Below the pieces are notes generated by a model, which was not told the origin of the DNA, did no database searches, and was given only the letters and a program-made list of their open reading frames with translations. Made by a program: the position numbers and the translations under genes. Positions 1 to 64,000 of a stretch of 64,000 bases of DNA are shown here, one piece after another (the stretch's first letter is position 1; each line of letters opens with the position of its first letter). The stretch covers positions 124,001 through 188,000 of the forward strand of contig JAJYFL010000005.1 of the NCBI GenBank assembly GCA_021790935.1. Reading direction: 5' to 3'. The stretch is from a bacterium. Lineage in GTDB: Bacteria > Vulcanimicrobiota > Vulcanimicrobiia > Vulcanimicrobiales > Vulcanimicrobiaceae.

Positions 1-670
1 TCTTGTAGAGCGCGTCGTCGTCGAGTTCCACCTTCGCATCCGACGCGAAGACGTGGCCGTCGGAGGTGAGGACGAGCGGATTGATCTCGACCAGCTTCGC
101 ACCATATTTAAAGAAGAGATCGTACAAGCCGGCAAGGATGCCCGGCAACTGCTTGCGGTAACCGGCATCGAGGCCGGCGGCGAATGCCAGCGTGCGCCCG
201 ATGAACGGCGAGTACCCGATCGCCGTATTCACGAAGAACTTCGCGATCGACTCGGGATGCTGCTCGGCAACCTCCTCGATATCCATTCCGCCGAACTTGC
301 TCACCATCACCACCGGTCTCTTCGTGGTGCGATCGATGGCGATGGCGCAGTACGCTTCTTTTGCGATCGGCAGCTTCGCTTCGACGAGCAGCGACCTCAC
401 CGGCTCGCCTTGCGGGTTCTGCCGGTTCTTGATGACGAGTTGCAGAATCTCGTTCGCGCGCGCCCGCGCCTCCTCGGGCGTACTGGCAAATTTGATGCCG
501 CCCGCTTTGCCGCGCCCGCCGACCAGGACTTGCGCCTTCACGACCCAGTCTCCCGGATTTCCCGCCACGAACGCCGCAGCGTCTTCGGCGGTGCCGCAGT
601 GCGCGCCGCTCGGCACGGGAATGCCCGCGCGCCGGAACAACTCCTTGCCCTGGTACTCCATCAAATTCAT
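1..670 (-). CDS. sucC: Succinyl-CoA ligase (ADP-forming) beta subunit, 3'-truncated by window edge
   Basis: SucC forms the nucleotide- and CoA-binding half of succinyl-CoA synthetase, which makes ATP from succinyl-CoA in the TCA cycle. The visible 223 residues start MNLMEYQGKELF and continue through the ATP-grasp region (VVKAQVLVGGRGKAGGIK), the family signature near residue 110 (EAYCAIAIDR), and KLVEINPLVLT, where the metal-binding glutamate lies. The remaining C-terminal CoA-ligase domain lies beyond position 1. The ATG at 670 is preceded by AAGGAG eight bases upstream, which supports this start over the internal Met four codons on. It is followed upstream on the same strand by fatty-acid/ketone metabolism genes. 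Family assignment is firm. Confidence 0.93.
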   Translation of the reverse strand, partial: MNLMEYQGKELFRRAGIPVPSGAHCGTAEDAAAFVAGNPGDWVVKAQVLVGGRGKAGGIKFASTPEEARARANEILQLVIKNRQNPQGEPVRSLLVEAKLPIAKEAYCAIAIDRTTKRPVVMVSKFGGMDIEEVAEQHPESIAKFFVNTAIGYSPFIGRTLAFAAGLDAGYRKQLPGILAGLYDLFFKYGAKLVEINPLVLTSDGHVFASDAKVELDDDALYK

Positions 671-749
671 AGCCGCCGCTCCTTCGCTGCAACGTTCGCG
701 TCGCCTCTCAACGCACGCACCGCTGCGTCAAAAGTCGCACGCAGAACTA

Positions 750-1910
750 CTACGGTAGACGTCCCAGCAGCGAGCGGGCGATGATGATCTGCTGGATCTC
801 CGAGGTGCCTTCGTAGATCTCGGTGATCTTCGCGTCGCGGTAGTAACGCTCGACCGGGAACTCCGTGGTGTAGCCGTAACCGCCGTGGATCTGAACCGCT
901 TCCGCCGCGTGCTTGCGCGCCGCAGTCGATGCGAAGAGTTTCGCCTTGCTGCCTTCGACCGCGAAGGGTTTGCCGGCGTCGCAGAGCGCCGCCGCGCGAT
1001 AGGTGAGGATGCGCGCCGCATCGAGATCGGTCGCCATCTGCGCGATCTTGAACGAGATGCCCTCGAACGAACCGATCGGCTTCCCGAAGGCGATGCGTTC
1101 TTTGGCGAACTTCACCGAGGCGTCCAAGCAGGCCGCCAGAATGCCGCAGGCCTGCGCCGCGATTCCGATGCGCCCGCCCTGCAGCGCCGTCATCGCGCTG
1201 CCGAACCCGTCGCCGATCGCACCCAGCAGCGCCGCGTGCGGGACGATCGCGCCGTCGAACGCGAGATCGCACGTGTTGCTGGTGCGGATGCCGAGCTTCT
1301 CGGTGACGCGCTCGACCGTGATGCCGGGCGTGTCGTTATCGACCAAGAACGCGCTCACGCCTTTGGCCCCCGGCCCGCCGGTGCGGAACATGCCCATGAA
1401 GACGCGCGAGTAACTTCCGTTGGTGCACCACTGCTTGCGCCCGTTGAGAACGAAGCCGTCGCCGGTGCGCTTGGCCGTAGCGCGAATGTTGGCCGCGTCC
1501 GAGCCGGCGTCGGGCTCGGTCAGCGCGAAACCGGCGATCGCGTCGCCGGCGGCGAGTTGCGGCAGGTAGCGCTTACGCTGCTCGGCGTTCCCGAGCCGGT
1601 TGATCGCCGCGCAGATCATCGAATGAACGGAGAACGTCACCGCCGTTCCCGCGTCGACGCGCGCGATCTCCTCGACCGCCAGCGCGTACGAGACGTAATC
1701 GACGCGCGCGCCGCCGTACTCCTCGGGCACGAGCAGCCCCATCAAGCCCGCCCGGCTGAGTTTTGTATACAACTCGCGCGGAAAGGTGTGGTCGCGATCC
1801 CACCGCGCGACGTACGGTGCGATCTCGCGATGCGCGATCTCGGCCGCGAGCGCGCCGATCTGCCGCTGGTGGTCGGTGAGATCGAACGCGACCAGCGTCT
1901 GGGTGCTCAC
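750..1910 (-). CDS. Acyl-CoA dehydrogenase
   Basis: FAD-dependent enzyme that introduces the alpha-beta double bond into acyl-CoA thioesters. The 386-residue protein has normal family length. Visible landmarks are the substrate/FAD segment FALTEPDAGSDAANIRATA near residue 130, the C-terminal signature YGYTTEFPVERYYRDAK, and the catalytic base Glu367 in ITEIYEGTSEIQ, at the position used by short- and medium-chain members. It begins 15 bases downstream of the thiolase stop, so the two are probably cotranscribed for beta-oxidation or short-chain acid metabolism. Chain length preference cannot be read from the sequence. Given kamDE a few kb away, a butyryl-CoA dehydrogenase role in lysine breakdown is possible, but that is inference. 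Confidence 0.93.
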   Translation of the reverse strand: MSTQTLVAFDLTDHQRQIGALAAEIAHREIAPYVARWDRDHTFPRELYTKLSRAGLMGLLVPEEYGGARVDYVSYALAVEEIARVDAGTAVTFSVHSMICAAINRLGNAEQRKRYLPQLAAGDAIAGFALTEPDAGSDAANIRATAKRTGDGFVLNGRKQWCTNGSYSRVFMGMFRTGGPGAKGVSAFLVDNDTPGITVERVTEKLGIRTSNTCDLAFDGAIVPHAALLGAIGDGFGSAMTALQGGRIGIAAQACGILAACLDASVKFAKERIAFGKPIGSFEGISFKIAQMATDLDAARILTYRAAALCDAGKPFAVEGSKAKLFASTAARKHAAEAVQIHGGYGYTTEFPVERYYRDAKITEIYEGTSEIQQIIIARSLLGRLP

Positions 1911-1925
1911 GGGTTGCGTAACCTG

Positions 1926-3260
1926 TTACCCGACGCGAATCAGGACGGCGTCGCCTTGGCCGCCGCCGCTGCAGATCGAGGCGATGCCGAGGCCGCCGCC
2001 GCGCTTGCGCAGCTGGTTGATGACGGTGCCGATGATGCGCGCGCCGGAGGCGCCGATCGGATGCCCCATGGCGACGGCGCCGCCGTAGCGGTTGATCGTC
2101 GTCTCCTCGAGGCCGAGCTTGCGCGCCGACGTGATCGCGACGGCCGCGAACGCTTCGTTGATCTCCCAGACGTGGATCTGCTCGCGCGAAAGACCGTGCC
2201 TTTCGAGCAGCGTCTGCGCGGCCATCGCCGGCGTGAAGCAGATGTACGGCGAATCCCACGCGACGGTCGCGTGGTCTTCGAGCGTCGCGAGCGCGTCGTA
2301 GCCGTGCTGCCGCGCGTACTCCGCATCGGCGAGGATCAGCGCCGCGGCACCGTCGTTCACGCCCGGAGCGTTGCCGGCCGTGATGGTGCCGTCTCTCTCG
2401 AGCGGCTTCAGCTTCGCCAGCGATTCGAGGCTCGCGTCGGCGCGCACGGCTTCGTCGCGGTCGACGACTGCGTGCGGGATATCGCCCGTAACGAACGGCC
2501 AGTAGGCATCGTAGTCGAGCGCGAACTGCGCGGATGGTTTGTGATGCCAGACGGAAGCGCCGCCGCCGGCGGCGCTCGCGGGCATGCGTACCGCGCCACG
2601 CTTGGGCAACGCGTCGACGACGAGCTTGCCCTTCGCCTTGGTCGCGACGTTGAGCGCAACGATCTCGTCGTCGAAGTTCCCGTCTTCGTGCGCGAGGCGA
2701 GCGCGATTGTGGCTCTCGTACGCGAAACGATCCTGCTCTTCGCGCGTCAGCCCGAGTTCGTTCGCGACCTTCGAGCCTTGCGCCGCCATCGTCATCGGAA
2801 AGTACTGGTCCCACAAACCGTCGTAGATCATCGCGTCGATCAGCGTGCCGTCGCCGAAGCGGTACCCGGTGCGCGCCTCCTTCAGCAGGTACGGCGCGTT
2901 CGACATCGATTCCATTCCGCCGGCTGCGACGATGCGGTGTGCGCCCGCGTCGATCAGCCGCATGGCGTAGACGGCGGCGAGCATCCCCGACGCGCAGACT
3001 TTGTTGACGGTCTCCGCGGTGACGGTCTTGGCGAGACCGGATTTGAAGATCACTTGCCGCGCCGGATTCTGCCCGGTGCCGGCTTGGAGGACCTCGCCGA
3101 AGATCGCGTGCTCGATCTCGGTCGGATCGATGCCCGCGCGCGAGATCGCGCCGACGAGCGCCGCCGCGCCGAGCGTCGTGGCGGTGAGGGGAGAGAGAGC
3201 GCCGCCCAGGCGGCCGAACGGGGTGCGGGCAGTGGCGAGAACGACGGTCTTGGAAGTCAT
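1926..3260 (-). CDS. Thiolase (acetyl-CoA C-acyltransferase family)
   Basis: Catalyses thiolytic cleavage or Claisen condensation of acyl-CoAs. The 444-residue protein begins MTSKTVVLATARTPFGR; the frame stays open upstream, but this Met matches the family N-terminus. Catalytic residues are visible: nucleophile Cys89 in VNKVCASGM, the NEAF loop (EINEAFAAV), His399 in GHPIGASG, and the acid/base Cys430 in SICSGGGQGD. At 444 residues it is longer than a typical 390-residue thiolase, the extra length lying in the loop domain around residues 200-260. It is followed by the acyl-CoA dehydrogenase after 15 bases. Whether it acts as acetoacetyl-CoA thiolase or 3-ketoacyl-CoA thiolase cannot be decided. 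Confidence 0.93.
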   Translation of the reverse strand: MTSKTVVLATARTPFGRLGGALSPLTATTLGAAALVGAISRAGIDPTEIEHAIFGEVLQAGTGQNPARQVIFKSGLAKTVTAETVNKVCASGMLAAVYAMRLIDAGAHRIVAAGGMESMSNAPYLLKEARTGYRFGDGTLIDAMIYDGLWDQYFPMTMAAQGSKVANELGLTREEQDRFAYESHNRARLAHEDGNFDDEIVALNVATKAKGKLVVDALPKRGAVRMPASAAGGGASVWHHKPSAQFALDYDAYWPFVTGDIPHAVVDRDEAVRADASLESLAKLKPLERDGTITAGNAPGVNDGAAALILADAEYARQHGYDALATLEDHATVAWDSPYICFTPAMAAQTLLERHGLSREQIHVWEINEAFAAVAITSARKLGLEETTINRYGGAVAMGHPIGASGARIIGTVINQLRKRGGGLGIASICSGGGQGDAVLIRVG

Positions 3261-3330
3261 AGCGGGTGCAAGTTCGAGTCGACTCGGACGCCCGCCTTGC
3301 GATGAAGGTCGCTGCCTTCCCCGAAACCTG

Positions 3331-3930
3331 TTAGGCGCCGAGGGCTTTGATGGCCAAGAGGCCGAGCATCGCGCCGAAGGTCGCGAACGTCTTGCTTTCG
3401 GCCTCCGCGATGACGCTCGGGCGCCAGCTCCCCCGGCCGCCGTCGGCCGGTTCCGCGCGCGGCAGCAGCGGCGGGACGCGCTCGCAATACGCTTCGAACT
3501 CCGGACCGAACTCGGCCCGCAGGAACCGCTCCTCGTGCGGCACGATCGTCGCGTAGACGGCCGCCATCGTGCCGAGCGAAGCGCCGATGAGGCCGAGTTT
3601 CGCTCCAAGCGTATTGCGCCCGGTAAACGCGATCGAGAAGCCGAGCGCCGTAATGAAGTTCCCGGCGTAGAGCGGATTGCGCACGTGGGCGTACGGGCCC
3701 GCCGTCACGAGTTCCGGCGCTTCCACGCGGTCGCCGCGGGTCGTCACGCCGGAGTAGCCGACCGCCCAGCAACGGACGAGCTCGCCCGCGATAGCCAGCG
3801 GCAGCCCGACGGTTACGCTGAACGCGCTCGGTTTCCCGAACGTCGCCAGCAGCGCCGCCGGTATCGTGAGCAGCGCTCCGCGATTCTTAAAGACGAGCGC
3901 CTGGAGATCGTCGCTTCTCGGATCGGTCAT
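3331..3930 (-). CDS. Isoprenylcysteine carboxyl methyltransferase / PEMT-family membrane methyltransferase
   Basis: Small integral-membrane methyltransferase family that uses S-adenosylmethionine. The 199-residue protein (MTDPRSDDLQ start) shows hydrophobic segments near residues 20-60 and 95-130, and the signature GPYAHVRNPLYAGN, which belongs to the ICMT/phospholipid-methyltransferase fold. A later E-E-x-x-L and a conserved Glu-rich PHEERFLRAEFG segment are also typical. Bacterial members rarely have prenylated protein substrates; lipids or isoprenoids are likelier, but the substrate is unknown. It lies 70 bases after the thiolase start on the same strand. A Met nine codons upstream also exists; the chosen start removes a non-conserved leader. 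Confidence 0.8.
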   Translation of the reverse strand: MTDPRSDDLQALVFKNRGALLTIPAALLATFGKPSAFSVTVGLPLAIAGELVRCWAVGYSGVTTRGDRVEAPELVTAGPYAHVRNPLYAGNFITALGFSIAFTGRNTLGAKLGLIGASLGTMAAVYATIVPHEERFLRAEFGPEFEAYCERVPPLLPRAEPADGGRGSWRPSVIAEAESKTFATFGAMLGLLAIKALGA

Positions 3931-3953
3931 CGCTCCGTATCTTAGTCCCCCCC

Positions 3954-3977
3954 TCACCCTGCGCCTGTCGAAGCGGG
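3954..3977. repeat. Degenerate copy of the CTTCGACAAGCTCAGGGTGA-type repeat
   Basis: The stretch tcaccctgcgcctgtcgaag between the methyltransferase and rmd is a diverged, reverse-oriented copy of the cccttcgacaagctcagggtgac element seen at 60778 and 61475. The ends CCCT/AGGG are complementary, so it could form a small hairpin. It sits in an intergenic gap between two minus-strand genes. Confidence 0.55.
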
Positions 3978-3981
3978 CGCG

Positions 3982-4917
3982 TTATTGCGCGGTTGCGGCG
4001 TGGAGCGCGGCTTCGTAGGTTTCGCGCAGGGAACGTTCCAGGGGAATGCGCGGGTGCCAGGCGGTCTGCGCGCGCAGCTTCTCGGTGCTGCCGTAGAACG
4101 ATGGGGTATCGGAGGGGCGGGCGCGCGCCGGATCGTCGCGCACCTCGACCGGAACGCGCGCGATCGCGATGAGCCGGCCGAGGATCTCACGGATAGCGAC
4201 GGCCGAACCGCTGCAGACGTTGTAGACCTCCGCGCTGCCGCCCTCGCGCGCCAGCGTAACGTACGCGTCGACGACGTCGCGAACGTCGAGAAAGTCGCGC
4301 TGCGCGTCCAGATTCCCGACCAAGAGTTTCGGATCGCCGCCGGCGGCGATCGCGGCGAGCTGCGCGGCAAACGCCGCGACGACGAAGCGCTCGCTCTGCC
4401 CCGGACCGATGTGATTGAAGGCGCGCGTTACGACGACGTCGAGCCCGTAGCTGCGGGCTTCGGCCAGCGCCACGGCCTCGGCGGCGGCTTTGCTGGCCGC
4501 ATAGGGATTCGCGGGCTTCGGCGCCAGCGTTTCGCGCAGCGGATACGCTTGCGGAGGCTGCGCGCCATAGACCTCGGCGGAACTCGCGAGCATCAGGCGC
4601 GGGTTGCGCCCGTCGCGCTCGCGCCAATCGCGCATCGCCTGCAGAAGCCGTGCCGTGCCGAGCACGTTCGCGTCGTAGGTCGGCAGCGGCGCGGCAACCG
4701 ACTCGGGAACGAAGGTCTGCGCGGCCAGATGGAAGACGACGTCGGGCTGCGCGATGTCGAAGGCGGCGCGCAACGAATCGATCTGGGCCAAATCGATCGG
4801 GAGGTAGCCGCCGTCGCCCGGGCCGCCGCACGCGCACACCTCGTATCCAGCTTCGGCCAGCGCGCTCGTGAGATAGCGCCCCACGAAGCCGCTCGCGCCC
4901 GTTACGAGCGCGCGCAC
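3982..4917 (-). CDS. rmd: GDP-6-deoxy-D-mannose reductase-like NAD(P)-dependent epimerase
   Basis: Extended short-chain dehydrogenase of 311 residues. It shows the Rossmann motif GASGFVGRYL at residues 7-16, the catalytic Ser region ASSAEVYG and the YAASK motif (Tyr and Lys of YxxxK), plus the NHIGPGQ loop typical of GDP-4-keto-6-deoxymannose reductases. It starts one base after the gmd stop, so it should reduce the gmd product to GDP-D-rhamnose (or a related 6-deoxyhexose) for surface polysaccharide. GDP-fucose synthase is a less likely alternative because that family has different active-site loops. The pairing with gmd makes the assignment good, though the stereochemistry of the product is inferred. 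Confidence 0.85.
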   Translation of the reverse strand: MRALVTGASGFVGRYLTSALAEAGYEVCACGGPGDGGYLPIDLAQIDSLRAAFDIAQPDVVFHLAAQTFVPESVAAPLPTYDANVLGTARLLQAMRDWRERDGRNPRLMLASSAEVYGAQPPQAYPLRETLAPKPANPYAASKAAAEAVALAEARSYGLDVVVTRAFNHIGPGQSERFVVAAFAAQLAAIAAGGDPKLLVGNLDAQRDFLDVRDVVDAYVTLAREGGSAEVYNVCSGSAVAIREILGRLIAIARVPVEVRDDPARARPSDTPSFYGSTEKLRAQTAWHPRIPLERSLRETYEAALHAATAQ

Positions 4918-4918
4918 G

Positions 4919-6584
<1,666 letters not shown>

Positions 6585-6647
6585 GCCGTGTGGTACGACG
6601 CGTCCCCGCCCTTCTACTTTAGCCGTAGACCCAAGGCAGGCTTACAG

Positions 6648-6676
6648 TTGACTAGATGATTTACATGTAATAAACT
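6648..6676 (+). promoter_or_regulatory. Sigma70-type promoter and palindrome of the Phd-VapC module
   Basis: TTGACT (6648-6653) and TAAACT (6671-6676) are separated by 17 bases. The spacer contains the perfect 10-bp palindrome TTACATGTAA (6661-6670), a likely autorepression operator for the antitoxin. The expected transcription start, about seven bases past the -10 box, coincides with the ATG at 6683, so the mRNA would be leaderless. Confidence 0.65.
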
Positions 6677-6682
6677 AGCTAT

Positions 6683-6904
6683 ATGAAGACAGTGGGTCTA
6701 TTCGAGGCAAAGACGCACCTATCCGCGCTCGTTCAGGCCGCTCGACGGGGTGAGGTCACCATCATCTCGGTACGCGGGAAGCCGGCTGCCCAGGTCGTGC
6801 CCATAGGCGATACGCCGCTCGATGATGCGCTCTCCCGCCTGCTCGCCAACACCACGCCGATGGGGATCTCGGCCCGTGAGGCGGTGGAAGAAGGACGGCT
6901 GTGA
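6683..6904 (+). CDS. Antitoxin, Phd/YefM family
   Basis: 73-residue antitoxin starting MKTVGLFEAKTHLSALVQ, the classic Phd/YefM N-terminal DNA-binding fold (VGxFEAKTHLSxLL...GExxIIxxRGKPxAxxVP). The C-terminal acidic helix (ISAREAVEEGRL) should wrap the toxin. Its TGA overlaps the GTG of the PIN toxin by four bases, the usual coupled antitoxin-first order. No Shine-Dalgarno sequence is evident, consistent with the promoter placing the transcript start at the ATG. Family members bind palindromes in their own promoter. Confidence 0.9.
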   Translation: MKTVGLFEAKTHLSALVQAARRGEVTIISVRGKPAAQVVPIGDTPLDDALSRLLANTTPMGISAREAVEEGRL

Positions 6905-7293
6905 GTTTCGTCCTTGACGCATCCGCAGCGCTAGCCTTCATCTTTCCCGACGAACGGGACGAGGCTGCTCTTTCCATCGCGCACCGCTTGCGGGAGGAGA
7001 GCGCTATCGCGCCGCTCATCTGGAAGTGGGAGATGCAGAATGCGATCGTTACGGTTGAACGCCGCGGGCGAATCGCCGCCGAGCTCGCGACCTCGCTGCT
7101 CGACGACATCGCGAGCCTCCCGGTGACCTTCGATTCCGGCAGCGGCGCACAGGTCGAGATGGCACGGCGCTTCGGAATCTCGATCTACGACGCGCTCTAT
7201 CTCGATCTCGCATTCCGCAGGCACCTACCGCTTGCGACGCGGGACGAACGCCTATCGCGCGCCGCAAGCACGCTCGACGTGCCGACGATCTAA
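6901..7293 (+). CDS. VapC-type PIN-domain ribonuclease toxin
   Basis: 130-residue PIN endoribonuclease, presumed to cleave tRNA or rRNA when freed from the Phd partner. Acidic metal-binding residues are visible: VLDASAAL at the N-terminus, the middle EMQNAI glutamate, and the C-terminal SIYDALYLDLAFR and LATRDERL segments. The GTG at 6901 overlaps the antitoxin stop (GTGA). Its 3' end overlaps by four bases the convergent hypothetical gene that follows kamE. It looks intact. Confidence 0.9.
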   Translation: MSFVLDASAALAFIFPDERDEAALSIAHRLREESAIAPLIWKWEMQNAIVTVERRGRIAAELATSLLDDIASLPVTFDSGSGAQVEMARRFGISIYDALYLDLAFRRHLPLATRDERLSRAASTLDVPTI

Positions 7294-7958
7294 CGCCGAA
7301 CGCCAGCTTCACCTTCCGAGGCGGCGACCGCGGCCACGGCCGCTGTAGGCGTGGCGTAGCGGACGAAGCCGCTCTCGTCCGAGGTGACGGTCGCCGAGCC
7401 GTGGAGGGGCCCGTAGTGCCCGACGTACCGCTGCACCTCGCGCACCGTCGCCCAAAAGCCCGGCAGCACCGGCGCGCGCCTCTCTTCGACGGTTCCGCCG
7501 GTGGCATACTTCGGCAGCACGTCGGGCACGTACGTCATCTGCACGACGTCGCCGGCCGCGTCCACCGTGAAGGTTCCGTCGCCGTGGCGCGCGTCGCGCA
7601 CGAGGCTGTGAAACGCCACCGTGCTCGGGCCCGCGCCGGTAAAGCGATACTCGCCGAAGTGACGCGCGTCGAACGGTACCGCGAAACCATCCGCCGGGTT
7701 CGCCGCCGCGATCTGCCGCTCGATGGCCGCGCGGTCGGCGGCGCTTGCCGGCCGGCCGTTCTGAACGTCGCGCAGCACGCGCACTTTAAGCAGCCGGTCG
7801 CCCTCGAACGCAACCGCCAGCACCACGTCGGAATCCCCGTGGATGAACCCCGCGGCATAGTGCGACCGCTGCTCGACCCGGTAGCCGACGATCTCGCGAT
7901 GGTCGCGCGCGGCCAGCCGCGCCGCCCGTTCGACGATCGGCGGAACGGCCGCGATCAC
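7290..7958 (-). CDS. Hypothetical protein translationally coupled to kamE
   Basis: 222 residues, no recognised domain. The chosen GTG at 7958 overlaps the kamE stop as GTGA, so it is probably translated by reinitiation and always made with the aminomutase. No signal peptide or membrane helix is evident. The middle carries beta-rich text such as SHYAAGFIHGDSDVVLAVAF and FTVDAAGDVVQMTYVPD, and the C-terminus is alanine-rich. A longer reading frame exists upstream, but it runs inside kamE with arginine-rich, non-protein-like composition. Its constant coupling to kamDE would suggest a role in lysine 5,6-aminomutase maintenance or a later step, but nothing in the sequence shows this. Confidence 0.65.
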   Translation of the reverse strand: MIAAVPPIVERAARLAARDHREIVGYRVEQRSHYAAGFIHGDSDVVLAVAFEGDRLLKVRVLRDVQNGRPASAADRAAIERQIAAANPADGFAVPFDARHFGEYRFTGAGPSTVAFHSLVRDARHGDGTFTVDAAGDVVQMTYVPDVLPKYATGGTVEERRAPVLPGFWATVREVQRYVGHYGPLHGSATVTSDESGFVRYATPTAAVAAVAASEGEAGVRR

Positions 7959-8698
7959 CGCGCGCTCGCGATCTTTTGCGCCATGCGCGTCGCGATAAAC
8001 GCGGCGACCTCGCTCGGCAGCGTTCCGCGCCCGAAGCCGGCGTCGTAGCCGAGTTCGGTCGCCATCAAGTTGGTCACGCGCGGGCCGCCGCAGCATAACA
8101 CGATCTCATCGCGCAGGCCCTCCGCCTCGAGCAACTCGGCTAACGCCGTGAAGTTCTTCACGTCGCTGCCCTTCTGCGTCACGACCTGCGATGCCAGCAG
8201 CGCGTCTATCTTCTTCTCCTTCGCAAAACGCACGAACTCTTCGACCGAAACTTGGCTCCCGAGATTGAACGTTTCGAACATGCGGTACCGTTCCAAGCCG
8301 TAATCGCCTTTATAGCCTTTCATGTTCAGGATCGCGTCGATGCCCACCGTGTGCGCGTCGGTCCCGATGCACGCGCCGGCGATTCGCACCTTGCGGCCCA
8401 CGCGCTCGCGAATGAGTTCGTCGATCTCGTCCATCGACATCGCGTGCGTCTTCGCCGAGGTTACGGAGATCGTCGAGGTGTCGATCGCTTGGGGCGTGGC
8501 GGCGTAGGCGACGAAGAACGAAAAGCCGTCCGCGATCGGCCGCCCTTCGACGATCTGCACGTCGGTAAAGCCCATCTTCCCCACGAGCCGGCGAGCCGCT
8601 TCGTCCGCAGCCTCGCTCCACGGAATCGGCAGCGTAAACGACATCTGCACCTTCCCGTCGTTCACCGTATCGCCGTACGGCTTCACCAAACTACCCAC
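7955..8698 (-). CDS. kamE: D-lysine/beta-lysine 5,6-aminomutase, beta (cobalamin-binding) subunit
   Basis: Small subunit of the adenosylcobalamin- and PLP-dependent aminomutase that shifts the terminal amino group of lysine or beta-lysine to C5. The 247-residue protein carries the B12 motif DAHTVG (Asp114, His116, Gly119), with His116 as the expected lower cobalt ligand, followed by the other Rossmann B12-fold landmarks LLASQ and CGGPRV. The N-terminal 100 residues form the dimerisation/PLP-lysine region typical of KamE. It overlaps kamD by eight bases and the downstream hypothetical gene by four. Length and organisation are normal. Confidence 0.94.
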   Translation of the reverse strand: MGSLVKPYGDTVNDGKVQMSFTLPIPWSEAADEAARRLVGKMGFTDVQIVEGRPIADGFSFFVAYAATPQAIDTSTISVTSAKTHAMSMDEIDELIRERVGRKVRIAGACIGTDAHTVGIDAILNMKGYKGDYGLERYRMFETFNLGSQVSVEEFVRFAKEKKIDALLASQVVTQKGSDVKNFTALAELLEAEGLRDEIVLCCGGPRVTNLMATELGYDAGFGRGTLPSEVAAFIATRMAQKIASAR

Positions 8699-10250
8699 CG
8701 CAGCTCCCCCTCGTCGTCCGGAGCGCTTCTTCGAATGGATTCCAGTAACCGGCGGCGCGCGGGAATACGCCGTCGTAACCGCGGCCGCCGTCGGGAGGGC
8801 GCGAAACGTCCGCGAAGACCGCCGCTTCGATCGCCTGCATCAGGCCGCGCTCGGCGACCCGCCCGAGCAAACGTTCGGCATCCGCCAGCACGCCGCGCGC
8901 GCGCTGCTCGATCTTACCCTCCGGCTTGAAGGCGATCTCGTCGCCGAAATGCCGCGCCGTGTTCATGACGTAGCGCGCGTTTTCGAGCGAGAGCGCGCGG
9001 TCTCCGAGGAACGGCGTATGGATCGCCTCGGTGAGCATGCCGCACAAGTGGATCGTCTGGTGCGTCATCACGGAGGTCAAGTTGAAGAGCGCGTCGATCA
9101 AGTGGCCCTTGAAGATATCGCCGGTCATGTGTTTGGTCGGCGGCATGTACTTCAGCGGCGCGTCGGGGAAGATCTGGCGCGCGAGTTGCGCCTGCGCCAC
9201 CTGAAACAAGAAGCCGTCTTCGAGATCCGGGTCGATCTCGTACGCGTCGCCGAGCCCGATCTGCCGGTCCGGCATGCCGGCGCGATGCGCGAACTCTTCG
9301 TTGATGAACTGCGAGGCGAGCACCGCCGGCGCCTGTTCCACCGCATCGGCGGTCGTCAGGTAGTTGTCCTCGCCGGTGTTGATGACGATGCCGGAATAGG
9401 CGTTGAGCATGCGGCTGAAATGCTGATCGACGAACGTGCGCTTCATGTTGATGTCGCGGAAGAGAATGCCGTACATCGAATCGTTCAGCAGCATATCGAG
9501 GCGCTCGATTGCGGCCATCGTCGCGATCTCGGGCATGCACAATCCGCTCGCGTAGTTCGTGAGCATGACGTAGCGCCCGAGTCTTTCTGAGGCGGCGTCG
9601 AGCGCTTCGCGCACGATCTTGAAATTGGCCTGCGTGGCGTAGGTTCCGCCGAAGCCTTCGGTCGTCGGGCCGAAGGGCACGAAATCGAGCAGCGACTGCC
9701 CCGTCGAGCGGATCACCGCGACGATCTGCGCGCCCGCCTCGGCTGCCGCGACCGCGGCGGTGCGATCTTCGTAGATGTTGCCGCTCGCGACGATCACGTA
9801 GAGCAGCGGCGGCGGCAGCTGCGGCAAACGCGCCAGCTTCTCCGCGCGCTCCTCGCGCCGCGCGCGGATGCGCGCGAGCGACCGTTCCACGAACGCCTCC
9901 ACGACCCGGCGGGCCGCCTCGTCGGGCACCCGCGCGAAGGCGCTCAGGCTGAGTTCGCCGCGGGCTAGCGCCTCGCCGAGTCCCTGCGGCTCAAGCCCAG
10001 TCTCGGCCAGTCCGCGGCCGAACGCCAGCGCCGCGCCGCGGGCGCGCTCCTCCGGGGAGAGGGCGTCGACGATGAGGTTCGGCACGGGCACGTCCTCGGT
10101 GCTTACGCCGTCCACGCCCAGGAGGCGCAGCACCGAACGCTCGACCGAAACCGTCGAGTGCGCCGCGATGAACTCGCTGACCGGCGCCGCGATTGCCCGC
10201 GCCAACTCCCGGCACCGCTCGACGGCACCCCGATCGATCCGTAATTCCAT
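8691..10250 (-). CDS. kamD: D-lysine/beta-lysine 5,6-aminomutase, alpha subunit
   Basis: 519-residue TIM-barrel subunit that binds PLP and substrate in the lysine 5,6-aminomutase. Recognisable KamD text includes VIVASGNIYEDRTAAVAAA, MLTNYASGLCMPEIA, and MPPTKHMTGDIFKGH. Family size is normal. In fermenters this enzyme feeds 3,5-diaminohexanoate to Kdd, Kce and Kal, ending in crotonyl-CoA and acetoacetate; none of those genes is in this window. The unit is flanked on both sides by toxin-antitoxin modules. The region upstream of the start holds a GC hairpin but no cobalamin riboswitch I can recognise. Confidence 0.94.
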   Translation of the reverse strand: MELRIDRGAVERCRELARAIAAPVSEFIAAHSTVSVERSVLRLLGVDGVSTEDVPVPNLIVDALSPEERARGAALAFGRGLAETGLEPQGLGEALARGELSLSAFARVPDEAARRVVEAFVERSLARIRARREERAEKLARLPQLPPPLLYVIVASGNIYEDRTAAVAAAEAGAQIVAVIRSTGQSLLDFVPFGPTTEGFGGTYATQANFKIVREALDAASERLGRYVMLTNYASGLCMPEIATMAAIERLDMLLNDSMYGILFRDINMKRTFVDQHFSRMLNAYSGIVINTGEDNYLTTADAVEQAPAVLASQFINEEFAHRAGMPDRQIGLGDAYEIDPDLEDGFLFQVAQAQLARQIFPDAPLKYMPPTKHMTGDIFKGHLIDALFNLTSVMTHQTIHLCGMLTEAIHTPFLGDRALSLENARYVMNTARHFGDEIAFKPEGKIEQRARGVLADAERLLGRVAERGLMQAIEAAVFADVSRPPDGGRGYDGVFPRAAGYWNPFEEALRTTRGSCGG

Positions 10251-10303
10251 GGCCGTGCTATCTTACGGCCCGGCCGTCGCGTGTCATGCTTGGAACGACG
10301 GAC

Positions 10304-10327
10304 GGGGCGCCCGTTACCGAGCGCCCC
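10304..10327. terminator. GC-rich hairpin between kamD and the Xre-RES module
   Basis: GGGGCGC (10304-10310) and GCGCCCC (10321-10327) form a perfect 7-bp stem with a 10-base loop in the divergent gap. There is no T tract, so intrinsic termination is uncertain; it could instead structure the kamD leader. Confidence 0.4.
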
Positions 10328-10369
10328 GCCGATGGTGTGATTAGCCAGACCGATACCGTCCCCTCTTGG

Positions 10370-10398
10370 TTGCTAACACTTATTGTTTTCGCTATACT
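10370..10398 (+). promoter_or_regulatory. Strong sigma70-type promoter with operator of the Xre-RES module
   Basis: TTGCTA (10370-10375), a 17-base spacer and TATACT (10393-10398). The spacer holds the inverted repeat AACA-CTTAT-TGTT (10375-10387), a plausible operator. The predicted transcript start (about 10405) falls on the GTG start of the antitoxin. Confidence 0.65.
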
Positions 10399-10404
10399 GG
10401 AACG

Positions 10405-10797
10405 GTGAAGACGATGGACTGGACCCTCTCCCTCCCTCAGCTCGAAAAGCTGCGCAAGCCCCAGGCGTTGACCGATACCCACCCGCTGCTCTTGCAGCTC
10501 ATCGACAGCTTTGGGTCCAATGCCGTCGCGCGGCTGGTTGATGTCAAACCTGCCACCGTGACCAACTGGAGGCAGCGCAAGCGCTCGCTGGAGGGACAAT
10601 ACGCGCGCCGCGTGACGGACCTGCATTACGTCCTCAGCCGCGCGTTTCAGACCTTCCAGCCGGAGACCGCGATGCGCTGGTTGATCAGCAACGACCCATT
10701 CTTAGACGGACAACGCCCGCTCGACGTACTCGTCCTGCAAGGACCATCACGATTGATCGCCGCCCTTGACGCGCATGAGGCCGGCGCGTATCCGTGA
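10405..10797 (+). CDS. Antitoxin, Xre / MbcA-ParS (DUF2384) family
   Basis: Partner of the RES toxin that follows. About 130 residues. The N-terminal half is a helix-turn-helix-like segment (FGSNAVARLVDVKPATVTNWRQ), and the C-terminus carries the toxin-binding DUF2384 pattern (RWLISNDPFLDGQRPLDVL) seen in Xre-MbcA-ParS antitoxins. The GTG at 10405 matches the predicted transcript start; an ATG nine bases on is the alternative. The stop overlaps the toxin GTG by four bases (GTGA). Confidence 0.85.
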   Translation: MKTMDWTLSLPQLEKLRKPQALTDTHPLLLQLIDSFGSNAVARLVDVKPATVTNWRQRKRSLEGQYARRVTDLHYVLSRAFQTFQPETAMRWLISNDPFLDGQRPLDVLVLQGPSRLIAALDAHEAGAYP

Positions 10798-11375
10798 ACC
10801 TCTATCGGATATTTCCCTATGACCCCAGCGCCGCCGATACCGATGACGGCGGCGCTCTTTACGTTCCACCACCCTCCCCTTCGGGCCGCATCGCCAACGT
10901 CGGATTGTACCGCGAGCTTTATTTTGCCGCGCAGCCCGAAAGCGCCGTAGCCGAGGTCTTCGGGTTCCTGCTCGCGTGGTACCCTGCAGATTTCGTCCAT
11001 GCCGGCGGAAGGCCGTACGCCGTCAGTAGTTACGAGTTCGATGATGCAAGCCCGATTTTTGACTTGAATGACACCGCGGCGCTCGCGAAGATTGGCATCG
11101 AGCAACCATCGCACGTCGTCACCAAGGACCGCAACGTTTCGCAGAACTGGGCGCGAACGATCTTTGGCCTCGGTGCGTACCACGGCGCGTCATGGTGGAG
11201 TTACTACTACCCGGATTGGACCGTGTACGGGCTCTGGGACTTTAGCTCATTGCGACATATTGGTTCGCCCGAGATTCTCACGCCATCGCATCCGGCCGTG
11301 ATTATCGCGGCAAGGACCATCGTCCGGCAGACCCATCCCCGCGCGGCAATGCCACGCCGACGACGAAGATCCTAA
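10794..11375 (+). CDS. RES-domain toxin (NAD+-degrading family)
   Basis: 193-residue RES toxin. Characterised RES toxins deplete NAD+ and are neutralised by Xre-type antitoxins. Family residues are present: the early Arg (LYRIFPYD), NVGLYRELYFA with the central Glu (AVAEVF), and the later aromatic/serine region HGASWWSYYYPDW. The C-terminus ends in a strongly basic tail (RRRRRS), which is unusual. It starts on a GTG overlapping the antitoxin stop. The module looks intact and is convergent with the rmlD-like gene. Confidence 0.85.
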   Translation: MNLYRIFPYDPSAADTDDGGALYVPPPSPSGRIANVGLYRELYFAAQPESAVAEVFGFLLAWYPADFVHAGGRPYAVSSYEFDDASPIFDLNDTAALAKIGIEQPSHVVTKDRNVSQNWARTIFGLGAYHGASWWSYYYPDWTVYGLWDFSSLRHIGSPEILTPSHPAVIIAARTIVRQTHPRAAMPRRRRRS

Positions 11376-11391
11376 AACCAATTCGACAGCG

Positions 11392-12258
11392 CTACGGCGT
11401 TGCGAGTTTGTCGCGCAGGTAGGCGGAGATGCCTTCTTGCCACGACGGCATGTAGATGCCGAGGGCGTGCAGACGAGCGTTCTCGAGCGCGGAGTATGCG
11501 GGGCGGCGCACGGCGGAGTTCCACGAGGTGTAGGAGATCGGTTCGACCGCGCAAGCGATGCCGGCTTGCCGCAGCGCCTCGCGCGCAAAGTCGTACCAAC
11601 TGACCGGGCCCTCGTTCGCGATGTGGTACAGCCCGTATCGCTGGGTCGCGAGCAGATCGCGCAGCGCCGCGGCGATGTGCGCCGTGTAGCTCGGCGTTAT
11701 CACCATATCGCTCACGACGCGCACGGGCTCCCCGGATCGCGCTTGCGTGACGATCCGGTCGATGAACGTGTAGCCTTTCGAGGAGCTCACGCGCGTGCCG
11801 AAGACGCCGCACGTCCGCACGACGAACGTCTTGCCGTTCGTGCGCGCCACGAGCAACTCGCCCGCGAGTTTCGAGACGCCGTACGCGTTGATCGGCCGCG
11901 GCACCTCGCTCTCCGCGTACGGATGTTTTCGTTCGCCGTCGAAGACGTAATCGGTGCTGAACGTCACGAAGACGGCGTCGCGCCGCTTGCAGAGCTGCGC
12001 CATCGCCTCGACCGCGAGCGCGTTGACCGCGAAGGCACGCTCCGGCTCCGATTCGCATCGGTCGACGTTGTGAAACGCCGTGCAGTTGACGACGATATCC
12101 GGCGCGTAGGTATCGAAGGCGCGCTCGAGGGCGGCCACGTCCTCCACGTTCGCCTCGGCGCTGCTCGGCGCGCCAACCTGCATGCCGGTCCAGCACCGCA
12201 CGATATCCGACCCCAGCTGCCCCGAGCCGCCGAAAACGAGAACGCGTTCCATACCCAT
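11392..12258 (-). CDS. dTDP-4-dehydrorhamnose reductase-like (RmlD) sugar reductase
   Basis: NAD(P)H-dependent reductase of nucleotide-4-ketosugars, 288 residues. It has the RmlD hallmarks: VFGGSGQLGSDI at the N-terminus, the active-site TFSTDYVFDG motif near residue 115, and YGVSKLAGE with the catalytic Tyr/Lys. No rmlA, rmlB or rmlC lies in the window, so dTDP-rhamnose is not certain and another 6-deoxyhexose is possible. The start (MGMERV) lies four bases past the flippase stop; a second Met two codons later is equally possible. The two genes form a surface-sugar unit. Confidence 0.85.
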   Translation of the reverse strand: MGMERVLVFGGSGQLGSDIVRCWTGMQVGAPSSAEANVEDVAALERAFDTYAPDIVVNCTAFHNVDRCESEPERAFAVNALAVEAMAQLCKRRDAVFVTFSTDYVFDGERKHPYAESEVPRPINAYGVSKLAGELLVARTNGKTFVVRTCGVFGTRVSSSKGYTFIDRIVTQARSGEPVRVVSDMVITPSYTAHIAAALRDLLATQRYGLYHIANEGPVSWYDFAREALRQAGIACAVEPISYTSWNSAVRRPAYSALENARLHALGIYMPSWQEGISAYLRDKLATP

Positions 12259-12262
12259 CGCG

Positions 12263-13600
12263 TTAGGCGCGCCAGGCCGCGATGCGGTAGAGGCTGGCGG
12301 CGAAGCCGAGGGCGTTGCCGGTGATGAGGATCGCGATGACGGCGCCGAGCGAGGGATGGTGCACGGCGATCGCAACGAGTTCGCCGGCGGTCACGAGGCA
12401 GAACGGAATCGCGAAATCGAAACGGTGCAGCGCGATCTTGTAGTTCGCCACCAGGCCCATGCCCGCGAGAAAGACCATCGCAAGGCCGTAGCCGAAGAGC
12501 AGGTGCGAGGCGGCCAGGAACTGCCCGCCGACCAGCGACCGCAGCACGAGCGAGGGCGCAACGTAGAAGAGCGCGAGCCCGGCCAGCGAGAACGCTGCCA
12601 GCGTCGCCATCGCCGCGAGGAAGATCGGGAAGGGGCTGCGCCCGCTGGTGCTGCGGTGCGCGGCCTTCGGCAAGAGCACCATCGGAACGAATCCCGCGAC
12701 GAAGAGCAGGATCTTGCCGCCGAGCGAGACCGAGGCGTAGAGCCCCGCCTCCCGCGCCGACATGAAATGCTTGACGAGCAGCACGTCGCCGTAGCTGAGC
12801 ACCGTCGCGGCGATGGCGGCGACGGCGGCGCCCCACAGTGTCTGCGCGATGCGCTGCCAATCCAGATGCAGATCGCCCGAGGCCGTGCGGCTGTAGCGCC
12901 GCCGCAGCACGAACCACGTATAGCCGAGCGACGTGAAACTGCCGAGCGTCCAACCGCCGAGCGCCCCGAGCAGCCCGTACCCGGCGAAGACGAAGGCGAC
13001 GCCCAGCGCCGCCTTCAGCACGCCCTCGATCGTGGAGGAGACCGCGAACCGCACGAAGTCCTGCGTGCCTTGCAGCACCGCCCGCAGCGCGGGTAAGAGC
13101 AGCACCACGAGCAAGAGCAGCGCGGTCGGCACGACCGCATAACCCGGCACGTGCAGAAAGCCCGCGATGGCGCGCTCGAAGACGACGGCCGCGCCGACGA
13201 ACACCACCCCGAGCGCACCCATGCCGAGCGAGACCTTCGCGACCAGCGCGTGGATGTGCGCCTCGTCGCCGAGCGCCTGAAACTCGGCCGCGAACTTGAC
13301 GATGACGGTTGAGATGATGCCGGCCGGCAGCCCCGCCAGCGGCAGGATCGCGAGCAGCGCGTAGAGCGCGCCGTAGTCCTCGACGCCGAGCCTCCGGCTC
13401 ACCCCGGCGTGGTAGAGAAAGCCGCAGACGCTCACCAGCATCGACGAGCCGAAGACCAGCGCGCCGTGACGCACGAAATCGTTGCCGCGAACGCGCCGGA
13501 GAAATGCGGCCGCGACCGGCTCGCTTGCTAGGGGACCCTCCACAAGCGTAGGGTCTTCCGGCGCCGACGACCGCTCGCCTCTAAAGTGAAAATGGCGCAT
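12263..13600 (-). CDS. Wzx-type polysaccharide flippase / oligosaccharide transporter
   Basis: About 445 residues with 12 or more hydrophobic segments and the MOP-superfamily layout of Wzx/RfbX proteins that flip undecaprenyl-linked glycan units. Visible features are an N-terminal FGSSMLVSVCGFLYHAGVSRRLG helix region and the repeated Gly/Ala-rich transmembrane stretches through residue 440. The reading frame is open to 13702, but the upstream part is proline/arginine-rich and overlaps hairpins, so the Met at 13600 (MRHFHFRGER) is preferred; the exact start is uncertain. The rmlD-like gene follows after four bases. Confidence 0.78.
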   Translation of the reverse strand: MRHFHFRGERSSAPEDPTLVEGPLASEPVAAAFLRRVRGNDFVRHGALVFGSSMLVSVCGFLYHAGVSRRLGVEDYGALYALLAILPLAGLPAGIISTVIVKFAAEFQALGDEAHIHALVAKVSLGMGALGVVFVGAAVVFERAIAGFLHVPGYAVVPTALLLLVVLLLPALRAVLQGTQDFVRFAVSSTIEGVLKAALGVAFVFAGYGLLGALGGWTLGSFTSLGYTWFVLRRRYSRTASGDLHLDWQRIAQTLWGAAVAAIAATVLSYGDVLLVKHFMSAREAGLYASVSLGGKILLFVAGFVPMVLLPKAAHRSTSGRSPFPIFLAAMATLAAFSLAGLALFYVAPSLVLRSLVGGQFLAASHLLFGYGLAMVFLAGMGLVANYKIALHRFDFAIPFCLVTAGELVAIAVHHPSLGAVIAILITGNALGFAASLYRIAAWRA

Positions 13601-13640
13601 CCGCGCTGCGCGCTCCGCGCCCCCCGTCGGCAAAGCCGCC

Positions 13641-13662
13641 GGGGCCCCCGGCCTTCGGCCCC
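13641..13662. terminator. GC hairpin in the divergent flippase / ECF sigma gap
   Basis: GGGGCC (13641-13646) pairs with GGCCCC (13657-13662), and the loop can itself fold. A second palindrome, GGCCCCCGGGGCC, follows near 13686. They lie upstream of both divergent genes and may be leader structures rather than terminators. Confidence 0.35.
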
Positions 13663-13782
13663 AGTGCATTTTCATTCGCTTCCATGTGGCCCCCGGGGCC
13701 ATGGGTCACTGACCGCTTCGCGGACCGTAACAAAGGCACCGGCGGGTGGTAGGACGCCACGAGAAGCCGAACTTCAAGGAGC

Positions 13783-14388
13783 ATGACGATCGGGGAGCAG
13801 AGCGACGAAGCTCTGGTGCGGCGAATCCGCAGCGGCGAACGCGAACTCTTCTCCCTCTTAGTCGACCGCTACAAACGTGGGATTGCAAGTTTCATCAGCG
13901 CCGGCGTGCGCAGCCAAAGCGATGTCGCCGACCTCTCGCAGGAGACGTTCCTGCGCGCCTACGCGCACCTCGGCACGTTCAACCCCGCGCTCGGCAAGTT
14001 CTCGACCTGGATCTACCAGATCGCGCGCAACGTCGTGCGAACCTACCTGGCCAGAGGCCAGCGCCGCGTCGCCACCGCCGAGATCCCCGAAGACCGCACG
14101 CTCGAAAACGCCGTGGCCGACCGCTCGCGCGAAGCCGATCCGGCGGGCGGCATCCTGCGCCAAGAGGCCGAGCGCGAGCTGCACGCCGCGCTCGCCGAAC
14201 TCCCCGAGCGCACGCGGACGGTGCTAGCCTTGCGGTACTTCAACAACATGGATTACAACGCCATCGCCTCCACGCTCGGGCTCTCGCTCGGCAACGTGAA
14301 GACGCTGATCCATCGCGGCAAGATCGCGCTGGCGCACAAGATGCGCGAGCGCGAAGAACGAGGGCCCCGTGCGCTGCTCCGCCTGTGA
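13783..14388 (+). CDS. ECF-family RNA polymerase sigma factor
   Basis: 201-residue extracytoplasmic-function sigma factor. Region 2 is clear (FSLLVDRYKRGIASFI, then VADLSQETFLRAYAHL and KFSTWIYQIARNVVR), and region 4 has the helix-turn-helix (LALRYFNNMDYNAIASTLGLSLGNVKTLIHRGK). The ATG at 13783 lies after CAAGGAGC, a good ribosome-binding site. Its 3' end overlaps the anti-sigma gene by 20 bases, so sigma and anti-sigma are coupled. The regulon is not known; the coupled third gene suggests an envelope-related signal. Confidence 0.93.
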   Translation: MTIGEQSDEALVRRIRSGERELFSLLVDRYKRGIASFISAGVRSQSDVADLSQETFLRAYAHLGTFNPALGKFSTWIYQIARNVVRTYLARGQRRVATAEIPEDRTLENAVADRSREADPAGGILRQEAERELHAALAELPERTRTVLALRYFNNMDYNAIASTLGLSLGNVKTLIHRGKIALAHKMREREERGPRALLRL

Positions 14389-14929
14389 ACCGTTGCTCGA
14401 CCGCTATCTCGAAGGCTCGCTCGCGCCACGCGCACTTCGCGCCGCGACGCGCCATCTGCAGGCCTGCTCGCACTGCACCGCCCTGCTTGCGGAACTGAAA
14501 GTCGTCGACGCGCTGCTGCTCACCGCACGCGAACCTATGCTCGAACCGGGCTTCACGCGCGCGGCGATGGCGGAGGTTGCGAGCCTGCAGCCGCCGCGAG
14601 CGCCGCAGCATCCCCTCTGGAGCTTCCTCACGCTCTACGTCGCCGCGGCGTGGGTGGGCGTGGCGCTCTGGATCGCGCTCTCCGGAGGCGCACTCCGGCA
14701 CGCCGTTCCGCGCGCGAGCGCCGCGGCAGCGCACGCCGCAGGCGTGCTCGCCGCCGTCGCCGGCGCGCCGCAGCACGCGCTCGCCCACGGCACCTCGTTC
14801 GCGGTCGCCTTCGGGGTGGGCGTGCTCCTCGCCGATCTCGCGCTCGCGCTCGGCGTCGCACTCGTCTACGGCGTGGTGCGGCCGCGGCTCGCGGCGCGCC
14901 TCGCCACCGCCTCGGAGGTATCGTTGTGA
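14369..14929 (+). CDS. Zinc-finger anti-sigma factor, membrane-anchored
   Basis: 186 residues beginning at GTG 14369 inside the sigma gene. The N-terminus has the ZAS-type cluster: CSACEPLLDRYLEGSL and, about 25 residues later, HLQACSHC (HxxxCxxC), which binds zinc and holds ECF sigma factors. Two hydrophobic segments follow (SFLTLYVAAAWVGVALWIAL near 85-105, and FAVAFGVGVLLADLALALGVALVYG near 145-170), so it is anchored in the membrane. Its stop overlaps the GTG of the next gene (GTGA). It fits the sigma/anti-sigma/membrane-sensor arrangement. Confidence 0.85.
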   Translation: MRCSACEPLLDRYLEGSLAPRALRAATRHLQACSHCTALLAELKVVDALLLTAREPMLEPGFTRAAMAEVASLQPPRAPQHPLWSFLTLYVAAAWVGVALWIALSGGALRHAVPRASAAAAHAAGVLAAVAGAPQHALAHGTSFAVAFGVGVLLADLALALGVALVYGVVRPRLAARLATASEVSL

Positions 14930-15771
14930 ACTATCGCATCGTCACCGCGCTCTGCGCGGTCGTACTGGCGTTCTTCATCGCGCGAGCGCCCGCTTCGGCC
15001 TCGACCCAGGCGATCGCTCACGGCGGAACCTATTGGGGCAACGTCGTCGTCGAACCGGACCAAGTCGTCGACGGCGACGTCACCGTCTTCTTCGGCAACG
15101 CAACGATCGAAGGCATCGTGCGCGGCGACGTCACCACGTTCTTCGGCAACATCGATCAGCGCAGCGGTTCGACGATCACCGGCGATACCAACACCTTCGG
15201 CGGCACCGACTACACGCAGGCGATCGTTCCGTGGATGCCCTCGACGCTCGCCGCCGAGAACGCCGGCATGATGCTGCGGCTCGCCGAGAGCGTCGTGGTG
15301 CTGCTCGTCTTTCTGATCTTCCCGGTGCGCGTGCGCATGGCGCTCGAGCGCGTCGAGAAGCATCCCGGGCTCTCGGCCGCCGTGGGCGTGCTCGCATTCG
15401 TCGCGGTCATCCCGATCGCGCTGCTGCTGCTCGTCAGCTTCGTCGGCTGGCCGCTCATACCGCTCGAGATCGTCGCGCTGATCGCGGGCATCTTCATCGG
15501 CCAGGCGGCGCTTGGGCTGTTGGTGGGCCGCCGGCTCTACGAGCTGATTCACCCGGAGACGACGCCGTCGCCGCTGGCAGCGCTCATCATTGGCCTCGTC
15601 GTCTTGAGCGCGGCGCAGATCGTGCCGGTGGTCGGGCATCTGGTCACGGCGCTGGTGGTTCTCATCGGCCTCGGCGCGGCGATCTTAGCCTTCATCCGCG
15701 AGGGACTCTTCATGGGCCAGCCGCCCATCCCACGCGCCCCGATTAGCGGCCCCCCGATGCCCGTCGCTTGA
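14926..15771 (+). CDS. Bactofilin-like polymer domain membrane protein
   Basis: 281 residues from GTG 14926, which overlaps the anti-sigma stop. It starts with a signal-like hydrophobic stretch (IVTALCAVVLAFFIARAPASAS), then a short right-handed beta-like repeat region, DGDVTVFFGNATIEGIVRGD followed by VTTFFGNIDQRSGSTITGDTN, of the type used by bactofilins and adhesin-like beta-helices. The C-terminal half has four or five hydrophobic segments (for example VVVLLVFLIFPVRVRM, ALLLLVSFVGWPLIPLEIVAL). It is probably an inner-membrane protein whose exported repeat face is controlled by the ECF sigma system. The exact function is unknown. Confidence 0.7.
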   Translation: MNYRIVTALCAVVLAFFIARAPASASTQAIAHGGTYWGNVVVEPDQVVDGDVTVFFGNATIEGIVRGDVTTFFGNIDQRSGSTITGDTNTFGGTDYTQAIVPWMPSTLAAENAGMMLRLAESVVVLLVFLIFPVRVRMALERVEKHPGLSAAVGVLAFVAVIPIALLLLVSFVGWPLIPLEIVALIAGIFIGQAALGLLVGRRLYELIHPETTPSPLAALIIGLVVLSAAQIVPVVGHLVTALVVLIGLGAAILAFIREGLFMGQPPIPRAPISGPPMPVA

Positions 15772-15779
15772 TCTCCAGC

Positions 15780-16196
15780 TCACATGCCTTCGGCGCGGGC
15801 TGCGGCGGAGAGTTTGGAATCGAAGGTTAGCACTTCCAGTTCCGGCAGATCGGCGCGCAGCCGCACCGCAAGCGCAAGATGCCACAGATCGGCCCCGCGC
15901 AGCGGCCAGCGCCGCGCGAGCTCGGCGAGACTGCGCCAATCCGGCGCAAGGTTCACGCGCCGCCACGGGCCAAGATCGAGCGCTTCGCGCGCGGCATCGG
16001 TCAGCACGCGCGCGAGCGCGCGTTCGCGTTCGAGCCTGGCGATAACGGCGTGAGACTCCGCCCAGGCTAGCGACGAGACGATATGCGCGCCGGGTGCGCG
16101 CGCGCACGAAACGGCCGCCTCGCTGTGCTCGTCGCGAAAGAGCGCGGAGAGCAGCGCGGACGCGTCCCAATAGACGACGCCTCGCTTCGCGCTCAC
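15780..16196 (-). CDS. VapC-type PIN-domain toxin
   Basis: 138-residue PIN ribonuclease beginning at GTG 16196, overlapping the antitoxin stop as GTGA. Metal-binding positions are seen in VVYWDASALLSALF, the central WAESHAV glutamate, and the C-terminal GADLWHLALA and LTFDSKL segments. It ends two bases-plus from the convergent bactofilin-like gene. It looks intact. Confidence 0.88.
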   Translation of the reverse strand: MSAKRGVVYWDASALLSALFRDEHSEAAVSCARAPGAHIVSSLAWAESHAVIARLERERALARVLTDAAREALDLGPWRRVNLAPDWRSLAELARRWPLRGADLWHLALAVRLRADLPELEVLTFDSKLSAAARAEGM

Positions 16197-16498
16197 GTTC
16201 CCTCGCGATCGCGCTGGAGGATCTGCTGCGCGATCCCCGGATCCAGCGGCAGGGGCGGCGGCAAGGGCCGCGCATCGCGGCGCTGCGGCTCCAAATCTCC
16301 CGCGGCCTCCAGGCGGCGCAGCCGCTCTTCGAGCGCGAGCGAACCCGGCTCGAGCGGTGCCAGCCTCGCCACGGGAACGCCTCGCTCGGAGATGATCCAC
16401 TCGCGGCCTTGGCTCGCGTCGCGGAGCAACGCTGAAAACTGCGCCTTCGCCCGGCGCACGCCTGCGACCCGAGCCGTCTCTTCCGGTTTACGCTTCAT
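16193..16498 (-). CDS. Antitoxin, Phd/YefM family
   Basis: 101-residue antitoxin of the Phd/YefM type: RAKAQFSALLRDASQGREW then IISERGVPVARLAPL, followed by a charged, disordered toxin-binding tail. The ATG at 16498 follows GAGGAAG, a good ribosome-binding site, so this module is not leaderless. It is coupled to the PIN toxin by a four-base overlap. Confidence 0.88.
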   Translation of the reverse strand: MKRKPEETARVAGVRRAKAQFSALLRDASQGREWIISERGVPVARLAPLEPGSLALEERLRRLEAAGDLEPQRRDARPLPPPLPLDPGIAQQILQRDREGT

Positions 16499-16524
16499 GC
16501 GACTTCCTCATGTAACTACCTCCA

Positions 16525-16553
16525 ATTGTAGTCTCACGAGTCTCATTCTGCAA
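16525..16553 (-). promoter_or_regulatory. Promoter of the Phd-VapC module at 15780-16498
   Basis: On the minus strand TTGCAG (16553-16548) and TACAAT (16530-16525) are separated by 17 bases. The transcript would begin near 16518, leaving a leader of about 20 bases that contains the GAGGAAG ribosome-binding site. Confidence 0.6.
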
Positions 16554-16615
16554 GCCGCCGGTGCCTAGCAGGCTAGCGGAGGCGGGGTCGCCCCCGGCTA
16601 ATACTCGTAGCCCGT

Positions 16616-17824
16616 ATGGCTACGATACCGCGCACCGCTCGCTTCGCGGAGCGCACCTCGCGCATGCGAGCTTCCACCATCCGCGAGATGCTTCGCGTAA
16701 CCCAGCAGCCGGACGTCATCTCCTTTGGCGGCGGGCTCCCGGCGCCGGAACTCTTCCCCATCGACGAGATCGCCACGTGTACCCGCGAGGTGATGGACGA
16801 GTACGGCCCGCAGGCGCTCCAGTACAGCGTAACCAGCGGCATCCCGGAGATGCGCGAATGGGTCGCGCGGCGGCTCGACGCGCACCTCGGCACGTCCTTC
16901 GAGCCCGACGACGTGCTGATCGTCAACGGCTCCCAGCAGGGGCTCGATCTGATCGCGCGGATCTTCCTCGACCCCGGCGACCAGGTCGTGCTCGAGAACC
17001 CCTCGTACCTGGGCGCGATTCAAGCCTTCGACGCCTACCAGGCCCGCTATCTCACCGTCGAGACCGACGAAGGCGGCGTGGTCCCCGAATCGCTCGAGCG
17101 CGTTCTCGCCCGCGCGGAATCGCGCCCGAAGTTCGTCTACCTGGTGCCGAACTTCCAGAACCCGACCGGCCGGACGCTGGCCGCCGAGCGCCGCGAGGCG
17201 GTCGTGCGGATCTGCGAACGCTACGGCGTGGCGATCGTCGAGGACGACCCGTACGGCGAACTGCGCTTCGAGGGCGACCACCTGCGCGCTCTGGTCTCCT
17301 ACAAGACAACCGAAACGATCCTCTACAGCGGCACCGGGAGCAAGATCATGGCCCCCGGCATGCGCGTGGCGTGGCTGGCCACCTACGACCGCGAGGTCCG
17401 CGAGAAGCTCGTCCTGGCCAAGCAAGGCGCCGACCTGCAGAGCGGGACGCTCGCCCAGTACGTCTTCGCCCGCTACGTGGGCAAGAACGAGGCCTTCGAG
17501 GAGCACGTGGCCACCATCGTGCGCGTCTACCGCGAGCGCCGCAACGTGATGCACGCGGCCCTGCAGGCCCACATGCCCGCGCAGGTGCATTTCAACCGCC
17601 CCGAAGGGGGCATGTTCCTCTGGGCCACGGTCGACGGCGTCGACACCGAGGAGTTGCTGAAGCTCTCCACCGCGCAGAAGGTCGTCTTCGTCCCAGGCCG
17701 CAGTTTCTACCCGCAGCGCGACATCACCAACGGCATGCGTTTGAACTTCTCCAACGCTGGAGAAGAAAAGATTCGCCAAGGCATAGAACGACTATCCGAC
17801 TCGATAAGAACCTTACTATCATAA
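16616..17824 (+). CDS. PLP-dependent class I/II aminotransferase (LysN/2-aminoadipate-like)
   Basis: 402-residue fold-type I aminotransferase. The PLP-binding pattern is clear: NPTGRTL near residue 180, the Asp in IVEDDPYGELRF, and the Schiff-base Lys in YSGTGSKIMAPGMRVAW. The sequence resembles the subgroup of MocR-like aminotransferases without a regulator domain, which includes 2-aminoadipate and branched-chain transaminases. Substrate is not determined; an aromatic or lysine-derived amino acid is plausible. It ends 11 bases before the next gene, which has a strong ribosome-binding site, so the two may be cotranscribed. Confidence 0.88.
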   Translation: MATIPRTARFAERTSRMRASTIREMLRVTQQPDVISFGGGLPAPELFPIDEIATCTREVMDEYGPQALQYSVTSGIPEMREWVARRLDAHLGTSFEPDDVLIVNGSQQGLDLIARIFLDPGDQVVLENPSYLGAIQAFDAYQARYLTVETDEGGVVPESLERVLARAESRPKFVYLVPNFQNPTGRTLAAERREAVVRICERYGVAIVEDDPYGELRFEGDHLRALVSYKTTETILYSGTGSKIMAPGMRVAWLATYDREVREKLVLAKQGADLQSGTLAQYVFARYVGKNEAFEEHVATIVRVYRERRNVMHAALQAHMPAQVHFNRPEGGMFLWATVDGVDTEELLKLSTAQKVVFVPGRSFYPQRDITNGMRLNFSNAGEEKIRQGIERLSDSIRTLLS

Positions 17825-17835
17825 AGGAGGCGTCC

Positions 17836-18321
17836 GTGTCAGACCAACTCGTAACCGGAATCTTTCCGTCTTCGGACGTCTCGGAACTTGAGCGCGCGCT
17901 CGGTGCGTCGGCCGCTCTCGACCAGAGCAAACTCTCCGTCATTACGAGCCATGCGCGCACGCAAGCGCACGACGACTCGTTCGTGAACTTCGTGCACGTC
18001 GCAGAGTACCTGCAAGAAGACACCATCGCCGACGACATGACGCACGGAACCGGAGAGATGACCGACTCCGGCGGCACCAGCGTCCCCGGCTTGACCGGAG
18101 GCGGAGTGCAGACGATGGCCCCGATGCCCCACCGCCCGGCACTCAACTATCTCGCCGGCTTGCCGATCCCCGAGGACCAGGTCGACAACTACAACGCGGC
18201 GATCGAAGGCGGGCGCGCAGTCGCCACCTATCGCTGCTCCGATGCCGAAGCGGCCGCTATTCAAGCGGCCTTCCGCGACGCGGGCCTGCGCAACGTGAGA
18301 GCGTTCGCCTCGACGAACTGA
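17836..18321 (+). CDS. Small hypothetical protein (stress-protein-like alpha/beta repeat)
   Basis: 161 residues from GTG 17836, with AAAGGAGG six bases upstream. The N-terminal half contains VTGIFPSSDVSELERAL and the C-terminal half IPEDQVDNYNAAIEGGRAV then EAAAIQAAFRDAGLRNV, a ferredoxin-like pattern seen in general-stress proteins of the 17M/YflT sort. A Gly/Thr-rich linker (GTGEMTDSGGTSVPGLTGGG) joins the halves. No catalytic residues are evident. The upstream extension of this reading frame lies inside the aminotransferase gene and is a shadow. Confidence 0.75.
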   Translation: MSDQLVTGIFPSSDVSELERALGASAALDQSKLSVITSHARTQAHDDSFVNFVHVAEYLQEDTIADDMTHGTGEMTDSGGTSVPGLTGGGVQTMAPMPHRPALNYLAGLPIPEDQVDNYNAAIEGGRAVATYRCSDAEAAAIQAAFRDAGLRNVRAFASTN

Positions 18322-18349
18322 GCGCTTTCTTTAAGGATACGCTTCCGTA

Positions 18350-19024
18350 GTGCGACGCAGTAAGCGCGTATGGGTCTACCTCTGGTCGGCGATCTTGCTC
18401 GTGACGCTGGCTGCGGAGTACCGGCCGGTCGTCGCGCGGATCGCCGCTACCGATCGTGCGCTGGCAGCCACAGCCGCAGGCGGCTCGATCGCCGCGCTGG
18501 CCGGCGATTTCCAAGAACGCTTCCGCGAGTGCGATTACACATGGCTTGTAATCTGCCGCCCGAAACCGGTCGCGGCGACAGGCGGCCTCGCGTCGGTGCT
18601 GGCAATAACGTCACCGCCGAACGTCTACGCGCAAGCGGTGGGAGCGATACCGCACCTGCCCGACGCGACGTGGTACGTGCTATCGAAGCGCTGGCACGAA
18701 GGCCCGCTCGCATTCCTCGGCATCCTCGTTTTCATCGGCGTGACGATCGTACTCTTCATCGCATTCCTCAACATTGCCGACGGCCCGAAACCGCTCGCGG
18801 CAATCTTCGCCCTGGCGGCCGCCCCCGCGCTGGCATCGCTCGCGATGTTTCTTCTACAGTACGCGTTCGTCTTCGCAATGCACGGCGTGCTCCTGCTCCT
18901 CCAGGCGCTGTTGCTCGTCGGCACGATCCCGCTCGCGGTGCAATCGCTCTTGCACTGGTACGTGAACGCACGCGAAGCGAGTGAAGCCGCCCACAGCGTC
19001 GTAGAGATCACCAAGACCGAATAG
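18350..19024 (+). CDS. Hypothetical multi-pass membrane protein
   Basis: 224 residues from GTG 18350. Hydrophobic segments lie near 8-24 (VWVYLWSAILLVTLAAEY), 118-140 (LGILVFIGVTIVLFIAFLNIA) and 145-200 (three stretches ending VGTIPLAVQSLL). A periplasmic-side loop with a Cys pair (ECDYTWLVICRP) lies between segments one and two. No family recognised. It follows the small stress-like protein by 28 bases with AAGGAT as a weak ribosome-binding site, and it precedes the toxin-antitoxin region. Confidence 0.65.
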   Translation: MRRSKRVWVYLWSAILLVTLAAEYRPVVARIAATDRALAATAAGGSIAALAGDFQERFRECDYTWLVICRPKPVAATGGLASVLAITSPPNVYAQAVGAIPHLPDATWYVLSKRWHEGPLAFLGILVFIGVTIVLFIAFLNIADGPKPLAAIFALAAAPALASLAMFLLQYAFVFAMHGVLLLLQALLLVGTIPLAVQSLLHWYVNAREASEAAHSVVEITKTE

Positions 19025-19059
19025 GAGTCGGCTGAAGGCGCCGAACTTGCGCCGGCGTG

Positions 19060-19089
19060 TTGACCCCATATGGGGTCGTGCGCTATGCT
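19060..19089 (+). promoter_or_regulatory. Promoter and 16-bp perfect palindrome of the FitA-PIN module
   Basis: TTGACC (19060-19065), 18-base spacer, TATGCT (19084-19089). The perfect palindrome GACCCCATATGGGGTC (19062-19077) overlaps the -35 box and is a strong operator candidate for the ribbon-helix-helix antitoxin. The predicted transcript start is next to the ATG at 19097, so the message is probably leaderless. Confidence 0.7.
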
Positions 19090-19096
19090 GGGTGCG

Positions 19097-19342
19097 ATGG
19101 CAGACTTAAAGGTGCGTAACCTCGACGACCGCGTTGCCGCAAGCTTGCGGGTACGTGCGAAGCGCCATGGCGTTTCGCTAGAAGAGGAGGCTCGCCGCGT
19201 GCTCAGCAGTTCCGTCGTGCTGCGCCGAGGTGCGGTCGTGCGACGTGCCGCAGCGCTACGAGCGGCTGCCGGATCGCCGCCAAAGGATGCGGGTCTCGAT
19301 AGCGTGCGTATCATACGGCAAGAACGCGATGCCTGGGGTTAG
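19097..19342 (+). CDS. Antitoxin, FitA-type ribbon-helix-helix
   Basis: 81 residues starting MADLKVRNLDDRVAASLRVRAKRHGVSLEEEARRVL, the canonical FitA/VapB ribbon-helix-helix text. The C-terminal part (DAGLDSVRIIRQERDAWG) is the toxin-binding tail. Longer reading frame upstream is excluded because it runs through the promoter. The last 14 bases overlap the PIN toxin start. Confidence 0.9.
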   Translation: MADLKVRNLDDRVAASLRVRAKRHGVSLEEEARRVLSSSVVLRRGAVVRRAAALRAAAGSPPKDAGLDSVRIIRQERDAWG

Positions 19343-19778
19343 CGAACCGTCTTCTGCCGTCCTCGATGCCTCGGTCGCGGTTCGCTGGCTCGTGCCGGAA
19401 CGGGGCAGCGACGACGCAGCAGCTCTGATGGAACGAGCCATCACGTGGGTCGCCCCGCAGTTGCTGGTGACGGAGGTTGCTTCGGCGCTGCGACGCAAAG
19501 TCGTCGCTAAAGAGCTACGCGTCGAACATGCGGTTCAGGCGCTCGCCATCCTTGGGCAGGCCGCCTCAGACGGCATCGTGCAGTTTGTCCAGGATGAAGA
19601 CCTCGTTGCGCCTGCACTCATGCTCGCGCTGACGCTCGGGCACAAAGTACCGGACTGCATCTACCTTGCACTCGCGCAGCGCGATGGTGTGGCGCTGGCC
19701 ACGGCAGATCTAACTCTGTCTCGACTCGCGGAGAGTCAGGGAACGCCGGTACTCCTTGTGCCGTCTTCAGCCTCCTAG
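19329..19778 (+). CDS. PIN-domain ribonuclease toxin (VapC/FitB-like)
   Basis: 149 residues from ATG 19329. PIN signatures are AVLDASVAVRWLVPE, the central TEVASAL glutamate, and KVPDCIYLALAQRDG followed by LATADLTL. It overlaps the antitoxin by 14 bases. Its 3' end overlaps the convergent mazF 3' end by 12 bases, so the two toxin operons abut head to tail-end with no spacer. Confidence 0.9.
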   Translation: MPGVSEPSSAVLDASVAVRWLVPERGSDDAAALMERAITWVAPQLLVTEVASALRRKVVAKELRVEHAVQALAILGQAASDGIVQFVQDEDLVAPALMLALTLGHKVPDCIYLALAQRDGVALATADLTLSRLAESQGTPVLLVPSSAS

Positions 19779-20117
19779 ATCCAAGATCTCACGCAGACCG
19801 CGGCTGATCTTTTGCATGGTATCGCTCTCGAGCAGCCCGCTGAATCGATGAAGCCGCAAGTGCGAAACGGTCCGGACCTGATTGCACAACACAAGGCTGT
19901 CTTTCTTCAGACCGCCTTCTCCTCTCGCAACTTTGACGGCTACGATCGAGCCGGTTGAACCTTGCGCGTCCGTCAATGGGCAGACGATCGTAACCGGCGA
20001 GGTGGCGTTTGCGGCGTCTCGTTGAACGACGACGCACGGACGCATTCTTGCCCGCTCGCTTCCGACGGTCGGGTCCAGCGCTACATGCCAGACCTGCCCG
20101 CGCTTCATCTCGGGCAT
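19767..20117 (-). CDS. MazF/PemK-family endoribonuclease toxin
   Basis: 116 residues of the MazF/PemK mRNA interferase fold: MKRGQVWHVALDPTVGSERA, then RPCVVVQRDAANA, TIVCPLTD and LVLCNQVRTV, where the catalytic Arg/Thr region lies (KKDSLVLCNQVRTVS). It directly abuts the stop of the upstream small antitoxin gene. The sequence is complete, in contrast with the mutated mazF at 30368. Confidence 0.9.
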   Translation of the reverse strand: MPEMKRGQVWHVALDPTVGSERARMRPCVVVQRDAANATSPVTIVCPLTDAQGSTGSIVAVKVARGEGGLKKDSLVLCNQVRTVSHLRLHRFSGLLESDTMQKISRGLREILDLGG

Positions 20118-20321
20118 CTACTCCAGGCCATCGATCAGCGTGTGCGCAAACTCCGCGTCAACCGACGCGTCTACGCTCGCATGCCGTGAGCACCATTGTG
20201 CGATCTCTGCATCGAGGGCCTCGCGCTCCATCAGCTTGGCAGCATTCACTGCCGCGCCGACCATGAATGCGCTGCGATTCCCAGCAACGGAGTCGATCAG
20301 CGCGAGCGCCTCGTCCGGCAC
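20118..20321 (-). CDS. Probable ribbon-helix-helix antitoxin of MazF
   Basis: 67 residues from GTG 20321. The text PDEALALIDSVAGNRSAFMVGA fits the helix part of a MazE/ParD-type ribbon-helix-helix antitoxin, and the tail (CSRHASVDASVDAEFAHTLIDGLE) would bind MazF. The gene is in the same frame as the preceding PIN gene and separated from its stop by eight codons; the DNA-binding beta strand seems to lie partly in those codons, so the true start may be a non-standard codon slightly upstream. Together with the PIN pair it forms a four-gene TA operon. Confidence 0.7.
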   Translation of the reverse strand: MPDEALALIDSVAGNRSAFMVGAAVNAAKLMEREALDAEIAQWCSRHASVDASVDAEFAHTLIDGLE

Positions 20322-20345
20322 AGCAAGGGACGGGATCGGTCCGCG

Positions 20346-20759
20346 CTAGTGCGAACGCACGGCGACGACTTGCACCAGGTCGCCAAGCCCCGCAAAATCT
20401 GCGGCATTGCAAGTGAACAGCGGAACGCCTGCAGCGACGGCGGTAGCCGCGATCATTAAGTCGGCAGCCCGGCGCCCGCGCGCCTTGCGCCCGGTGCTGG
20501 CAACCAAGGCATAGATTTGCCCGTACGCTCTTGCCGCGTCGGCGTCGAACGGTAGTGGGCTGAAGGTCGCCTCGACGCGCTGAAGGCGCTCTTGCCGGCG
20601 GGCGCGCTCTCGCGGGTCGCTGGTTGCATGAGGTCCGGCTGCGAGTTCTGCCAGGCTAATCGCCGCGATTGCCATTTCGTCGGGCAGTTCGTCCGGCTCT
20701 ATGCGCTCGATATCGATCAGGACCGACGTGTCGAGGAGCCCTTGCCGCTGCTTAGCCAC
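20346..20759 (-). CDS. VapC-type PIN-domain toxin
   Basis: 137 residues from GTG 20759 (VAKQRQGLLDTSVLIDIER). PIN residues: LLDTSVLID, the AELAAG glutamate, and RRAADLMIAATAVAAGVPLFTCNAADF. The GTG overlaps the upstream Phd antitoxin stop by eight bases. Downstream, after its TAG, the MazF antitoxin follows in the same reading frame. Confidence 0.88.
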   Translation of the reverse strand: MAKQRQGLLDTSVLIDIERIEPDELPDEMAIAAISLAELAAGPHATSDPRERARRQERLQRVEATFSPLPFDADAARAYGQIYALVASTGRKARGRRAADLMIAATAVAAGVPLFTCNAADFAGLGDLVQVVAVRSH

Positions 20760-21006
20760 GCGGCGCCGGATCTTGCTTCGCCAGTGCGTCCAGGTCTTTC
20801 CTGAGCTGGGAGAGATCGACCGGAGCTGCTCGCTTGAATGCCACAAGCACGCTGGCTTTGGGAACGAATCCACGCCGCTCGAACGGCGTCAGCTCGCCAA
20901 CCGGAACGCCGTTGCGAGTGAGTAGAAAAGAGACGCCTGCATCCAGGGCCCGCATGACCTCGCCGCTCGCGTTGCGCAGCTGCCGCTGGCTGATCTCTCT
21001 AGGCAT
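20752..21006 (-). CDS. Antitoxin, Phd/YefM family
   Basis: 84 residues from ATG 21006 (MPREISQRQLRNASGEVMRALDAG), a Phd-like N-terminus followed by FLLTRNGVPVGELTPFERR. A Met six codons upstream lies inside the palindromic operator and is rejected. The predicted transcript starts at this ATG. The gene heads the order Phd-PIN-RHH-MazF. Confidence 0.88.
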   Translation of the reverse strand: MPREISQRQLRNASGEVMRALDAGVSFLLTRNGVPVGELTPFERRGFVPKASVLVAFKRAAPVDLSQLRKDLDALAKQDPAPRG

Positions 21007-21012
21007 GCGGTT

Positions 21013-21041
21013 ATTGTAGCACATGTGCTACGGGTCGGGAA
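21013..21041 (-). promoter_or_regulatory. Promoter and perfect 16-bp palindrome of the Phd-PIN-RHH-MazF operon
   Basis: The palindrome GTAGCACATGTGCTAC (21016-21031) overlaps the minus-strand -10 box TACAAT (21018-21013). A weak -35, TTCCCG, lies 17 bases further up. The expected start, near 21006, equals the antitoxin ATG. The 84-bp divergent gap shared with the AbrB-PIN module at 21091 holds both promoters. Confidence 0.6.
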
Positions 21042-21051
21042 AGTGGCGCGC

Positions 21052-21090
21052 TTGACGGAGGGCGGATTCGCGGGCTATCCTCTGTAAGGA
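21052..21090 (+). promoter_or_regulatory. Promoter of the AbrB-PIN module at 21091
   Basis: TTGACG (21052-21057), an 18-base spacer and TATCCT (21076-21081), followed by GTAAGGA (21084-21090) directly before the ATG. The transcript would carry only about three leader bases. GTAAGGA recurs in front of the AbrB gene at 23172. Confidence 0.6.
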
Positions 21091-21348
21091 ATGAAATCCA
21101 AGGAATTTCGAGCAAGGCTCACCAGTAAGAACCAACTTACGCTGCCGGCCGGCGTCAGCACGTTGCTGCACGTCGGTCCCGGCGATAGCGTTCGCTTCGA
21201 GGTTACGAAAGACGGTGTCGTCGTCGCTCCGGTGCCGGTTCGCGAACGCCTGGCGCCGCTGGTCGGCTGCCGGCGCCGAGGCGCTGGGAAGACGCGTCGA
21301 GAGATCGATGCCGAGGTCCGCGAACTGCGCGGCCCTCGCGACGAGTGA
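21091..21348 (+). CDS. Antitoxin, AbrB/MazE (SpoVT) family
   Basis: 85 residues with the swapped-hairpin AbrB N-terminus (FRARLTSKNQLTLPAGVSTLL) and GDSVRFEVTKDGVVVAPV. The basic C-terminal tail (CRRRGAGKTRREIDAEVRE) is the toxin-binding part. The stop overlaps the PIN GTG as GTGA. Confidence 0.88.
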   Translation: MKSKEFRARLTSKNQLTLPAGVSTLLHVGPGDSVRFEVTKDGVVVAPVPVRERLAPLVGCRRRGAGKTRREIDAEVRELRGPRDE

Positions 21349-21767
21349 CGGCGCTTGACACGAACGTCCTCATCGATCTCGAAGAGGGCGCTCTCGACGT
21401 TGCGGAACAGGCGCTTGCGGCGATCGAGCGCGCCGCTGGACACGGCGCCATCGTGGTCTGCGGCATCGTCTACGCAGAACTCTGTGCGCGCCCAGCCGGC
21501 AATGCATCGTCGATCGCCACTGAGCTGCATGCCGCCGGCGTGGCTATCGACGTGGAACTCCCGATCGACGTGTGGACGGAAGCGGGAATTGCCTATGCCG
21601 CCTTTCGACGCCGTCGCGAACGATCCGGAAGCGGAGCTCCCCGGCGAATCATTGCCGATTTCGTCATCGGCGCGCATGCAAGTCGCCTGGGAACGCTCGT
21701 GACGAGCGATGCGGCCTTTTACCGGCGAGCCTTTCCGAGCCTACGCGTCATCGACGTTCGCAGCTAG
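21345..21767 (+). CDS. PIN-domain ribonuclease toxin
   Basis: 140 residues from GTG 21345. PIN motifs: ALDTNVLIDLEEG, VYAELCARP with the central Glu, and RRIIADFVIGAHASRLGTLVTSDAAFYR. Coupled to an AbrB antitoxin by a four-base overlap. The module looks intact. Confidence 0.88.
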   Translation: MTALDTNVLIDLEEGALDVAEQALAAIERAAGHGAIVVCGIVYAELCARPAGNASSIATELHAAGVAIDVELPIDVWTEAGIAYAAFRRRRERSGSGAPRRIIADFVIGAHASRLGTLVTSDAAFYRRAFPSLRVIDVRS

Positions 21768-21883
21768 GCCCAGCCACGTTGCCATTCCTGCTGCACCGCG
21801 AAACCGCGTCTGCCAGCCCTGCGCGCCTCTCCCAGCCGCCGAGCGTGGGCGCTTTTGACCATCTATCGTAGGCTTTTTGGACG

Positions 21884-21937
21884 TTTGACGAGCGCCAATC
21901 AAAGCTCGCCGAAACGGCGGGACTGAAGACCGCTTAG
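21884..21937 (+). pseudogene. PIN-domain toxin C-terminal stub (FDERQSKL repeat, copy 1)
   Basis: The reading FDERQSKLAETAGLKTA followed by TAG matches the last strand/helix of VapC proteins (TFDERQxxLAxAAGL). No PIN sequence is seen upstream of it, so only the 3' end survives. Near-identical stubs occur at 29306 and 31772. It sits between an intact PIN toxin and a lipoprotein gene. Confidence 0.6.
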
Positions 21938-21958
21938 ACCGTGAAGGCTTCGGCGACT

Positions 21959-22930
21959 CTAGTTGCCGATGGCGATCTCCGTGTAGGGCGCCTCAAGGCC
22001 CGAGGCGGTCGAGTTCGTCACGACGCTCGACGCCGAGAGCGGGGCTGGATACTCGCCAAGCTCCATGCTCGCAGCTGAATTCCCCACCTCCTCGAAGAGG
22101 TTGTTCGCGCTGTCGAGTGCGAGCACGCCCGGCACTCCCGGCATCCTCTCCGGAACGATTAGCGCCGGAATGCTGGAGTTGCCGAACGGCGGCTTGTAGA
22201 CTTCGATCCCCGTGTTCCAGTTCACGGCGTAGAGATTGCCATTTGAATCGAAGGCGACGTTCACGTATGTCGCCGACGCGGGGGCGATCGTCGCTATGGG
22301 CGTCGAGCTGTTGCTCAACGGAAGCGAATAGATGTAGATGGCCGCGGGCGAGAACGTCCCGACGGCCAGCGTCGTGCCGCTGGCGGCCACGACGGGGTAC
22401 GACCCGTTATTCGGAAGCGAAACGTGTATCGCGGGCGTGCTCGAGGAACTGAGCGGTGCCGCATACTCGACGACCTGCCCGAACTGCGTCCCCCCGTAAA
22501 GATTGCCGGACGGATCGTAGGCCAGGGAAAAGAGATTGAGGGTGGCGCCGCCGGCGGCCGGATCGGAAGCCGAAAAGGAGAACAGCGGCGCCGACGTATC
22601 GGTAATCGGTTTCGCGTACACCGAGATGACTTGCGCGCCGCCCCATTTCACGGCAAGCTGTGCGGTGTTCTGCGCGATCCCCATCGCACCCGCGCCACTC
22701 TGCGGCGCGGCAATCGTGGCCGACGGCAATTCGCCGCTGCTCAAGGGGATAGTGAAGACCACGAGGTTGCCGGTGTGTGACGCCGTCATGTTGTTGTAGT
22801 TTGCGACGTACACATGCTGAGGGAGCGGGGTCGCCGTCGGCAGCGGATTGGGTGACGTACCGGAACTACTGCATGCCGTTGCGGCGAGGACGGCCACGGC
22901 AGCGATCGTGAGGGCGAGAGGGCGCTTCAT
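21959..22930 (-). CDS. Beta-propeller lipoprotein, copy 1
   Basis: 323 residues from ATG 22930, preceded by AGGAGC. The N-terminus is a lipoprotein signal (AVAVLAATACSSSG) with the lipobox Cys near residue 19, so it is exported and lipid-anchored. The mature part holds about six imperfect repeats built around Y-x-x-P-[LIF]-x-x-S-S-x-P (for example YAAPLSSSSTPAIHVSLP, YSLPLSNSSTPIATIAP), consistent with a six-bladed propeller related to NHL/SMP-30 folds. Function unknown. It is a near-identical paralogue of the gene at 23860, in the same orientation. Confidence 0.82.
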   Translation of the reverse strand: MKRPLALTIAAVAVLAATACSSSGTSPNPLPTATPLPQHVYVANYNNMTASHTGNLVVFTIPLSSGELPSATIAAPQSGAGAMGIAQNTAQLAVKWGGAQVISVYAKPITDTSAPLFSFSASDPAAGGATLNLFSLAYDPSGNLYGGTQFGQVVEYAAPLSSSSTPAIHVSLPNNGSYPVVAASGTTLAVGTFSPAAIYIYSLPLSNSSTPIATIAPASATYVNVAFDSNGNLYAVNWNTGIEVYKPPFGNSSIPALIVPERMPGVPGVLALDSANNLFEEVGNSAASMELGEYPAPLSASSVVTNSTASGLEAPYTEIAIGN

Positions 22931-23106
22931 CTTCGGTAGCTCCTGAATCGGAAAACCCCGGCATAGAGCAACGGTCGATCCGTCCGCTGACCGGGGCCGA
23001 TGGCGTGATGCACCCGCCGTGCGGCGAGTCGCCATGGCTCATTGTAGCGCCGTCGCCGTCCGGGCCGCGTCCAAGAAGCGTCCAGGAACCTGCCCGCGTT
23101 GCGGCA

Positions 23107-23171
23107 TTGACAGCGGCCGATCACCGTCGTAGAGTAAGGAGTAAAGCAATAGTAAGGAATCGTGGTAAGGA
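23107..23171 (+). promoter_or_regulatory. Promoter and GTAAGGA direct repeats of the AbrB-PIN module at 23172
   Basis: TTGACA (23107-23112), 17 bases, TAGAGT (23130-23135). GTAAGGA occurs three times downstream, at 23134, 23152 and 23165; the last also serves as ribosome-binding site. Direct repeats like this are plausible AbrB-type operator half-sites. Confidence 0.6.
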
Positions 23172-23414
23172 ATGGCGATTACAACCATCACCACAAAAGG
23201 CCAGATGACGCTGCCCAAGGAGATCCGGGATCGGCTCGGGCTTAAGCCTGGAGATCTGATCGAGGTGACCCTCGAGGGCCAGCGCATCCTGCTGGCCCCC
23301 AAGACCCTACACCTGGACGACATCACCTCGATTCTCCCGAAGCCGGCGCGCGTCGTGTCGATCGAAGAGATGGACGAAGCGATCCTCGAAGCGACCGCCG
23401 CGCACGCTCTGTGA
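23172..23414 (+). CDS. Antitoxin, AbrB/MazE (SpoVT) family
   Basis: 80 residues with a textbook AbrB domain: TTKGQMTLPKEIRDRLGLKPGDLIEV. The acidic C-terminus (VVSIEEMDEAILEATAAHAL) neutralises the toxin. It overlaps the PIN gene by four bases (GTGA). The module lies between the two lipoprotein paralogues, on the opposite strand. Confidence 0.92.
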   Translation: MAITTITTKGQMTLPKEIRDRLGLKPGDLIEVTLEGQRILLAPKTLHLDDITSILPKPARVVSIEEMDEAILEATAAHAL

Positions 23415-23812
23415 TCGGACTCGACACCAACGTCATCGTGCGAATCCTTACCGGAGACGACGCTCGCCAGCAACAGGCAGCGCTCGCGTTTCTACGCGCG
23501 AACTGCTCGAACGAGCATCCCGGGTGGATTAATCGCATCGTCACCGTGGAGATCGCGTGGGTCTTGGAGCGCGCGTACAAGTTCACGCACGAGCAAATTG
23601 CTGATGCGATGGAACGACTTCTGCACACGGCAGAGCTACGGTTCGAGGACCACGACGCCATTCGGGTCGCACTCGCAACCTACCGGCAGGGCGCCGATCT
23701 AGCAGATGCGCTCCTTGGCGAGATCAACCGCGAGAAGGCCTGCACGACAACGATCACCTTCGACAGACGCGCTGCCGAACGATTACCGGCGTTCACGCTT
23801 CTCGAGGCGTAG
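23411..23812 (+). CDS. PIN-domain ribonuclease toxin (VapC)
   Basis: 133 residues from GTG 23411. Motifs: GLDTNVIVRILTGDD, the TVEIAWVLERAYK glutamate, and GADLADALLGEINREKACTT followed by TFDRRAAERL. Complete and coupled to the AbrB antitoxin. Confidence 0.92.
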   Translation: MIGLDTNVIVRILTGDDARQQQAALAFLRANCSNEHPGWINRIVTVEIAWVLERAYKFTHEQIADAMERLLHTAELRFEDHDAIRVALATYRQGADLADALLGEINREKACTTTITFDRRAAERLPAFTLLEA

Positions 23813-23859
23813 GGCGCTCTTGGCTCTCCCGGCCGAGGGCGAGCGCCGCATGTGCACGG

Positions 23860-24831
23860 TTAGTCGCCGATGGCGATCTGCACCCAGGGCGCCTCAAGTC
23901 CCGACGTGGTCGAGTTCGTCACGACGCTCGACGCGGAGAGCGTGGCTGGATACTCGCCAAGCTCCATGCTCGCGGCCGAATTGCCCACCTCTTCGAACAG
24001 GTCGTTCGCGCTGTCGAGTGCGAGCGTGCCCGGCGCTCCCGGCATCGCCTCCGGAATAGTAAATGCGGGAGTGCTGGAGTTGCCGAACGGCGGCTTGTAG
24101 ACTTCGATGCCCGTGTGCCAGTTCACGGCGTAGAGACTGCCGGTCGAGTCGAAGGCGACGTTCACGTATGTCGCCGATGCGGGGGCGATCGTCGCAATGG
24201 GCGTCGAGCTGTTGCTCAACGGAAGCGAATAGATGTAGATGGCCGCGGGCGAGTACGTTCCGACGGCCAGCGTCGTGCCGCTGGCGGCCACGACGGGGTA
24301 CGACCCGTTATTCGGAAGCGAAACGTGTATCGCGGGCGCGCTCGAGGAACTCAGCGGTGCCGCATACTCGACGATCTGCCCGAACTGCGTCCCCCCGTAA
24401 AGATTGCCGGACGAATCGTAGGCCAGCGAAAAGAGATTGAGGGGGGCGCCGCCAGCGGCCGCGTCGGCAGCCGAAAAGGAGAACAGCGGCGCCGACGTAT
24501 CGGTAATCGGTTTCGCGTACACCGAGATGACTTGCGCGCCGCCCCATTTCACGGCAAGCTGCCCGGCGTTCTGCGCGATCCCCATCGCACCCGCGCCACT
24601 CTGCGGCGCGGCAATCGTGGCCGACGGCAATTCGCCGCTGCTCAAGGGGAGAGTGAAGACGACGAGGTTGCCGGTCTTCGACCCCGACATGTTGTTGTAG
24701 TTCGCGACGTACACATGCTGAGGGAGCGGGGTCGCCGTCAGCACCGGATTGGGTGACGTACCGGTACTACTGCATGCCGTTGCGGCGAGGACGGCCGCGG
24801 CGGCGATTGCGAGGGCGAGAGAATGCTTCAC
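23860..24831 (-). CDS. Beta-propeller lipoprotein, copy 2
   Basis: 323 residues, the same length as copy 1 at 21959. The lipoprotein signal MKHSLALAIAAAAVLAATAC is slightly diverged, and the body differs at only scattered positions (for example VYKPPFGNSSTPAFTIPEAM against the copy-1 SSIPALIVPERM). The same six repeats are present. Upstream regions of the two copies are not alike, so regulation may have diverged. The pair arose by tandem duplication; the AbrB-PIN module lies between. Confidence 0.85.
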   Translation of the reverse strand: MKHSLALAIAAAAVLAATACSSTGTSPNPVLTATPLPQHVYVANYNNMSGSKTGNLVVFTLPLSSGELPSATIAAPQSGAGAMGIAQNAGQLAVKWGGAQVISVYAKPITDTSAPLFSFSAADAAAGGAPLNLFSLAYDSSGNLYGGTQFGQIVEYAAPLSSSSAPAIHVSLPNNGSYPVVAASGTTLAVGTYSPAAIYIYSLPLSNSSTPIATIAPASATYVNVAFDSTGSLYAVNWHTGIEVYKPPFGNSSTPAFTIPEAMPGAPGTLALDSANDLFEEVGNSAASMELGEYPATLSASSVVTNSTTSGLEAPWVQIAIGD

Positions 24832-25074
24832 GTTCGATGTCTCCTATCAGAATGGGGCTAATCGTTGGCTAGTCTTAATACGAGCGTAGCACCGCTGCGT
24901 TACGGGAGCGTTACACCGTGGCCGGCAATGGGGCTCTGCCGCGCTCGCCGGATTCGGCCGGCACCACGGGCGCCGTTGGCGATCGGCTTGATCCGCCCAA
25001 CTGCTTTGCCGAGGCGGCCGTGTAGGGCATCGTACATATCGACCGTCATCTGCATCCGTCCGGCGGAAGCAGAT

Positions 25075-25135
25075 GCGGAGCTCTTGCGAAGACATGGTCG
25101 ACTAATTATTCGACTATAACTGCAAACCTGCGCTG
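25075..25135. repeat. 61-bp dispersed repeat, copy 1
   Basis: This stretch, from gcggagctcttgcgaagaca to gcgctg, matches 31420-31480 over its whole length with few mismatches, and includes GACTAATTATTCGACTATA with its TAGTCGA direct repeats. At 31420 it leads into a ruined AAA-type ATPase gene on the minus strand, so this is probably a left-over promoter and first codons of a second such gene. Confidence 0.7.
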
Positions 25136-25167
25136 CGCAGTCGGTAGTTTCGCCTATTCAAGAGCCC

Positions 25168-25196
25168 TTGCGTAGGGTGCAGTAAGGTAGTAAGAT
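25168..25196 (+). promoter_or_regulatory. Promoter of the AbrB-PIN module at 25206
   Basis: TTGCGT (25168-25173), 17 bases, TAAGAT (25191-25196). The transcript would start about 25203, three bases before the ATG. A GTAAGG/GTAAGA pair lies in the -10 region. Confidence 0.5.
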
Positions 25197-25205
25197 ATCC
25201 TTGTT

Positions 25206-25433
25206 ATGCTTGCCAAGATGACGTCCAAGAATCAGTTGACGCTGCCGAAAGCGGCGACGAACGCCCTCGGGTCGCCCAAGTATTTCGAGGTGGACGTTCA
25301 GGAAGGGCGGATCGTCTTGAAACCGGTGCTCATCGTGAATGCCGATGCGGTGCGCGAAAAGCTCGCACGGCTTGGGATCGCCGAGCGCGACATCGCCGGT
25401 GCCGTGGCATCCGCTCGAAAGAAAGGCGCTTGA
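25206..25433 (+). CDS. Antitoxin, AbrB family
   Basis: 75 residues (MLAKMTSKNQLTLPKAATNAL, then YFEVDVQEGRIVLKPV), a short AbrB-like antitoxin with a basic tail (AVASARKKGA). It overlaps the next gene by four bases (TTGA). The 374-bp gap upstream holds the dispersed repeat and the promoter but no convincing gene. Confidence 0.85.
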   Translation: MLAKMTSKNQLTLPKAATNALGSPKYFEVDVQEGRIVLKPVLIVNADAVREKLARLGIAERDIAGAVASARKKGA

Positions 25434-25870
25434 CTCCGCCCCGCGTCGTCTTCGATACCAATGTCGTCCTCTCGGCGCTCGTGTTCCAAGACGGAGTGCT
25501 CGCGCGCTTGCGGCGCCTGTGGAGCGAGGGCGCGTGTATACCGTTGGTTTCGCCGGAGACTGGAAGCGAGCTGGTGCGCGCTCTCGCCTATCCTAAGTTC
25601 CGATTGGCTGCCGAAGAACGCGAACGGCTGCTGTTCGAATATCTCCCGTTCTGTGAGGACGTTGCGATGCCCAGGCGGCTCCCGCGGCTACCTCCGTGCC
25701 GCGATCCAAACGACCGTATCTTCCTCCGCCTTGCGGTCGTCGGCGGTGCCGACGCGCTCGTGACCGGCGATGGGGCTCTGCTGACACTCGCTGGGCGCAT
25801 CCCGACGCTGATTCTGAAACCTGCGGCGTTCCTCCGGCAGATCGAAACCCTAACCTCAAATTTGCCGTAG
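25430..25870 (+). CDS. Putative toxin, PIN family (COG1569 type)
   Basis: 146 residues from TTG 25430. The text VVFDTNVVLSALVFQDGVLARL then PLVSPETGSELVRALAYPKFRL and CRDPNDRIFLRLAVVGGADALVTGD is diagnostic of the longer PIN toxin subgroup typified by COG1569. Catalytic acidic residues (D, E, D, D) are intact. Coupled to the AbrB antitoxin. Confidence 0.9.
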   Translation: MTPPRVVFDTNVVLSALVFQDGVLARLRRLWSEGACIPLVSPETGSELVRALAYPKFRLAAEERERLLFEYLPFCEDVAMPRRLPRLPPCRDPNDRIFLRLAVVGGADALVTGDGALLTLAGRIPTLILKPAAFLRQIETLTSNLP

Positions 25871-26172
25871 CGGCGTCGCGACATTGCCAGAGATCGCTCG
25901 CCATCGGAGAGTAAAGTCGGCGTCGGCAGGAAACGCGAGATGCAGGTCCGCGAGGTCTTCGCCGACGTATCGACGCTGAAATTCGATGCGCGGGTCGGCA
26001 AGTAGGCGTCGGAGCGCGCCGATCGCCTCAGCGCTGCGCCAGCGATCTGCAAAGTCTGCCGGCGTTTCCAAGCCGCGACATCGATCAGTACGTCTGTCCC
26101 ACATCCCGGGCTGGCCCCAGTGCTGTACAATGGGCTAGAGCCTGGGGTATACTTGTAGCCGAGGAAACCATC
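25871..26172. other. Intergenic region without a confident gene
   Basis: About 300 bases. One minus-strand frame (about 26104 to 25856) reads protein-like text, CRGLETPADFADRWRSAEAI and HLAFPADADFTLRWRAISG, but has no clear start and no recognised family; it may be a gene remnant. A possible plus-strand promoter for the following pair is TGTACA (26124) and TATACT (26148-26153). Confidence 0.4.
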
Positions 26173-26568
26173 TTGAGAGAAGCAGCCAGGATCCACCCTC
26201 CCGTCGACCGGGAGCAGGTCCTCGACCAAATGGACCAGGCCGACCGCCTGCCTATCTCGGCTGTGGTCCGCGATCTGGTTGATTGGATCGGACTGGGCGT
26301 GACCGCCATGGCCGGCGGCGTTCATGAAACGCGATTCGTTCGTCCCTGGCTGGAAGGAAAGACGCCACGCCGACCGGCGTCGCTCCGCGCCGCGTGGCGC
26401 GCTGCCTACATCATCAGCACGCTGTGCGGGTCGGAGGCGGCGAAGGCCTGGTTCATCGGTCAGAAGCGTGAGTTTGACTTCGAATCGCCGATAAGCGTCC
26501 TTGATAAGAACACGCCCGAAGCGCGCACAGCCGTCGTGCGGTCCGCCGTGCGTTTTGCGACATCCTAG
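26173..26568 (+). CDS. Probable antitoxin of RES toxin (DUF2384-like)
   Basis: 131 residues from TTG 26173, eight bases after GAGG. The central and C-terminal part (ISTLCGSEAAKAWFIGQKRE followed by FESPISVLDKNTPEARTAVV) resembles the Xre-MbcA-ParS toxin-binding domain that pairs with RES toxins. The N-terminus has no clear helix-turn-helix text. The RES-like gene follows nine bases after the stop, in the same frame. Confidence 0.7.
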   Translation: MREAARIHPPVDREQVLDQMDQADRLPISAVVRDLVDWIGLGVTAMAGGVHETRFVRPWLEGKTPRRPASLRAAWRAAYIISTLCGSEAAKAWFIGQKREFDFESPISVLDKNTPEARTAVVRSAVRFATS

Positions 26569-26577
26569 AGCCAACCG

Positions 26578-27219
26578 TTGGCGTTTCATCGCGCACCGCT
26601 GCCGCGACTCATCTATAGGATAAGCTGGGGCGCTGATCCGCTTGCCTATGGACCGCTAGCGATTCTCAAGGCCGGCAGGCCGGGGCGCTGGGACGACCTC
26701 AAGTATCGATTCCGTACTGGCTATTTCGCCGATTCGCTTGTCACGTGCTTCGTCGAAGTGCTCGCCGACCTGCGTCCGGATCCAAAGACCGTCGCCCGTC
26801 TGTGCGCGATGGGCGAGCCGCTTCCAAACATGGATGTGGCGATCGAGGAAAGCCTTCGACCCAGGTACGCGTCGATCGTGATCACGCAGGAGGACCTCAT
26901 CGTCGATATCGTTCACCCGATCTCTCGTACGGAGTTTGAGGTGCTTACGCACCGAACGAATCGCGTCAAGGTCGGAGACTTCCTCGCTCGTGACTTGCGC
27001 ATCCCGCGCCGTGCTGCGGGCGTCGCTCATGACCGGGGTGAGGCTGGCATCCGCGCGCCTTCGGCAGAGGCGCTCGCCGTCAACGGCGAAACGTTCAACC
27101 TCTTTGAGACCACGGTCGGCTCTGGCCAGGCTCGCGTCGCTCTCGTCCCACACGTCGTGCGTTCGGCTGCGGAACAGGAAATCGATCTCGCTACCGCCCG
27201 TGTGCTCCTTGGCATTTAG
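26578..27219 (+). CDS. RES-domain-like toxin
   Basis: 213 residues from TTG 26578. The N-terminal third fits a RES domain: RLIYRISWGADPL with the key Arg, then GRWDDLKYRFRTGYFADSLV and CFVEVLADLRPD with the central Glu. The C-terminal half is unlike the other RES proteins here and may be a variant or partly degenerate. Expected to act on NAD+ if functional. The start has no obvious ribosome-binding site, so coupling to the upstream stop is likely. Confidence 0.7.
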   Translation: MAFHRAPLPRLIYRISWGADPLAYGPLAILKAGRPGRWDDLKYRFRTGYFADSLVTCFVEVLADLRPDPKTVARLCAMGEPLPNMDVAIEESLRPRYASIVITQEDLIVDIVHPISRTEFEVLTHRTNRVKVGDFLARDLRIPRRAAGVAHDRGEAGIRAPSAEALAVNGETFNLFETTVGSGQARVALVPHVVRSAAEQEIDLATARVLLGI

Positions 27220-27369
27220 CCGCTCTCGTTCACCACCTGCGTTTTCCCAAACTGCCATCGCTCGTGTCCCGAAAGACGATCCGCGCTTCCCGATGCGCGC
27301 GAGCCCAGACGAATATCGTGTTGCAAGCGAGTGCGACGTATTCAGGCCGTGAGAGCTCAAGCCCTCGCA

Positions 27370-27497
27370 GACTGCGCACTTTGCGCTAAAGGCGCCGACC
27401 AGCGGAACGCCTTCGCGACGAGCCGGTGCGAAGTAGAAGGCGTCGCATGCCGCATGATCGAGCGCGCCGGCGATCTCAAGGGCCGCAGAGGTCGCTG
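27370..27497 (-). pseudogene. vapC 3' fragment, duplicate of part of the PIN gene at 28425-28895
   Basis: Positions 27401-27497 match 28555-28651 almost base for base (offset 1154), and weaker similarity reaches to 27370 after a 12-base gap. The readable protein is the C-terminal PIN portion around LDHxxxDxFYxAxARREGVPLV. It has no start and no antitoxin, so it is a fragment left by duplication or recombination. Confidence 0.75.
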
Positions 27498-27508
27498 GAA
27501 CGATCGAT

Positions 27509-28174
27509 TCACTCTATCGCGCTGAATCCGCGTAAATCGCCACCATCCCATTCTAATCGCAGTTCGCTTTCGATGCTTAGAGAATCAATAATGCTGGGCC
27601 GAAATATCGCGACGCATCGAAAGCCATCACGGCGAACTGAATCGTACAACAAACCGTGTGCTCCTCCATTGCGCGCGTCGCGCGCTAACGCATTAGCAGC
27701 GTCGTAACGCACGGGATCTGGATCGTACACGTCGGCCGGTACTTGGTCGCGCCGTGCATTGAGAAGCGGCGCGGCTAGACGTGCGCTAATGACGCGCAAC
27801 GCCAAATCGTAGCGCTGCCCTTTAGATTGCGAGAGCCAGCGCACGAGATGAAAACGCTTTCCATGGTATGCTGTCGCAGCGTTGTCGGCAGCGTACCAGG
27901 CTCCAAAGGTTGCGTCGTTAAAGCGTGCGCGGAATGGACGCAAGAACGGCAGCATGGCCAGGCTCGCGTACGGCCCGTGATATTGGTCGCTTTCCGGCAT
28001 CGCTTGAATCTGGCCGAGGGCTTGGCGTGCGACATTGTCGGTCAACGCAAGCACTGAAAGCGCGCCGCCGATGTCGGTTTCCGGCTCGTCGAGCAACTCA
28101 ACGAGGAACTCGATACGCCGGTCCGCCATTCCCGCGATGCGATACACGGGATCGCTGTACGTTAATTCAGTCAC
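27509..28174 (-). CDS. RES-domain toxin
   Basis: 221 residues from GTG 28174. Strong RES pattern: RPFRARFNDATFGAWYAADN then ATAYHGKRFHLVRWL, LNARRDQVPADVYDPDPVRYD, and GAHGLLYDSVRRDGFRCVAIFRP. Arg, Tyr, Glu/Ser positions expected for NAD+ cleavage seem present. Its antitoxin lies just upstream but appears N-terminally truncated, so how this toxin is tolerated is a question. Confidence 0.85.
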   Translation of the reverse strand: MTELTYSDPVYRIAGMADRRIEFLVELLDEPETDIGGALSVLALTDNVARQALGQIQAMPESDQYHGPYASLAMLPFLRPFRARFNDATFGAWYAADNAATAYHGKRFHLVRWLSQSKGQRYDLALRVISARLAAPLLNARRDQVPADVYDPDPVRYDAANALARDARNGGAHGLLYDSVRRDGFRCVAIFRPSIIDSLSIESELRLEWDGGDLRGFSAIE

Positions 28175-28183
28175 GCAGTCGAA

Positions 28184-28420
28184 TCACGCTACGAGCGCAG
28201 ATTCAATATGGTAGCGCACATCGACCAAATCGCTGACATTGCCAGCGAGCATACGCTGGAGCGGAGTTTGATCGCCGAACGAACGATTCTCTGAGATCAG
28301 CCATCGGCGTGCATCGTCTTCTGTGCGAAAAATGGAACGCAGATCGCTGCGCCCGTGCGTCGTGACCGAAAGCCCCGATCTCTTCGACGAGCTTTCCGTT
28401 TCGTTCTGCCTGCGCCGCGA
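28184..28420 (-). pseudogene. Truncated DUF2384 antitoxin upstream of the RES gene
   Basis: The frame ends with FRTEDDARRWLISENRSFGD then QTPLQRMLAGNVSDLVDVRY, the C-terminal toxin-binding domain of a Xre-MbcA-ParS antitoxin, and stops 10 bases before the RES start. Upstream it runs into vapC with no ATG, GTG or TTG between about 28300 and 28420 and no helix-turn-helix. The N-terminal DNA-binding half is missing. A short neutralising peptide from an unusual start cannot be excluded. Confidence 0.65.
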
Positions 28421-28424
28421 GAGT

Positions 28425-28895
28425 TCAAGCGCGTCGTTTGGGAAGGGGCCGGCGCAGTGCAGAGTACGCCTTTGCAAACCGCTCGGCGGAGACGACGAGA
28501 CCCGCATACGCAGTGCCCTGTACTTTGCGCTGGAGGCGCTGGTCCAGCGTAACCAGCGGAACGCCTTCGCGACGAGCCTGTGCGACGTAGAAGGTGTCGT
28601 ATGCCGGATGATCGAGCGCGCAGGCGATCTCAAGAGCCGCAGACGCGAGCGGAGCCGAGGGCATCAAGCGGATTCTCGATGGCACCCGTTCGAGGAACTC
28701 TGCAGCGCGCGCAACGAGATCGGGAGCATGGCGCAGATAGCGCCAGAGGCCGTTGGCGATCTCCGGCAGGAGCAGGTCCGGCGCGACGAGGTCCAGTTCG
28801 AGCGCGAGAATGCGTTCGGCAACCGGCGTCTGCGCTTCGCCAACGAAGGCAGCGATGACGACGCTTGCGTCAACGACGGCGCCGAACTGCGTCAT
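28425..28895 (-). CDS. PIN-domain toxin (VapC/FitB-like)
   Basis: 156 residues from ATG 28895 (MTQFGAVVDASVVIAAFVGE). PIN features include the LLLPEIANGLWR glutamate and LDHPAYDTFYVAQARREGVPLVTLDQRL. It overlaps the FitA antitoxin by 26 bases. Its 3' end abuts the truncated DUF2384 antitoxin, consistent with this module having been inserted there. Part of it is duplicated at 27370. Confidence 0.9.
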   Translation of the reverse strand: MTQFGAVVDASVVIAAFVGEAQTPVAERILALELDLVAPDLLLPEIANGLWRYLRHAPDLVARAAEFLERVPSRIRLMPSAPLASAALEIACALDHPAYDTFYVAQARREGVPLVTLDQRLQRKVQGTAYAGLVVSAERFAKAYSALRRPLPKRRA

Positions 28896-29133
28896 CGAGT
28901 ACCTCCAAGCGGGCGGCTCGCCCCTCTCGAACCACGCTCGCGGCATCGAATCCAGGAATCCTCGGCAGACGGTGTTCACGCGCCCAGGTGATGAAATCGC
29001 CTTCGTCGCCGGCGATGCTTTCGTTCAAGAGTTCGCGCAGCTCCGCTTCAAGGGAACGGCGGTGCCGTCTCGCGCGCGCTTTGAGCCGCTCGACCGTCTG
29101 GGTCTCGAGATTCCGAATAATGACCTGTGCCAT
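28870..29133 (-). CDS. Antitoxin, FitA-type ribbon-helix-helix
   Basis: 87 residues from ATG 29133: MAQVIIRNLETQTVERLKAR then HRRSLEAELRELL, the canonical FitA ribbon-helix-helix. Tail PRIPGFDAASVVREGRAARL binds the toxin. The start lies inside the operator palindrome, a few bases from the predicted transcript start. Confidence 0.92.
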   Translation of the reverse strand: MAQVIIRNLETQTVERLKARARRHRRSLEAELRELLNESIAGDEGDFITWAREHRLPRIPGFDAASVVREGRAARLEVLDDAVRRRR

Positions 29134-29172
29134 GCTATCATTTATGATAGCAGTTCGGTGGGAACGAGGCAA
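29133..29172 (-). promoter_or_regulatory. Promoter and inverted repeat of the FitA-PIN module
   Basis: Minus-strand TTGCCT (29172-29167), 17 bases, TATCAT (29149-29144). The inverted repeat TGCTATCAT-AA-ATGATAGCA spans 29152-29133, covering the -10 box and the first base of the start codon. The transcript would begin about four bases before the ATG. Confidence 0.7.
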
Positions 29173-29305
29173 GCCCGGGTGCGGAGCGGTGTGCGCGCCG
29201 GCTGAAGGCTTGGCTGCAAGCCGGGAAGAGAGCGGGACTGCGCGAGCGAGACCGGCTACTCGGCCATGTGGTGCCGCAGGAGTCCGCTCGGCGGCACGTA
29301 TCACG

Positions 29306-29365
29306 TTTGACGAGCGCCAATCAAAGCTCGCCGAGGCGGCCGGACTGAAGACCGTTACGCGCTAG
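29306..29365 (+). pseudogene. PIN-domain toxin C-terminal stub (FDERQSKL repeat, copy 2)
   Basis: Reads FDERQSKLAEAAGLKTVTR and a TAG; the closest copy to the VapC C-terminus. The DNA of the first 40 bases is almost identical to the stub at 21884. Nothing PIN-like is visible immediately upstream. Confidence 0.6.
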
Positions 29366-29690
29366 CCCACGCGTATTCGTCTTTTTCGGCCGCCTTTTTT
29401 CCCATTGGCGCGTGCCGCTGCCGCTTTCGCGGGCGTCGACCGACGCCCGCCCGCGCGAGCAATTTTCGAGTGCGTCACGTAGCCAAAAAAATCCTCAAGC
29501 AGCCCCGGCGCCGAGATCCCGACATCGAGCGACGGCCAGAGGAGGCCCTCGCCGAGCGGGTCGGCCTGCACCTTGGCAAGTTCCGCCACCGGCTTACCGG
29601 CAAGTTCTTCGATCTCGCCGATCGGGATCGTCACGGAAGCCCCGTTGCGCAACTCCAGACTCAACCCCAGAGCAGAAGCGGCATGGAGCG
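29362..29690 (-). pseudogene. DUF2442-type protein, 5' end lost
   Basis: The frame gives SALGLSLELRNGASVTIPIG, then LLWPSLDVGISAPGLLEDFFG and a Lys/Arg-rich end (KAAAARANGKKGGRKRRIRVG). This matches DUF2442 proteins, which often sit beside toxin genes. The first strand of the domain is replaced by out-of-frame vapC sequence, so the start is missing, though a shorter product from an internal TTG is conceivable. Confidence 0.6.
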
Positions 29691-30021
29691 GGTGGACCGA
29701 CGCACGCAGCACGGCGGTCGGCGCCGCGTTCGCGCAACAGAAGTGCCGAAGCCAAGTGAATCGCATCGTAGGCGCGCAAGCGATAACGCTCGGCAACATT
29801 CCCCGCATCTTTGATCAACGCGCCACCAACACGCGCCGGTGGCCCCGCGCGCTCAGGTCGCCTTCACGGTGTCGCCGGGCCAGGGCCGCCCGCATCTCGA
29901 CGTAGGCGATTTCGGATGTGGCCATAAGCTCGGCTTCGCGCGCCGCTCGCCGGACGATCGGTGCGCCGGCTTCGTCGATATAGAGCTTAACGAGCGCACT
30001 CGTGTCGAGGTATACGATCAC
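29690..30021 (-). pseudogene. vapC broken by stop/deletion and fused to the DUF2442 remnant
   Basis: From GTG 30021 (overlapping the Phd stop as GTGA) it reads IVYLDTSALVKLYIDEAG then EIAYVEMRAALARRHREGDL, a clear VapC N-terminus, and stops at TGA 29817-29815. The next frame continues with NVAERYRLRAYDAIHLASALLLRE, the VapC centre. About 15 residues between the two are missing, and the final strand is replaced by DUF2442 sequence. The toxin should be inactive while its antitoxin is intact. Confidence 0.8.
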
Positions 30022-30290
30022 CCGCGATCCGCGAGGATCGTCTCGGCCAGAGATGGGCCACGGCTCAAACGGATCGGACGACTCAGCCCCCGCGGCTTGC
30101 CGCCCCCCCATCGCGCAGCCCCGCTTCGCAGCATGGCATCGATCCCTTTGTCGAGCGCGGTTTCCGCTGCCGGGCTGATGACGGCAACGGCTCGTCCGCG
30201 ATCCGAAACGATGATGCGCTCGCCGAGCTTCACGCGCGCGAGATAGCGGCTGAGATGGGTCTTCAGTTCGCGAATACCGACCGCCGGCAT
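30018..30290 (-). CDS. Antitoxin, Phd/YefM family (toxin partner broken)
   Basis: 90 residues: VGIRELKTHLSRYLARVKLG then ERIIVSDRGRAVAVI, a standard Phd/YefM antitoxin. The start follows AAGGAGG closely, so translation is by normal ribosome binding. A -10-like TATGAT lies just upstream. It is retained although the downstream vapC is truncated, suggesting either recent toxin loss or a protective role. Confidence 0.88.
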   Translation of the reverse strand: MPAVGIRELKTHLSRYLARVKLGERIIVSDRGRAVAVISPAAETALDKGIDAMLRSGAARWGGGKPRGLSRPIRLSRGPSLAETILADRG

Positions 30291-30367
30291 GGGGAGTCCT
30301 CCTTGTGGTCACATCATACAGTGAAGTGGGCTCAAGCGCAAGCGCGCTTGGCCGGCGGCGGGATTGC

Positions 30368-30712
30368 CTATAGCCCAAGCAGCGCTCGGAGTTTGGCGCG
30401 AACTCGCTCGAGGATCTCTGCCGGAACGGCTGCTTTGTAGCGAGCATTGCGACGTCGCCAGTCCAAAGATTTCACCTGATCCGAAAGCACGACACCGGCG
30501 AGATCGGCGCTACCGTCAAGAGCGACTTCGAACGGCTAGCCCTTGACGCGCGTCGTTATCGGACAAATGAGCGCAAGCGACGTCTTCGCGTTGTACGACG
30601 CTGCAGAGAGTACGAGCGCAGGCCGCTGTACGCGCTGCTCGCGGCTGGCCTTGGGATCGAGATCGATCCAAACGACGTGCCCGATGTCGGGGACGTACTC
30701 CAAGCCTACCAA
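30368..30712 (-). pseudogene. mazF with an in-frame amber stop
   Basis: From TTG 30712 (or the TTG at 30703) the frame reads YVPDIGHVVWIDLDPKASRE, QRPALVLSAASYNAKTS and ICPITTRVKG, then TAG at 30538-30536, then PFEVALDGSADLAGVVLSDQ and VKSLDWRRRNARYKAAV before a second TAG at 30370-30368. The text on both sides belongs to one MazF. The family has Tyr at the stop (KGYPFEV), a single TAC to TAG change. The catalytic Arg region is upstream of the stop, but the dimer-forming half is lost. Confidence 0.85.
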
Positions 30713-30942
30713 GCCTCGTTGCCCACCGCGGCTCCAGTGGACATTTCGCCATGCAGGTTCTGAGGCGTGATGGCGGAGACAAGATCGTCGAGGCTCGGGC
30801 GATTGGCCGGCCGTAGCAGCAGGCCATGTTCGGTTGCCTCAACGGAGAGCAGGTCGCCCTCGCGAACGTGCGCGCGCTCAAGTGCCTCCCTGGGAAGGCG
30901 GATACCCAGGCTGTTTCCCCAGCGCGAAACGGTCACGGCCAT
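30706..30942 (-). CDS. MazE-type AbrB-fold antitoxin
   Basis: 78 residues: VTVSRWGNSLGIRLPREAL then REGDLLSVEATEHGLLLRP, the MazE AbrB-fold signature. Well-placed GGAAGGAG precedes ATG 30942. It overlaps the mutated mazF. Intact. Confidence 0.92.
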   Translation of the reverse strand: MAVTVSRWGNSLGIRLPREALERAHVREGDLLSVEATEHGLLLRPANRPSLDDLVSAITPQNLHGEMSTGAAVGNEAW

Positions 30943-30961
30943 CTCTTACTCCTTCCAACAA

Positions 30962-30982
30962 AGTATATCATATGGATATACT
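30962..30982 (-). promoter_or_regulatory. Promoter/operator of mazEF
   Basis: Inverted repeat AGTATATC-N5-GATATACT (30962-30982). Its inner arm supplies the minus-strand -10 box TATACT (30967-30962), with TTCACG as -35 at 30990-30985, 17 bases away. The transcript would have a leader of about 13 bases with the GGAAGGAG site. Confidence 0.65.
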
Positions 30983-31439
30983 CTCGTGAACTCCGGGAAA
31001 CACGCCCACCAACGGGACTGCAGACCGGTGCCAAAGGACGATCCGCTCGAAACGGCCGGCAAGGCTTTCTCGAGAGCCGAGTCCCAAGTGCAGCGCAGAG
31101 GACACCGTCGCGGCGATCTGCACGGCGAGCCTGCGGCGAAGGCGGTCCCATTCGCCCTTGAGGCGGGTCGCCCAGCCCTGCAAGACGTGGGCCTCGTCGA
31201 GCAGTGCGACGGCGCGCCCGCCGGCTTTTGCGCAACACTCGGCTCGAGCCCACGGGCGCTCCCAAGAACCCGGCAACGACGCTTCTGGACCGTCCGGCCG
31301 CAACATAGATGGCCACGCTCCCCAGCTTTTCAGCGAGCTCGAGGAGCAGCGTGGTCTCGCCGACCTAGCGTGGACCGGCGAGGAGCTTGACGCGCGACGC
31401 TGCAAGCTCGGTACGTGGCGCGGAACTCTTGCGAAGAGA
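30983..31439 (-). pseudogene. AAA-type ATPase (DUF4143-linked family) ruin
   Basis: Minus-strand reading gives VKLLAGPR-stop-VGETTLLLELAEKLG, a P-loop in which GPRQVGKTTLL has Gln changed to TAG (31367-31365) and the Walker Lys changed to Glu. After a frameshift it continues ALLDEAHVLQGWATRLKGEW and SALHLGLGSRESLAGRFERI, the Walker B and sensor text of these ATPases. The C-terminal DUF4143 part is gone, replaced by the mazE promoter. Confidence 0.8.
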
Positions 31440-31480
31440 TAGTTGACTAATTATTCGACTATAGCTGCAAGCCCGCACTG
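31420..31480. repeat. 61-bp dispersed repeat, copy 2
   Basis: Matches 25075-25135. On the minus strand it runs from TTGCAGCTATAG through GTCGAATAATTAGTCAAC into the first codons of the ATPase ruin, so it probably held that gene's promoter (TTGCAG / TATAGT-like boxes). The start codon seen as ATG in copy 1 is altered here. Confidence 0.7.
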
Positions 31481-31619
31481 CCGCCAGGATGGGCTGCTCG
31501 CGCAATTCGCCGGCTTTCGGGGCGGTGCCGCAGGCGTCCGCACGGCGGCCGGAAGAGCGGCGGGATTCTGCCGCCCACGCTTACGATTATTCGGCGTCCT
31601 CGCCTCTGGCTGACGCCGC

Positions 31620-31825
31620 TGCATCGTGCCGAATGGACGGAGGCGATCGCGCAGCACGTCCTTCACCGTGGGAACAGGTCGATCTGCCCGACATCGCCTT
31701 CCAAACATGCGTCCACCTCGCTCGCCGGCACGTCTCCCCGCTCGGCATCCGTACCCTGGACACGGCCCACGCTTGACGAGCGCCAATCAAAGGTCGTCGA
31801 GGCGGCAGGGCTGAAGAGCGTGTAG
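31620..31825 (+). pseudogene. PIN-domain toxin remnant with internal deletion (FDERQSKL repeat, copy 3)
   Basis: The plus frame reads WEQVDLPDIAFQTCVHLARR then HVSPLGIRTLDTAHA, the middle of a VapC (LGxRTLDxLHVA), stops at TGA 31774-31776, and continues one base out of phase as LDERQSKVVEAAGLKSV with TAG at 31823. About 15 codons between HVA and TFDERQ are deleted. The N-terminal metal-binding Asp region is not recognisable. It explains the origin of the other two stubs. Confidence 0.75.
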
Positions 31826-31892
31826 CCGTACTGTCAAGGCGCTTCCGGGAGCTTTCCCGAGGACTGGGGCACTAGAAAATTGGAGGTTCTCC

Positions 31893-33545
31893 GTGGCGGA
31901 CGAACGTGCTAATTTCTGGCTCAATTTCTGGCTCGATCTTCAGCATCCGGCGGGTTGGTTCCAAGGGATCGTAATTCTCGTCGTCGTGGACTTGTTCGGA
32001 AGGTGGCTCCTCCCCGAGCTGTTTAGGTACGGGGGGTGGCTGTACGCTGTAATCGCAGTCGCGACGATAGCCATTTGGTTTATTGCGCGAGCGTTCAACC
32101 TCGACCTTTGGTTGCGCTATCGAATTTGGATTCCACGCGTCTATCCGGCCATCCGGCCGCTACTTCAGCGACTGCGCGTTATTCGCGTTCAGCCCGATAC
32201 GAATCAACTTATTAAGGACTCGTATCGAGATATTTCAAAGAATGGGATCCTGTATCCGACATTTGTTCGTAGACGAGATTTGCGCCGTTCCTGGTGGCCG
32301 CATCGTGTATTCCAGATCGTTCTGCTTGACAACCCGCAGCAATGGGTTATTAAGTGCCACGACGATAGCTGGCAGCTCAAGGTGGACATTACGGAGAGCC
32401 ACTACGGCGTTTACAACAACCGCGGGAAAAAAACTCTTGATGAACTTTTCGTTAGCCACATGAAGAAGGACGCCAAGAAGCTGCCACAACTGAAGGAACT
32501 TCTCGCACATTCGCAAGCTATCCACGATCACCTCATGGGCGACCCGACCGCGGCTGAAAAGGCGGGCGATGAATTCCTGGGTGGTATGGCTCTGCCACTG
32601 CGCTGGGCGTCCGGCGGCGTGTTGCCGATCGTTCGCCATGACCAACGTAATTGGGTGCAACTTTTTTTTCGTGACATCAAGCCCATAGGATGGAATGTCG
32701 GCAATGGAGCCTCAGAGTCGGAAGCGGAGTATCGAACTCAGCTCGGACGACTGTTGACCCGTGAGTTTTGCGAAGAAGTGCTCTTGGTTTCAGGGGGGCC
32801 GGCGAATGGGCTCTTGCATCATATGTTCGAAGCCGATGATGCGGCCTCGCGTGACTACTGGAGTCCGGAGTTTTGGCGACGCCAGGTTGCTCGAAGGCAA
32901 GAAGACGATAACGTAGTTATTCGCCCGTCGGGCGAAAGGCGCCACGCAACAGAAGGAAACGGCGGAATGGCGGTAGAGGTCGTTGACCGCCACGCCTGGA
33001 GATCAACCCCCAGTCGATTCAATAACGTCTTCTTCTCGGTCAATCCATGCGAGCTCGGCGTCGAAATCATTACGCTCCGCCGATTCCGATGCGGCAACGA
33101 GGAGTGGATTTTAGACGGAGAACTGCATGAGGACGGCTATCTCGTGCGGAGGCCAGCCATTCTCCTCGACTTGGAGTATCTCCGCGAGCAATTCAGGCGC
33201 ATTCCAAGGTTGGGGGCACATATCGAAGATGACATGGAGCGGCTTGACTGCAAAATGCTTGACGAGATTCCCGCCGGCGTGTTCAAGATTTTTACTCAGG
33301 ATATCGCGCTACGTCACGCACGGCGCCGCCGCATTGCCGATCTCCTGAGATCTACGCGCTCGACAAAGATGCGGGGAGTGCTTGAGGGCGAACTGACGTT
33401 CATCGACAAATGGCTCTACGTCTACGAAAAGCGGTTCGTCGAAGCAGCTAAGAGCGGCGCCACAGTAGCGGACGAACATCTGCGTTCGCTGTGCCCGGTG
33501 ACTTGGAAAACCCTCGAGCTGGCGTTCCGGCATGGCGGGCTATAG
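31893..33545 (+). CDS. Membrane-anchored protein with Nudix-like box, unknown function
   Basis: 550 residues from GTG 31893, six bases after GGAGG. Two transmembrane helices lie near residues 23-43 and 47-66. Residues about 235-300 resemble a Nudix hydrolase: GGVLPIVRHDQRNWVQLFF then GNGASESEAEY and LTREFCEEV, where R290, E291, E294 and E295 match the REUxEE core. Later text (WILDGELHEDGYLVRRPAILL) also suits such a fold. Base composition is visibly less GC-rich than in neighbours, suggesting transfer. Its place at the edge of a TA region hints at defence or nucleotide-signal processing, but no partner is adjacent. Confidence 0.7.
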   Translation: MADERANFWLNFWLDLQHPAGWFQGIVILVVVDLFGRWLLPELFRYGGWLYAVIAVATIAIWFIARAFNLDLWLRYRIWIPRVYPAIRPLLQRLRVIRVQPDTNQLIKDSYRDISKNGILYPTFVRRRDLRRSWWPHRVFQIVLLDNPQQWVIKCHDDSWQLKVDITESHYGVYNNRGKKTLDELFVSHMKKDAKKLPQLKELLAHSQAIHDHLMGDPTAAEKAGDEFLGGMALPLRWASGGVLPIVRHDQRNWVQLFFRDIKPIGWNVGNGASESEAEYRTQLGRLLTREFCEEVLLVSGGPANGLLHHMFEADDAASRDYWSPEFWRRQVARRQEDDNVVIRPSGERRHATEGNGGMAVEVVDRHAWRSTPSRFNNVFFSVNPCELGVEIITLRRFRCGNEEWILDGELHEDGYLVRRPAILLDLEYLREQFRRIPRLGAHIEDDMERLDCKMLDEIPAGVFKIFTQDIALRHARRRRIADLLRSTRSTKMRGVLEGELTFIDKWLYVYEKRFVEAAKSGATVADEHLRSLCPVTWKTLELAFRHGGL

Positions 33546-33571
33546 AATTCGCGACGGCGGAGAGCATCGAC

Positions 33572-34609
33572 TTACTGTGCCCGATCTGCCTCCGTAGCCG
33601 ATCTATCGTACCGCTGCCGCAGATGTGGCCGCGTCTGAGCTACTATGTGGCCTGAACCACCGCGAAAGTAGGCAATGGTTCGTTCTAGGCCCTCGCGGAC
33701 CGGGACCCGCGGCTGCCAGCCGAGCAACTCCTTTGCGCGGGTAATATCGGGGCAGCGCCGCGTGGGGTCATCGGTCGGTATGTCGCGCATGACGATGTTC
33801 AGCGAGACCCCGACGATGTCGCATACCATTTCAGCGAAACGCCGGATCGTATACTCTTCGGGGTTACCAAGGTTGACGACGATGCCATGAGTCTTCTCGC
33901 TCGCGGCACACAGGTAGATTCCCTCGACCAAGTCGTCCACGTAGCAAAAGGAGCGCGTCTGCATCCCGTCGCCGTAGATGGTGAGGGGCTGGCCCTGCAG
34001 TGCCTGCGTCACGAAATTCGGCACGACGCGCCCATCATTCGCGCGCATACGGGGGCCATATGTGTTGAATATCCGTATGATTCGACCATCGAGCCCGGCC
34101 TTGCGGATCTGCGCCATCATAAGCGCTTCGCCAAAACGCTTCGCTTCGTCGTAACATGAGCGAGGGCCGACCGGGTTCACGTTTCCCCAATACGTTTCAC
34201 GTTGGGGATGCTCTTTCGGATCGCCGTACGATTCCGAAGTCGAGGCGAAGAGCATCCGGGCCTTCCATCTGAGAGCCGCCGCCGAGCAATTTTGAGTGCC
34301 GCGGCTGTTCACGGCAAGTGTCTGCAGCGGCAACTCTGCATAATCGATCGGGCTCGCAGGTGAAGCCATGTGCAGGACGAGATCGGGCACGAAACCGAGG
34401 CCCTTGACATGCGCTTCGAGAGCCAGCCAGTCTTCCGCGATGTCGGCCTCGACGAACGAGAACGTGTCGTGGGTTCGTGCATGTACGAGATTATTGACGG
34501 AGCCAGTGCAGAGGTTATCGACTCCGATAACGGCATCCCCGTCCCGCAGATATCTCTCCGCCACGTGCGAGCCGATGAATCCGGCTGCGCCGGTGAGCAG
34601 GACGTTCAT
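33572..34609 (-). CDS. UDP-glucuronate decarboxylase (UDP-xylose synthase) family
   Basis: 345-residue extended SDR. LLTGAAGFIGSHVAERYL, HMASPASPIDY and ASTSESYGDPKEHPQ, then YWGNVNPVGPRSCYDEAKRF with the catalytic Tyr/Lys, are hallmarks of UXS enzymes that convert UDP-glucuronate to UDP-xylose. It starts four bases inside the end of the UDP-glucose dehydrogenase gene (ATGA overlap), giving a two-step UDP-glucose to UDP-xylose route. The C-terminal 30 residues are longer than usual. A second pair of the same kind lies at 51264-53703. Confidence 0.88.
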   Translation of the reverse strand: MNVLLTGAAGFIGSHVAERYLRDGDAVIGVDNLCTGSVNNLVHARTHDTFSFVEADIAEDWLALEAHVKGLGFVPDLVLHMASPASPIDYAELPLQTLAVNSRGTQNCSAAALRWKARMLFASTSESYGDPKEHPQRETYWGNVNPVGPRSCYDEAKRFGEALMMAQIRKAGLDGRIIRIFNTYGPRMRANDGRVVPNFVTQALQGQPLTIYGDGMQTRSFCYVDDLVEGIYLCAASEKTHGIVVNLGNPEEYTIRRFAEMVCDIVGVSLNIVMRDIPTDDPTRRCPDITRAKELLGWQPRVPVREGLERTIAYFRGGSGHIVAQTRPHLRQRYDRSATEADRAQ

Positions 34610-35955
34610 GCTTCGACCCGCCCGCGGACCTCGCCGTCATGGCGGAGCCCCTGATCGCCGTATCCGATTGCCGCATAGTCGAACCCGGCTCGGCGCGCCT
34701 TTTCTGGATCGTACAGGTTCCGGCCGTCCAAAAGCACCCTCCCGCGCATGAGGCGTGCCACGACGTCCAAGTCGATCTGCTTATACTCGTTCCAGTCGGT
34801 TGCGGTGACCAGCGCATCTGCTTCGTGCGCAGCTTCGTAGCAGTTGCGGACATAGCGCACGCTGTCGGACAGGACCTGGCGGGCGGTGGCGATGGCTTCG
34901 GGATCGTGGGCGGAGATGATCGCACCCGATCGCAATAAGCGCTGGATGAGGACGATCGCCGGGGATTCACGTACATCATCCGTGTTTGGCTTGAACGCCA
35001 AACCAAATATGGCGATGTGCTTGCCGGTAAGGCCGCCTAGTTTCTCGGCTAGAATCGTATGCGCGTGCTCGATTTGGCGCGCATTCACATCGAGTACGGC
35101 GTTTAGCACGGTGGGCTGGATGTCGTGAGCTTCGGCGATCTTAGTCAAAGCTTTCACGTCCTTCGGGAAACAGGAACCTCCGAACCCGAGGCCCGGGTTT
35201 AGGAATGCGGTACCAATGCGCGAGTCGGCACCGGCGCCCGCTACCACGTCGCGAACATCCGCTCCTACGCGGCTGCAAATATTGGCAATCTCATTTATGA
35301 ACGAGATTTTCGTGGCCAGAAACGCGTTCGCAGTGTACTTTATCATCTCCGCGGTGCGAACCTCGGTAACAAAGACGCGGGCGAGCAGGGGCGCATAGAG
35401 ATCCTTCATGATCGCAGCCGCATCCTCGTCCGATGCTCCGATCACGATTCGGTCCGGCCGCATGAAATCGGCAATTGCACTGCCTTCCCGCAGGAATTCC
35501 GGATTTGAAACAACCGACACCGAGCATGAGTCTGCGGTTTTCCGGATTATGGCGGCCACGAGGTCTCCGGTTTCAACCGGAACAGTCGATTTGTTGACGA
35601 CGATCTTGCGTGTACCTGGAGGCAGCGAGGATGCGATGGTCCTGGCCGCCGCGCGAACATTTCGTAGATCGGCATGCCCATCATCGCCCATGGGAGTTCC
35701 AACCGCTATGAAGACAATCTCCGCGCCCTCGATGGCATCGTGCGCGCTAACCGTAAAACGGATCCGGTCGGATCTCTGATTGCGCGAGACGAGTTCCTGG
35801 AGCCCCGGCTCGAAGAACGGGATCGCACCGGTCTGCAAAGAGGCAACCTTCTCCTCGTCTGTATCGATGCAAACGACATTATTGCCGAGTTCGGCAAGAC
35901 ACGCCCCTGTGACTAGTCCCACATACCCGGTTCCGATGACGGCGATGTGTCTCAT
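34606..35955 (-). CDS. UDP-glucose 6-dehydrogenase, copy 1
   Basis: 449 residues. Oxidises UDP-glucose to UDP-glucuronate with two NAD+. Motifs: VIGTGYVGLVTGACLAELG (NAD-binding), NPEFLREGSA, the catalytic Cys262 in GFGGSCFPKD, and GLAFKPNTDDVRESPA. Normal length. Coupled to the decarboxylase downstream. About 200 bases of non-coding sequence separate it from the glycosyltransferase gene upstream. Confidence 0.95.
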   Translation of the reverse strand: MRHIAVIGTGYVGLVTGACLAELGNNVVCIDTDEEKVASLQTGAIPFFEPGLQELVSRNQRSDRIRFTVSAHDAIEGAEIVFIAVGTPMGDDGHADLRNVRAAARTIASSLPPGTRKIVVNKSTVPVETGDLVAAIIRKTADSCSVSVVSNPEFLREGSAIADFMRPDRIVIGASDEDAAAIMKDLYAPLLARVFVTEVRTAEMIKYTANAFLATKISFINEIANICSRVGADVRDVVAGAGADSRIGTAFLNPGLGFGGSCFPKDVKALTKIAEAHDIQPTVLNAVLDVNARQIEHAHTILAEKLGGLTGKHIAIFGLAFKPNTDDVRESPAIVLIQRLLRSGAIISAHDPEAIATARQVLSDSVRYVRNCYEAAHEADALVTATDWNEYKQIDLDVVARLMRGRVLLDGRNLYDPEKARRAGFDYAAIGYGDQGLRHDGEVRGRVEA

Positions 35956-36153
35956 AAATTAGTGACCTACTCAATTCGTAAAGAACGCGACGGGCGGCGT
36001 GCCGCACGTCTGGGCACGATAAGACGCCCACGTACCGTAGATCTCAATATGTTTCCTTGGGCGATTCTCCTCTCGGGCGTCAGGATTCGATGAGGCCCGC
36101 GTGCCTGGTCCGCTCTCGAATGGGCCTTTCGGCCTGAAAACTGCCTTGGACGG

Positions 36154-37146
36154 TTAACGCACCAGCGCCACCGTTCCGCTCGGAGGCCGGCAGACGAGAG
36201 GCGTGAAACGATCCGTGAAACGGCGCAACGCTTTAGGCGGCATTACGAAGGAACCTATGGCGAAGAGCCAAAACCGCCATGAGACGAGATTCACAGGCCG
36301 ATACACGACATGCAGCCAGACTTCGCGCAGGAAGTTCCTTAGTGATGAGCGGCAGCGGACCTGAACGAGTCCCTGTACATTTTTGGCGACAAAATCGCGA
36401 CCCAGGCGCCGTGGCCTCTCCCAGCGCGGTCCGGCGAAAACCCGGTCAAAGCAATCCACCCAGCTCCACAACGGCGAAACGTCATAGATTGAGGACACAT
36501 GCCTGGATTGGCTCAACCCTTTGCGAACGGCAAGAAGGTAGCCCTTCAGAAACACTCCACGGTGATCTCGGAAACTTGCCAAAAACGGCTCGGCGTGCGC
36601 CGGGAAGCAGAACGGATTGACGGAACCTCGCATGAGTTCCCGTTTGATTGCAAGCGAGCTCAGCTGCGCAATCGTCGAGAAAAGCATAAACCACACGTGA
36701 TCGTCGTCGTCGGGTGAAATGATTCGATCGGTGGTCGGGTCTAACTGGGGCGTGTAACGAATCGGCTGATTAGGATCCGTGTCCCAGATGTAATAAGCCC
36801 TGGTAACTATGGCAATATCCGGTGCCATTTCGAAAGCCGCGTGCGTACGTTCAAGGCAAACCGGCGATAGGATATCATCGTTGCCCAGCAAGAACAGGCA
36901 CGTTCCCTCGGCAAGATCAAAACACCGTTTTAGGTTCCCGGCGTATCCCAAATTGCTGCCGGTTCTAAAAAATTTTATTCGGGGATCGGCGTAACGCCGG
37001 ACCGCAGATTCAGTGTCGTCCTTGCTATCGTCATCGACCACGATGCACTCCCAGTCAGTAAAGGTCTGGGCAAGCAAGCAGTCGAGGGTTTCGCCGATGA
37101 CCGGCCCGGCATTGTATGCCGGCATGAGTATCGAAAAGTACGGCAC
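36154..37146 (-). CDS. Family 2 glycosyltransferase
   Basis: 330 residues. GT-A fold with SILMPAYNAGPVIGETLDCL, ECIVVDDDSKDDTESAV and the NDD triad in LFLLGNDDILSPVC. A C-terminal hydrophobic segment near residue 290 (FWLFAIGSFVMPP) may anchor it to the membrane. It presumably adds a sugar to the lipid-linked repeat unit; donor unknown. Its start lies two bases from the end of a decayed epimerase gene on the same strand. Confidence 0.88.
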   Translation of the reverse strand: MPYFSILMPAYNAGPVIGETLDCLLAQTFTDWECIVVDDDSKDDTESAVRRYADPRIKFFRTGSNLGYAGNLKRCFDLAEGTCLFLLGNDDILSPVCLERTHAAFEMAPDIAIVTRAYYIWDTDPNQPIRYTPQLDPTTDRIISPDDDDHVWFMLFSTIAQLSSLAIKRELMRGSVNPFCFPAHAEPFLASFRDHRGVFLKGYLLAVRKGLSQSRHVSSIYDVSPLWSWVDCFDRVFAGPRWERPRRLGRDFVAKNVQGLVQVRCRSSLRNFLREVWLHVVYRPVNLVSWRFWLFAIGSFVMPPKALRRFTDRFTPLVCRPPSGTVALVR

Positions 37147-37148
37147 GA

Positions 37149-37367
37149 TCAGACCAGACCTCTTTCTTTGAGAATCAATGCGGCCACATCAAACGAGTCT
37201 TTCGACTCGATATCTGCGCTCCACTCGATCAGCGACGCTGGCTGCTTGCCACCATGCACCCGTGGTTCAAGATTGTCGTAAATTCGGACGCTGTACCCCC
37301 AAAGCGATCAGTTTGTCGACGGGACAGTTTCCGACGAAACCAGTCCAACGGTAACGAGGATATTCAT
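37149..37367 (-). pseudogene. NAD-dependent epimerase/dehydratase, frameshifted N-terminal remnant
   Basis: From ATG 37367 the frames join as MNILVT, then (shift) TGFVGNCPVDKLIALG, then (shift) YSVRIYDNLEPRVHGGKQPA, ending at TGA 37151-37149. This is the N-terminal Rossmann part of a sugar epimerase with two frameshifts; the rest of the protein is deleted. It shows loss of a nucleotide-sugar step in this glycan cluster. Confidence 0.75.
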
Positions 37368-37495
37368 GAATCCGACACTTATGCTCGCCTTACCCGCGTT
37401 CCTCCGGCACGCGTGCAAGCGAGGTAACACGGCATGGGTCGCACGGCCCATCGGCATACCACGGACCCCCGTTCACCGACGGAGCACCGATTGAT

Positions 37496-38467
37496 TCAGC
37501 GCACCCGTATGAGCAAGAACGCAGCTTGATCGCCTTGCCCGGTTCTATTTAGACGAGATACCGCGCGCCCATAACGAAGCCACATTCGCAGCCTAAAGAA
37601 CAGAAACGCAGCTAGATCTCGTGGATAGCTTTGACGAAGGATGCCGTCACGCTCATAAACCTCGCTGCCCCAGAATTGAAACGCAGTCGAATCGTACACC
37701 ACACTCTCGACTTTCAATTGCACGTTTTCGGCAAGCGAACGGAATCCGCGTTCGGTGAAAAGCACGACGTGCCGAGGTGCATCGAGTTGCACCCATCGCG
37801 TTCCAAAGCGCTTCCAGGCATAGCTGACTATCGGAATGCGCACCAGCACCGCCCCCCCGGCATTTAGCCGATCTCGCGCGGCTTCAAGAGTCTGTCGGCA
37901 CTCGGGGATGTGTTCCAGCGAATGGTGGAGCGTTATGAGATCGAAACTCTCAGCCATCTGCGAAAGAGAATGATTATGTATCTTTACCGGCTGCTCGATT
38001 GTCGAAGGCAAAAAAGGGTCGACGCCTCGCAATCTCCTATATCCCAGCCGCCGCAGGCCGCGAAGCAGCGTCCCCGTCCCGCAACCTACGTCTAAAATCG
38101 ACGCATCTTTGCCGCCCTTCCAACCGATCACGCGAAAAAGGCGGTCCATGATTATTGCGGTTCCGGTCTCGACCAGCGCCTCCTTCGCCCGCTCGATACC
38201 GGTTCGCAGCGAACTGCCCGTTGCAGGCGGCGAGTAATAATTGTCAGGATAAAACTGGCGCAGGCTTGGACTGTTGATGAGGCGTAGCGTCCCGCATGCT
38301 CCGCACTCCGCGTATTGGTACGCTCCTCCCATGCCGTACATGCGTTCGGTGGCTGTGTGGACCTCGGCAACGGACGTCGACGAGCATCCGGGACACGGGC
38401 CGGGCGTGCCCGCATCAATTGCATCTGATGTCGAAAGCGGTGGTTGCTGTTGCACCTTAAAACCCAC
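37496..38467 (-). CDS. SAM-dependent methyltransferase with N-terminal zinc ribbon
   Basis: 323 residues. N-terminal CPGCSS and CGACGT pairs suggest a zinc ribbon; then the class I SAM motif ASILDVGCGTGTLLRGLRRL, FDLITLHHSLEHI and a Leu/Arg-rich end. Such proteins methylate sugars or lipid-linked glycans in surface-polysaccharide clusters. It is divergent from rfbF across 156 bases. Confidence 0.85.
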   Translation of the reverse strand: MGFKVQQQPPLSTSDAIDAGTPGPCPGCSSTSVAEVHTATERMYGMGGAYQYAECGACGTLRLINSPSLRQFYPDNYYSPPATGSSLRTGIERAKEALVETGTAIIMDRLFRVIGWKGGKDASILDVGCGTGTLLRGLRRLGYRRLRGVDPFLPSTIEQPVKIHNHSLSQMAESFDLITLHHSLEHIPECRQTLEAARDRLNAGGAVLVRIPIVSYAWKRFGTRWVQLDAPRHVVLFTERGFRSLAENVQLKVESVVYDSTAFQFWGSEVYERDGILRQSYPRDLAAFLFFRLRMWLRYGRAVSRLNRTGQGDQAAFLLIRVR

Positions 38468-38623
38468 GAAACAAAGAAGGAGAGGGACCCAGGTACGTCC
38501 GGCAGCCGGTATTTTCCTGCCATTCTCGCACGCTCCGCCCAGGGTCAGCCACCCACGTTCACGAATCTATCCAGGAGCGGTCGACTTTTCGCTTCGTTGT
38601 TTTGCGTGTGCTAGCATGAGGAA

Positions 38624-39400
38624 ATGCGTTTGAAAGTCGTTATTTTAGCAGGTGGCCTCGGAACGAGGATATCCGAAGAGTCGATGGTGCGGCCGAAACC
38701 GCTTATCGAAATCGGCGGGAAGCCGGTACTTTGGCATATCATGAAAATGTATTCGTATTACGGGCTGAACGACTTTATCGTCTGCCTCGGATACAAAGGC
38801 TACATGATAAAGGAGTACTTCGCGAACTACTACCTCCACACAGCGGATGTGACTTTCGACATTCAGGGACGCCAAATGCATGTGCATCAAAGCGTCGCAG
38901 AACCCTGGACCGTTACACTGGTCGACACAGGTGACGATACAATGACTGGCGGTCGTCTCCGACGGGTCGCACGTCATATAGGCGACGAAGCCTTTTGCAT
39001 GACCTATGGTGACGGCGTCGCAGATGTCGATATGAGCAAGCTCATCGCCGACCACCGGCGCAGCGGCAAGTTGGCTACCGTCACGGTAGTGGCGCCGCCA
39101 GGCCGCTTCGGGGCGGTTCAGCTCGATAACGATACGGTGGCGGCTTTTCAAGAAAAACCCGACGGAGACAATAGCTGGATCAACGGTGGGTTCTTCGTCC
39201 TCGAGCCGGCTGTACTGTCGAGAATAGAAGGTGACGAGACGGTGTGGGAACGATATCCACTCGAAAGCCTAGCCGCGGATGGTCAGCTCGGTGCGTACCG
39301 GCATCGCGGGTTTTGGCACGCGCTCGACACGCTGCGGGACAAAAACGTGCTGGAGAACCTTTGGCAGAACAACGCTGCGCTCTGGAGAACATGGAACTGA
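38624..39400 (+). CDS. rfbF: Glucose-1-phosphate cytidylyltransferase
   Basis: 258 residues. Forms CDP-glucose, the entry to CDP-dideoxyhexoses and branched sugars. The nucleotidyltransferase signature VVILAGGLGTRISEES and MVRPKPLIEIGGKPVLWHIM are RfbF-specific, followed by MTYGDGVADVD. Ribosome-binding GAGGAA lies directly upstream. The usual partners rfbG (CDP-glucose 4,6-dehydratase) and rfbH are absent. It overlaps the next gene by ten bases. Confidence 0.95.
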   Translation: MRLKVVILAGGLGTRISEESMVRPKPLIEIGGKPVLWHIMKMYSYYGLNDFIVCLGYKGYMIKEYFANYYLHTADVTFDIQGRQMHVHQSVAEPWTVTLVDTGDDTMTGGRLRRVARHIGDEAFCMTYGDGVADVDMSKLIADHRRSGKLATVTVVAPPGRFGAVQLDNDTVAAFQEKPDGDNSWINGGFFVLEPAVLSRIEGDETVWERYPLESLAADGQLGAYRHRGFWHALDTLRDKNVLENLWQNNAALWRTWN

Positions 39401-40668
39401 TTACAGCGTCCGACCAGTCGCCAAAGATCGTGGATACGCCCGGCCCGTGCCGAATCTGCGGAGCTCCGCTTTCCGTGACGTTTTGCGATTTAGGCACAAC
39501 ACCGCTCTCGAATTCGTACATTACACGCGAACAGCTGCGGGCCGGTAAGGAACAATTATACCCGCTGCATGCGTACGTTTGCGCAAAATGCAAATTGGTG
39601 CAAATCGAGGCATTCGAAACGCCCGAGGCGATCTTTTCGGATTACGCCTACTTTTCTTCGTACGCTGCGACACTGCTCGAACATGCAGAGCGGTACAGCG
39701 AAATGATCACGCATCGGTTAGGGATGAAGCCAGCGAACAGTCTGGTGGTCGAAATCGCAAGCAACGACGGTTACCTCCTGCGAAACTTCGTTCAGAACGG
39801 ATTCCGAGTGCTCGGGGTGGAGCCGGCTCAGAACGTCGCTCGGGTTGCGCGCGAGGGAGGCATCCCGACGGAAACCGTTTTCTTTGGCGGGAAAACCGCC
39901 GGCTCGCTGCGCGACTCATACGGTAGCGCTGATTTGATGGTTGCCAATAACGTTATCGCGCACGTTCCCGATCTCCACGATTTTATCGATGGATTCAGAG
40001 TAATGCTGGCTCCGGCGGGCACCGCCACCATCGAGTTTCCCTATCTTCTGCATCTTATGCAACAAACGCAATTCGACACGATCTATCATGAGCACTTTTC
40101 ATACTTTGCGCTCGCACCGCTGCTCGAAGCATTTCATATGCATGACCTGGAGATCGTCGACGTGGACGAGATATCTACGCATGGCGGTTCGCTGCGCATC
40201 TACGTGCGGCACCGCAAAGGCGCGCGACAAGCACCGTCAATCGCTCGCATGCTTCAAGAAGAGCGCGCCGCCGGGCTCGAGGAGACCAGCACCTACGTCG
40301 CCTTCCAGGCGCGGGTGGAGAACACGCGCGATGAGTTTCTCGCTTTCCTTCGTGACACCAAAGAGAAGGGTTTGACGGTCGCGGCCTACGGCGCTCCTGC
40401 AAAAGGGAGTACCTTTCTCAATTATTGTGGTGTCGGAATTGAATCGCTACCCTATACGGTCGACATCAGCCCTCACAAACAGGGTCATTTGCTGCCTGGT
40501 GTCCACATCCCGATCTATGGTCCGGAGAGGATCTATGAAACGAAACCCGACCGGATCGTCGTGCTGGCATGGAATCTGATCGCAGAGATCAAACGGCAAT
40601 TGCAGGACGTCGCGACATGGGGCGGGCGCCTCGTCGTGGCGATCCCACGCCTGCGTGTGATCGACTAG
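39391..40668 (+). CDS. NDP-hexose C-methyltransferase (TylC3-like)
   Basis: 425 residues from ATG 39391. Zinc site CRICGAPL and CAKCKLVQ, a Methyltransf_12/13-type SAM core (SLVVEIASNDGYLLRNF), and the C-terminal Methyltransf_14 domain (VAAYGAPAKGSTFLNY) mark the family of sugar C-3 methyltransferases. With rfbF it suggests a branched CDP-sugar such as a yersiniose-like residue, but the 4,6-dehydratase is missing. The reading frame extends upstream only as a shadow of rfbF. A decayed epimerase follows four bases after the stop. Confidence 0.9.
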   Translation: MELITASDQSPKIVDTPGPCRICGAPLSVTFCDLGTTPLSNSYITREQLRAGKEQLYPLHAYVCAKCKLVQIEAFETPEAIFSDYAYFSSYAATLLEHAERYSEMITHRLGMKPANSLVVEIASNDGYLLRNFVQNGFRVLGVEPAQNVARVAREGGIPTETVFFGGKTAGSLRDSYGSADLMVANNVIAHVPDLHDFIDGFRVMLAPAGTATIEFPYLLHLMQQTQFDTIYHEHFSYFALAPLLEAFHMHDLEIVDVDEISTHGGSLRIYVRHRKGARQAPSIARMLQEERAAGLEETSTYVAFQARVENTRDEFLAFLRDTKEKGLTVAAYGAPAKGSTFLNYCGVGIESLPYTVDISPHKQGHLLPGVHIPIYGPERIYETKPDRIVVLAWNLIAEIKRQLQDVATWGGRLVVAIPRLRVID

Positions 40669-40672
40669 CCCG

Positions 40673-41026
40673 ATGACCGACCGCTGGGGCGCATCCTCGT
40701 GGTCGGTGCCAGAGGTTCCATCGGGCAATACTGCCTTCCGGCGCTTAGGTTGTACGGCCTCGGACGGGTCGGGACCGGCACCCCAGGCACCGGGTGGCCC
40801 ACGGTATTCACGAAATCGACCTCCTCGACGTCTTAGGCGTGCGCCGGCTATTCAACAACGTGCGACCGACGCAATCCTGTCATATCTTTGATGGCATACC
40901 TTGCCCGCGACACGCGCCCCCTTCGATGCACGCATCTACGAGGTCGGCTGCCCCGGGCCAGATAGTATTATTGCGATAGTACCCGACGCGATAGCCGGAA
41001 TATTGGCTAAATGCGGTGAGCCTTGA
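40673..41026 (+). pseudogene. NAD-dependent epimerase/reductase, multiply frameshifted
   Basis: After ATG 40673 the frames read MTDRWG, then RILVVGARGSIGQYCLPALR (Rossmann start), then VHEIDLLDVLGVRRLFNNVR, then PFDARIYEVGCPGPDSII and a TGA at 41024. Each switch needs a frameshift, and internal stops occur. It lies in the expected place for a CDP-sugar reductase/epimerase directly after the C-methyltransferase. The last 20 bases overlap the convergent glycosyltransferase. Confidence 0.65.
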
Positions 41027-42071
41027 ACGTTCCTGGAACGGTTTCAATGGGCTTGGTCTTCCCAAAAAGGTTCCGCAGCGAATCACGCCTACCGACTTGG
41101 CGTAGCAGAGCTGCGTCCGAGATCAGCCGAAAACGCTGAATTTCGCGGCGCTTCCGAAGCGTTCGGCCCAAATGCGCGACATTCCACCACAAGCCCTGGC
41201 TAATCCACAGGGCGCTGCGCACCCTTCCGTTGGCCAGATTAAACGCGGCGAATGCGACCCAAATCGCAACATGAACCGGCAGAATGCGCAGCAGCGTGCC
41301 TACTTCGAGATTCTTGAGTAGCGTCGCCACATAATTCTTACAACCATGGAAACGTACAAGTCGCGTGTGAGTGTCATTCAGAACGCCCTGGCTCGAACTA
41401 AACTCGTGAAAGACGACCGATGTTGGAACGTACAGTACCGTGTAGCCAGCCAGCCAGATGCGCAGGCACAAATCCGTTTCCTCGACGAAAATAAAATATT
41501 GGTCGTCGAAACCGCCGGACTTTTCGAAGGCGTCGCGGCGAATGATCATGCCGGCGGATTTGGCGCTGAAAATTACCTGCTCGCCATCGGCCTGCCCGAT
41601 GTCTTCTTCACCTGTTTGCACCGGCTGCATCAGAAAACCGCACGAGCCAAAATAGTCCCCGACGTAGTCAAATCGGTTACGAGCGCGATTGATCATCAGC
41701 CGGCATTGAATGCAGCCGATCTTCGGATCGACGAGCATGCGACCAACTCCGTTTACAAGCCATTGAGCATCGAGTTCGGTATCATTATCGAGCGTTGCGA
41801 TAAACTCGCCCTGAGATACCGATACGCCACGATTGCGAGCGGCGGAGGGACCGATATTGGATTCCAGCGCTACGATCCTCACCTGCTCACCAAACTGGCT
41901 CCGTATCTTCTCTACAGTCCCGTCCGAGGAACCGTTATCAACTAAAACGACTTCATAGTTTGGATAAGCGTTTTGGAAGACGGACTCAATGCAACGGCGT
42001 GTGAATTCATATCCGTTGTACGTCACGATGAGGACCGTTACCTTAGGTGGCAGCATCCCGTCCCTTCCCAC
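41007..42071 (-). CDS. Family 2 glycosyltransferase (rhamnosyltransferase-like)
   Basis: 354 residues. VTVLIVTYNGYEFTRRCIES, NYEVVLVDNGSSDGTVEKI, LDNDTELDAQW (DxD) and an ED near FVEETDLCLRIWLAGY define the GT2 family, subgroup of N-acetylglucosaminyldiphosphoundecaprenol rhamnosyltransferases. A hydrophobic C-terminal stretch (VHVAIWVAFAAFNLANG) suggests membrane attachment. Confidence 0.9.
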   Translation of the reverse strand: MGRDGMLPPKVTVLIVTYNGYEFTRRCIESVFQNAYPNYEVVLVDNGSSDGTVEKIRSQFGEQVRIVALESNIGPSAARNRGVSVSQGEFIATLDNDTELDAQWLVNGVGRMLVDPKIGCIQCRLMINRARNRFDYVGDYFGSCGFLMQPVQTGEEDIGQADGEQVIFSAKSAGMIIRRDAFEKSGGFDDQYFIFVEETDLCLRIWLAGYTVLYVPTSVVFHEFSSSQGVLNDTHTRLVRFHGCKNYVATLLKNLEVGTLLRILPVHVAIWVAFAAFNLANGRVRSALWISQGLWWNVAHLGRTLRKRREIQRFRLISDAALLRQVGRRDSLRNLFGKTKPIETVPGTFKAHRI

Positions 42072-42480
42072 AAGCCGCGCTCACCATTTGCGCGCGCATC
42101 TGGCCGGCATTCCAACGTTCCGCGTCGGGCGACCTCGACCTGATTCTTTCCACCCGTGGATCGGACTAAAACGGACGCATCAGACTTAGCGAATAATCAG
42201 CCAGCCCGATAGAACAGCAGCCGGGCGCCAAAGAGCTTTTCCCTGCGGCGGAGTATTGGTAGAATTTAGTCAAGAACCGATTGGATCTTGTACGGGGGTC
42301 GGCGCACGTCCTGCCCCTCCACCAAGAGCCCGCTTTGGGGCGAGCACGCCGCCGCTAACACCCGGGACGCTACTCCGCAATTGTGTTTGGCAGGTCGCAA
42401 GACGGCATCTCGTCGTCGCTCGTCGAACGCCGCCTCGTCGCATGTGTATAACCTCGCTTCGCAGAGCCGTACTCGGACGG
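42072..42480. other. Non-coding gap in front of the 844-codon membrane gene
   Basis: No gene recognised. The frame of the following gene is open from 42256 but is Arg/Pro-rich and lacks hydrophobic character until 42481. AT-rich stretches around 42180-42270 may hold the promoter for the plus-strand gene. Confidence 0.4.
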
Positions 42481-44790
42481 ATGTCGAAATGGCGGCCCGA
42501 CGCCGTCGCTCTATGGGCCGCATGCTTTGTGACGGCTGGTGTCTTCATCTGGGCTGCGATGAGCAACGGTATCCCCGTCCTACGGCAGGATTGGAGTATG
42601 CCGACAACTTATGCGGCCGAGCCGGCGTACTTCCAGGCGATGTACGAGGGCTGGATCCCCATCGGGCTTGGCATCCCGCAGCCCGTCAAGACCGCCTTCC
42701 TGCTCGGCTTCTTAGGACGCCTCTTGGCGCCGCTTGTTTCACCTTGGTCGCTGTTCTTTGCGTACCTCGCAGCGATCGCCGGGCTTGTCCTCACCTCGAG
42801 CGTTCGTCTCCTCTCTCGCCTAAATGCGCGTGCCGCAGCCGCAATCGCTGGTGCAGGTTTCGCGCTGTTCAACCCTTGGGTTTACACGGAACTCGTCGCC
42901 GGGCACCTCTTCATGATCGCGGCGTACGGTGCGGTCATCGCCATCGTGGCGGAGTTCCTGCGACCCCGCCCCCGCGTCTCGGTGCTAGTCGTGTTCTCGA
43001 CTGTCGTGTTGATGCAACTACAATTCGCGCTGCTCGTCGACGGAGTAGTCCTCGCATACTGCCTCGCGCGCCGAAAATGGATCGGCGTGATAACGCTGCT
43101 GCTCGTGGCCTCCCCGAGCATACTCGGCATCCTCGCCTACCATCACCAGCTCCTCACGATCCCCTACCTATTATCCTGGCAGAGAGATCAGTCGCTGGCT
43201 CCGGCCCAGGCGGTCGTCTTCGGGGGCTATTTTGCCCACTACGCAGATCAGATGCTCTCCGTCGCGCGCGTTCCTATGCTGGTGTTCGCGTCGCTCGCGG
43301 TAGCTGCGGCGGTCCTAGGTGCTAAGGATCGTACGGCCAGGTGGGTTGTCGCAGCCACTGCTCTCACGCTCCTTGTCGCTACGGGCGAGAAGGGCCCACT
43401 TGCTCCGCTCTACGGCTTCGCGGTCACCGCGATCCCGGAGACCGGCCTCTTTCGGGAACTCTACGATCTGCTCGCCTTTTCGGCCATCGGCTACCTCATA
43501 GCGCTCGCCTACTGCGCGGCGCGCATGCGCTGGCTTTCATTTGTCGGAATTCCGGCGGCGACGGCGTTGCTCGCCGCCTGGATCGCATATCCTCCGTCCT
43601 CCTACTGGCTCAATGCCGCCACGATTCCACCTCTCGCTATCGCTTCGCACGGAGAACGCTTCGCGCTCTTTCCCGCCTTCCAGCCGTTGCAGTTTCACGG
43701 CAGGGGATCCGGTATCGATCCGGATGCATCGGTACGGCTTCGTACGCCGGCGCCCTTAAACGAGTACCTGCCGACGTTTCCGGTTGATGTCGCCCTGGCG
43801 CGATATACCCTCTACGGCGATGCGCGGATGCTGAGTGCATTGGGGGTCTCTACGCTGTACGAGCGCCCATACTTCCGGAGCGATACCTCAGCGCTCGGGC
43901 AGAGCATCTCCCACGCTGGTAGCGGGCTTGCAGCATTGAATCATACTGTGAAGAGCATTCGTATACCGGCGATGCCGCTGGCGGCGCTGGCGGATCGCTT
44001 GGTGCTCGGTTCGCTCGCGAGCGACCCCTCGCGCACGGCGGTGTTCGTAGGAGACGTTCCTGCCGATATCATCGAGCGTTTCGGATTTGCCGGGCCCGTC
44101 ACGGTCCAGCCGATCCCATTGCAGAGATCGGGCGTAGATCCGAACCGGGGGTGGATTGACGCCCGGCTGGCCTTCGTGACAGATCCAAGCTTGGGCCAAG
44201 CGTTCGGCGGAGCGTACACGCAAACCGCACGAAAGGCGCTGGTGCTGCCGCACGCCGAGCGCATCCTCGCGTCCATCCGTGGGTCGCTTGTTGCCGACCG
44301 ATCCCATTGGCGACGCGGGACGACGCGCGGCTACCGGTGGATCGATATCCCCGAGGGCGTGTCGGCGGTACGGTGCTTGGGTCGATGTGCGATTGCACTG
44401 GCGGGCAATGTCAGTCCGCGTATGTCGCGCGACGGCCCTCCCGTTCGCCTGATGGGTGTCCGGTCGCGGTGGTTGGCTCCGTGGCTGATCCGAGTCGACA
44501 TCCCCCGTGATTCCCACCAACCGCTGCTACGCATCAACGAAGCGTTTAGCCCGTACTGGATCGCGCTCGCCCCCCCACATTCGGTGCTGCCGCACGTCCG
44601 AATCGACACCGCCGTCAACGGCTATCTCAATCCGCCTGAAGGCACCATCTACTGCGTACAGGTCGTGGCGTTCGCGCAGCTCCTGCTTGAGCTGACCGCC
44701 GTTTTGTGGTGCCTCGCCGTGGGTGCGTATACGGCTCGGTCATACTGGGCGACGGCCGTACAGTATCAGCATAGCCGCCGTGCGGTCTGA
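42481..44790 (+). CDS. Large GT-C-like integral membrane protein
   Basis: About 769 residues from ATG 42481 (MSKWRPDAVALW), a start chosen because the first hydrophobic helix follows immediately; ATG 42442 is possible. The first 430 residues hold around ten transmembrane segments with a conserved-looking loop NGIPVLRQDWSMPTTYAAEP and FNPWVYTELVAGHLF, as in GT-C glycosyltransferases or YfhO-like proteins. The last 330 residues are extracytoplasmic, followed by a final helix (VVAFAQLLLELTAVLWCLAVGAY). It probably transfers a sugar from a lipid carrier outside the membrane. Similar overall layout to the 1477-residue protein next door. Confidence 0.7.
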   Translation: MSKWRPDAVALWAACFVTAGVFIWAAMSNGIPVLRQDWSMPTTYAAEPAYFQAMYEGWIPIGLGIPQPVKTAFLLGFLGRLLAPLVSPWSLFFAYLAAIAGLVLTSSVRLLSRLNARAAAAIAGAGFALFNPWVYTELVAGHLFMIAAYGAVIAIVAEFLRPRPRVSVLVVFSTVVLMQLQFALLVDGVVLAYCLARRKWIGVITLLLVASPSILGILAYHHQLLTIPYLLSWQRDQSLAPAQAVVFGGYFAHYADQMLSVARVPMLVFASLAVAAAVLGAKDRTARWVVAATALTLLVATGEKGPLAPLYGFAVTAIPETGLFRELYDLLAFSAIGYLIALAYCAARMRWLSFVGIPAATALLAAWIAYPPSSYWLNAATIPPLAIASHGERFALFPAFQPLQFHGRGSGIDPDASVRLRTPAPLNEYLPTFPVDVALARYTLYGDARMLSALGVSTLYERPYFRSDTSALGQSISHAGSGLAALNHTVKSIRIPAMPLAALADRLVLGSLASDPSRTAVFVGDVPADIIERFGFAGPVTVQPIPLQRSGVDPNRGWIDARLAFVTDPSLGQAFGGAYTQTARKALVLPHAERILASIRGSLVADRSHWRRGTTRGYRWIDIPEGVSAVRCLGRCAIALAGNVSPRMSRDGPPVRLMGVRSRWLAPWLIRVDIPRDSHQPLLRINEAFSPYWIALAPPHSVLPHVRIDTAVNGYLNPPEGTIYCVQVVAFAQLLLELTAVLWCLAVGAYTARSYWATAVQYQHSRRAV

Positions 44791-44887
44791 ATGGGCAGTG
44801 GTCGAACAACTAGGCCATTCGATCGGGAGGCCGTCATAACCGCCGCCTACGCGATCCTTTGATATGGACGTCGTGCCAAATTTTGCG

Positions 44888-45109
44888 CTACGTATCTTGC
44901 AGGTTCGTCTTGAAAGCGTCGTTTCCGGTACGCTTGGCAGCTTCCGTGGAAGTATCCCCCACTGGTTCCGGCGCGCGCTTGGCAATCATGATAATGACGC
45001 CGATGACGGTAATCCAATAGGCGACGATACCCATGACGTCAACAAAACCGTTTCGAGGAGCGATCCAAACGAAGAGAGATAGAACAAATGCTACAATTAA
45101 GAGTTTCAT
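44888..45109 (-). CDS. Small two-helix membrane protein
   Basis: 73 residues: a signal-like first helix (LLIVAFVLSLFVWIAP) and a second (VMGIVAYWITVIGVIIMIAKR), then a polar tail. The ATG at 45109 overlaps the stop of the giant gene (ATGA), so the two are translated together. It may be an accessory subunit of the large glycosyltransferase. No family recognised. Confidence 0.7.
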   Translation of the reverse strand: MKLLIVAFVLSLFVWIAPRNGFVDVMGIVAYWITVIGVIIMIAKRAPEPVGDTSTEAAKRTGNDAFKTNLQDT

Positions 45110-48100
45110 ATCGGGCGCCTTCCAGACCGGCGCAAATACACCGTGTCACGCAGGCTCCACAGAAGCAGGGCGAGCGCCGCGATACCGCTGATCGCGAAGC
45201 CATAGATGACCCAATTCTGGCCGCGATAGTACAAGGTGACCGAGGCCGCGGGTCCCGGTGGAAGAATCCAGCCGTTTGCATATCCGTCGGCAATGAAGTG
45301 TTTCGCCCCCGCAATACCTCGCAGATCCCAGTCTTTATCGAATGATTCCAGGAAGACGAGAGCAACGGCTGATTTGCGCGCCGGTACGCCAACGCGCCAG
45401 AGGCTCGAAAGCGAGCTCTCGACGGTCAACGCGGTGGGGGGCCGGGCTGCAACAGCGGGAGGCTGCCGCTCGAAGTAGAGCCGAATCCCGTTCGAATCAG
45501 AGCTGAATTCCACGCTATGAAGGCCGTTTTTCAGCGGCGCTGTGATAGATTGTGACATCTCAATGGTGGATGCTCCCGCATCGCGTATTCCCAGGTCATA
45601 GCGACGCCCGTCTATAGATAGCGGGAAAGTGGTTTGCGGCTCCAAAGCCGCCTCGTATGCCGCGATCGAAAACGGTGCGAAGAGATAGCGCTCGTCTGTA
45701 ACGGCGATTGTAAGCGCGTTCGCGCTCTTTCTCAGCGAGCGTCGCGCGTCGAGTTCGATCTGCTGGTGCGAACCGTGGCCATGGAACCAGCTCGAAGGAA
45801 TAACCACGAGGCTGCCGCGATCCGGAAAGTGGCGTCGCTGAGGCCAGGCAAGATACACGTTGCCATTCTCAAAATACCAATAAGGGCCGCCGAGCGGGGC
45901 CCGCCGCCGTTGCGGAATCACGCGCCCTGCAATAAGGAGCGAAGTACGGCCCGGATTATCGAACGCCATCGTCGCCGCCTGGGATGCGGGGGCGGCGACG
46001 AGAAGGTCGTGGAGCGGCAACCGCTCGCGGCTGAGATGCCAACGACGCAATGAGCCGCGCTCACCGAGCGGCTGCCCGTTCACGCTGACCTCCATATCCG
46101 GAGGCGGGCCGGTTGGGAGAGCAATCGAGATAATCCGTTGTCGGAAGGATAGAGGCACCCTGAGCGTCAGCACGCCGTTTTCCACGCGCCGTTCAACGGC
46201 TAACGGTTGCGTTGCTCTCAGCCAGCTACGACGCGCGAACACCTCCGCCTGTTCAACCCGCATGGGCACCGATGCATAGTCGAGAAGCGGCTGCATGCGC
46301 ATGGCAAAGCCGTACATCGTGCATCCCCGCGAGGTGTCGAGCGTACGCAACATAGCGAGACCTGCGACGAACGACCCGCGGGAACCGTCCGCCGTGCTCG
46401 TCACCGGAACCTGGTAAATCCGTGATCCGTCTGTACAGTGCAGATACACGTTGGCTTCGGCTCTGACGGCGGAAACTGCGCTAGCCGGTGAAACGATGAG
46501 GCGAAGCTGGTTGAGGTTGCCGAGCGGCAGGTCCGGGGTCGAGTGCGATAGCGTGATATCAGCCTCGGGAGGAACGACGATCCTGCCCGCCGGTATTTCA
46601 CCGGAACGAAACGTCTCGCGTGTTCCATGCAGCCGAATCCACGCGCCTAAGTTCATGCCTAGCGGTAGGCCGCGACTGATTCCCCATATCGCCAGGGCCG
46701 GGGTAAGCATTACGTCAACGTGCTGGGGCATACCGGCAACGGTAATGGGAACGCTCGCGTTGACCGGGCGGCCGCTTAACATGGTTGCCGCCGCAACCGT
46801 CTTGAACGGCCCCAATGAGCCGTGCAGCCTAGTCGTGGTTTGTTCACCTTCGGTGGTAAGCGTCGCCGCTCGCACCGTGTTCAAGCCGGATAACGAAATA
46901 TCAAATGTGCCGCGAAACGGTTGCGCCGATGTCACGGTAAAGTCGATCGGTTGCCCAAAATACTGCACGTCTACGGCTGGGGCAATGCGCGGAAGCGGTG
47001 CGAGAACATACCAATAAAGCGGCAGGGGAATAGACTGTTGGTCCGCGACCCCTTCCTGCGAAATGAACGGCGCGTTTGTGGCAGTGGAGAGCGCCGTGCC
47101 CTCGATCGTGACCACCGGGAATTCGCGATCCGCTCGCGGGACACGAACCAATGCCGAGACACGATATGCTCCAGGCCTGTTGATGGCCAACGAAACCTTC
47201 CGGGATTCCCCAGGAGAGGGAACGCGTATCCCAACAATCGTGGCATCGTGATAGGAGAAATCAGGATTCTTTGGCACGTCGCCTAACGGTAGCACAGCCA
47301 AACCATCGAAGTAATCCTGTACGCCGGCCGCATTGTCACCGATTAAGGCTAAGCCAGTCTGGGCGCTTGAGGCGACGCTGACATCGATGTCGTGATTGCC
47401 TCGCTTGAGGTAGACCACGGCCGCCCGGATCCACAGGGCACCGTTGGCGGCATATTCTTGAACGCGTGACTCCAAGCTGGATACATTCACCGCTTGAACC
47501 CCATCGGCCGACAGGGCCACCTTGTCGGGAACCTCGTGTGGCCGGCGATGCAGCAGGATCACATAGTCGCCGCTCTCCCCGATTCCAACCTTGTTCTCCG
47601 CGCCTATCTCAGAACGACTCGCTGGCGCCGTTGCTTCGTCGATGTCATCGTCCCATTGGCCCTGGAATTCGTACGAGGGCGAAAACAATTTTCGGGGCCT
47701 CAATCCCGAGGTATCGGTAGCGAAGGCCTCAATCGGAGCAATCGCCTCGAGGTCGGGCACATCGGCGGTGCCGCCATTGAGTATAGGAAGACTGCTCGAC
47801 AAGAATACTCGGCCAGGCGCATGTGTAGAGTAGATGTCAACGAGATCGTACGATGACGGTTTCCCCCACAAGCGCGTATGCCGATTCAAGTACGACCGGA
47901 CCCGATACGGAAGTTCGCCATCCAATGCGAAATCTCCAAAGCCGCCGTTTACAAGAACGTCGTAACGCAGAATTAATCGCGTTGCATCGAACAAGGCCGG
48001 CATCCCGGTGGACAGCGATTCTGGTAGGCGATCATTGAATATCCGATTCAGCTCCCGCCCGGATTGACTCATTGGCGCCGTTATGTCGGCGAGCAGTGAT

Positions 48101-49539
48101 CCATGGTCCCCAAAGTTGATGACGAAGGGGTCGCCACCCTGGGCCGCCTGTTGAAACGGGCTCGCGACGTACAGCGGGGAATAGGCGGATGGCACGAAAA
48201 GCGCGCGCGACCAAACGGGCGAGGCGTCAATCGAACGCGCCACCTGCTCGTAGCCAGGCGAAGGCCGAAAGAGCGATAGGCCCCAACCAGGGTTCTGGGC
48301 CGTGAGGAACGAGGACGACAGGTCACCGGTAAAGTACGGCGCGCGCGCTAAGAGAAACAAGCCAACCGTCGCGACCAACGCGTACTTGCTCCGTGGCGCA
48401 TTCAGAAACACGCCCCAGCCCACGCCGATCACCACCGAAAAAGCGAGCGCGGGAACGATGATCAGGTGCTGTGGCGTACGGAAAAAGTTCATAAAGGGCA
48501 CGTGCTGGTACGCCCACATCATCGCAAGTGAAAACGGGCCATTCGCAACGCTTGAGGCACCGATACCAATGAAGAGGAGGAGGACCCAGGGCAGCATCGA
48601 TCGCAAGTACGCGCGCCCAGCAAAGAACAGCGCTCCATAGAATATCGCGATCGCAGATATACCCGCCAGCAAAACGAGCGGCCCCCAGGCGTGCTCAAAG
48701 AAGGGGAACGGATAGCCACTATTCGTGAAGAGTTCCCTTGCCAGCGGTGCCTGGTTGCTCAAATTCTGGAGCGCGGCATCGTAAGTCGTTCCCCGAGCGG
48801 TCATGGTCAAGAAGGCGTGCAAGAAAGAGACCAGCCAATAGCCGTTGATTCCGAGCACTCCGAGGGTATATGCGCCGAACGCACGCAGAGACTGGCGTGT
48901 CGGCGGCAGACATAGGAGTATGAACGCTACCGGAAAGCTCAAGACGAAATCCGTGGTGGATGAATCAAGCAGTACCGAGGCTACAGCCGCAACGACGATC
49001 CACACCCTGCGTCCCGTGCGCACATACACGGTCAAGAGCCCTAGTACGAGCGCGAAGCCTATGTGACCGAGCAGTTGGCTTAGGACACCGCCCTGAAATT
49101 CGTTAAAGAAGAATGGCGAGAAGCCGAACGTGAGCCCACCCAGCCACGCGGCAAAGAAGCCGCCAATCCCCACCTGCAGCAGCGTCTGCCGGACGAGGAA
49201 CATGCCCGAAAGGGCTCCCAGTGGAAAGACCAGCAAGAGAGCGGCATCACTCAGCAATTTCGGATTGCCGAACGCAGCCAACACGTAATAGTAGAGCGCA
49301 TTCGATACCGCAACATTTGGCCCGCCGAGCCCGACATTGTACCACGCGGAGAACGCGTTGTTTCTCAGGCCGATGATGCCTTCGAAATTCCAGTCGATCG
49401 ACCAATCCCAGTTATGGCCAATGATACCCGGGTGTACGACGAGCATGAATGTAGCGAGGGCAGCTAAGGTCACATATGCAAGCAGACCACATCCGTATGC
49501 CTTGTAGGGCTGAGGTGATTCCAATTTTTCAGCCTGCAA
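45106..49539 (-). CDS. Giant AftD-like GT-C glycosyltransferase
   Basis: 1477 residues. N-terminal membrane domain with about 11 helices and an early extracytoplasmic acidic loop (GHNWDWSIDWNFEGIIGLRN), as in alpha-(1-3)-arabinofuranosyltransferase AftD / DUF3367 proteins. Residues about 440-1400 are a long extracytoplasmic region that seems built of several beta-sandwich, carbohydrate-binding-like domains, followed by a last helix (NWVIYGFAISGIAALALLLW). It would use a polyprenyl-phosphate sugar to extend a surface glycan. AftD is known from actinobacteria; finding a protein of this layout with UDP-xylose genes suggests pentose transfer, which is inference. Confidence 0.72.
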   Translation of the reverse strand: MQAEKLESPQPYKAYGCGLLAYVTLAALATFMLVVHPGIIGHNWDWSIDWNFEGIIGLRNNAFSAWYNVGLGGPNVAVSNALYYYVLAAFGNPKLLSDAALLLVFPLGALSGMFLVRQTLLQVGIGGFFAAWLGGLTFGFSPFFFNEFQGGVLSQLLGHIGFALVLGLLTVYVRTGRRVWIVVAAVASVLLDSSTTDFVLSFPVAFILLCLPPTRQSLRAFGAYTLGVLGINGYWLVSFLHAFLTMTARGTTYDAALQNLSNQAPLARELFTNSGYPFPFFEHAWGPLVLLAGISAIAIFYGALFFAGRAYLRSMLPWVLLLFIGIGASSVANGPFSLAMMWAYQHVPFMNFFRTPQHLIIVPALAFSVVIGVGWGVFLNAPRSKYALVATVGLFLLARAPYFTGDLSSSFLTAQNPGWGLSLFRPSPGYEQVARSIDASPVWSRALFVPSAYSPLYVASPFQQAAQGGDPFVINFGDHGSLLADITAPMSQSGRELNRIFNDRLPESLSTGMPALFDATRLILRYDVLVNGGFGDFALDGELPYRVRSYLNRHTRLWGKPSSYDLVDIYSTHAPGRVFLSSSLPILNGGTADVPDLEAIAPIEAFATDTSGLRPRKLFSPSYEFQGQWDDDIDEATAPASRSEIGAENKVGIGESGDYVILLHRRPHEVPDKVALSADGVQAVNVSSLESRVQEYAANGALWIRAAVVYLKRGNHDIDVSVASSAQTGLALIGDNAAGVQDYFDGLAVLPLGDVPKNPDFSYHDATIVGIRVPSPGESRKVSLAINRPGAYRVSALVRVPRADREFPVVTIEGTALSTATNAPFISQEGVADQQSIPLPLYWYVLAPLPRIAPAVDVQYFGQPIDFTVTSAQPFRGTFDISLSGLNTVRAATLTTEGEQTTTRLHGSLGPFKTVAAATMLSGRPVNASVPITVAGMPQHVDVMLTPALAIWGISRGLPLGMNLGAWIRLHGTRETFRSGEIPAGRIVVPPEADITLSHSTPDLPLGNLNQLRLIVSPASAVSAVRAEANVYLHCTDGSRIYQVPVTSTADGSRGSFVAGLAMLRTLDTSRGCTMYGFAMRMQPLLDYASVPMRVEQAEVFARRSWLRATQPLAVERRVENGVLTLRVPLSFRQRIISIALPTGPPPDMEVSVNGQPLGERGSLRRWHLSRERLPLHDLLVAAPASQAATMAFDNPGRTSLLIAGRVIPQRRRAPLGGPYWYFENGNVYLAWPQRRHFPDRGSLVVIPSSWFHGHGSHQQIELDARRSLRKSANALTIAVTDERYLFAPFSIAAYEAALEPQTTFPLSIDGRRYDLGIRDAGASTIEMSQSITAPLKNGLHSVEFSSDSNGIRLYFERQPPAVAARPPTALTVESSLSSLWRVGVPARKSAVALVFLESFDKDWDLRGIAGAKHFIADGYANGWILPPGPAASVTLYYRGQNWVIYGFAISGIAALALLLWSLRDTVYLRRSGRRPI

Positions 49540-49720
49540 CTGAGGTGCTCCCGGTCAGATCCAGCGACTCGTAGGCCGTCCATAACTGATCTGCGACACA
49601 TGACCAACTAAGCGCGGATACTGCTCGCTTCGCCTCTCGCTGCATCCGCTGCATCCGCGCTGGCCTGCCCATGACTTCGGCTATCACGTTTGCTGGGAGC
49701 CCGTAGGCCTTTCGACGGGT
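49529..49720 (-). pseudogene. C-terminal tail of a family 4 glycosyltransferase
   Basis: The frame ends MQRMQREAKRAVSALSWSCV then ADQLWTAYESLDLTG, the typical last helix of GT4 enzymes (RxxxxxxFSWxxVAxQLxxxYxxL). It stops at 49531-49529, overlapping the giant gene start by 11 bases. The body is missing: an IS1182-type element lies immediately upstream and only about 150 bases remain beyond it. Confidence 0.65.
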
Positions 49721-49724
49721 TATT

Positions 49725-51120
49725 CGTCTGTTACACTTGAATCCGTGAGCGATCACTTTCGACCTCTTGATCGAGATACGATGTTCTTGTTGCTTTCCAA
49801 CGTTCAGGACTGACTGCCCACAAATCATCTGGCACGCTTTATTGCTGAGATCGTGGCGAAGCTCGAGATGGGTGCGCTGCGGGCGTAGTACGCCAGTCGT
49901 GGGCGCGAAGCCTATCAGCCCGAGATGACGGTTCCGCTGTTTTTCTACGGCGGTGCGACTGGAACATTCTCCTCTCGCAAGTCGAAGCGGGCGACGTACG
50001 ATTCGGTCGCGTTTCGCTTTGTGGCAGCCAGCCCGCGCCCTGAACACGATACGATCTGCGACTTCCGACGCCGTTTCTTGCCGCAGGCGCAAACGTTCTT
50101 CGAACAGATCCCCCTGATCGCTGCCGAGAGTGGAATGCTCAAGGTCGGCCGCGTCAGCATCGACGGAACGAAAATGAAGGCGAACGCTTCCAAACATCAT
50201 GCACTCAGTTACGGGCACGCCACGAAGTTGGAGCGTCGGATCAAGGGCGAGATCGAGCGCTCGCTGCGTCTGGCGGAGAGGGCCGACGTGAGCGAGATTC
50301 CTGACGGGATGGACGTTCCAGAAGAGTTGGCGCGCCGAGACACCTGCCTGCAGGCGATTGCGCAGGCCAGGGAGCGTATCCGCGTTCGCGAACAGGAGCG
50401 GCTCGCGAGCGAGCAAGCCGAGCGCGACCTGAAAATGGGCGAACGAACGGCCCGCGAACGCGAAACCGGCAAAAAGCCGAGGGGCGGAAAACCAGTCCGT
50501 CCACCACGCTCGATGAATCAGACCGCGCAGGTACATTTGACCGATGATGACTCGCGAATCATGCCATCCGCCGACGGACTCGTTCAAGCATACGACGCGC
50601 AAGAAGCAGTTGACTGTGACTCGCGCTTGTTGGTAGCGATAGAGGTCAGCCAGCGGCCTACGGATCGGACGCCGCTCGAGCCGATCATATCCCGCCTTTC
50701 GGTGCTCCCGGCGTCGCTCGGGCACGTCGGCGAAGTCTTGGTCGACGCGGGCTGTTATAGCGAGACGAACGGCAAAGCATGTGAATGGAACAACCTCCCG
50801 CCTTACATCAGCATCGGTCGAGAGCGTCACGCGGGTGGGCTGGAACGTCGCCGGGAATCGCCGGGGCTTCCGCGGTTCGCGATGCCGAACCAGCAGATAC
50901 AGCACCAATTGCGAACCAAAGCTGGACACAACATTTACGGCCAACGCAAGGCAATAATTGAACCGTTCTTCGGTATCGTAAAGAGCGTCCTGGGATTTCG
51001 CCAGTTTTCTTTGCGAGGTCACGAAGAAATGAGCGGCGAGTGGTGTTTGGTAGGCGGAGCCTGCAAACTCAAGCCAATGCACACGCCGACGTTCACACTG
51101 GCCAAAGCGGGATGAGCCCT
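49725..51120. mobile_element. Degenerate IS1182-like insertion sequence
   Basis: Element containing the damaged transposase. I could not identify matching terminal inverted repeats at either side, so limits are approximate and one end may be deleted. It separates a GT4 tail (49529-49720) from the epimerase at 51264. Confidence 0.6.
49745..51115 (+). pseudogene. IS1182-family transposase with two in-frame stops
   Basis: DDE transposase, about 456 codons from GTG 49745. The frame reads VSDHFRPLDRDTMFLLLSNV-QD, TGA (49811-49813), LPTNHLARFIAEIVAKLEMG, TAG (49886-49888), then an open 396-residue stretch with FRFVAASPRPEHDTICDFRR, VGRVSIDGTKMKANAS, VLVDAGCYS and IEPFFGIVKSVLGFRQFSLR. IS1182 relatives have Trp and a sense codon at the two stops. 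The stretch from ATG 49925 onwards would be called an intact gene on its own, but the N-terminal domain is lost. Confidence 0.82.
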
Positions 51121-51263
51121 CGCGCAATGCGGTCGCCGATCGCCGTACATTCCTTGGCTGGTGCAAGCGTTGCGGATCGCAAATCATCGCCCATTCCGCT
51201 TGGCCGCCTGCGCTCAAAGTCGACAAACTCCTAGGGCGGCGTATGTCCGGTGACGCGAACGCA

Positions 51264-52334
51264 TCAAACGGATGCGAGCTCGACACGATAGGACCGCAGC
51301 GTTCTCTCAAACCCCTCGGTGATACCGATACTCGGGCGCCAGCCGGTTGCCGCAAAGACCTTTCTTAGATTCGGGCAGCGGCGATGCGGATTACCTGTGA
51401 GATACTCCCGATCTTCGCTAATGCGGTACTCGATCATCACGTTGCTCGAGCCAGCGATTTGAACCATCGTCTGCGCAGCCTGCGCGATGGAGGTTTCCTC
51501 ATCGTTGCCGACGTTGTACGCCTCGCCGGATGCTCCGCGCGCCATGACGAGAAGCATGCCGGCGACGAAATCGGAAATGTAGCAGAAGGCACGCGTCGCT
51601 CGCCCATCGCTGAAAAGCACAATAGGCCGATCCTCGATGGCTGCAGACATCATGTCCGGAATGATTCGCGCGTCGTCTAAGCGCTGGCCCGGACCATAGA
51701 CGTTGAAGGGCCGGACGATCTTCACTGGGACGCCGTAGAGCCGATGGTATGTCATACTGAGCGTCTCGCCTAGCCGCTTCGACTCATCGTAACATGCGCG
51801 CGGGCCGGTACAAGAAACGCGACCCGTATATTCCTCCGAGGTTGGGATCGCCGCCGGCTCCGGATCGCCATAAATTTCGCTCGAACTCAGTTGCAGATAG
51901 CCTTTGACGCCGGCAGTTCGTGCAAGTTCCAGCATATGGCGCGTTCCGCTAACATTTGCGTCGATCGTTTCCAACGGGTAGCGGCGGTAGAAGCTCGGGG
52001 AGGCGATACTGGCGCCGTGTATTATCCAGTCAACGGCGCACTCTGGAACGTACGCTGTCGACACATCGTGATTGACCACTCGCATATTCGGGTAGTCGTT
52101 TAAATGCGCGATCCGTTCCGGCAAGCCGGTCTTGTAGTTGTCCATTGCGATAACCGTGACGGGCTCGTCGAATACCTCGTTCAATGCAACAATCACGTCG
52201 AGCGCGAAACTGCACAAAAAGCCACCCGCCCCAGATATCAGCAGGGTCGTGCCGGAGAGTTCGACAAGAGCGCCCTTCCACGTCGCGGCCACGCGCGTTG
52301 CGTCCTCACGGACGACAGATGTTACCTTAGCCAA
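51264..52334 (-). CDS. UDP-glucuronate decarboxylase-like NAD-dependent epimerase
   Basis: 356 residues. The cofactor motif is SGAGGFLCSFALD, with Cys at the place of the usual third glycine, as in a side branch of this family. Active-site segments LSSSEIYGDP and GPRACYDESKRLGET carry the Ser/Glu and Tyr-x-x-x-Lys of UXS-type enzymes; FNVYGPGQRLDDARIIPDMM follows. It overlaps the UDP-glucose dehydrogenase gene by eight bases, so its likely substrate is UDP-glucuronate. It is not closely similar to the enzyme at 33572. Confidence 0.8.
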   Translation of the reverse strand: MAKVTSVVREDATRVAATWKGALVELSGTTLLISGAGGFLCSFALDVIVALNEVFDEPVTVIAMDNYKTGLPERIAHLNDYPNMRVVNHDVSTAYVPECAVDWIIHGASIASPSFYRRYPLETIDANVSGTRHMLELARTAGVKGYLQLSSSEIYGDPEPAAIPTSEEYTGRVSCTGPRACYDESKRLGETLSMTYHRLYGVPVKIVRPFNVYGPGQRLDDARIIPDMMSAAIEDRPIVLFSDGRATRAFCYISDFVAGMLLVMARGASGEAYNVGNDEETSIAQAAQTMVQIAGSSNVMIEYRISEDREYLTGNPHRRCPNLRKVFAATGWRPSIGITEGFERTLRSYRVELASV

Positions 52335-53703
52335 CGCTTGCAGTCTCCCGCGGCGACTCCGCCGTCCCTATGCACCTGTACCGTGTATCCGCAGGCATCC
52401 GAACGCCGCGAAGTGCGTTTCGCCCATCTAAGACGACCGGGGTACGCATCAGCGCGACGAGCGTTTCCCAATTCCACTCTATGAACTGTGGCCACGCGGT
52501 GACCAGCACAATCGCATCGGCGCCACGAAAAGCCTCGCGCGGATCAACCGCCCTCCGGATCCGCGGATCGACAGATCCCGGGGTGTAATTGGCGGCAAAT
52601 GGATCGACTGCGAAAAGCTCGGCCCTTTCTTGGAGAAGCACCGCCGCGAGGCGCAACGCGGGCGATTCGCGCAAATCGTCGGTGCCGGGCTTGAAAGCCA
52701 GACCCAACAACGCTATCTTTTTGTCGTTTAACGCTCCGAGTTCCCGGCGAAGCATTTCGGCCAGCTTCGCGGGGCGAGCCAGATTCACGTCGAGCACGGA
52801 TCGAAGAAGCGGCATGGCAACGCCGTTTTCGGCACCGAAGTGCAATAACGCGGCTATGTCCTTCGGTAGGCAGCTTCCGCCGAACCCCGCTCCCGCCGCA
52901 AGATAGGTCAGCACCTGCGGGCGCACGACTACGCCCTCAAGGACTGGGGAGAGGCGGCGATCGAGATGCAACGCCTCCATAACGGTCTGCACATCCGTCC
53001 CGGGAACCGATTCACAAATTGCCGCCACCTCATTACTAAAGGAAATTAACGTACCCAGAAGAGCATTGGCGGCGTACTTCGCAAGTTCCGCGTTCCGTGG
53101 TGTCGTATGCACCCTAGGGCAGGAGTATCCGGCGTACAACGCGTCCATAGCGCGCGCGCTTGCATCGTCCCATGAGCCGATCACGATGCGATCGGGATTG
53201 CGAAAATCCTGAACAGCTGAGCCCTCTCGCAGGAACTCCGGGTTCATTGCGAGGCCGAAACCCTGGCCGGCGTTTTTCCCGCTGGCGCATTCTAGGATTG
53301 AGCGCGCAAGCGTATCGGTCGTTCCGGGGACGACCGTACTCTTCATAACGACCGTCTTCCGGTCTTCGCAACAGGCGAGGATTTGCCCAATCGATTGCAG
53401 AGCGCCCTCCAGCGCCGTTAGGTCAATGCGTCCCCCGCGAGTCGGCGTGCCTACCGCGATAATCACAACCTCGGCCTCGCGAACTGCACGCGCAAGGTCC
53501 GTCGTGCCAGAAAAGCGACCGCTTTGTGTGACCGAACGCAACAGTTCGGGCAGGCCCGGCTCGTAAAAGGGCGGGGCACATCGGTTGATCGCATCGATAC
53601 GGTCAGCCTGCACATCCACGGAGCGGACTTCGTGCCCATCGGCAGCAAGACAGACGCCTGTGACTAGGCCGACATATCCCGACCCTACAACGGTGACTTT
53701 CAT
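52327..53703 (-). CDS. UDP-glucose 6-dehydrogenase, copy 2
   Basis: 458 residues: VVGSGYVGLVTGVCLAADG, AMNPEFLREGSAVQDF, catalytic Cys278 in GAGFGGSCLPKD, and LLGLAFKPGTDDLRESPA. Paralogous to the enzyme at 34606 but clearly diverged, so not a recent duplicate. It is coupled to its own decarboxylase-like gene. A GT2 gene lies 20 bases upstream on the same strand. Confidence 0.95.
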   Translation of the reverse strand: MKVTVVGSGYVGLVTGVCLAADGHEVRSVDVQADRIDAINRCAPPFYEPGLPELLRSVTQSGRFSGTTDLARAVREAEVVIIAVGTPTRGGRIDLTALEGALQSIGQILACCEDRKTVVMKSTVVPGTTDTLARSILECASGKNAGQGFGLAMNPEFLREGSAVQDFRNPDRIVIGSWDDASARAMDALYAGYSCPRVHTTPRNAELAKYAANALLGTLISFSNEVAAICESVPGTDVQTVMEALHLDRRLSPVLEGVVVRPQVLTYLAAGAGFGGSCLPKDIAALLHFGAENGVAMPLLRSVLDVNLARPAKLAEMLRRELGALNDKKIALLGLAFKPGTDDLRESPALRLAAVLLQERAELFAVDPFAANYTPGSVDPRIRRAVDPREAFRGADAIVLVTAWPQFIEWNWETLVALMRTPVVLDGRNALRGVRMPADTRYRCIGTAESPRETASVG

Positions 53704-53723
53704 GGAAACCGGTAATCCCTCTT

Positions 53724-54620
53724 TCAGGAGTGCGCTACACCTTCACCGACATACGCCTGCAAATCTTCCTTGTGGACTTGCGAATAGAGCAATCCCAAGA
53801 ACGCAGCCGTGTATTCCATGATTTTCATAGAAATCATCCCTGCGGCAACAAACGGCTCCCGAGCGAGGAGATCCCGCGCAGAGAGAAAGTCTGGACGAAC
53901 TACCGCAAATTGCCGTGAGAGCAGTCCGTCGCGGCTCTTGTACTTGCGGAAGTACCGCATCGCGGACGTCCCGTAGATAAACTTCTTGCGGAGGTGCTTT
54001 TTTAGAGAGAGCCGCCCCTCGTAGTGTAGGATGCAATCACTGAGTTTGACTGTCTTGTAACCGGCATCGTTGAGCCGTAACTGTAAGTCGTAGTCTTGAG
54101 TGGAGCCGAGCGTAGTGTCGAACCCGCCCAGTTCGTTCCAGACGCTCAATTTCAGGAAACGCGCGGCGTCGGTTAGCGAAAGCGGGTTTCGGTTGTAGCA
54201 GGCCTTCTCCAAGCGGCGGCACTGCGCCCAAAAGCCTTCCCCGTAAGACTCTTCCGGTACGATGACCGCGTCCGCATTCTCGCTTTCAAGAGCATGGACG
54301 CAGCGCTCTATCGTATCGGGTTTCATTCGCATGTCCGAATCAAACCAGTAGAGGTAGTCGCCTGTCGCTTTGGTGTGCGCCCAGTTCTGCTTGAAAGGAC
54401 GAGCGTTAATCGTCGTATGTGCCGCATTACCGCCAAAGGAGAGTACGGTCGCATACTGTTCGGCGAGCTCGCGCGTGCCATCAGTGCTGCAACTATCCAC
54501 GACGATAAGTTCGACAGGACGATGGGTTTGCGAGCGTACCGATTCCAAGCAGTCGCGAAGGATTTCACGACAGTTATATGTCGGAATCACAACCGATACG
54601 GTTTTCTCTTGATTTCTCAT
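53724..54620 (-). CDS. Family 2 glycosyltransferase
   Basis: 298 residues. VSVVIPTYNCREILRDCLES, ELIVVDSCSTDGTRELAE, the DSDMRM acidic triad, and GSTQDYDLQLRLNDAGYK. A hydrophobic C-terminal helix (VAAGMISMKIMEYTAAFLGLLY) suggests membrane association. Part of the assembly set with the radical SAM gene upstream. Confidence 0.88.
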   Translation of the reverse strand: MRNQEKTVSVVIPTYNCREILRDCLESVRSQTHRPVELIVVDSCSTDGTRELAEQYATVLSFGGNAAHTTINARPFKQNWAHTKATGDYLYWFDSDMRMKPDTIERCVHALESENADAVIVPEESYGEGFWAQCRRLEKACYNRNPLSLTDAARFLKLSVWNELGGFDTTLGSTQDYDLQLRLNDAGYKTVKLSDCILHYEGRLSLKKHLRKKFIYGTSAMRYFRKYKSRDGLLSRQFAVVRPDFLSARDLLAREPFVAAGMISMKIMEYTAAFLGLLYSQVHKEDLQAYVGEGVAHS

Positions 54621-54713
54621 TGCCTTTACCTTTGCGCGCGAACAGATGGATCGCCCTTGGCGGGAGAGCTCACACCCGCTGGAGCCTTCCGGATTTGTGA
54701 TCAGGTTTCTTGG

Positions 54714-56225
54714 TCACGCCGCTTTGCTGCCGTCGCGGCGTCCCATAGCCAGAGCAGCCGCACCTTTGACCTGCCCGATATTGAAATCGGTGAGATGACC
54801 CCAGACGTACTGGATTCCGCGACCTATGAACTGTATGTCTTCCCAGCTGCGAATATTCGTGAGTTTGTTCCAAACGAACTGCGGGCTGACGAAGGAGCGG
54901 TAGAGGTCCTGCGTTAGCATCAGCGTGTCTTCGGCCGTCAACGGGCTCTTCAGAATCGGCTGCCGCATGTCGTACTCATCCCAGTCCTTGGTCAGGAGCC
55001 AACCATTATTCTCCGCCTCCTTATACAGAGGTGTGCCGGCGTACGGCATAACGACCGTGGCCTGCAACGTATCCACGCAACCGGTACGAAACATCTTTTT
55101 CGCAAACTCGATCGTGTTACGAGCCTCTTCCTTAGTCTCCCAGGGGTAACCGATCATCGTGGTGATGTGCGGAGCCAGGCCGGCGCCCTTCGACCATTTG
55201 AGCTCTTGCGCGATCGTATCGGTCCTCATGTTCTTGGCCAAACGCTTGAGCGTACTTTGGTTTGCCGATTCCAGACCGTAAAGAATAAATCGAAACCCCG
55301 CTCTGCCCATAAGTTCGTAGTCTGCCTTGCTCAGGTAGTTGAAACGCATGTTACAGCCGATCTTCACTTTTTTGTGAAGGCCGCGCTCGATCAAGCCTTC
55401 GCAGAACTCGTGCAGCCACGCGCCGATTGGCAACGTCCCGGTATCGTCGAATATCTCCCGGACGCCGTACTTGTTCACTAGCATCTCGACTTCGTCGAGC
55501 ATCAACTCGGGGGTGCGGGTACGGAATTTCTGTCCCGGGAAAAGCACCGTCCACGAGCAGAACGTGCAATGCCCCCACCAACAATCGCGCCCGGCCATCG
55601 TATAGGTTCCGGGAAGGTATTTGAAGTTGCCGTTCTTGTACGCGTAGAGCTCCCACCTCGTAAGGTCACGATCGATCATCGGCAGTGCGTTCAGATCGTT
55701 GACCAGCGAGTACATGCCGCTCGCCTTGATGGCCCCGCTCTCGCGATGGTATGTCCCGGGTCCCATCAAATCGTGCTTGTCCAAATGGTTGACGAGGTCG
55801 CGGAGCGAGAAGTCGAAATCACCGCCCGTCAAAACGTAATCTACGGAGGATTGCTCGAGTGACTCCTCCGGGAATCCTGTAACGTGATCCCCCATGAGGA
55901 CGACGAGCGTCTCCGGCCGGAGCGCCTTCATCTTTTCGATAAGCGCCCAGTGTCTCTTAATGGTCGGCGTCTTACTCTCGAATGCAATCAGGTCGAGCCC
56001 GGCATGCTCGTACCAATGCAGCCATTCGCTCTCTGACTTACGCTCGGCGATGGCATCATCCCAAACCACATCGTGTCCCATCGATTGAAGCAGCGTTGCA
56101 GCCGAAGCCGGAACCATCGGGTAAATGAATGTCGGGTTGTTAAACCACTGAAATTGCCGGTTTTGCGACAGTAGCGCTACGCCCTTTTCGCTTTCCAGTG
56201 GCGGGTATGAAACTGCGATCCTCAT
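54714..56225 (-). CDS. B12-binding-domain radical SAM enzyme
   Basis: 503 residues. The N-terminal 150 residues form a cobalamin-type Rossmann domain (IAVSYPPLESEKG, TLVVLMGDHVTGFPEES). The iron-sulfur cluster ligands are Cys215, Cys220 and Cys223 in GRDCWWGHCTFC, a CX4CX2C pattern rather than the common CX3CX2C. Later YGLESANQSTLKRLAKN and HITTMIGYPWETKEEARN are typical of the BchE/methyltransferase-like group. Set between glycosyltransferase genes, it may methylate or rearrange a glycan or lipid precursor; the reaction is unknown. Confidence 0.88.
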   Translation of the reverse strand: MRIAVSYPPLESEKGVALLSQNRQFQWFNNPTFIYPMVPASAATLLQSMGHDVVWDDAIAERKSESEWLHWYEHAGLDLIAFESKTPTIKRHWALIEKMKALRPETLVVLMGDHVTGFPEESLEQSSVDYVLTGGDFDFSLRDLVNHLDKHDLMGPGTYHRESGAIKASGMYSLVNDLNALPMIDRDLTRWELYAYKNGNFKYLPGTYTMAGRDCWWGHCTFCSWTVLFPGQKFRTRTPELMLDEVEMLVNKYGVREIFDDTGTLPIGAWLHEFCEGLIERGLHKKVKIGCNMRFNYLSKADYELMGRAGFRFILYGLESANQSTLKRLAKNMRTDTIAQELKWSKGAGLAPHITTMIGYPWETKEEARNTIEFAKKMFRTGCVDTLQATVVMPYAGTPLYKEAENNGWLLTKDWDEYDMRQPILKSPLTAEDTLMLTQDLYRSFVSPQFVWNKLTNIRSWEDIQFIGRGIQYVWGHLTDFNIGQVKGAAALAMGRRDGSKAA

Positions 56226-56373
56226 GCTAACCGAGCGTCCCTTCCTGATAACCGGTAGGCCAAACTATACCATACGGGCTCAAAGGTGTAAAAGGCGAGA
56301 TCGCATGCCAGATAAGCGGCGGCCCCGAGGCAAACAGCCCAGCCCACGGCAGGTGCCCCAAAAGACGGCCCCA

Positions 56374-57351
56374 TTAGTGATCCAATTCCGTTCTCAGTAG
56401 CCCCAGCATAAAGCCGAGGCCATACGTGACATGCGTTAGATAGATGCCCATCGCCACGACCGCAGGATTGGCCCTATGCGAGCGCCGCGCCCAAAGCGCG
56501 CTTGCGATAACGCCCAGTATGTAGAGGCTCGCCATTAGAGCCGCAGCCTTGCGAGTCGGTTCCCAAAGAGCCAGCCCAACCAATACCACATTCGCAAGGA
56601 CGAAAATCGCCGGCACGAAATAGGCGAAACGCAGCGATGTCTCGGGGTAGCGCTTCGCAAAAAAGCCGCGGTGAACGGCGTAGTTCCATACCTGCCGAAA
56701 GTGCCCCCAAAACAGCGCACGCCGATGGTGGAACACGAGCACTCTCGGGTCGTAAACGATACGCTTCCGGTCGTCTTTTGTAAGCAGAAGGCACAACTTT
56801 GTATCTTCCCCGGGCCAGTATTGCAGGCACTCCGGAACGTGCTTTAGAAACGCAGCGCGCCGCACGAATAGGTTGCACGAGGGGCAATCGTCGACGTCGC
56901 GGGCTGCTTCCGGTAGATACCGGTAGGTGTAGCGCGCCGAAACCAGCGGCGATACGTACACGGCACCGCTCGCCTGTTGCATCGGCGAGTCGTGCTGCGG
57001 TGTAACGCCTGGTCCGCCCACTCCCACGACCGTGGCATCGTTAAAGTGCGCGGCTGCGGCCGCGAGCCAACCCGGCACCGGATAGGCGTCGTCGTCGATC
57101 AGCGCGACAATCTCTGCGTTGCTCCGCTCGGCGGCCATCATCCGCTTTATGTTCGGTGGCACCGGTCCCGACGCCAAAAACTTGACGTCGAGTTCCGTTT
57201 CTTCAAGCCGCTCGTCGCCATCCGTGATGACGTATACGTCGAAATTCGTGTACGTCTGCCGGCGTAAACCCTCGAGCGATTCGCGAACGTAAGCGTTCAA
57301 GCGTTTGAGGGGAATGATCACCGAAATTTTCGGACGATCGCTTTCGGGCAT
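56374..57351 (-). CDS. Family 2 glycosyltransferase with C-terminal membrane helices
   Basis: 325 residues. ISVIIPLKRLNAYVRESLEG, ALIDDDAYPVPGWLAAAAAH (DDD), and CLQYWPGEDTKLCLLLTKDD; then three hydrophobic segments (AYFVPAIFVLANVVLVGLAL, AALMASLYILGVIASALWAR, YLTHVTYGLGFMLGLL). This resembles succinoglycan- or mycofactocin-type GT2 enzymes. Its ATG shares one base with the stop of the upstream gene (TAATG). Confidence 0.88.
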   Translation of the reverse strand: MPESDRPKISVIIPLKRLNAYVRESLEGLRRQTYTNFDVYVITDGDERLEETELDVKFLASGPVPPNIKRMMAAERSNAEIVALIDDDAYPVPGWLAAAAAHFNDATVVGVGGPGVTPQHDSPMQQASGAVYVSPLVSARYTYRYLPEAARDVDDCPSCNLFVRRAAFLKHVPECLQYWPGEDTKLCLLLTKDDRKRIVYDPRVLVFHHRRALFWGHFRQVWNYAVHRGFFAKRYPETSLRFAYFVPAIFVLANVVLVGLALWEPTRKAAALMASLYILGVIASALWARRSHRANPAVVAMGIYLTHVTYGLGFMLGLLRTELDH

Positions 57352-58154
57352 TATACTCGCTCGACTTCGCGTGCGGTTGCGTCTGGCTGCAGCGTCTCGG
57401 CATCTCCAGTTACGACCTTATCGTAATAATGGAGGATCCGGGCCCGGTAAAAAATCGCCAGGGTATCCTGCATGATCGCCATGATATCGCGCAATTTAAT
57501 TCTTCCGAACGAACCGCGCTGAAAATGTAATGTGACCGGCGCGTCGGCAATCTTATATCCTAAGCGGTGCGCGTTTACAAGCACTTCGACGTCGAAGGCA
57601 AACCGTTTTACCAACACCCGCGGAAACACGCGAAGCAGTACTTCACGTTTGAACACCTTCAAACCGGTTTGCGTGTCTTTTACTGGCAGGCCGAACATGA
57701 TGCGTATTAAGTAGTAATATACCGCACTATAAAGTTTTCGGTGCCATGGGTAATTGACCACCGATGCGGGATGACGCTTGCTGCCTATGACCACATCGGC
57801 TTCGAGCGCATCCATCACGCCGAAAAGCACTGGTACCTGCGCGGGGTGTAAATCCATATCGGCGTCCAAAAATACCACATAATCGCCGCAAGCAAACGAC
57901 GTGCCGCAGATTAGCGCGTTGCCCTTCCCACGGTTTTCGTCGTAGTGAACCACGCGAACGCGCTCGGGATGCGTCGAAAGGATTTTGGCGGCCTCTAGAT
58001 ACGTTTTATCGGGGCTGCCGTCGTCGACCACGATGACCTCGAAATCGTAGTCGAAGTTAGAAAGCGTCTCCACGATCTCGACAAGGTTGCCGACGATATG
58101 CCGAGCCTCGTTATATGCAGGGATGACGACACTGATTTTGCCCTGCACCGTCAT
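57351..58154 (-). CDS. Polyprenyl-phosphate glycosyltransferase (DPM1/GtrB-like GT2)
   Basis: 267 residues. SVVIPAYNEARHIVGNLVEI, EVIVVDDGSPDKTYLEAAK, VVFLDADMDLHPAQVP (DAD) and KDTQTGLKVFKREVLLRVFP match dolichol-phosphate-mannose-synthase-like enzymes that load sugars on polyprenyl phosphate. Only weak hydrophobic segments appear, so it is a soluble or peripheral type. Such a product would be the donor for the GT-C proteins at 42481 and 45106. Confidence 0.9.
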   Translation of the reverse strand: MTVQGKISVVIPAYNEARHIVGNLVEIVETLSNFDYDFEVIVVDDGSPDKTYLEAAKILSTHPERVRVVHYDENRGKGNALICGTSFACGDYVVFLDADMDLHPAQVPVLFGVMDALEADVVIGSKRHPASVVNYPWHRKLYSAVYYYLIRIMFGLPVKDTQTGLKVFKREVLLRVFPRVLVKRFAFDVEVLVNAHRLGYKIADAPVTLHFQRGSFGRIKLRDIMAIMQDTLAIFYRARILHYYDKVVTGDAETLQPDATAREVERV

Positions 58155-58177
58155 GATCTCCAGAGGAGTGCGTGCCG

Positions 58178-59182
58178 GTGCCGCGCAACAGCATACCGAT
58201 GAAAATACTGGTCACCGGCGCAACGGGATTTCTGGGGACGAGGGTGACGCAGTTGCTTGCCGAGCACGGACATACGCTGACCGCGCTTTGCCGGAGGACG
58301 AGCCAAACGCAGGCCATCGATGCGTTCGTCGCCGGCAAAGTAATCGCGGACGTCACGGACCCGGTGCTCTCGGTTCGGGCCGCAGCGGGCCACGATGCCC
58401 TCGTGCATATGGCCGCGGACCTTAGCCACTGGTCGCGCAATCGCGATCGTATCTATCGCACCAACGTCATCGGCACGCGAATCATGGCTGAAGCCTCGAA
58501 GACCGCCGGCGTGCCGAAATTCTTGCATGTCTCCTCGATCGCGGCGATCGGCTACAGTGCGAACGGAAACCCGATCGACGAGACGGCAGAAAACAATTTC
58601 GTCCCGCTGAATCTCCTCTACCACGAAAGCAAGCGACTTGCGGAGGAAGAAGCGCTCGACGCGGTACGATATGGCGCCAGCGTCGTGGTAGTCAACCCGG
58701 GCGTCCTTTATGGGCCGCGCAGTTTCAACCACACCTTTGGTCATACGATGCTCGATTTGGCCGCGGGGCGAGTTCCGGGGCACCCAAGCGGCGGCCTCTC
58801 CATTGCCGACGTCGACGACGTAGCCGAAGGCATCGTGGCAGCGCTCTCTCACGGGAAGAGCGGTGAACGCTATATCCTTGCCGGGCATAACCTGACGTAC
58901 GAGGAGGCTTTTCGCCGCCAGGCGCAAGCAGCTGGCGTTCCGTATCGTGGCCGCGAGATACCGTCCGTCGCCCTTATGGTTGCGGCGCGCGCCTTCGAGC
59001 TCCGTTCCCGCTTTAGCGGCAACGAGCCGCGCCTCACTATAGACAACGCCAGGATCGCGCCCCTGAAAATGTGGTACACGTCCGGGAAGGCTGAGAGCGC
59101 GCTTGGCTTTCGCTCGCGTGCGCTCGACGAAACGCTCGAACGCATGGCTCGCGCCTACAGGCAGGCCGGGGCGTTGCCCTAA
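58178..59182 (+). CDS. NAD-dependent epimerase / 3-beta-HSD-like reductase
   Basis: About 334 residues of extended SDR type: ILVTGATGFLGTRVTQLLAE, HVSSIAAIGYSANG, YHESKRLAEEEAL (YxxxK) and VVNPGVLYGPRS. This subgroup includes dihydroflavonol-reductase-like and hopanoid-associated sugar epimerases (HpnA). AGAGGAG at 58162 is nine bases from GTG 58178; GTG 58172 and ATG 58199 are alternatives, and the last matches the conserved N-terminus. Divergent from the GT2 operon with almost no spacer. Confidence 0.85.
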   Translation: MPRNSIPMKILVTGATGFLGTRVTQLLAEHGHTLTALCRRTSQTQAIDAFVAGKVIADVTDPVLSVRAAAGHDALVHMAADLSHWSRNRDRIYRTNVIGTRIMAEASKTAGVPKFLHVSSIAAIGYSANGNPIDETAENNFVPLNLLYHESKRLAEEEALDAVRYGASVVVVNPGVLYGPRSFNHTFGHTMLDLAAGRVPGHPSGGLSIADVDDVAEGIVAALSHGKSGERYILAGHNLTYEEAFRRQAQAAGVPYRGREIPSVALMVAARAFELRSRFSGNEPRLTIDNARIAPLKMWYTSGKAESALGFRSRALDETLERMARAYRQAGALP

Positions 59183-59207
59183 CGCTTTCGCAGAGGCCCT
59201 GCGCTCG

Positions 59208-60755
59208 TTACGCAATTGGCGCCTCGCGATTCTCGGGCGGCGCTATAATGTTCCGCTCGAACTTCTCGACGATCAGCCGCCACGCCATCGACAGCTCCTC
59301 GATGTTGAGCGCGCGCGCAGCGGCGATGAAGACCAGCCCGCCGATCGACACCTGGCCGAATAGGTACCAGACCCGCGAAACCAGCGACGGCGCGGGATGC
59401 ACGCCCAGCGCGCCAATCCAGTGCAACGCCGCTATCATGACGAACGAACTCAGGCAGATCTTCCCGAGGGAACCGAGTAGCGGTCTCCATCGGATGCCGT
59501 GCACGAGCCGCCACACCAGCCCAAACAGCAACAGAGCCTGCATGCTCTGGCTCACGGAGTTCGCCAACAACAGCCCCCTCGCACCCAAAGAAGACAACCA
59601 TGCTAGGGAAAGTAGCACATTCACGACCACGGTAAAAACCGAGATCGCAACGGGCCAACTCATTTCCTTACAGGCAAAGCAACACCTGGTTAAGACGACA
59701 TTAGAAGCCAGGGCGATGAGGCCTACCGCCGCGTACGGCAGCAGGCCGGCGGTGAGTTCGGTGGCGCTCGCCTTGAACGTTCCGCGCTGGAAGAGCGTCT
59801 GCACGATCGGGTGCGCGAGCACGATGAGGGCGCAGGCCGACGGAATGGTGATGAAGTTCACGAGGCGCAGCCCGGTGATGACGCTCGTACCGACGCCGCG
59901 CCGGTTCGCCTGTGCGAACTGTGCGGCGAGCAGTGGAAAGATCACCGTCGCGATGGCCGCCGCGAAGATCTGCAGCGGAAAGCCGACGAGTTTCGTGGCG
60001 TAATTCATGCCGGCCATATAGCCGGGGCTCAGCGTCGAAGCGAAGTAGCGATCGAAGAACAGCGCGATCTGCCCCGCGGCCGATCCGACCATGATCGGGC
60101 CGAGCAGGAGCCAGATCTTTGGTAGCCCCGGGTGGTTCCAATGGATAACCGGGCGGTACTTCCCGATCGCGAGCAGCGCCGGCAGCTGCACGGCCATCTG
60201 AGCGATCAGCCCGAGCGTCGTACCCAGCGCAAGTGCGTAGATGCCGTATTTTTGGTTGAGTACGATGACGCACCCGATCGTAACGGCGTTGACGGCGATT
60301 CCCGTCAGCGAGGCGGCCCGGAAGCGCCGGTAGGCGTTGAGCATAGCGCTGAAGACGCCGCTCAAACTCACCGCGACGATGCTCGGCATCATCCAGCGCG
60401 TCATACGGACCGCGACACCCATCTGCGGGCCCGGGAAGCCGTGCGCGATGATCGGCACGTAGTAGGGCGCGAGGATGTAGCCAAGGACCGCGCAGAGCGT
60501 CAAGAGGATTGCCAGGCCGTTGATGATCGTGTTGCCGAGGCGCCACGCCTCTTCTTCTTCGCCGTGGGTGAGGTATTCGGAGAACGTCGGCACGAGTGCG
60601 CTCACGAGCGCGCCGTTGAAAACGCCGAAGAGGATCGTGGGCACGGTGGCCGCGATGAGGAACGTGTCCATCTGCCACTGCGTGCCGAAGTAGCGCGCGT
60701 TCACGACCTCACGGGAGAAGCCGAGGATCGTCGAGCCGAGGGTGGCGGCCATCAC
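59208..60755 (-). CDS. murJ: MurJ/MviN-family lipid II flippase
   Basis: 515 residues with about 14 transmembrane helices. The MviN N-terminus is clear (TLGSTILGFSREVVNARYFG, FLIAATVPTILFGVFNGALV), followed by MPSIVAVSLSGVFSAMLNAY and GTFKASATELTAGLLPYAA. It flips lipid-linked peptidoglycan or a glycan precursor. The first standard start codon is GTG 60755, but the frame stays open upstream to the end of the sugar-transferase gene with no ATG/GTG/TTG, so the true N-terminus may be a little longer with a non-standard start. Position in a glycan cluster allows a Wzx-like role. Confidence 0.9.
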   Translation of the reverse strand: MMAATLGSTILGFSREVVNARYFGTQWQMDTFLIAATVPTILFGVFNGALVSALVPTFSEYLTHGEEEEAWRLGNTIINGLAILLTLCAVLGYILAPYYVPIIAHGFPGPQMGVAVRMTRWMMPSIVAVSLSGVFSAMLNAYRRFRAASLTGIAVNAVTIGCVIVLNQKYGIYALALGTTLGLIAQMAVQLPALLAIGKYRPVIHWNHPGLPKIWLLLGPIMVGSAAGQIALFFDRYFASTLSPGYMAGMNYATKLVGFPLQIFAAAIATVIFPLLAAQFAQANRRGVGTSVITGLRLVNFITIPSACALIVLAHPIVQTLFQRGTFKASATELTAGLLPYAAVGLIALASNVVLTRCCFACKEMSWPVAISVFTVVVNVLLSLAWLSSLGARGLLLANSVSQSMQALLLFGLVWRLVHGIRWRPLLGSLGKICLSSFVMIAALHWIGALGVHPAPSLVSRVWYLFGQVSIGGLVFIAAARALNIEELSMAWRLIVEKFERNIIAPPENREAPIA

Positions 60756-60777
60756 GAAGAGGGTTGAAGATGCGATG

Positions 60778-60800
60778 CCCTTCGAGACGCTCAGGGTGAC
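60778..60800. repeat. CCCTTCGA-type repeat in front of murJ
   Basis: cccttcgagacgctcagggtgac, a copy of the element at 61475 with two changes. Its ends CCCT/AGGG pair. It codes for TLSVSKG in the murJ leader frame. Confidence 0.65.
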
Positions 60801-60852
60801 ACGGGGGGTGGCCCTGCGGTTGCCATCGGGGGTGACGGCGCGGAGTTGTGGC

Positions 60853-61554
60853 TTAATGGGCGCCGTCCTTTCGGAAGACGGCGGGGATCGTGCGCACGAG
60901 GATGGCGAGGTCGCGTAGCGGGGACCAGGTGTCGATGTAGTGGTTGTCTAGGCGCATCCACTCATCGAACGAGACGTCGCAGCGGCCGTTGATCTGCCAC
61001 AGGCAGGTGATGCCCTGCGGCACGGTTAGGCGGCGCTGGGCGTATTCGTCGTAGTGCGCGATCTCGCTCGGGAGCGGCGGGCGCGGGCCGACGAGCGACA
61101 TCTCACCGCGCAGCACGTTCAGGAGGTTCGGCAGCTCGTCGATGCTGGTGCGGCGCAGGAAGGCGCCGAGCGGATGCAGCCGCGGGTCGTTGCGGATTTT
61201 GAAGACGGGGCCGTCGACTTCGTTCAGGTGTTGCAGGTCCTTGCGCATCGCGTGCGCGCCTTCGACCATGGTGCGCAGTTTGTAGATCCGGAAGCGGCGG
61301 CCGTGTTGGCCGACGCGCTCTTGCGCGTAGAAGGGCGTGCCGCCGGTGGTGACGGCGATGGCAATGGCGGCGAGGGCCACGATGGGGAGGGTTGCGACGA
61401 AAAACGCGGTCCCGAGCAGCAGGTCGGTGGTGCGCTTGGCGACGTGCCAGGACGTGGGGATGGTTCGGCCCTCGCCCTTCGACAAGCTCAGGGTGACAGA
61501 GGGGGTGACACTGGGGGTGACGCTCTTGTCCACAGCGCTATCGGCTAATTGCAT
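60853..61554 (-). CDS. Initiating sugar-phosphate transferase (polyprenyl-phosphate, WcaJ/WbaP-like)
   Basis: 233 residues. One membrane helix (LLLGTAFFVATLPIVALAAIAIAV), then the catalytic PssA-type domain: QERVGQHGRRFRIYKLRTM, RRTSIDELPNLLNVLRGEMS, LVGPRPPLP and VPQGITCLWQINGR. It starts glycan assembly by putting the first sugar phosphate on undecaprenyl phosphate. The N-terminal 30 residues (SVTPSVTPSVTLSLSKGEGR) are a translated DNA repeat, not a protein domain, so a later start is possible, though no better codon stands out. Confidence 0.92.
   Translation of the reverse strand: MQLADSAVDKSVTPSVTPSVTLSLSKGEGRTIPTSWHVAKRTTDLLLGTAFFVATLPIVALAAIAIAVTTGGTPFYAQERVGQHGRRFRIYKLRTMVEGAHAMRKDLQHLNEVDGPVFKIRNDPRLHPLGAFLRRTSIDELPNLLNVLRGEMSLVGPRPPLPSEIAHYDEYAQRRLTVPQGITCLWQINGRCDVSFDEWMRLDNHYIDTWSPLRDLAILVRTIPAVFRKDGAH
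61475..61522. repeat. CCCTTCGACAAGCTCAGGGTGAC element plus tandem GGGGGTGACA units
   Basis: The element (61475-61497) is followed by two further gggggtgac units with a period of 12 bases. It lies inside the N-terminal coding part of the sugar transferase. Copies at 60778 and, diverged and inverted, at 3954. Confidence 0.7.
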
Positions 61555-61563
61555 GGGATACCA

Positions 61564-62694
61564 TCAGTTGCATAGGATACCATCAAAGGCGGTCGTTACT
61601 GTTTTGCCTACGACGTCTAGGCCTTCGATGATTCCCAAATCTTCGCCGGGTTTCTCGCTCAGGTGGATGAATGGGACGAATTCGCGGGTGTGGTCGCTGC
61701 CGGGGGCGGTCGGGTCGCAGCCGTGGTCGGCGGTGAAGATGACCTCGTCGCCCGGGCGAAGCAGCGATTCCAAGCGCGGGAGCAAGCTATCGAGCGCCTC
61801 GAGCGCGTCGCCGTATCCGCGGACGTTGCGCCGGTGGCCGTACTTCGAGTCGAAGTCGTTCAGGTTCACGAAGATGAAGCCGTTATCGACCCGCTCGAGC
61901 AGCTCGAAGGTCTTCTCCATGGCGTCGCGGTTGTCGGCCACGCGGACGGTCGTCTCGATGCCGTGCCCGCAGTAGATGTCGCAGATCTTGCCGACGGCGT
62001 GCACGCCGATGCCCTTCGCGGCGAGCGTGTCCAGAACGCTCGGCGGCGGCTCGATGGCGTAGTCCCGGCGGTGGGGCGTGCGCGCGAAGGCGCCGGGCGT
62101 GCCGATGAACGGCCGGGCGATCACCCGGTTGACGGCGTGCGGCGCTACCAGCATGGCGCGCGCCTGCTCGCACCAGGAGTAGAGGGTCGGCAGCGGCACG
62201 ACCTCTTCGTGGGTCGCCACCTGGAAGACCGAGTCGGCCGAGGTGTAGAGGATCGGGCGGCCGGTCGCGATGTGCTCGGCGCCCAGCTCCTCGATGATCT
62301 CGGTGCCCGAGGCGGTCTTGTTCCCGAGCGGCGGCTTGCCCACGATCCGGGTGAACTCGTCGACGACCTCTTTGGGGAAGCCCTGCGGGTAGGTCGGGAA
62401 CGGGACCTGCGTGATGATCCCGGCCATCTCCCAGTGGCCGGTGATCGTATCCTTGCCCTTGCTGCGCTCGCGCAGCCGCGCCACGCGGGCGCGCGGCTGC
62501 GCGCTCGGCGCGACGCCTGCGATCGCGGTCAGGTTGCCGAGGCCCAGGCGCTCGAAATTAGGCAAGTGCAGCCCGCCGAGGCGGCGGGCGACGTTGCCGA
62601 GGGTGTTCGCACCCGATGCATCACCGTAGGTGGCGGCATCCGGTAATGCCCCGACGCCACCCGAATCGAGAACAATCGTAATGAAGCGCGCCAT
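61564..62694 (-). CDS. deoB: Phosphopentomutase
   Basis: 376 residues from ATG 62694. Interconverts ribose/deoxyribose 1- and 5-phosphates for nucleoside salvage. Alkaline-phosphatase-superfamily metal ligands are visible: IVLDSGGVGALPDAATYGD, GHWEMAGI, FVNLNDFDSKYGHRR and FTADHGCDPTAPGSDHTRE. Normal length. A frame extending upstream is arginine-rich and not coding. A 42-bp piece of its 5' end is repeated at 62954. Confidence 0.96.
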   Translation of the reverse strand: MARFITIVLDSGGVGALPDAATYGDASGANTLGNVARRLGGLHLPNFERLGLGNLTAIAGVAPSAQPRARVARLRERSKGKDTITGHWEMAGIITQVPFPTYPQGFPKEVVDEFTRIVGKPPLGNKTASGTEIIEELGAEHIATGRPILYTSADSVFQVATHEEVVPLPTLYSWCEQARAMLVAPHAVNRVIARPFIGTPGAFARTPHRRDYAIEPPPSVLDTLAAKGIGVHAVGKICDIYCGHGIETTVRVADNRDAMEKTFELLERVDNGFIFVNLNDFDSKYGHRRNVRGYGDALEALDSLLPRLESLLRPGDEVIFTADHGCDPTAPGSDHTREFVPFIHLSEKPGEDLGIIEGLDVVGKTVTTAFDGILCN

Positions 62695-62822
62695 AAGTAC
62701 CCCGTGACCCCGCGATTCTCGCTCGCCTGGGGAGTCGCCTCCCCCCGGGTTCGCCGCGTTTGGCTTACGGTGACGACGGCGACGGTTGCAAGCCGCAATG
62801 CCCGTTGGTGCGAACGACATGG

Positions 62823-62922
62823 CTAAGGCTCGTCGTCCCAGAAGATCTCACCGCGGTTGACCTGCTCTTGAGCGCGCTTCACCGCAGTGATGATCTCCGG
62901 ATCGCGCGACACTTCGAGCGTC
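62823..62922 (-). pseudogene. C-terminal fragment of a Phd-like antitoxin
   Basis: The minus frame reads LEVSRDPEIITAVKRAQEQV then NRGEIFWDDEP and TAG (62825-62823), which looks like the charged toxin-binding end of a small antitoxin. No DNA-binding N-terminus and no toxin are next to it. Recognition is tentative. Confidence 0.45.
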
Positions 62923-62953
62923 GTCGAGGATGTCAGGAAACTTACCGCGCGCC

Positions 62954-62995
62954 GCCGACGACACCCGAATCGAGAACAATTGTAATAAACGCGCG
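62954..62995 (-). pseudogene. Duplicated 5' fragment of deoB
   Basis: Forty-two bases nearly identical to 62651-62692. Reads RAFITIVLDSGVVGGAR and a stop, against MARFITIVLDSGGVGALPD in deoB. The start codon is lost. It marks a small duplication joint between deoB and the HigBA module. Confidence 0.8.
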
Positions 62996-63085
62996 ATACG
63001 AGGGTTTGCCGATCGGCTTCGCCCTACCCCCGCTGGTCCGCAATTAGAAACAGCGGATTGCAGTTTGCACGGGCGTGGCGCGACT

Positions 63086-63421
63086 TTATACCGATACCAA
63101 CACTTTTAGCTGCGCGACTTCTTTCGCTAGCGGTGAGTGTTGCGCGTCGTAGAGATCGACTGCCGCCTGGAGGTTGATCCAGTATTGCGGCGTTGTGCGG
63201 AGTGCGTGCGCGAGACGCAACGCCATCTCGGGCGTCACCGCGCGGCGTCCATTCACGATCTCGTTGATCGTACTGCGGTCAACATCGAGTGCGTCCGCTA
63301 GCGCTCCCTGCGTCATGCCCAGCGGCTCGATGTAGTCTTCTCGCAAAACCTCTCCCGGTCTAATCGGCCGACGCTTTTGCGGCTTTATCATGGCGCATTT
63401 TATCCTTTCGTGCTGGTCCAT
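63086..63421 (-). CDS. higA: HigA-type antitoxin (Xre helix-turn-helix)
   Basis: 111 residues from ATG 63421, overlapping the HigB stop (ATGA). RPIRPGEVLREDYIEPLGMT then ALADALDVDRSTINEIVNGR, and RLAHALRTTPQYWINLQAAV are textbook HigA/VapI text. A Met ten codons on (MIKPQKRRP) may be the true N-terminus. Toxin-first order is normal for HigBA. Confidence 0.93.
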   Translation of the reverse strand: MDQHERIKCAMIKPQKRRPIRPGEVLREDYIEPLGMTQGALADALDVDRSTINEIVNGRRAVTPEMALRLAHALRTTPQYWINLQAAVDLYDAQHSPLAKEVAQLKVLVSV

Positions 63422-63708
63422 CAATGGTAGTCAGTTATTGTGACTCCGACGGCTTCGTCTTTCTCCCATCTGAAGCAAATTCGGTATTGGTCGTTGATGC
63501 GAATACTGTATTGGCCGGCGCGGCCTCCCGTCAGCTTTTCCAGGCGATTCCCTCGTGGCGTCTGAAGATCCATGGGAGTCCCCGCCGCTCGCAGGCGATC
63601 GAGCAGTCGGCCAGCCTTTTCGTGAAGCTCGGGCGGGAGCGCCCGCCGCGCCTCCTTGCTCGCGATTCCGACGAATATGTCCTGGGTCGCCTGGTCGCCG
63701 AACCTCAC
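63421..63708 (-). CDS. higB: HigB-type mRNA interferase toxin (RelE superfamily)
   Basis: 95 residues from GTG 63708. FGDQATQDIFVGIASKEARR, PRGNRLEKLTGGRAGQYSIR and INDQYRICFRWEKDEAVGV are classic HigB text; the Arg/Tyr/Phe-Arg-Trp residues near the C-terminus form the ribosome-dependent nuclease site. GGAAAGGAG precedes the start. Confidence 0.93.
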   Translation of the reverse strand: MRFGDQATQDIFVGIASKEARRALPPELHEKAGRLLDRLRAAGTPMDLQTPRGNRLEKLTGGRAGQYSIRINDQYRICFRWEKDEAVGVTITDYH

Positions 63709-63732
63709 GCGCCGCGGTACTCCTTTCCGAAG

Positions 63733-63761
63733 AGTGTAGCACGTTGCGCGACAGGCGTCAA
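63733..63761 (-). promoter_or_regulatory. Promoter of higBA
   Basis: On the minus strand TTGACG (63761-63756) and TACACT (63738-63733) with a 17-base spacer, a near-consensus sigma70 promoter. The leader holds GGAAAGGAG before higB. Confidence 0.7.
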
Positions 63762-63770
63762 GCGCGGTCG

Positions 63771-64000
63771 GTGAGCCGAGCCGGCATCAACGCGCCCGAG
63801 CATCTGAACACCGGGCACGATTTTTCGGAGTTCGACTCTGGAGTTCCGGCGCTTGACGAGTGGCTTAAGCGGCGAGCCCTGGCCAATGAAGACGGCGGCG
63901 CCTCACGGACATATGTGCTGTGCGCCGCAGGCCGCGTGATCGCGTACTATGCGCTGGCCATGGGCGACGTTGCGCTACAAACGGCGGTCATGGTCCTTGG
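63771..64000 (+). CDS. GNAT acetyltransferase, TacT-like toxin (3' end outside window)
   Basis: First 76 residues from GTG 63771: FDSGVPALDEWLKRRALANE then DGGASRTYVLCAAGRVIAYY, the N-terminal text of TacT/AtaT-type toxins that acetylate aminoacyl-tRNA. These toxins usually follow a DUF1778 ribbon-helix-helix antitoxin, but here the upstream neighbour is the divergent higBA pair, and no antitoxin is visible before it. The rest of the acetyltransferase fold lies beyond the window. Confidence 0.75.
   Translation, partial: MSRAGINAPEHLNTGHDFSEFDSGVPALDEWLKRRALANEDGGASRTYVLCAAGRVIAYYALAMGDVALQTAVMVL

Follow-up and report, generated by a model that had tools for sequence, protein, structure and literature searches.

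A predicted membrane-anchored protein with a divergent Nudix-like domain that its relatives carry behind PNP and TIR domains

The studied gene encodes a protein of 550 residues in which two predicted transmembrane (TM) helices are followed by a long C-terminal region that, judged from sequence profiles, is very probably Nudix-related. The same region occurs in three further proteins, behind a PNP domain in one of them and behind TIR domains in the other two. We consider it probable that the protein is an effector with a regulatory Nudix-like domain, and we lean, with less assurance, towards a membrane-anchored single-gene conflict effector that is composed of two modules and may work as a ligand-gated membrane hairpin.

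The gene and its surroundings

The gene is located in a window of 64,000 nucleotides, i.e. the whole stretch of bacterial DNA that was analysed, and the features discussed below are listed in Table 1. Translation starts at a GTG codon, and the GC content at the three codon positions (0.63/0.40/0.63) is much alike in each fifth of the gene. Since this pattern is steady in every fifth, the gene is judged to be coding along its whole length, and together with the GGAGG motif ahead of the start codon it indicates that the gene is real and intact. Reading frame, ribosome-binding site and codon-position GC agree on the 550-residue protein proposed in the first-pass annotation. The same annotation described the gene as lower in GC than its surroundings, which is correct in relation to the toxin-antitoxin genes on one side (about 55% versus 62-65%) but not in relation to the glycan cluster on the other, where the GC content is similar (55-60%). 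Two hydrophobic stretches bear out the pair of N-terminal membrane helices that had been claimed, and an arginine-rich stretch directly after them suggests that the remainder of the protein is cytosolic.

Table 1. Positions of the studied gene, its sequence features and its homologues (positions of the homologues refer to their own loci)
Feature	Position	Strand	Basis or size
Studied gene, 550 aa, two TM helices and Nudix-like C-terminal domain	31893..33545	+	ORF, codon-position GC, TM scan
Ribosome-binding site GGAGG, 6 bases 5' of GTG	31882..31886	+	Sequence reading
Predicted TM helix 1, about residues 20-44	31950..32024	+	Kyte-Doolittle scan
Predicted TM helix 2, about residues 46-68	32028..32096	+	Kyte-Doolittle scan
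Shared domain, residues 162-548, also behind PNP and TIR domains	32376..33536	+	phmmer, alignment A2
Nudix core, residues 235-300, PLRWASGGVLPIV...LFFRDIKPIGWNVGNGAS...REFCEEV	32595..32792	+	A2 invariant columns, hhalign
Invariant R290-E291-x-x-E294-E295, corresponding to the metal-binding REUXEE of Nudix proteins	32760..32777	+	
Second conserved block, residues 385-421, P.E.G....LDGE...LVR.P	33045..33155	+	A2 invariant columns
Homologue L171	9980-12490		836 aa
Homologue L172	8657-10684		675 aa
Homologue L173	9492-11513		673 aa

On one side the gene is bordered by a toxin-antitoxin cluster with RES, PIN, FitA, DUF2442, Phd/YefM and MazE members, which finishes towards the gene in the remnant of an AAA_14 ATPase. 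On the other side lie genes for UDP-sugar enzymes, a convergent one for an epimerase/dehydratase and one for a UDP-glucose dehydrogenase. The gene is alone on its strand. The window offers no operon partner for it, and, as far as the window is annotated, its immediate neighbours include no identified gene of a mobile element or a defence system. When 106 kb of the contig were searched by tblastn with four CD-NTase queries and with MoxR, vWA, TIR and PNP queries no match was obtained, in line with the earlier description of a single gene lacking an adjacent cyclase.

Many genes of PIN, MazE and Phd type are found at about 19-31 kb of the window. A RES-domain gene, with a Pfam E of 1e-19, occupies 27509-28174, and what is likely an Xre-RES pair was recognised by eye at 10366-11375. 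The AAA_14-type remnant (30968-31405, minus strand, Pfam E 2e-5) lies at the end of the toxin-antitoxin cluster, within a segment (about 30943-31890) where no intact gene is clearly discernible. In most genes of the glycan cluster (36154-58154) the third-position GC is about 0.60-0.72, and in many genes near the window ends it is 0.85-0.90; the lower values suggest that the glycan cluster is an acquired island, which may include the studied gene.

A domain with exchangeable N-terminal partners

At a threshold of E<=5, searches of Pfam, PADLOC, NCBIfam, PHROGs and the PDB with the window protein alone were negative. Three relatives were found, in 3 of the 326 genomes of a single phylum (that of G150, probably Myxococcota); phmmer gave E 1e-36 for L171, 2e-21 for L172 and 2e-16 for L173. 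No relative was present in 149 genomes of the protein's own phylum, nor in 398, 296, 159 and 156 genomes of four further phyla (those of G153, G149, G151 and G154), which are probably Pseudomonadota, Actinomycetota, Acidobacteriota and Cyanobacteriota; altogether, about 1,150 genomes outside the 326-genome phylum yielded none. Likewise, tblastn at E 0.01 returned nothing when the window protein and the domain of the PNP homologue were run against plasmids and phages, or the L173 domain against plasmids, and neither the IMG/VR viral contigs nor 85,000 genomes, scanned for exact peptides, contained a relative. The occurrence of the family is thus patchy, with four known proteins, the window protein included.

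A number of candidates were rejected. The hits of hand-made DNA patterns for the box were all due to chance, to phage proteins or to unrelated frames, the weak genome matches L090, L091, L109, L110 and L168 were antisense, stop-containing, hydrophobic or of low complexity, and L169 and L170 were dropped as relatives on account of internal stops.

The three homologues align only to the C-terminal part of the window protein, over some 390 residues, and their N-termini are of other kinds. L171 begins with a PNP_UDP_1 domain (E 2e-12), which PADLOC calls a CBASS 'PN-superfamily' effector (E 3e-13), and L172 and L173 begin with a small conserved domain followed by TIR_2 (E 3e-5 and 3e-6). The TM pair is seen in the window protein only, being absent from the N-termini of the three homologues. 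One and the same domain is accordingly fused to three types of known effector domain (2TM, PNP and TIR) in four proteins. For the shared domain itself there was no Pfam match at E<=10 in any of the four proteins and no PADLOC or NCBIfam match covering it, and PADLOC recognises neither the window protein nor the TIR homologues. The name 'EAD1' for the N-terminus of the TIR homologues was discarded, as it was a resemblance noted by eye, with no Pfam match.

A CbbQ-type MoxR ATPase and a large vWA protein are encoded within about 2 kb of both TIR homologues (L172:3290-6795 and L173:12989-16430), the genes in between being different. Between the two loci the identity is 79% for MoxR, 52% for vWA and 42% for the TIR-Nudix protein. 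MoxR/vWA pairs have housekeeping roles too, and the proximity at these two loci is suggestive of a possible conflict-system core, or else of chance synteny. No operon partner was recognised within about 10 kb of the PNP homologue, and no CD-NTase next to the homologues. The defence role suggested in the first-pass annotation is in this way favoured indirectly, because in the relatives this domain is fused either to a PNP effector or to a TIR domain, but no tie to a cyclase was found.

Relationship to Nudix proteins

In the alignment of the window protein and its three homologues (A2) the invariant positions include R237-W238, R260-D-I-x-P-x-G-W267, G272-A273, R290-E291-x-x-E294-E295, L407-D-G-E410 and L417-V-R-x-P421; RExxEE, RDIxPxGW and GA are thereby kept among proteins that are 25-30% identical. 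The motif reads R260-D-I-K-P-I-G-W267-N-V-G-N-G272-A-S ... R290-E-F-C-E-E295 in the window protein. In 200,000 shuffles of this protein RE..EE by itself arose in 1.5%, and W..[GP].G and RE..EE together in just 0.01%, so that the motif is beyond what chance would give. The metal-binding REUXEE core of the Nudix box is present in 4/4 proteins, with R290, E291, E294 and E295. The complete consensus GX5EX7REUXEEXGU is absent from the window protein, GX5E is not conserved in A2, and the spacing is longer: W and RE are 23 residues apart, compared with 19 in MutT. Calling the REFCEEV region an atypical Nudix box was consequently apt, the motif being there in a non-canonical form that does not keep the GX5EX7RE spacing.

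To represent canonical Nudix proteins a profile was made of 30 PF00293 proteins from related genomes. Aligned to it by hhalign, A2 scored 33.1 (P 5e-4), with the two in register all the way from the first strand up to and including RExxEE, while 120 column-shuffled A2 controls covering the whole family scored at most 22.1. With the four-protein core block the probability was 77, P 2e-5 and the score 34.2 (<=23.2 in 200 column shuffles); the reversed alignment scored 15.7. The match was stable when each member was left out (P 1e-4 to 4e-3), and the three homologues without the window protein scored 36.8 (P 1e-4), again in register. Because the profile of the relatives aligns in register even with the window protein left out, the Nudix assignment holds as that of a divergent form; it is also supported by RExxEE and the residues around it, which stay unchanged in the three relatives. 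The window sequence alone gave no signal against canonical Nudix, and since the single-sequence tests were negative the case is built on the homologue profile. Hmmscan returned no Nudix match for the shared domain, and AlphaFold2 run from single sequence, without an alignment, gave pLDDT values of 38 and 32. Nitroreductases, which appeared as PDB profile matches to the shared domain at E 0.04 and worse, were taken as noise.

It is improbable that the shared domain has another fold and that RExxEE and the profile signal result from convergence. Such an explanation would account for the missing Pfam matches of all four domains, for a PDB profile search that yields noise only and for the silence of the window sequence alone, but it is hard to reconcile with an in-register match that withstands leaving out any member and lies far above the shuffled and reversed controls.

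Proposed role and comparison with known systems

The Nudix-like domain is taken to be the input part of the protein because it is constant, while the variable part is each time a known type of killing or shut-down module. Ligand sensing is its most likely job, and catalysis is the main rival. As a sensor, the domain would bind a nucleotide-type ligand, either a second messenger or a metabolite altered by phage, via the retained R-E-x-x-E-E metal site. Binding would cause the two-helix part to assemble and make the inner membrane permeable, the mode of action proposed for 2TM effectors of CBASS. That ligand-gated membrane disruption of this kind is directed against phage is a tentative reading.

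The domain could instead be catalytic, in which case the helices would merely locate an active Nudix enzyme at the membrane, where it hydrolyses a nucleoside-diphosphate derivative (e.g. a NAD-, ADP-ribose- or sugar-nucleotide) and acts as antidote or as nucleotide-depleting effector. The invariant RExxEE in 4/4 proteins suggests a retained Mg2+ site, the TIR domains of L172 and L173 could yield products of ADP-ribose type, and the window gene adjoins UDP-sugar enzymes. Nevertheless, we find a tethered enzyme rather unlikely, given that the box lacks a conserved GX5E, that PNP and 2TM partners have no Nudix substrate in common with TIR, and that the homologues are without recognisable glycan genes alongside.

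With sensing as the preferred function, the shared domain may, as a possibility at somewhat less than even weight, represent a previously undescribed Nudix-derived sensor module of about 390 residues that serves as common trigger for a membrane hairpin, PNP or TIR without a CBASS cyclase, and with it a new single-gene or MoxR/vWA-linked class of immune protein. Domains that sense a signal and are found next to varying killing modules, such as SAVED, Sa_NUDIX and STING, have been key to the discovery of new immune signalling pathways. The shared domain swaps partners as known sensor domains do, no family library searched contains it, and its putative metal site can be recognised, so that a direct search for its ligand is feasible.

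Canonical Nudix hydrolases (PF00293) have the beta-R.....GW...G...RE..EE core of the shared domain in register, but the latter differs by an altered box spacing, an unconserved GX5E and large extra N- and C-terminal regions.

The precedent for a 2TM-NUDIX architecture is Cap16, a TM effector of CBASS (PMC10419184). Like the window protein, Cap16 and other 2TM-NUDIX CBASS effectors have two N-terminal TM helices and then a cytosolic Nudix-type domain with REFxEE, and both are predicted to be membrane-damaging. Cap16-like proteins are, however, about 270-310 aa long compared with 550 aa, and most of their genes are near a CD-NTase, whereas none is near the window gene. In a comparison set of six 2TM-Sa_NUDIX proteins from plasmids an annotated CD-NTase-type gene is immediately upstream in 4/6 loci, and a CBASS cyclase is part of the gene run in a fifth; L160 has no CD-NTase gene in its listing, although its locus is matched by a CD-NTase query. 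These six (L159-L164), beside or near CD-NTases, are from plasmids of Enterococcus, Mammaliicoccus, lactobacilli and Hymenobacter, and several are annotated just as 'hypothetical' or 'HU-CCDC81 and SPOR domain-containing protein'.

The SMODS-associated Nudix family, which the first-pass annotation had named for an HMM check, did not prove to be the home of the window protein. It has no match to Sa_NUDIX (PF18167), its domain matches canonical Nudix better, and the homologue-only profile scored 15.2 against the Cap16 profile, which is the level of the controls. Membership was rejected as a weak signal from the REFxEE stretch that is gone once the window protein is left out. These results, and the absence of a CD-NTase match in 106 kb of contig and of a recognised CD-NTase beside the homologues, leave little probability for an orphan CBASS-type effector, i.e. 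a diverged Cap16 with its cyclase elsewhere or lost, in spite of the local REFxEE similarity and of a 2TM and Nudix layout as in Cap16, whose fetched members mostly adjoin a CD-NTase (PMC10419184). The window protein may work like Cap16, yet it is not filed as a member of that family.

A patatin-Sa_NUDIX protein (L002) in genome G137, of the same phylum as the window, is likewise a fusion of an effector and a Nudix-type domain, but its domain is a true Sa_NUDIX (E 2e-58) that is not detectably homologous, and its effector is unrelated. The gene for this patatin-like phospholipase fusion is at L002:1498-3024 on the minus strand, and its start is overlapped by a small gene, SEC-C-like by eye.

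The closest parallels for the modules of the homologues are systems with PNP and TIR effectors. Detocs uses a PNP effector (PMC11249213), and NTP-dependent conflict systems with a MoxR/vWA-type core deploy TIR, PNPase and 2TM SLATT parts (PMC7159879). The shared C-terminal module is not among the sensors annotated for CBASS, Detocs or NTP-dependent conflict systems and is in no family library searched, but its homologues carry exactly such PNP and TIR modules, and the TM, PNP and TIR effector types are all established or proposed in bacterial immunity.
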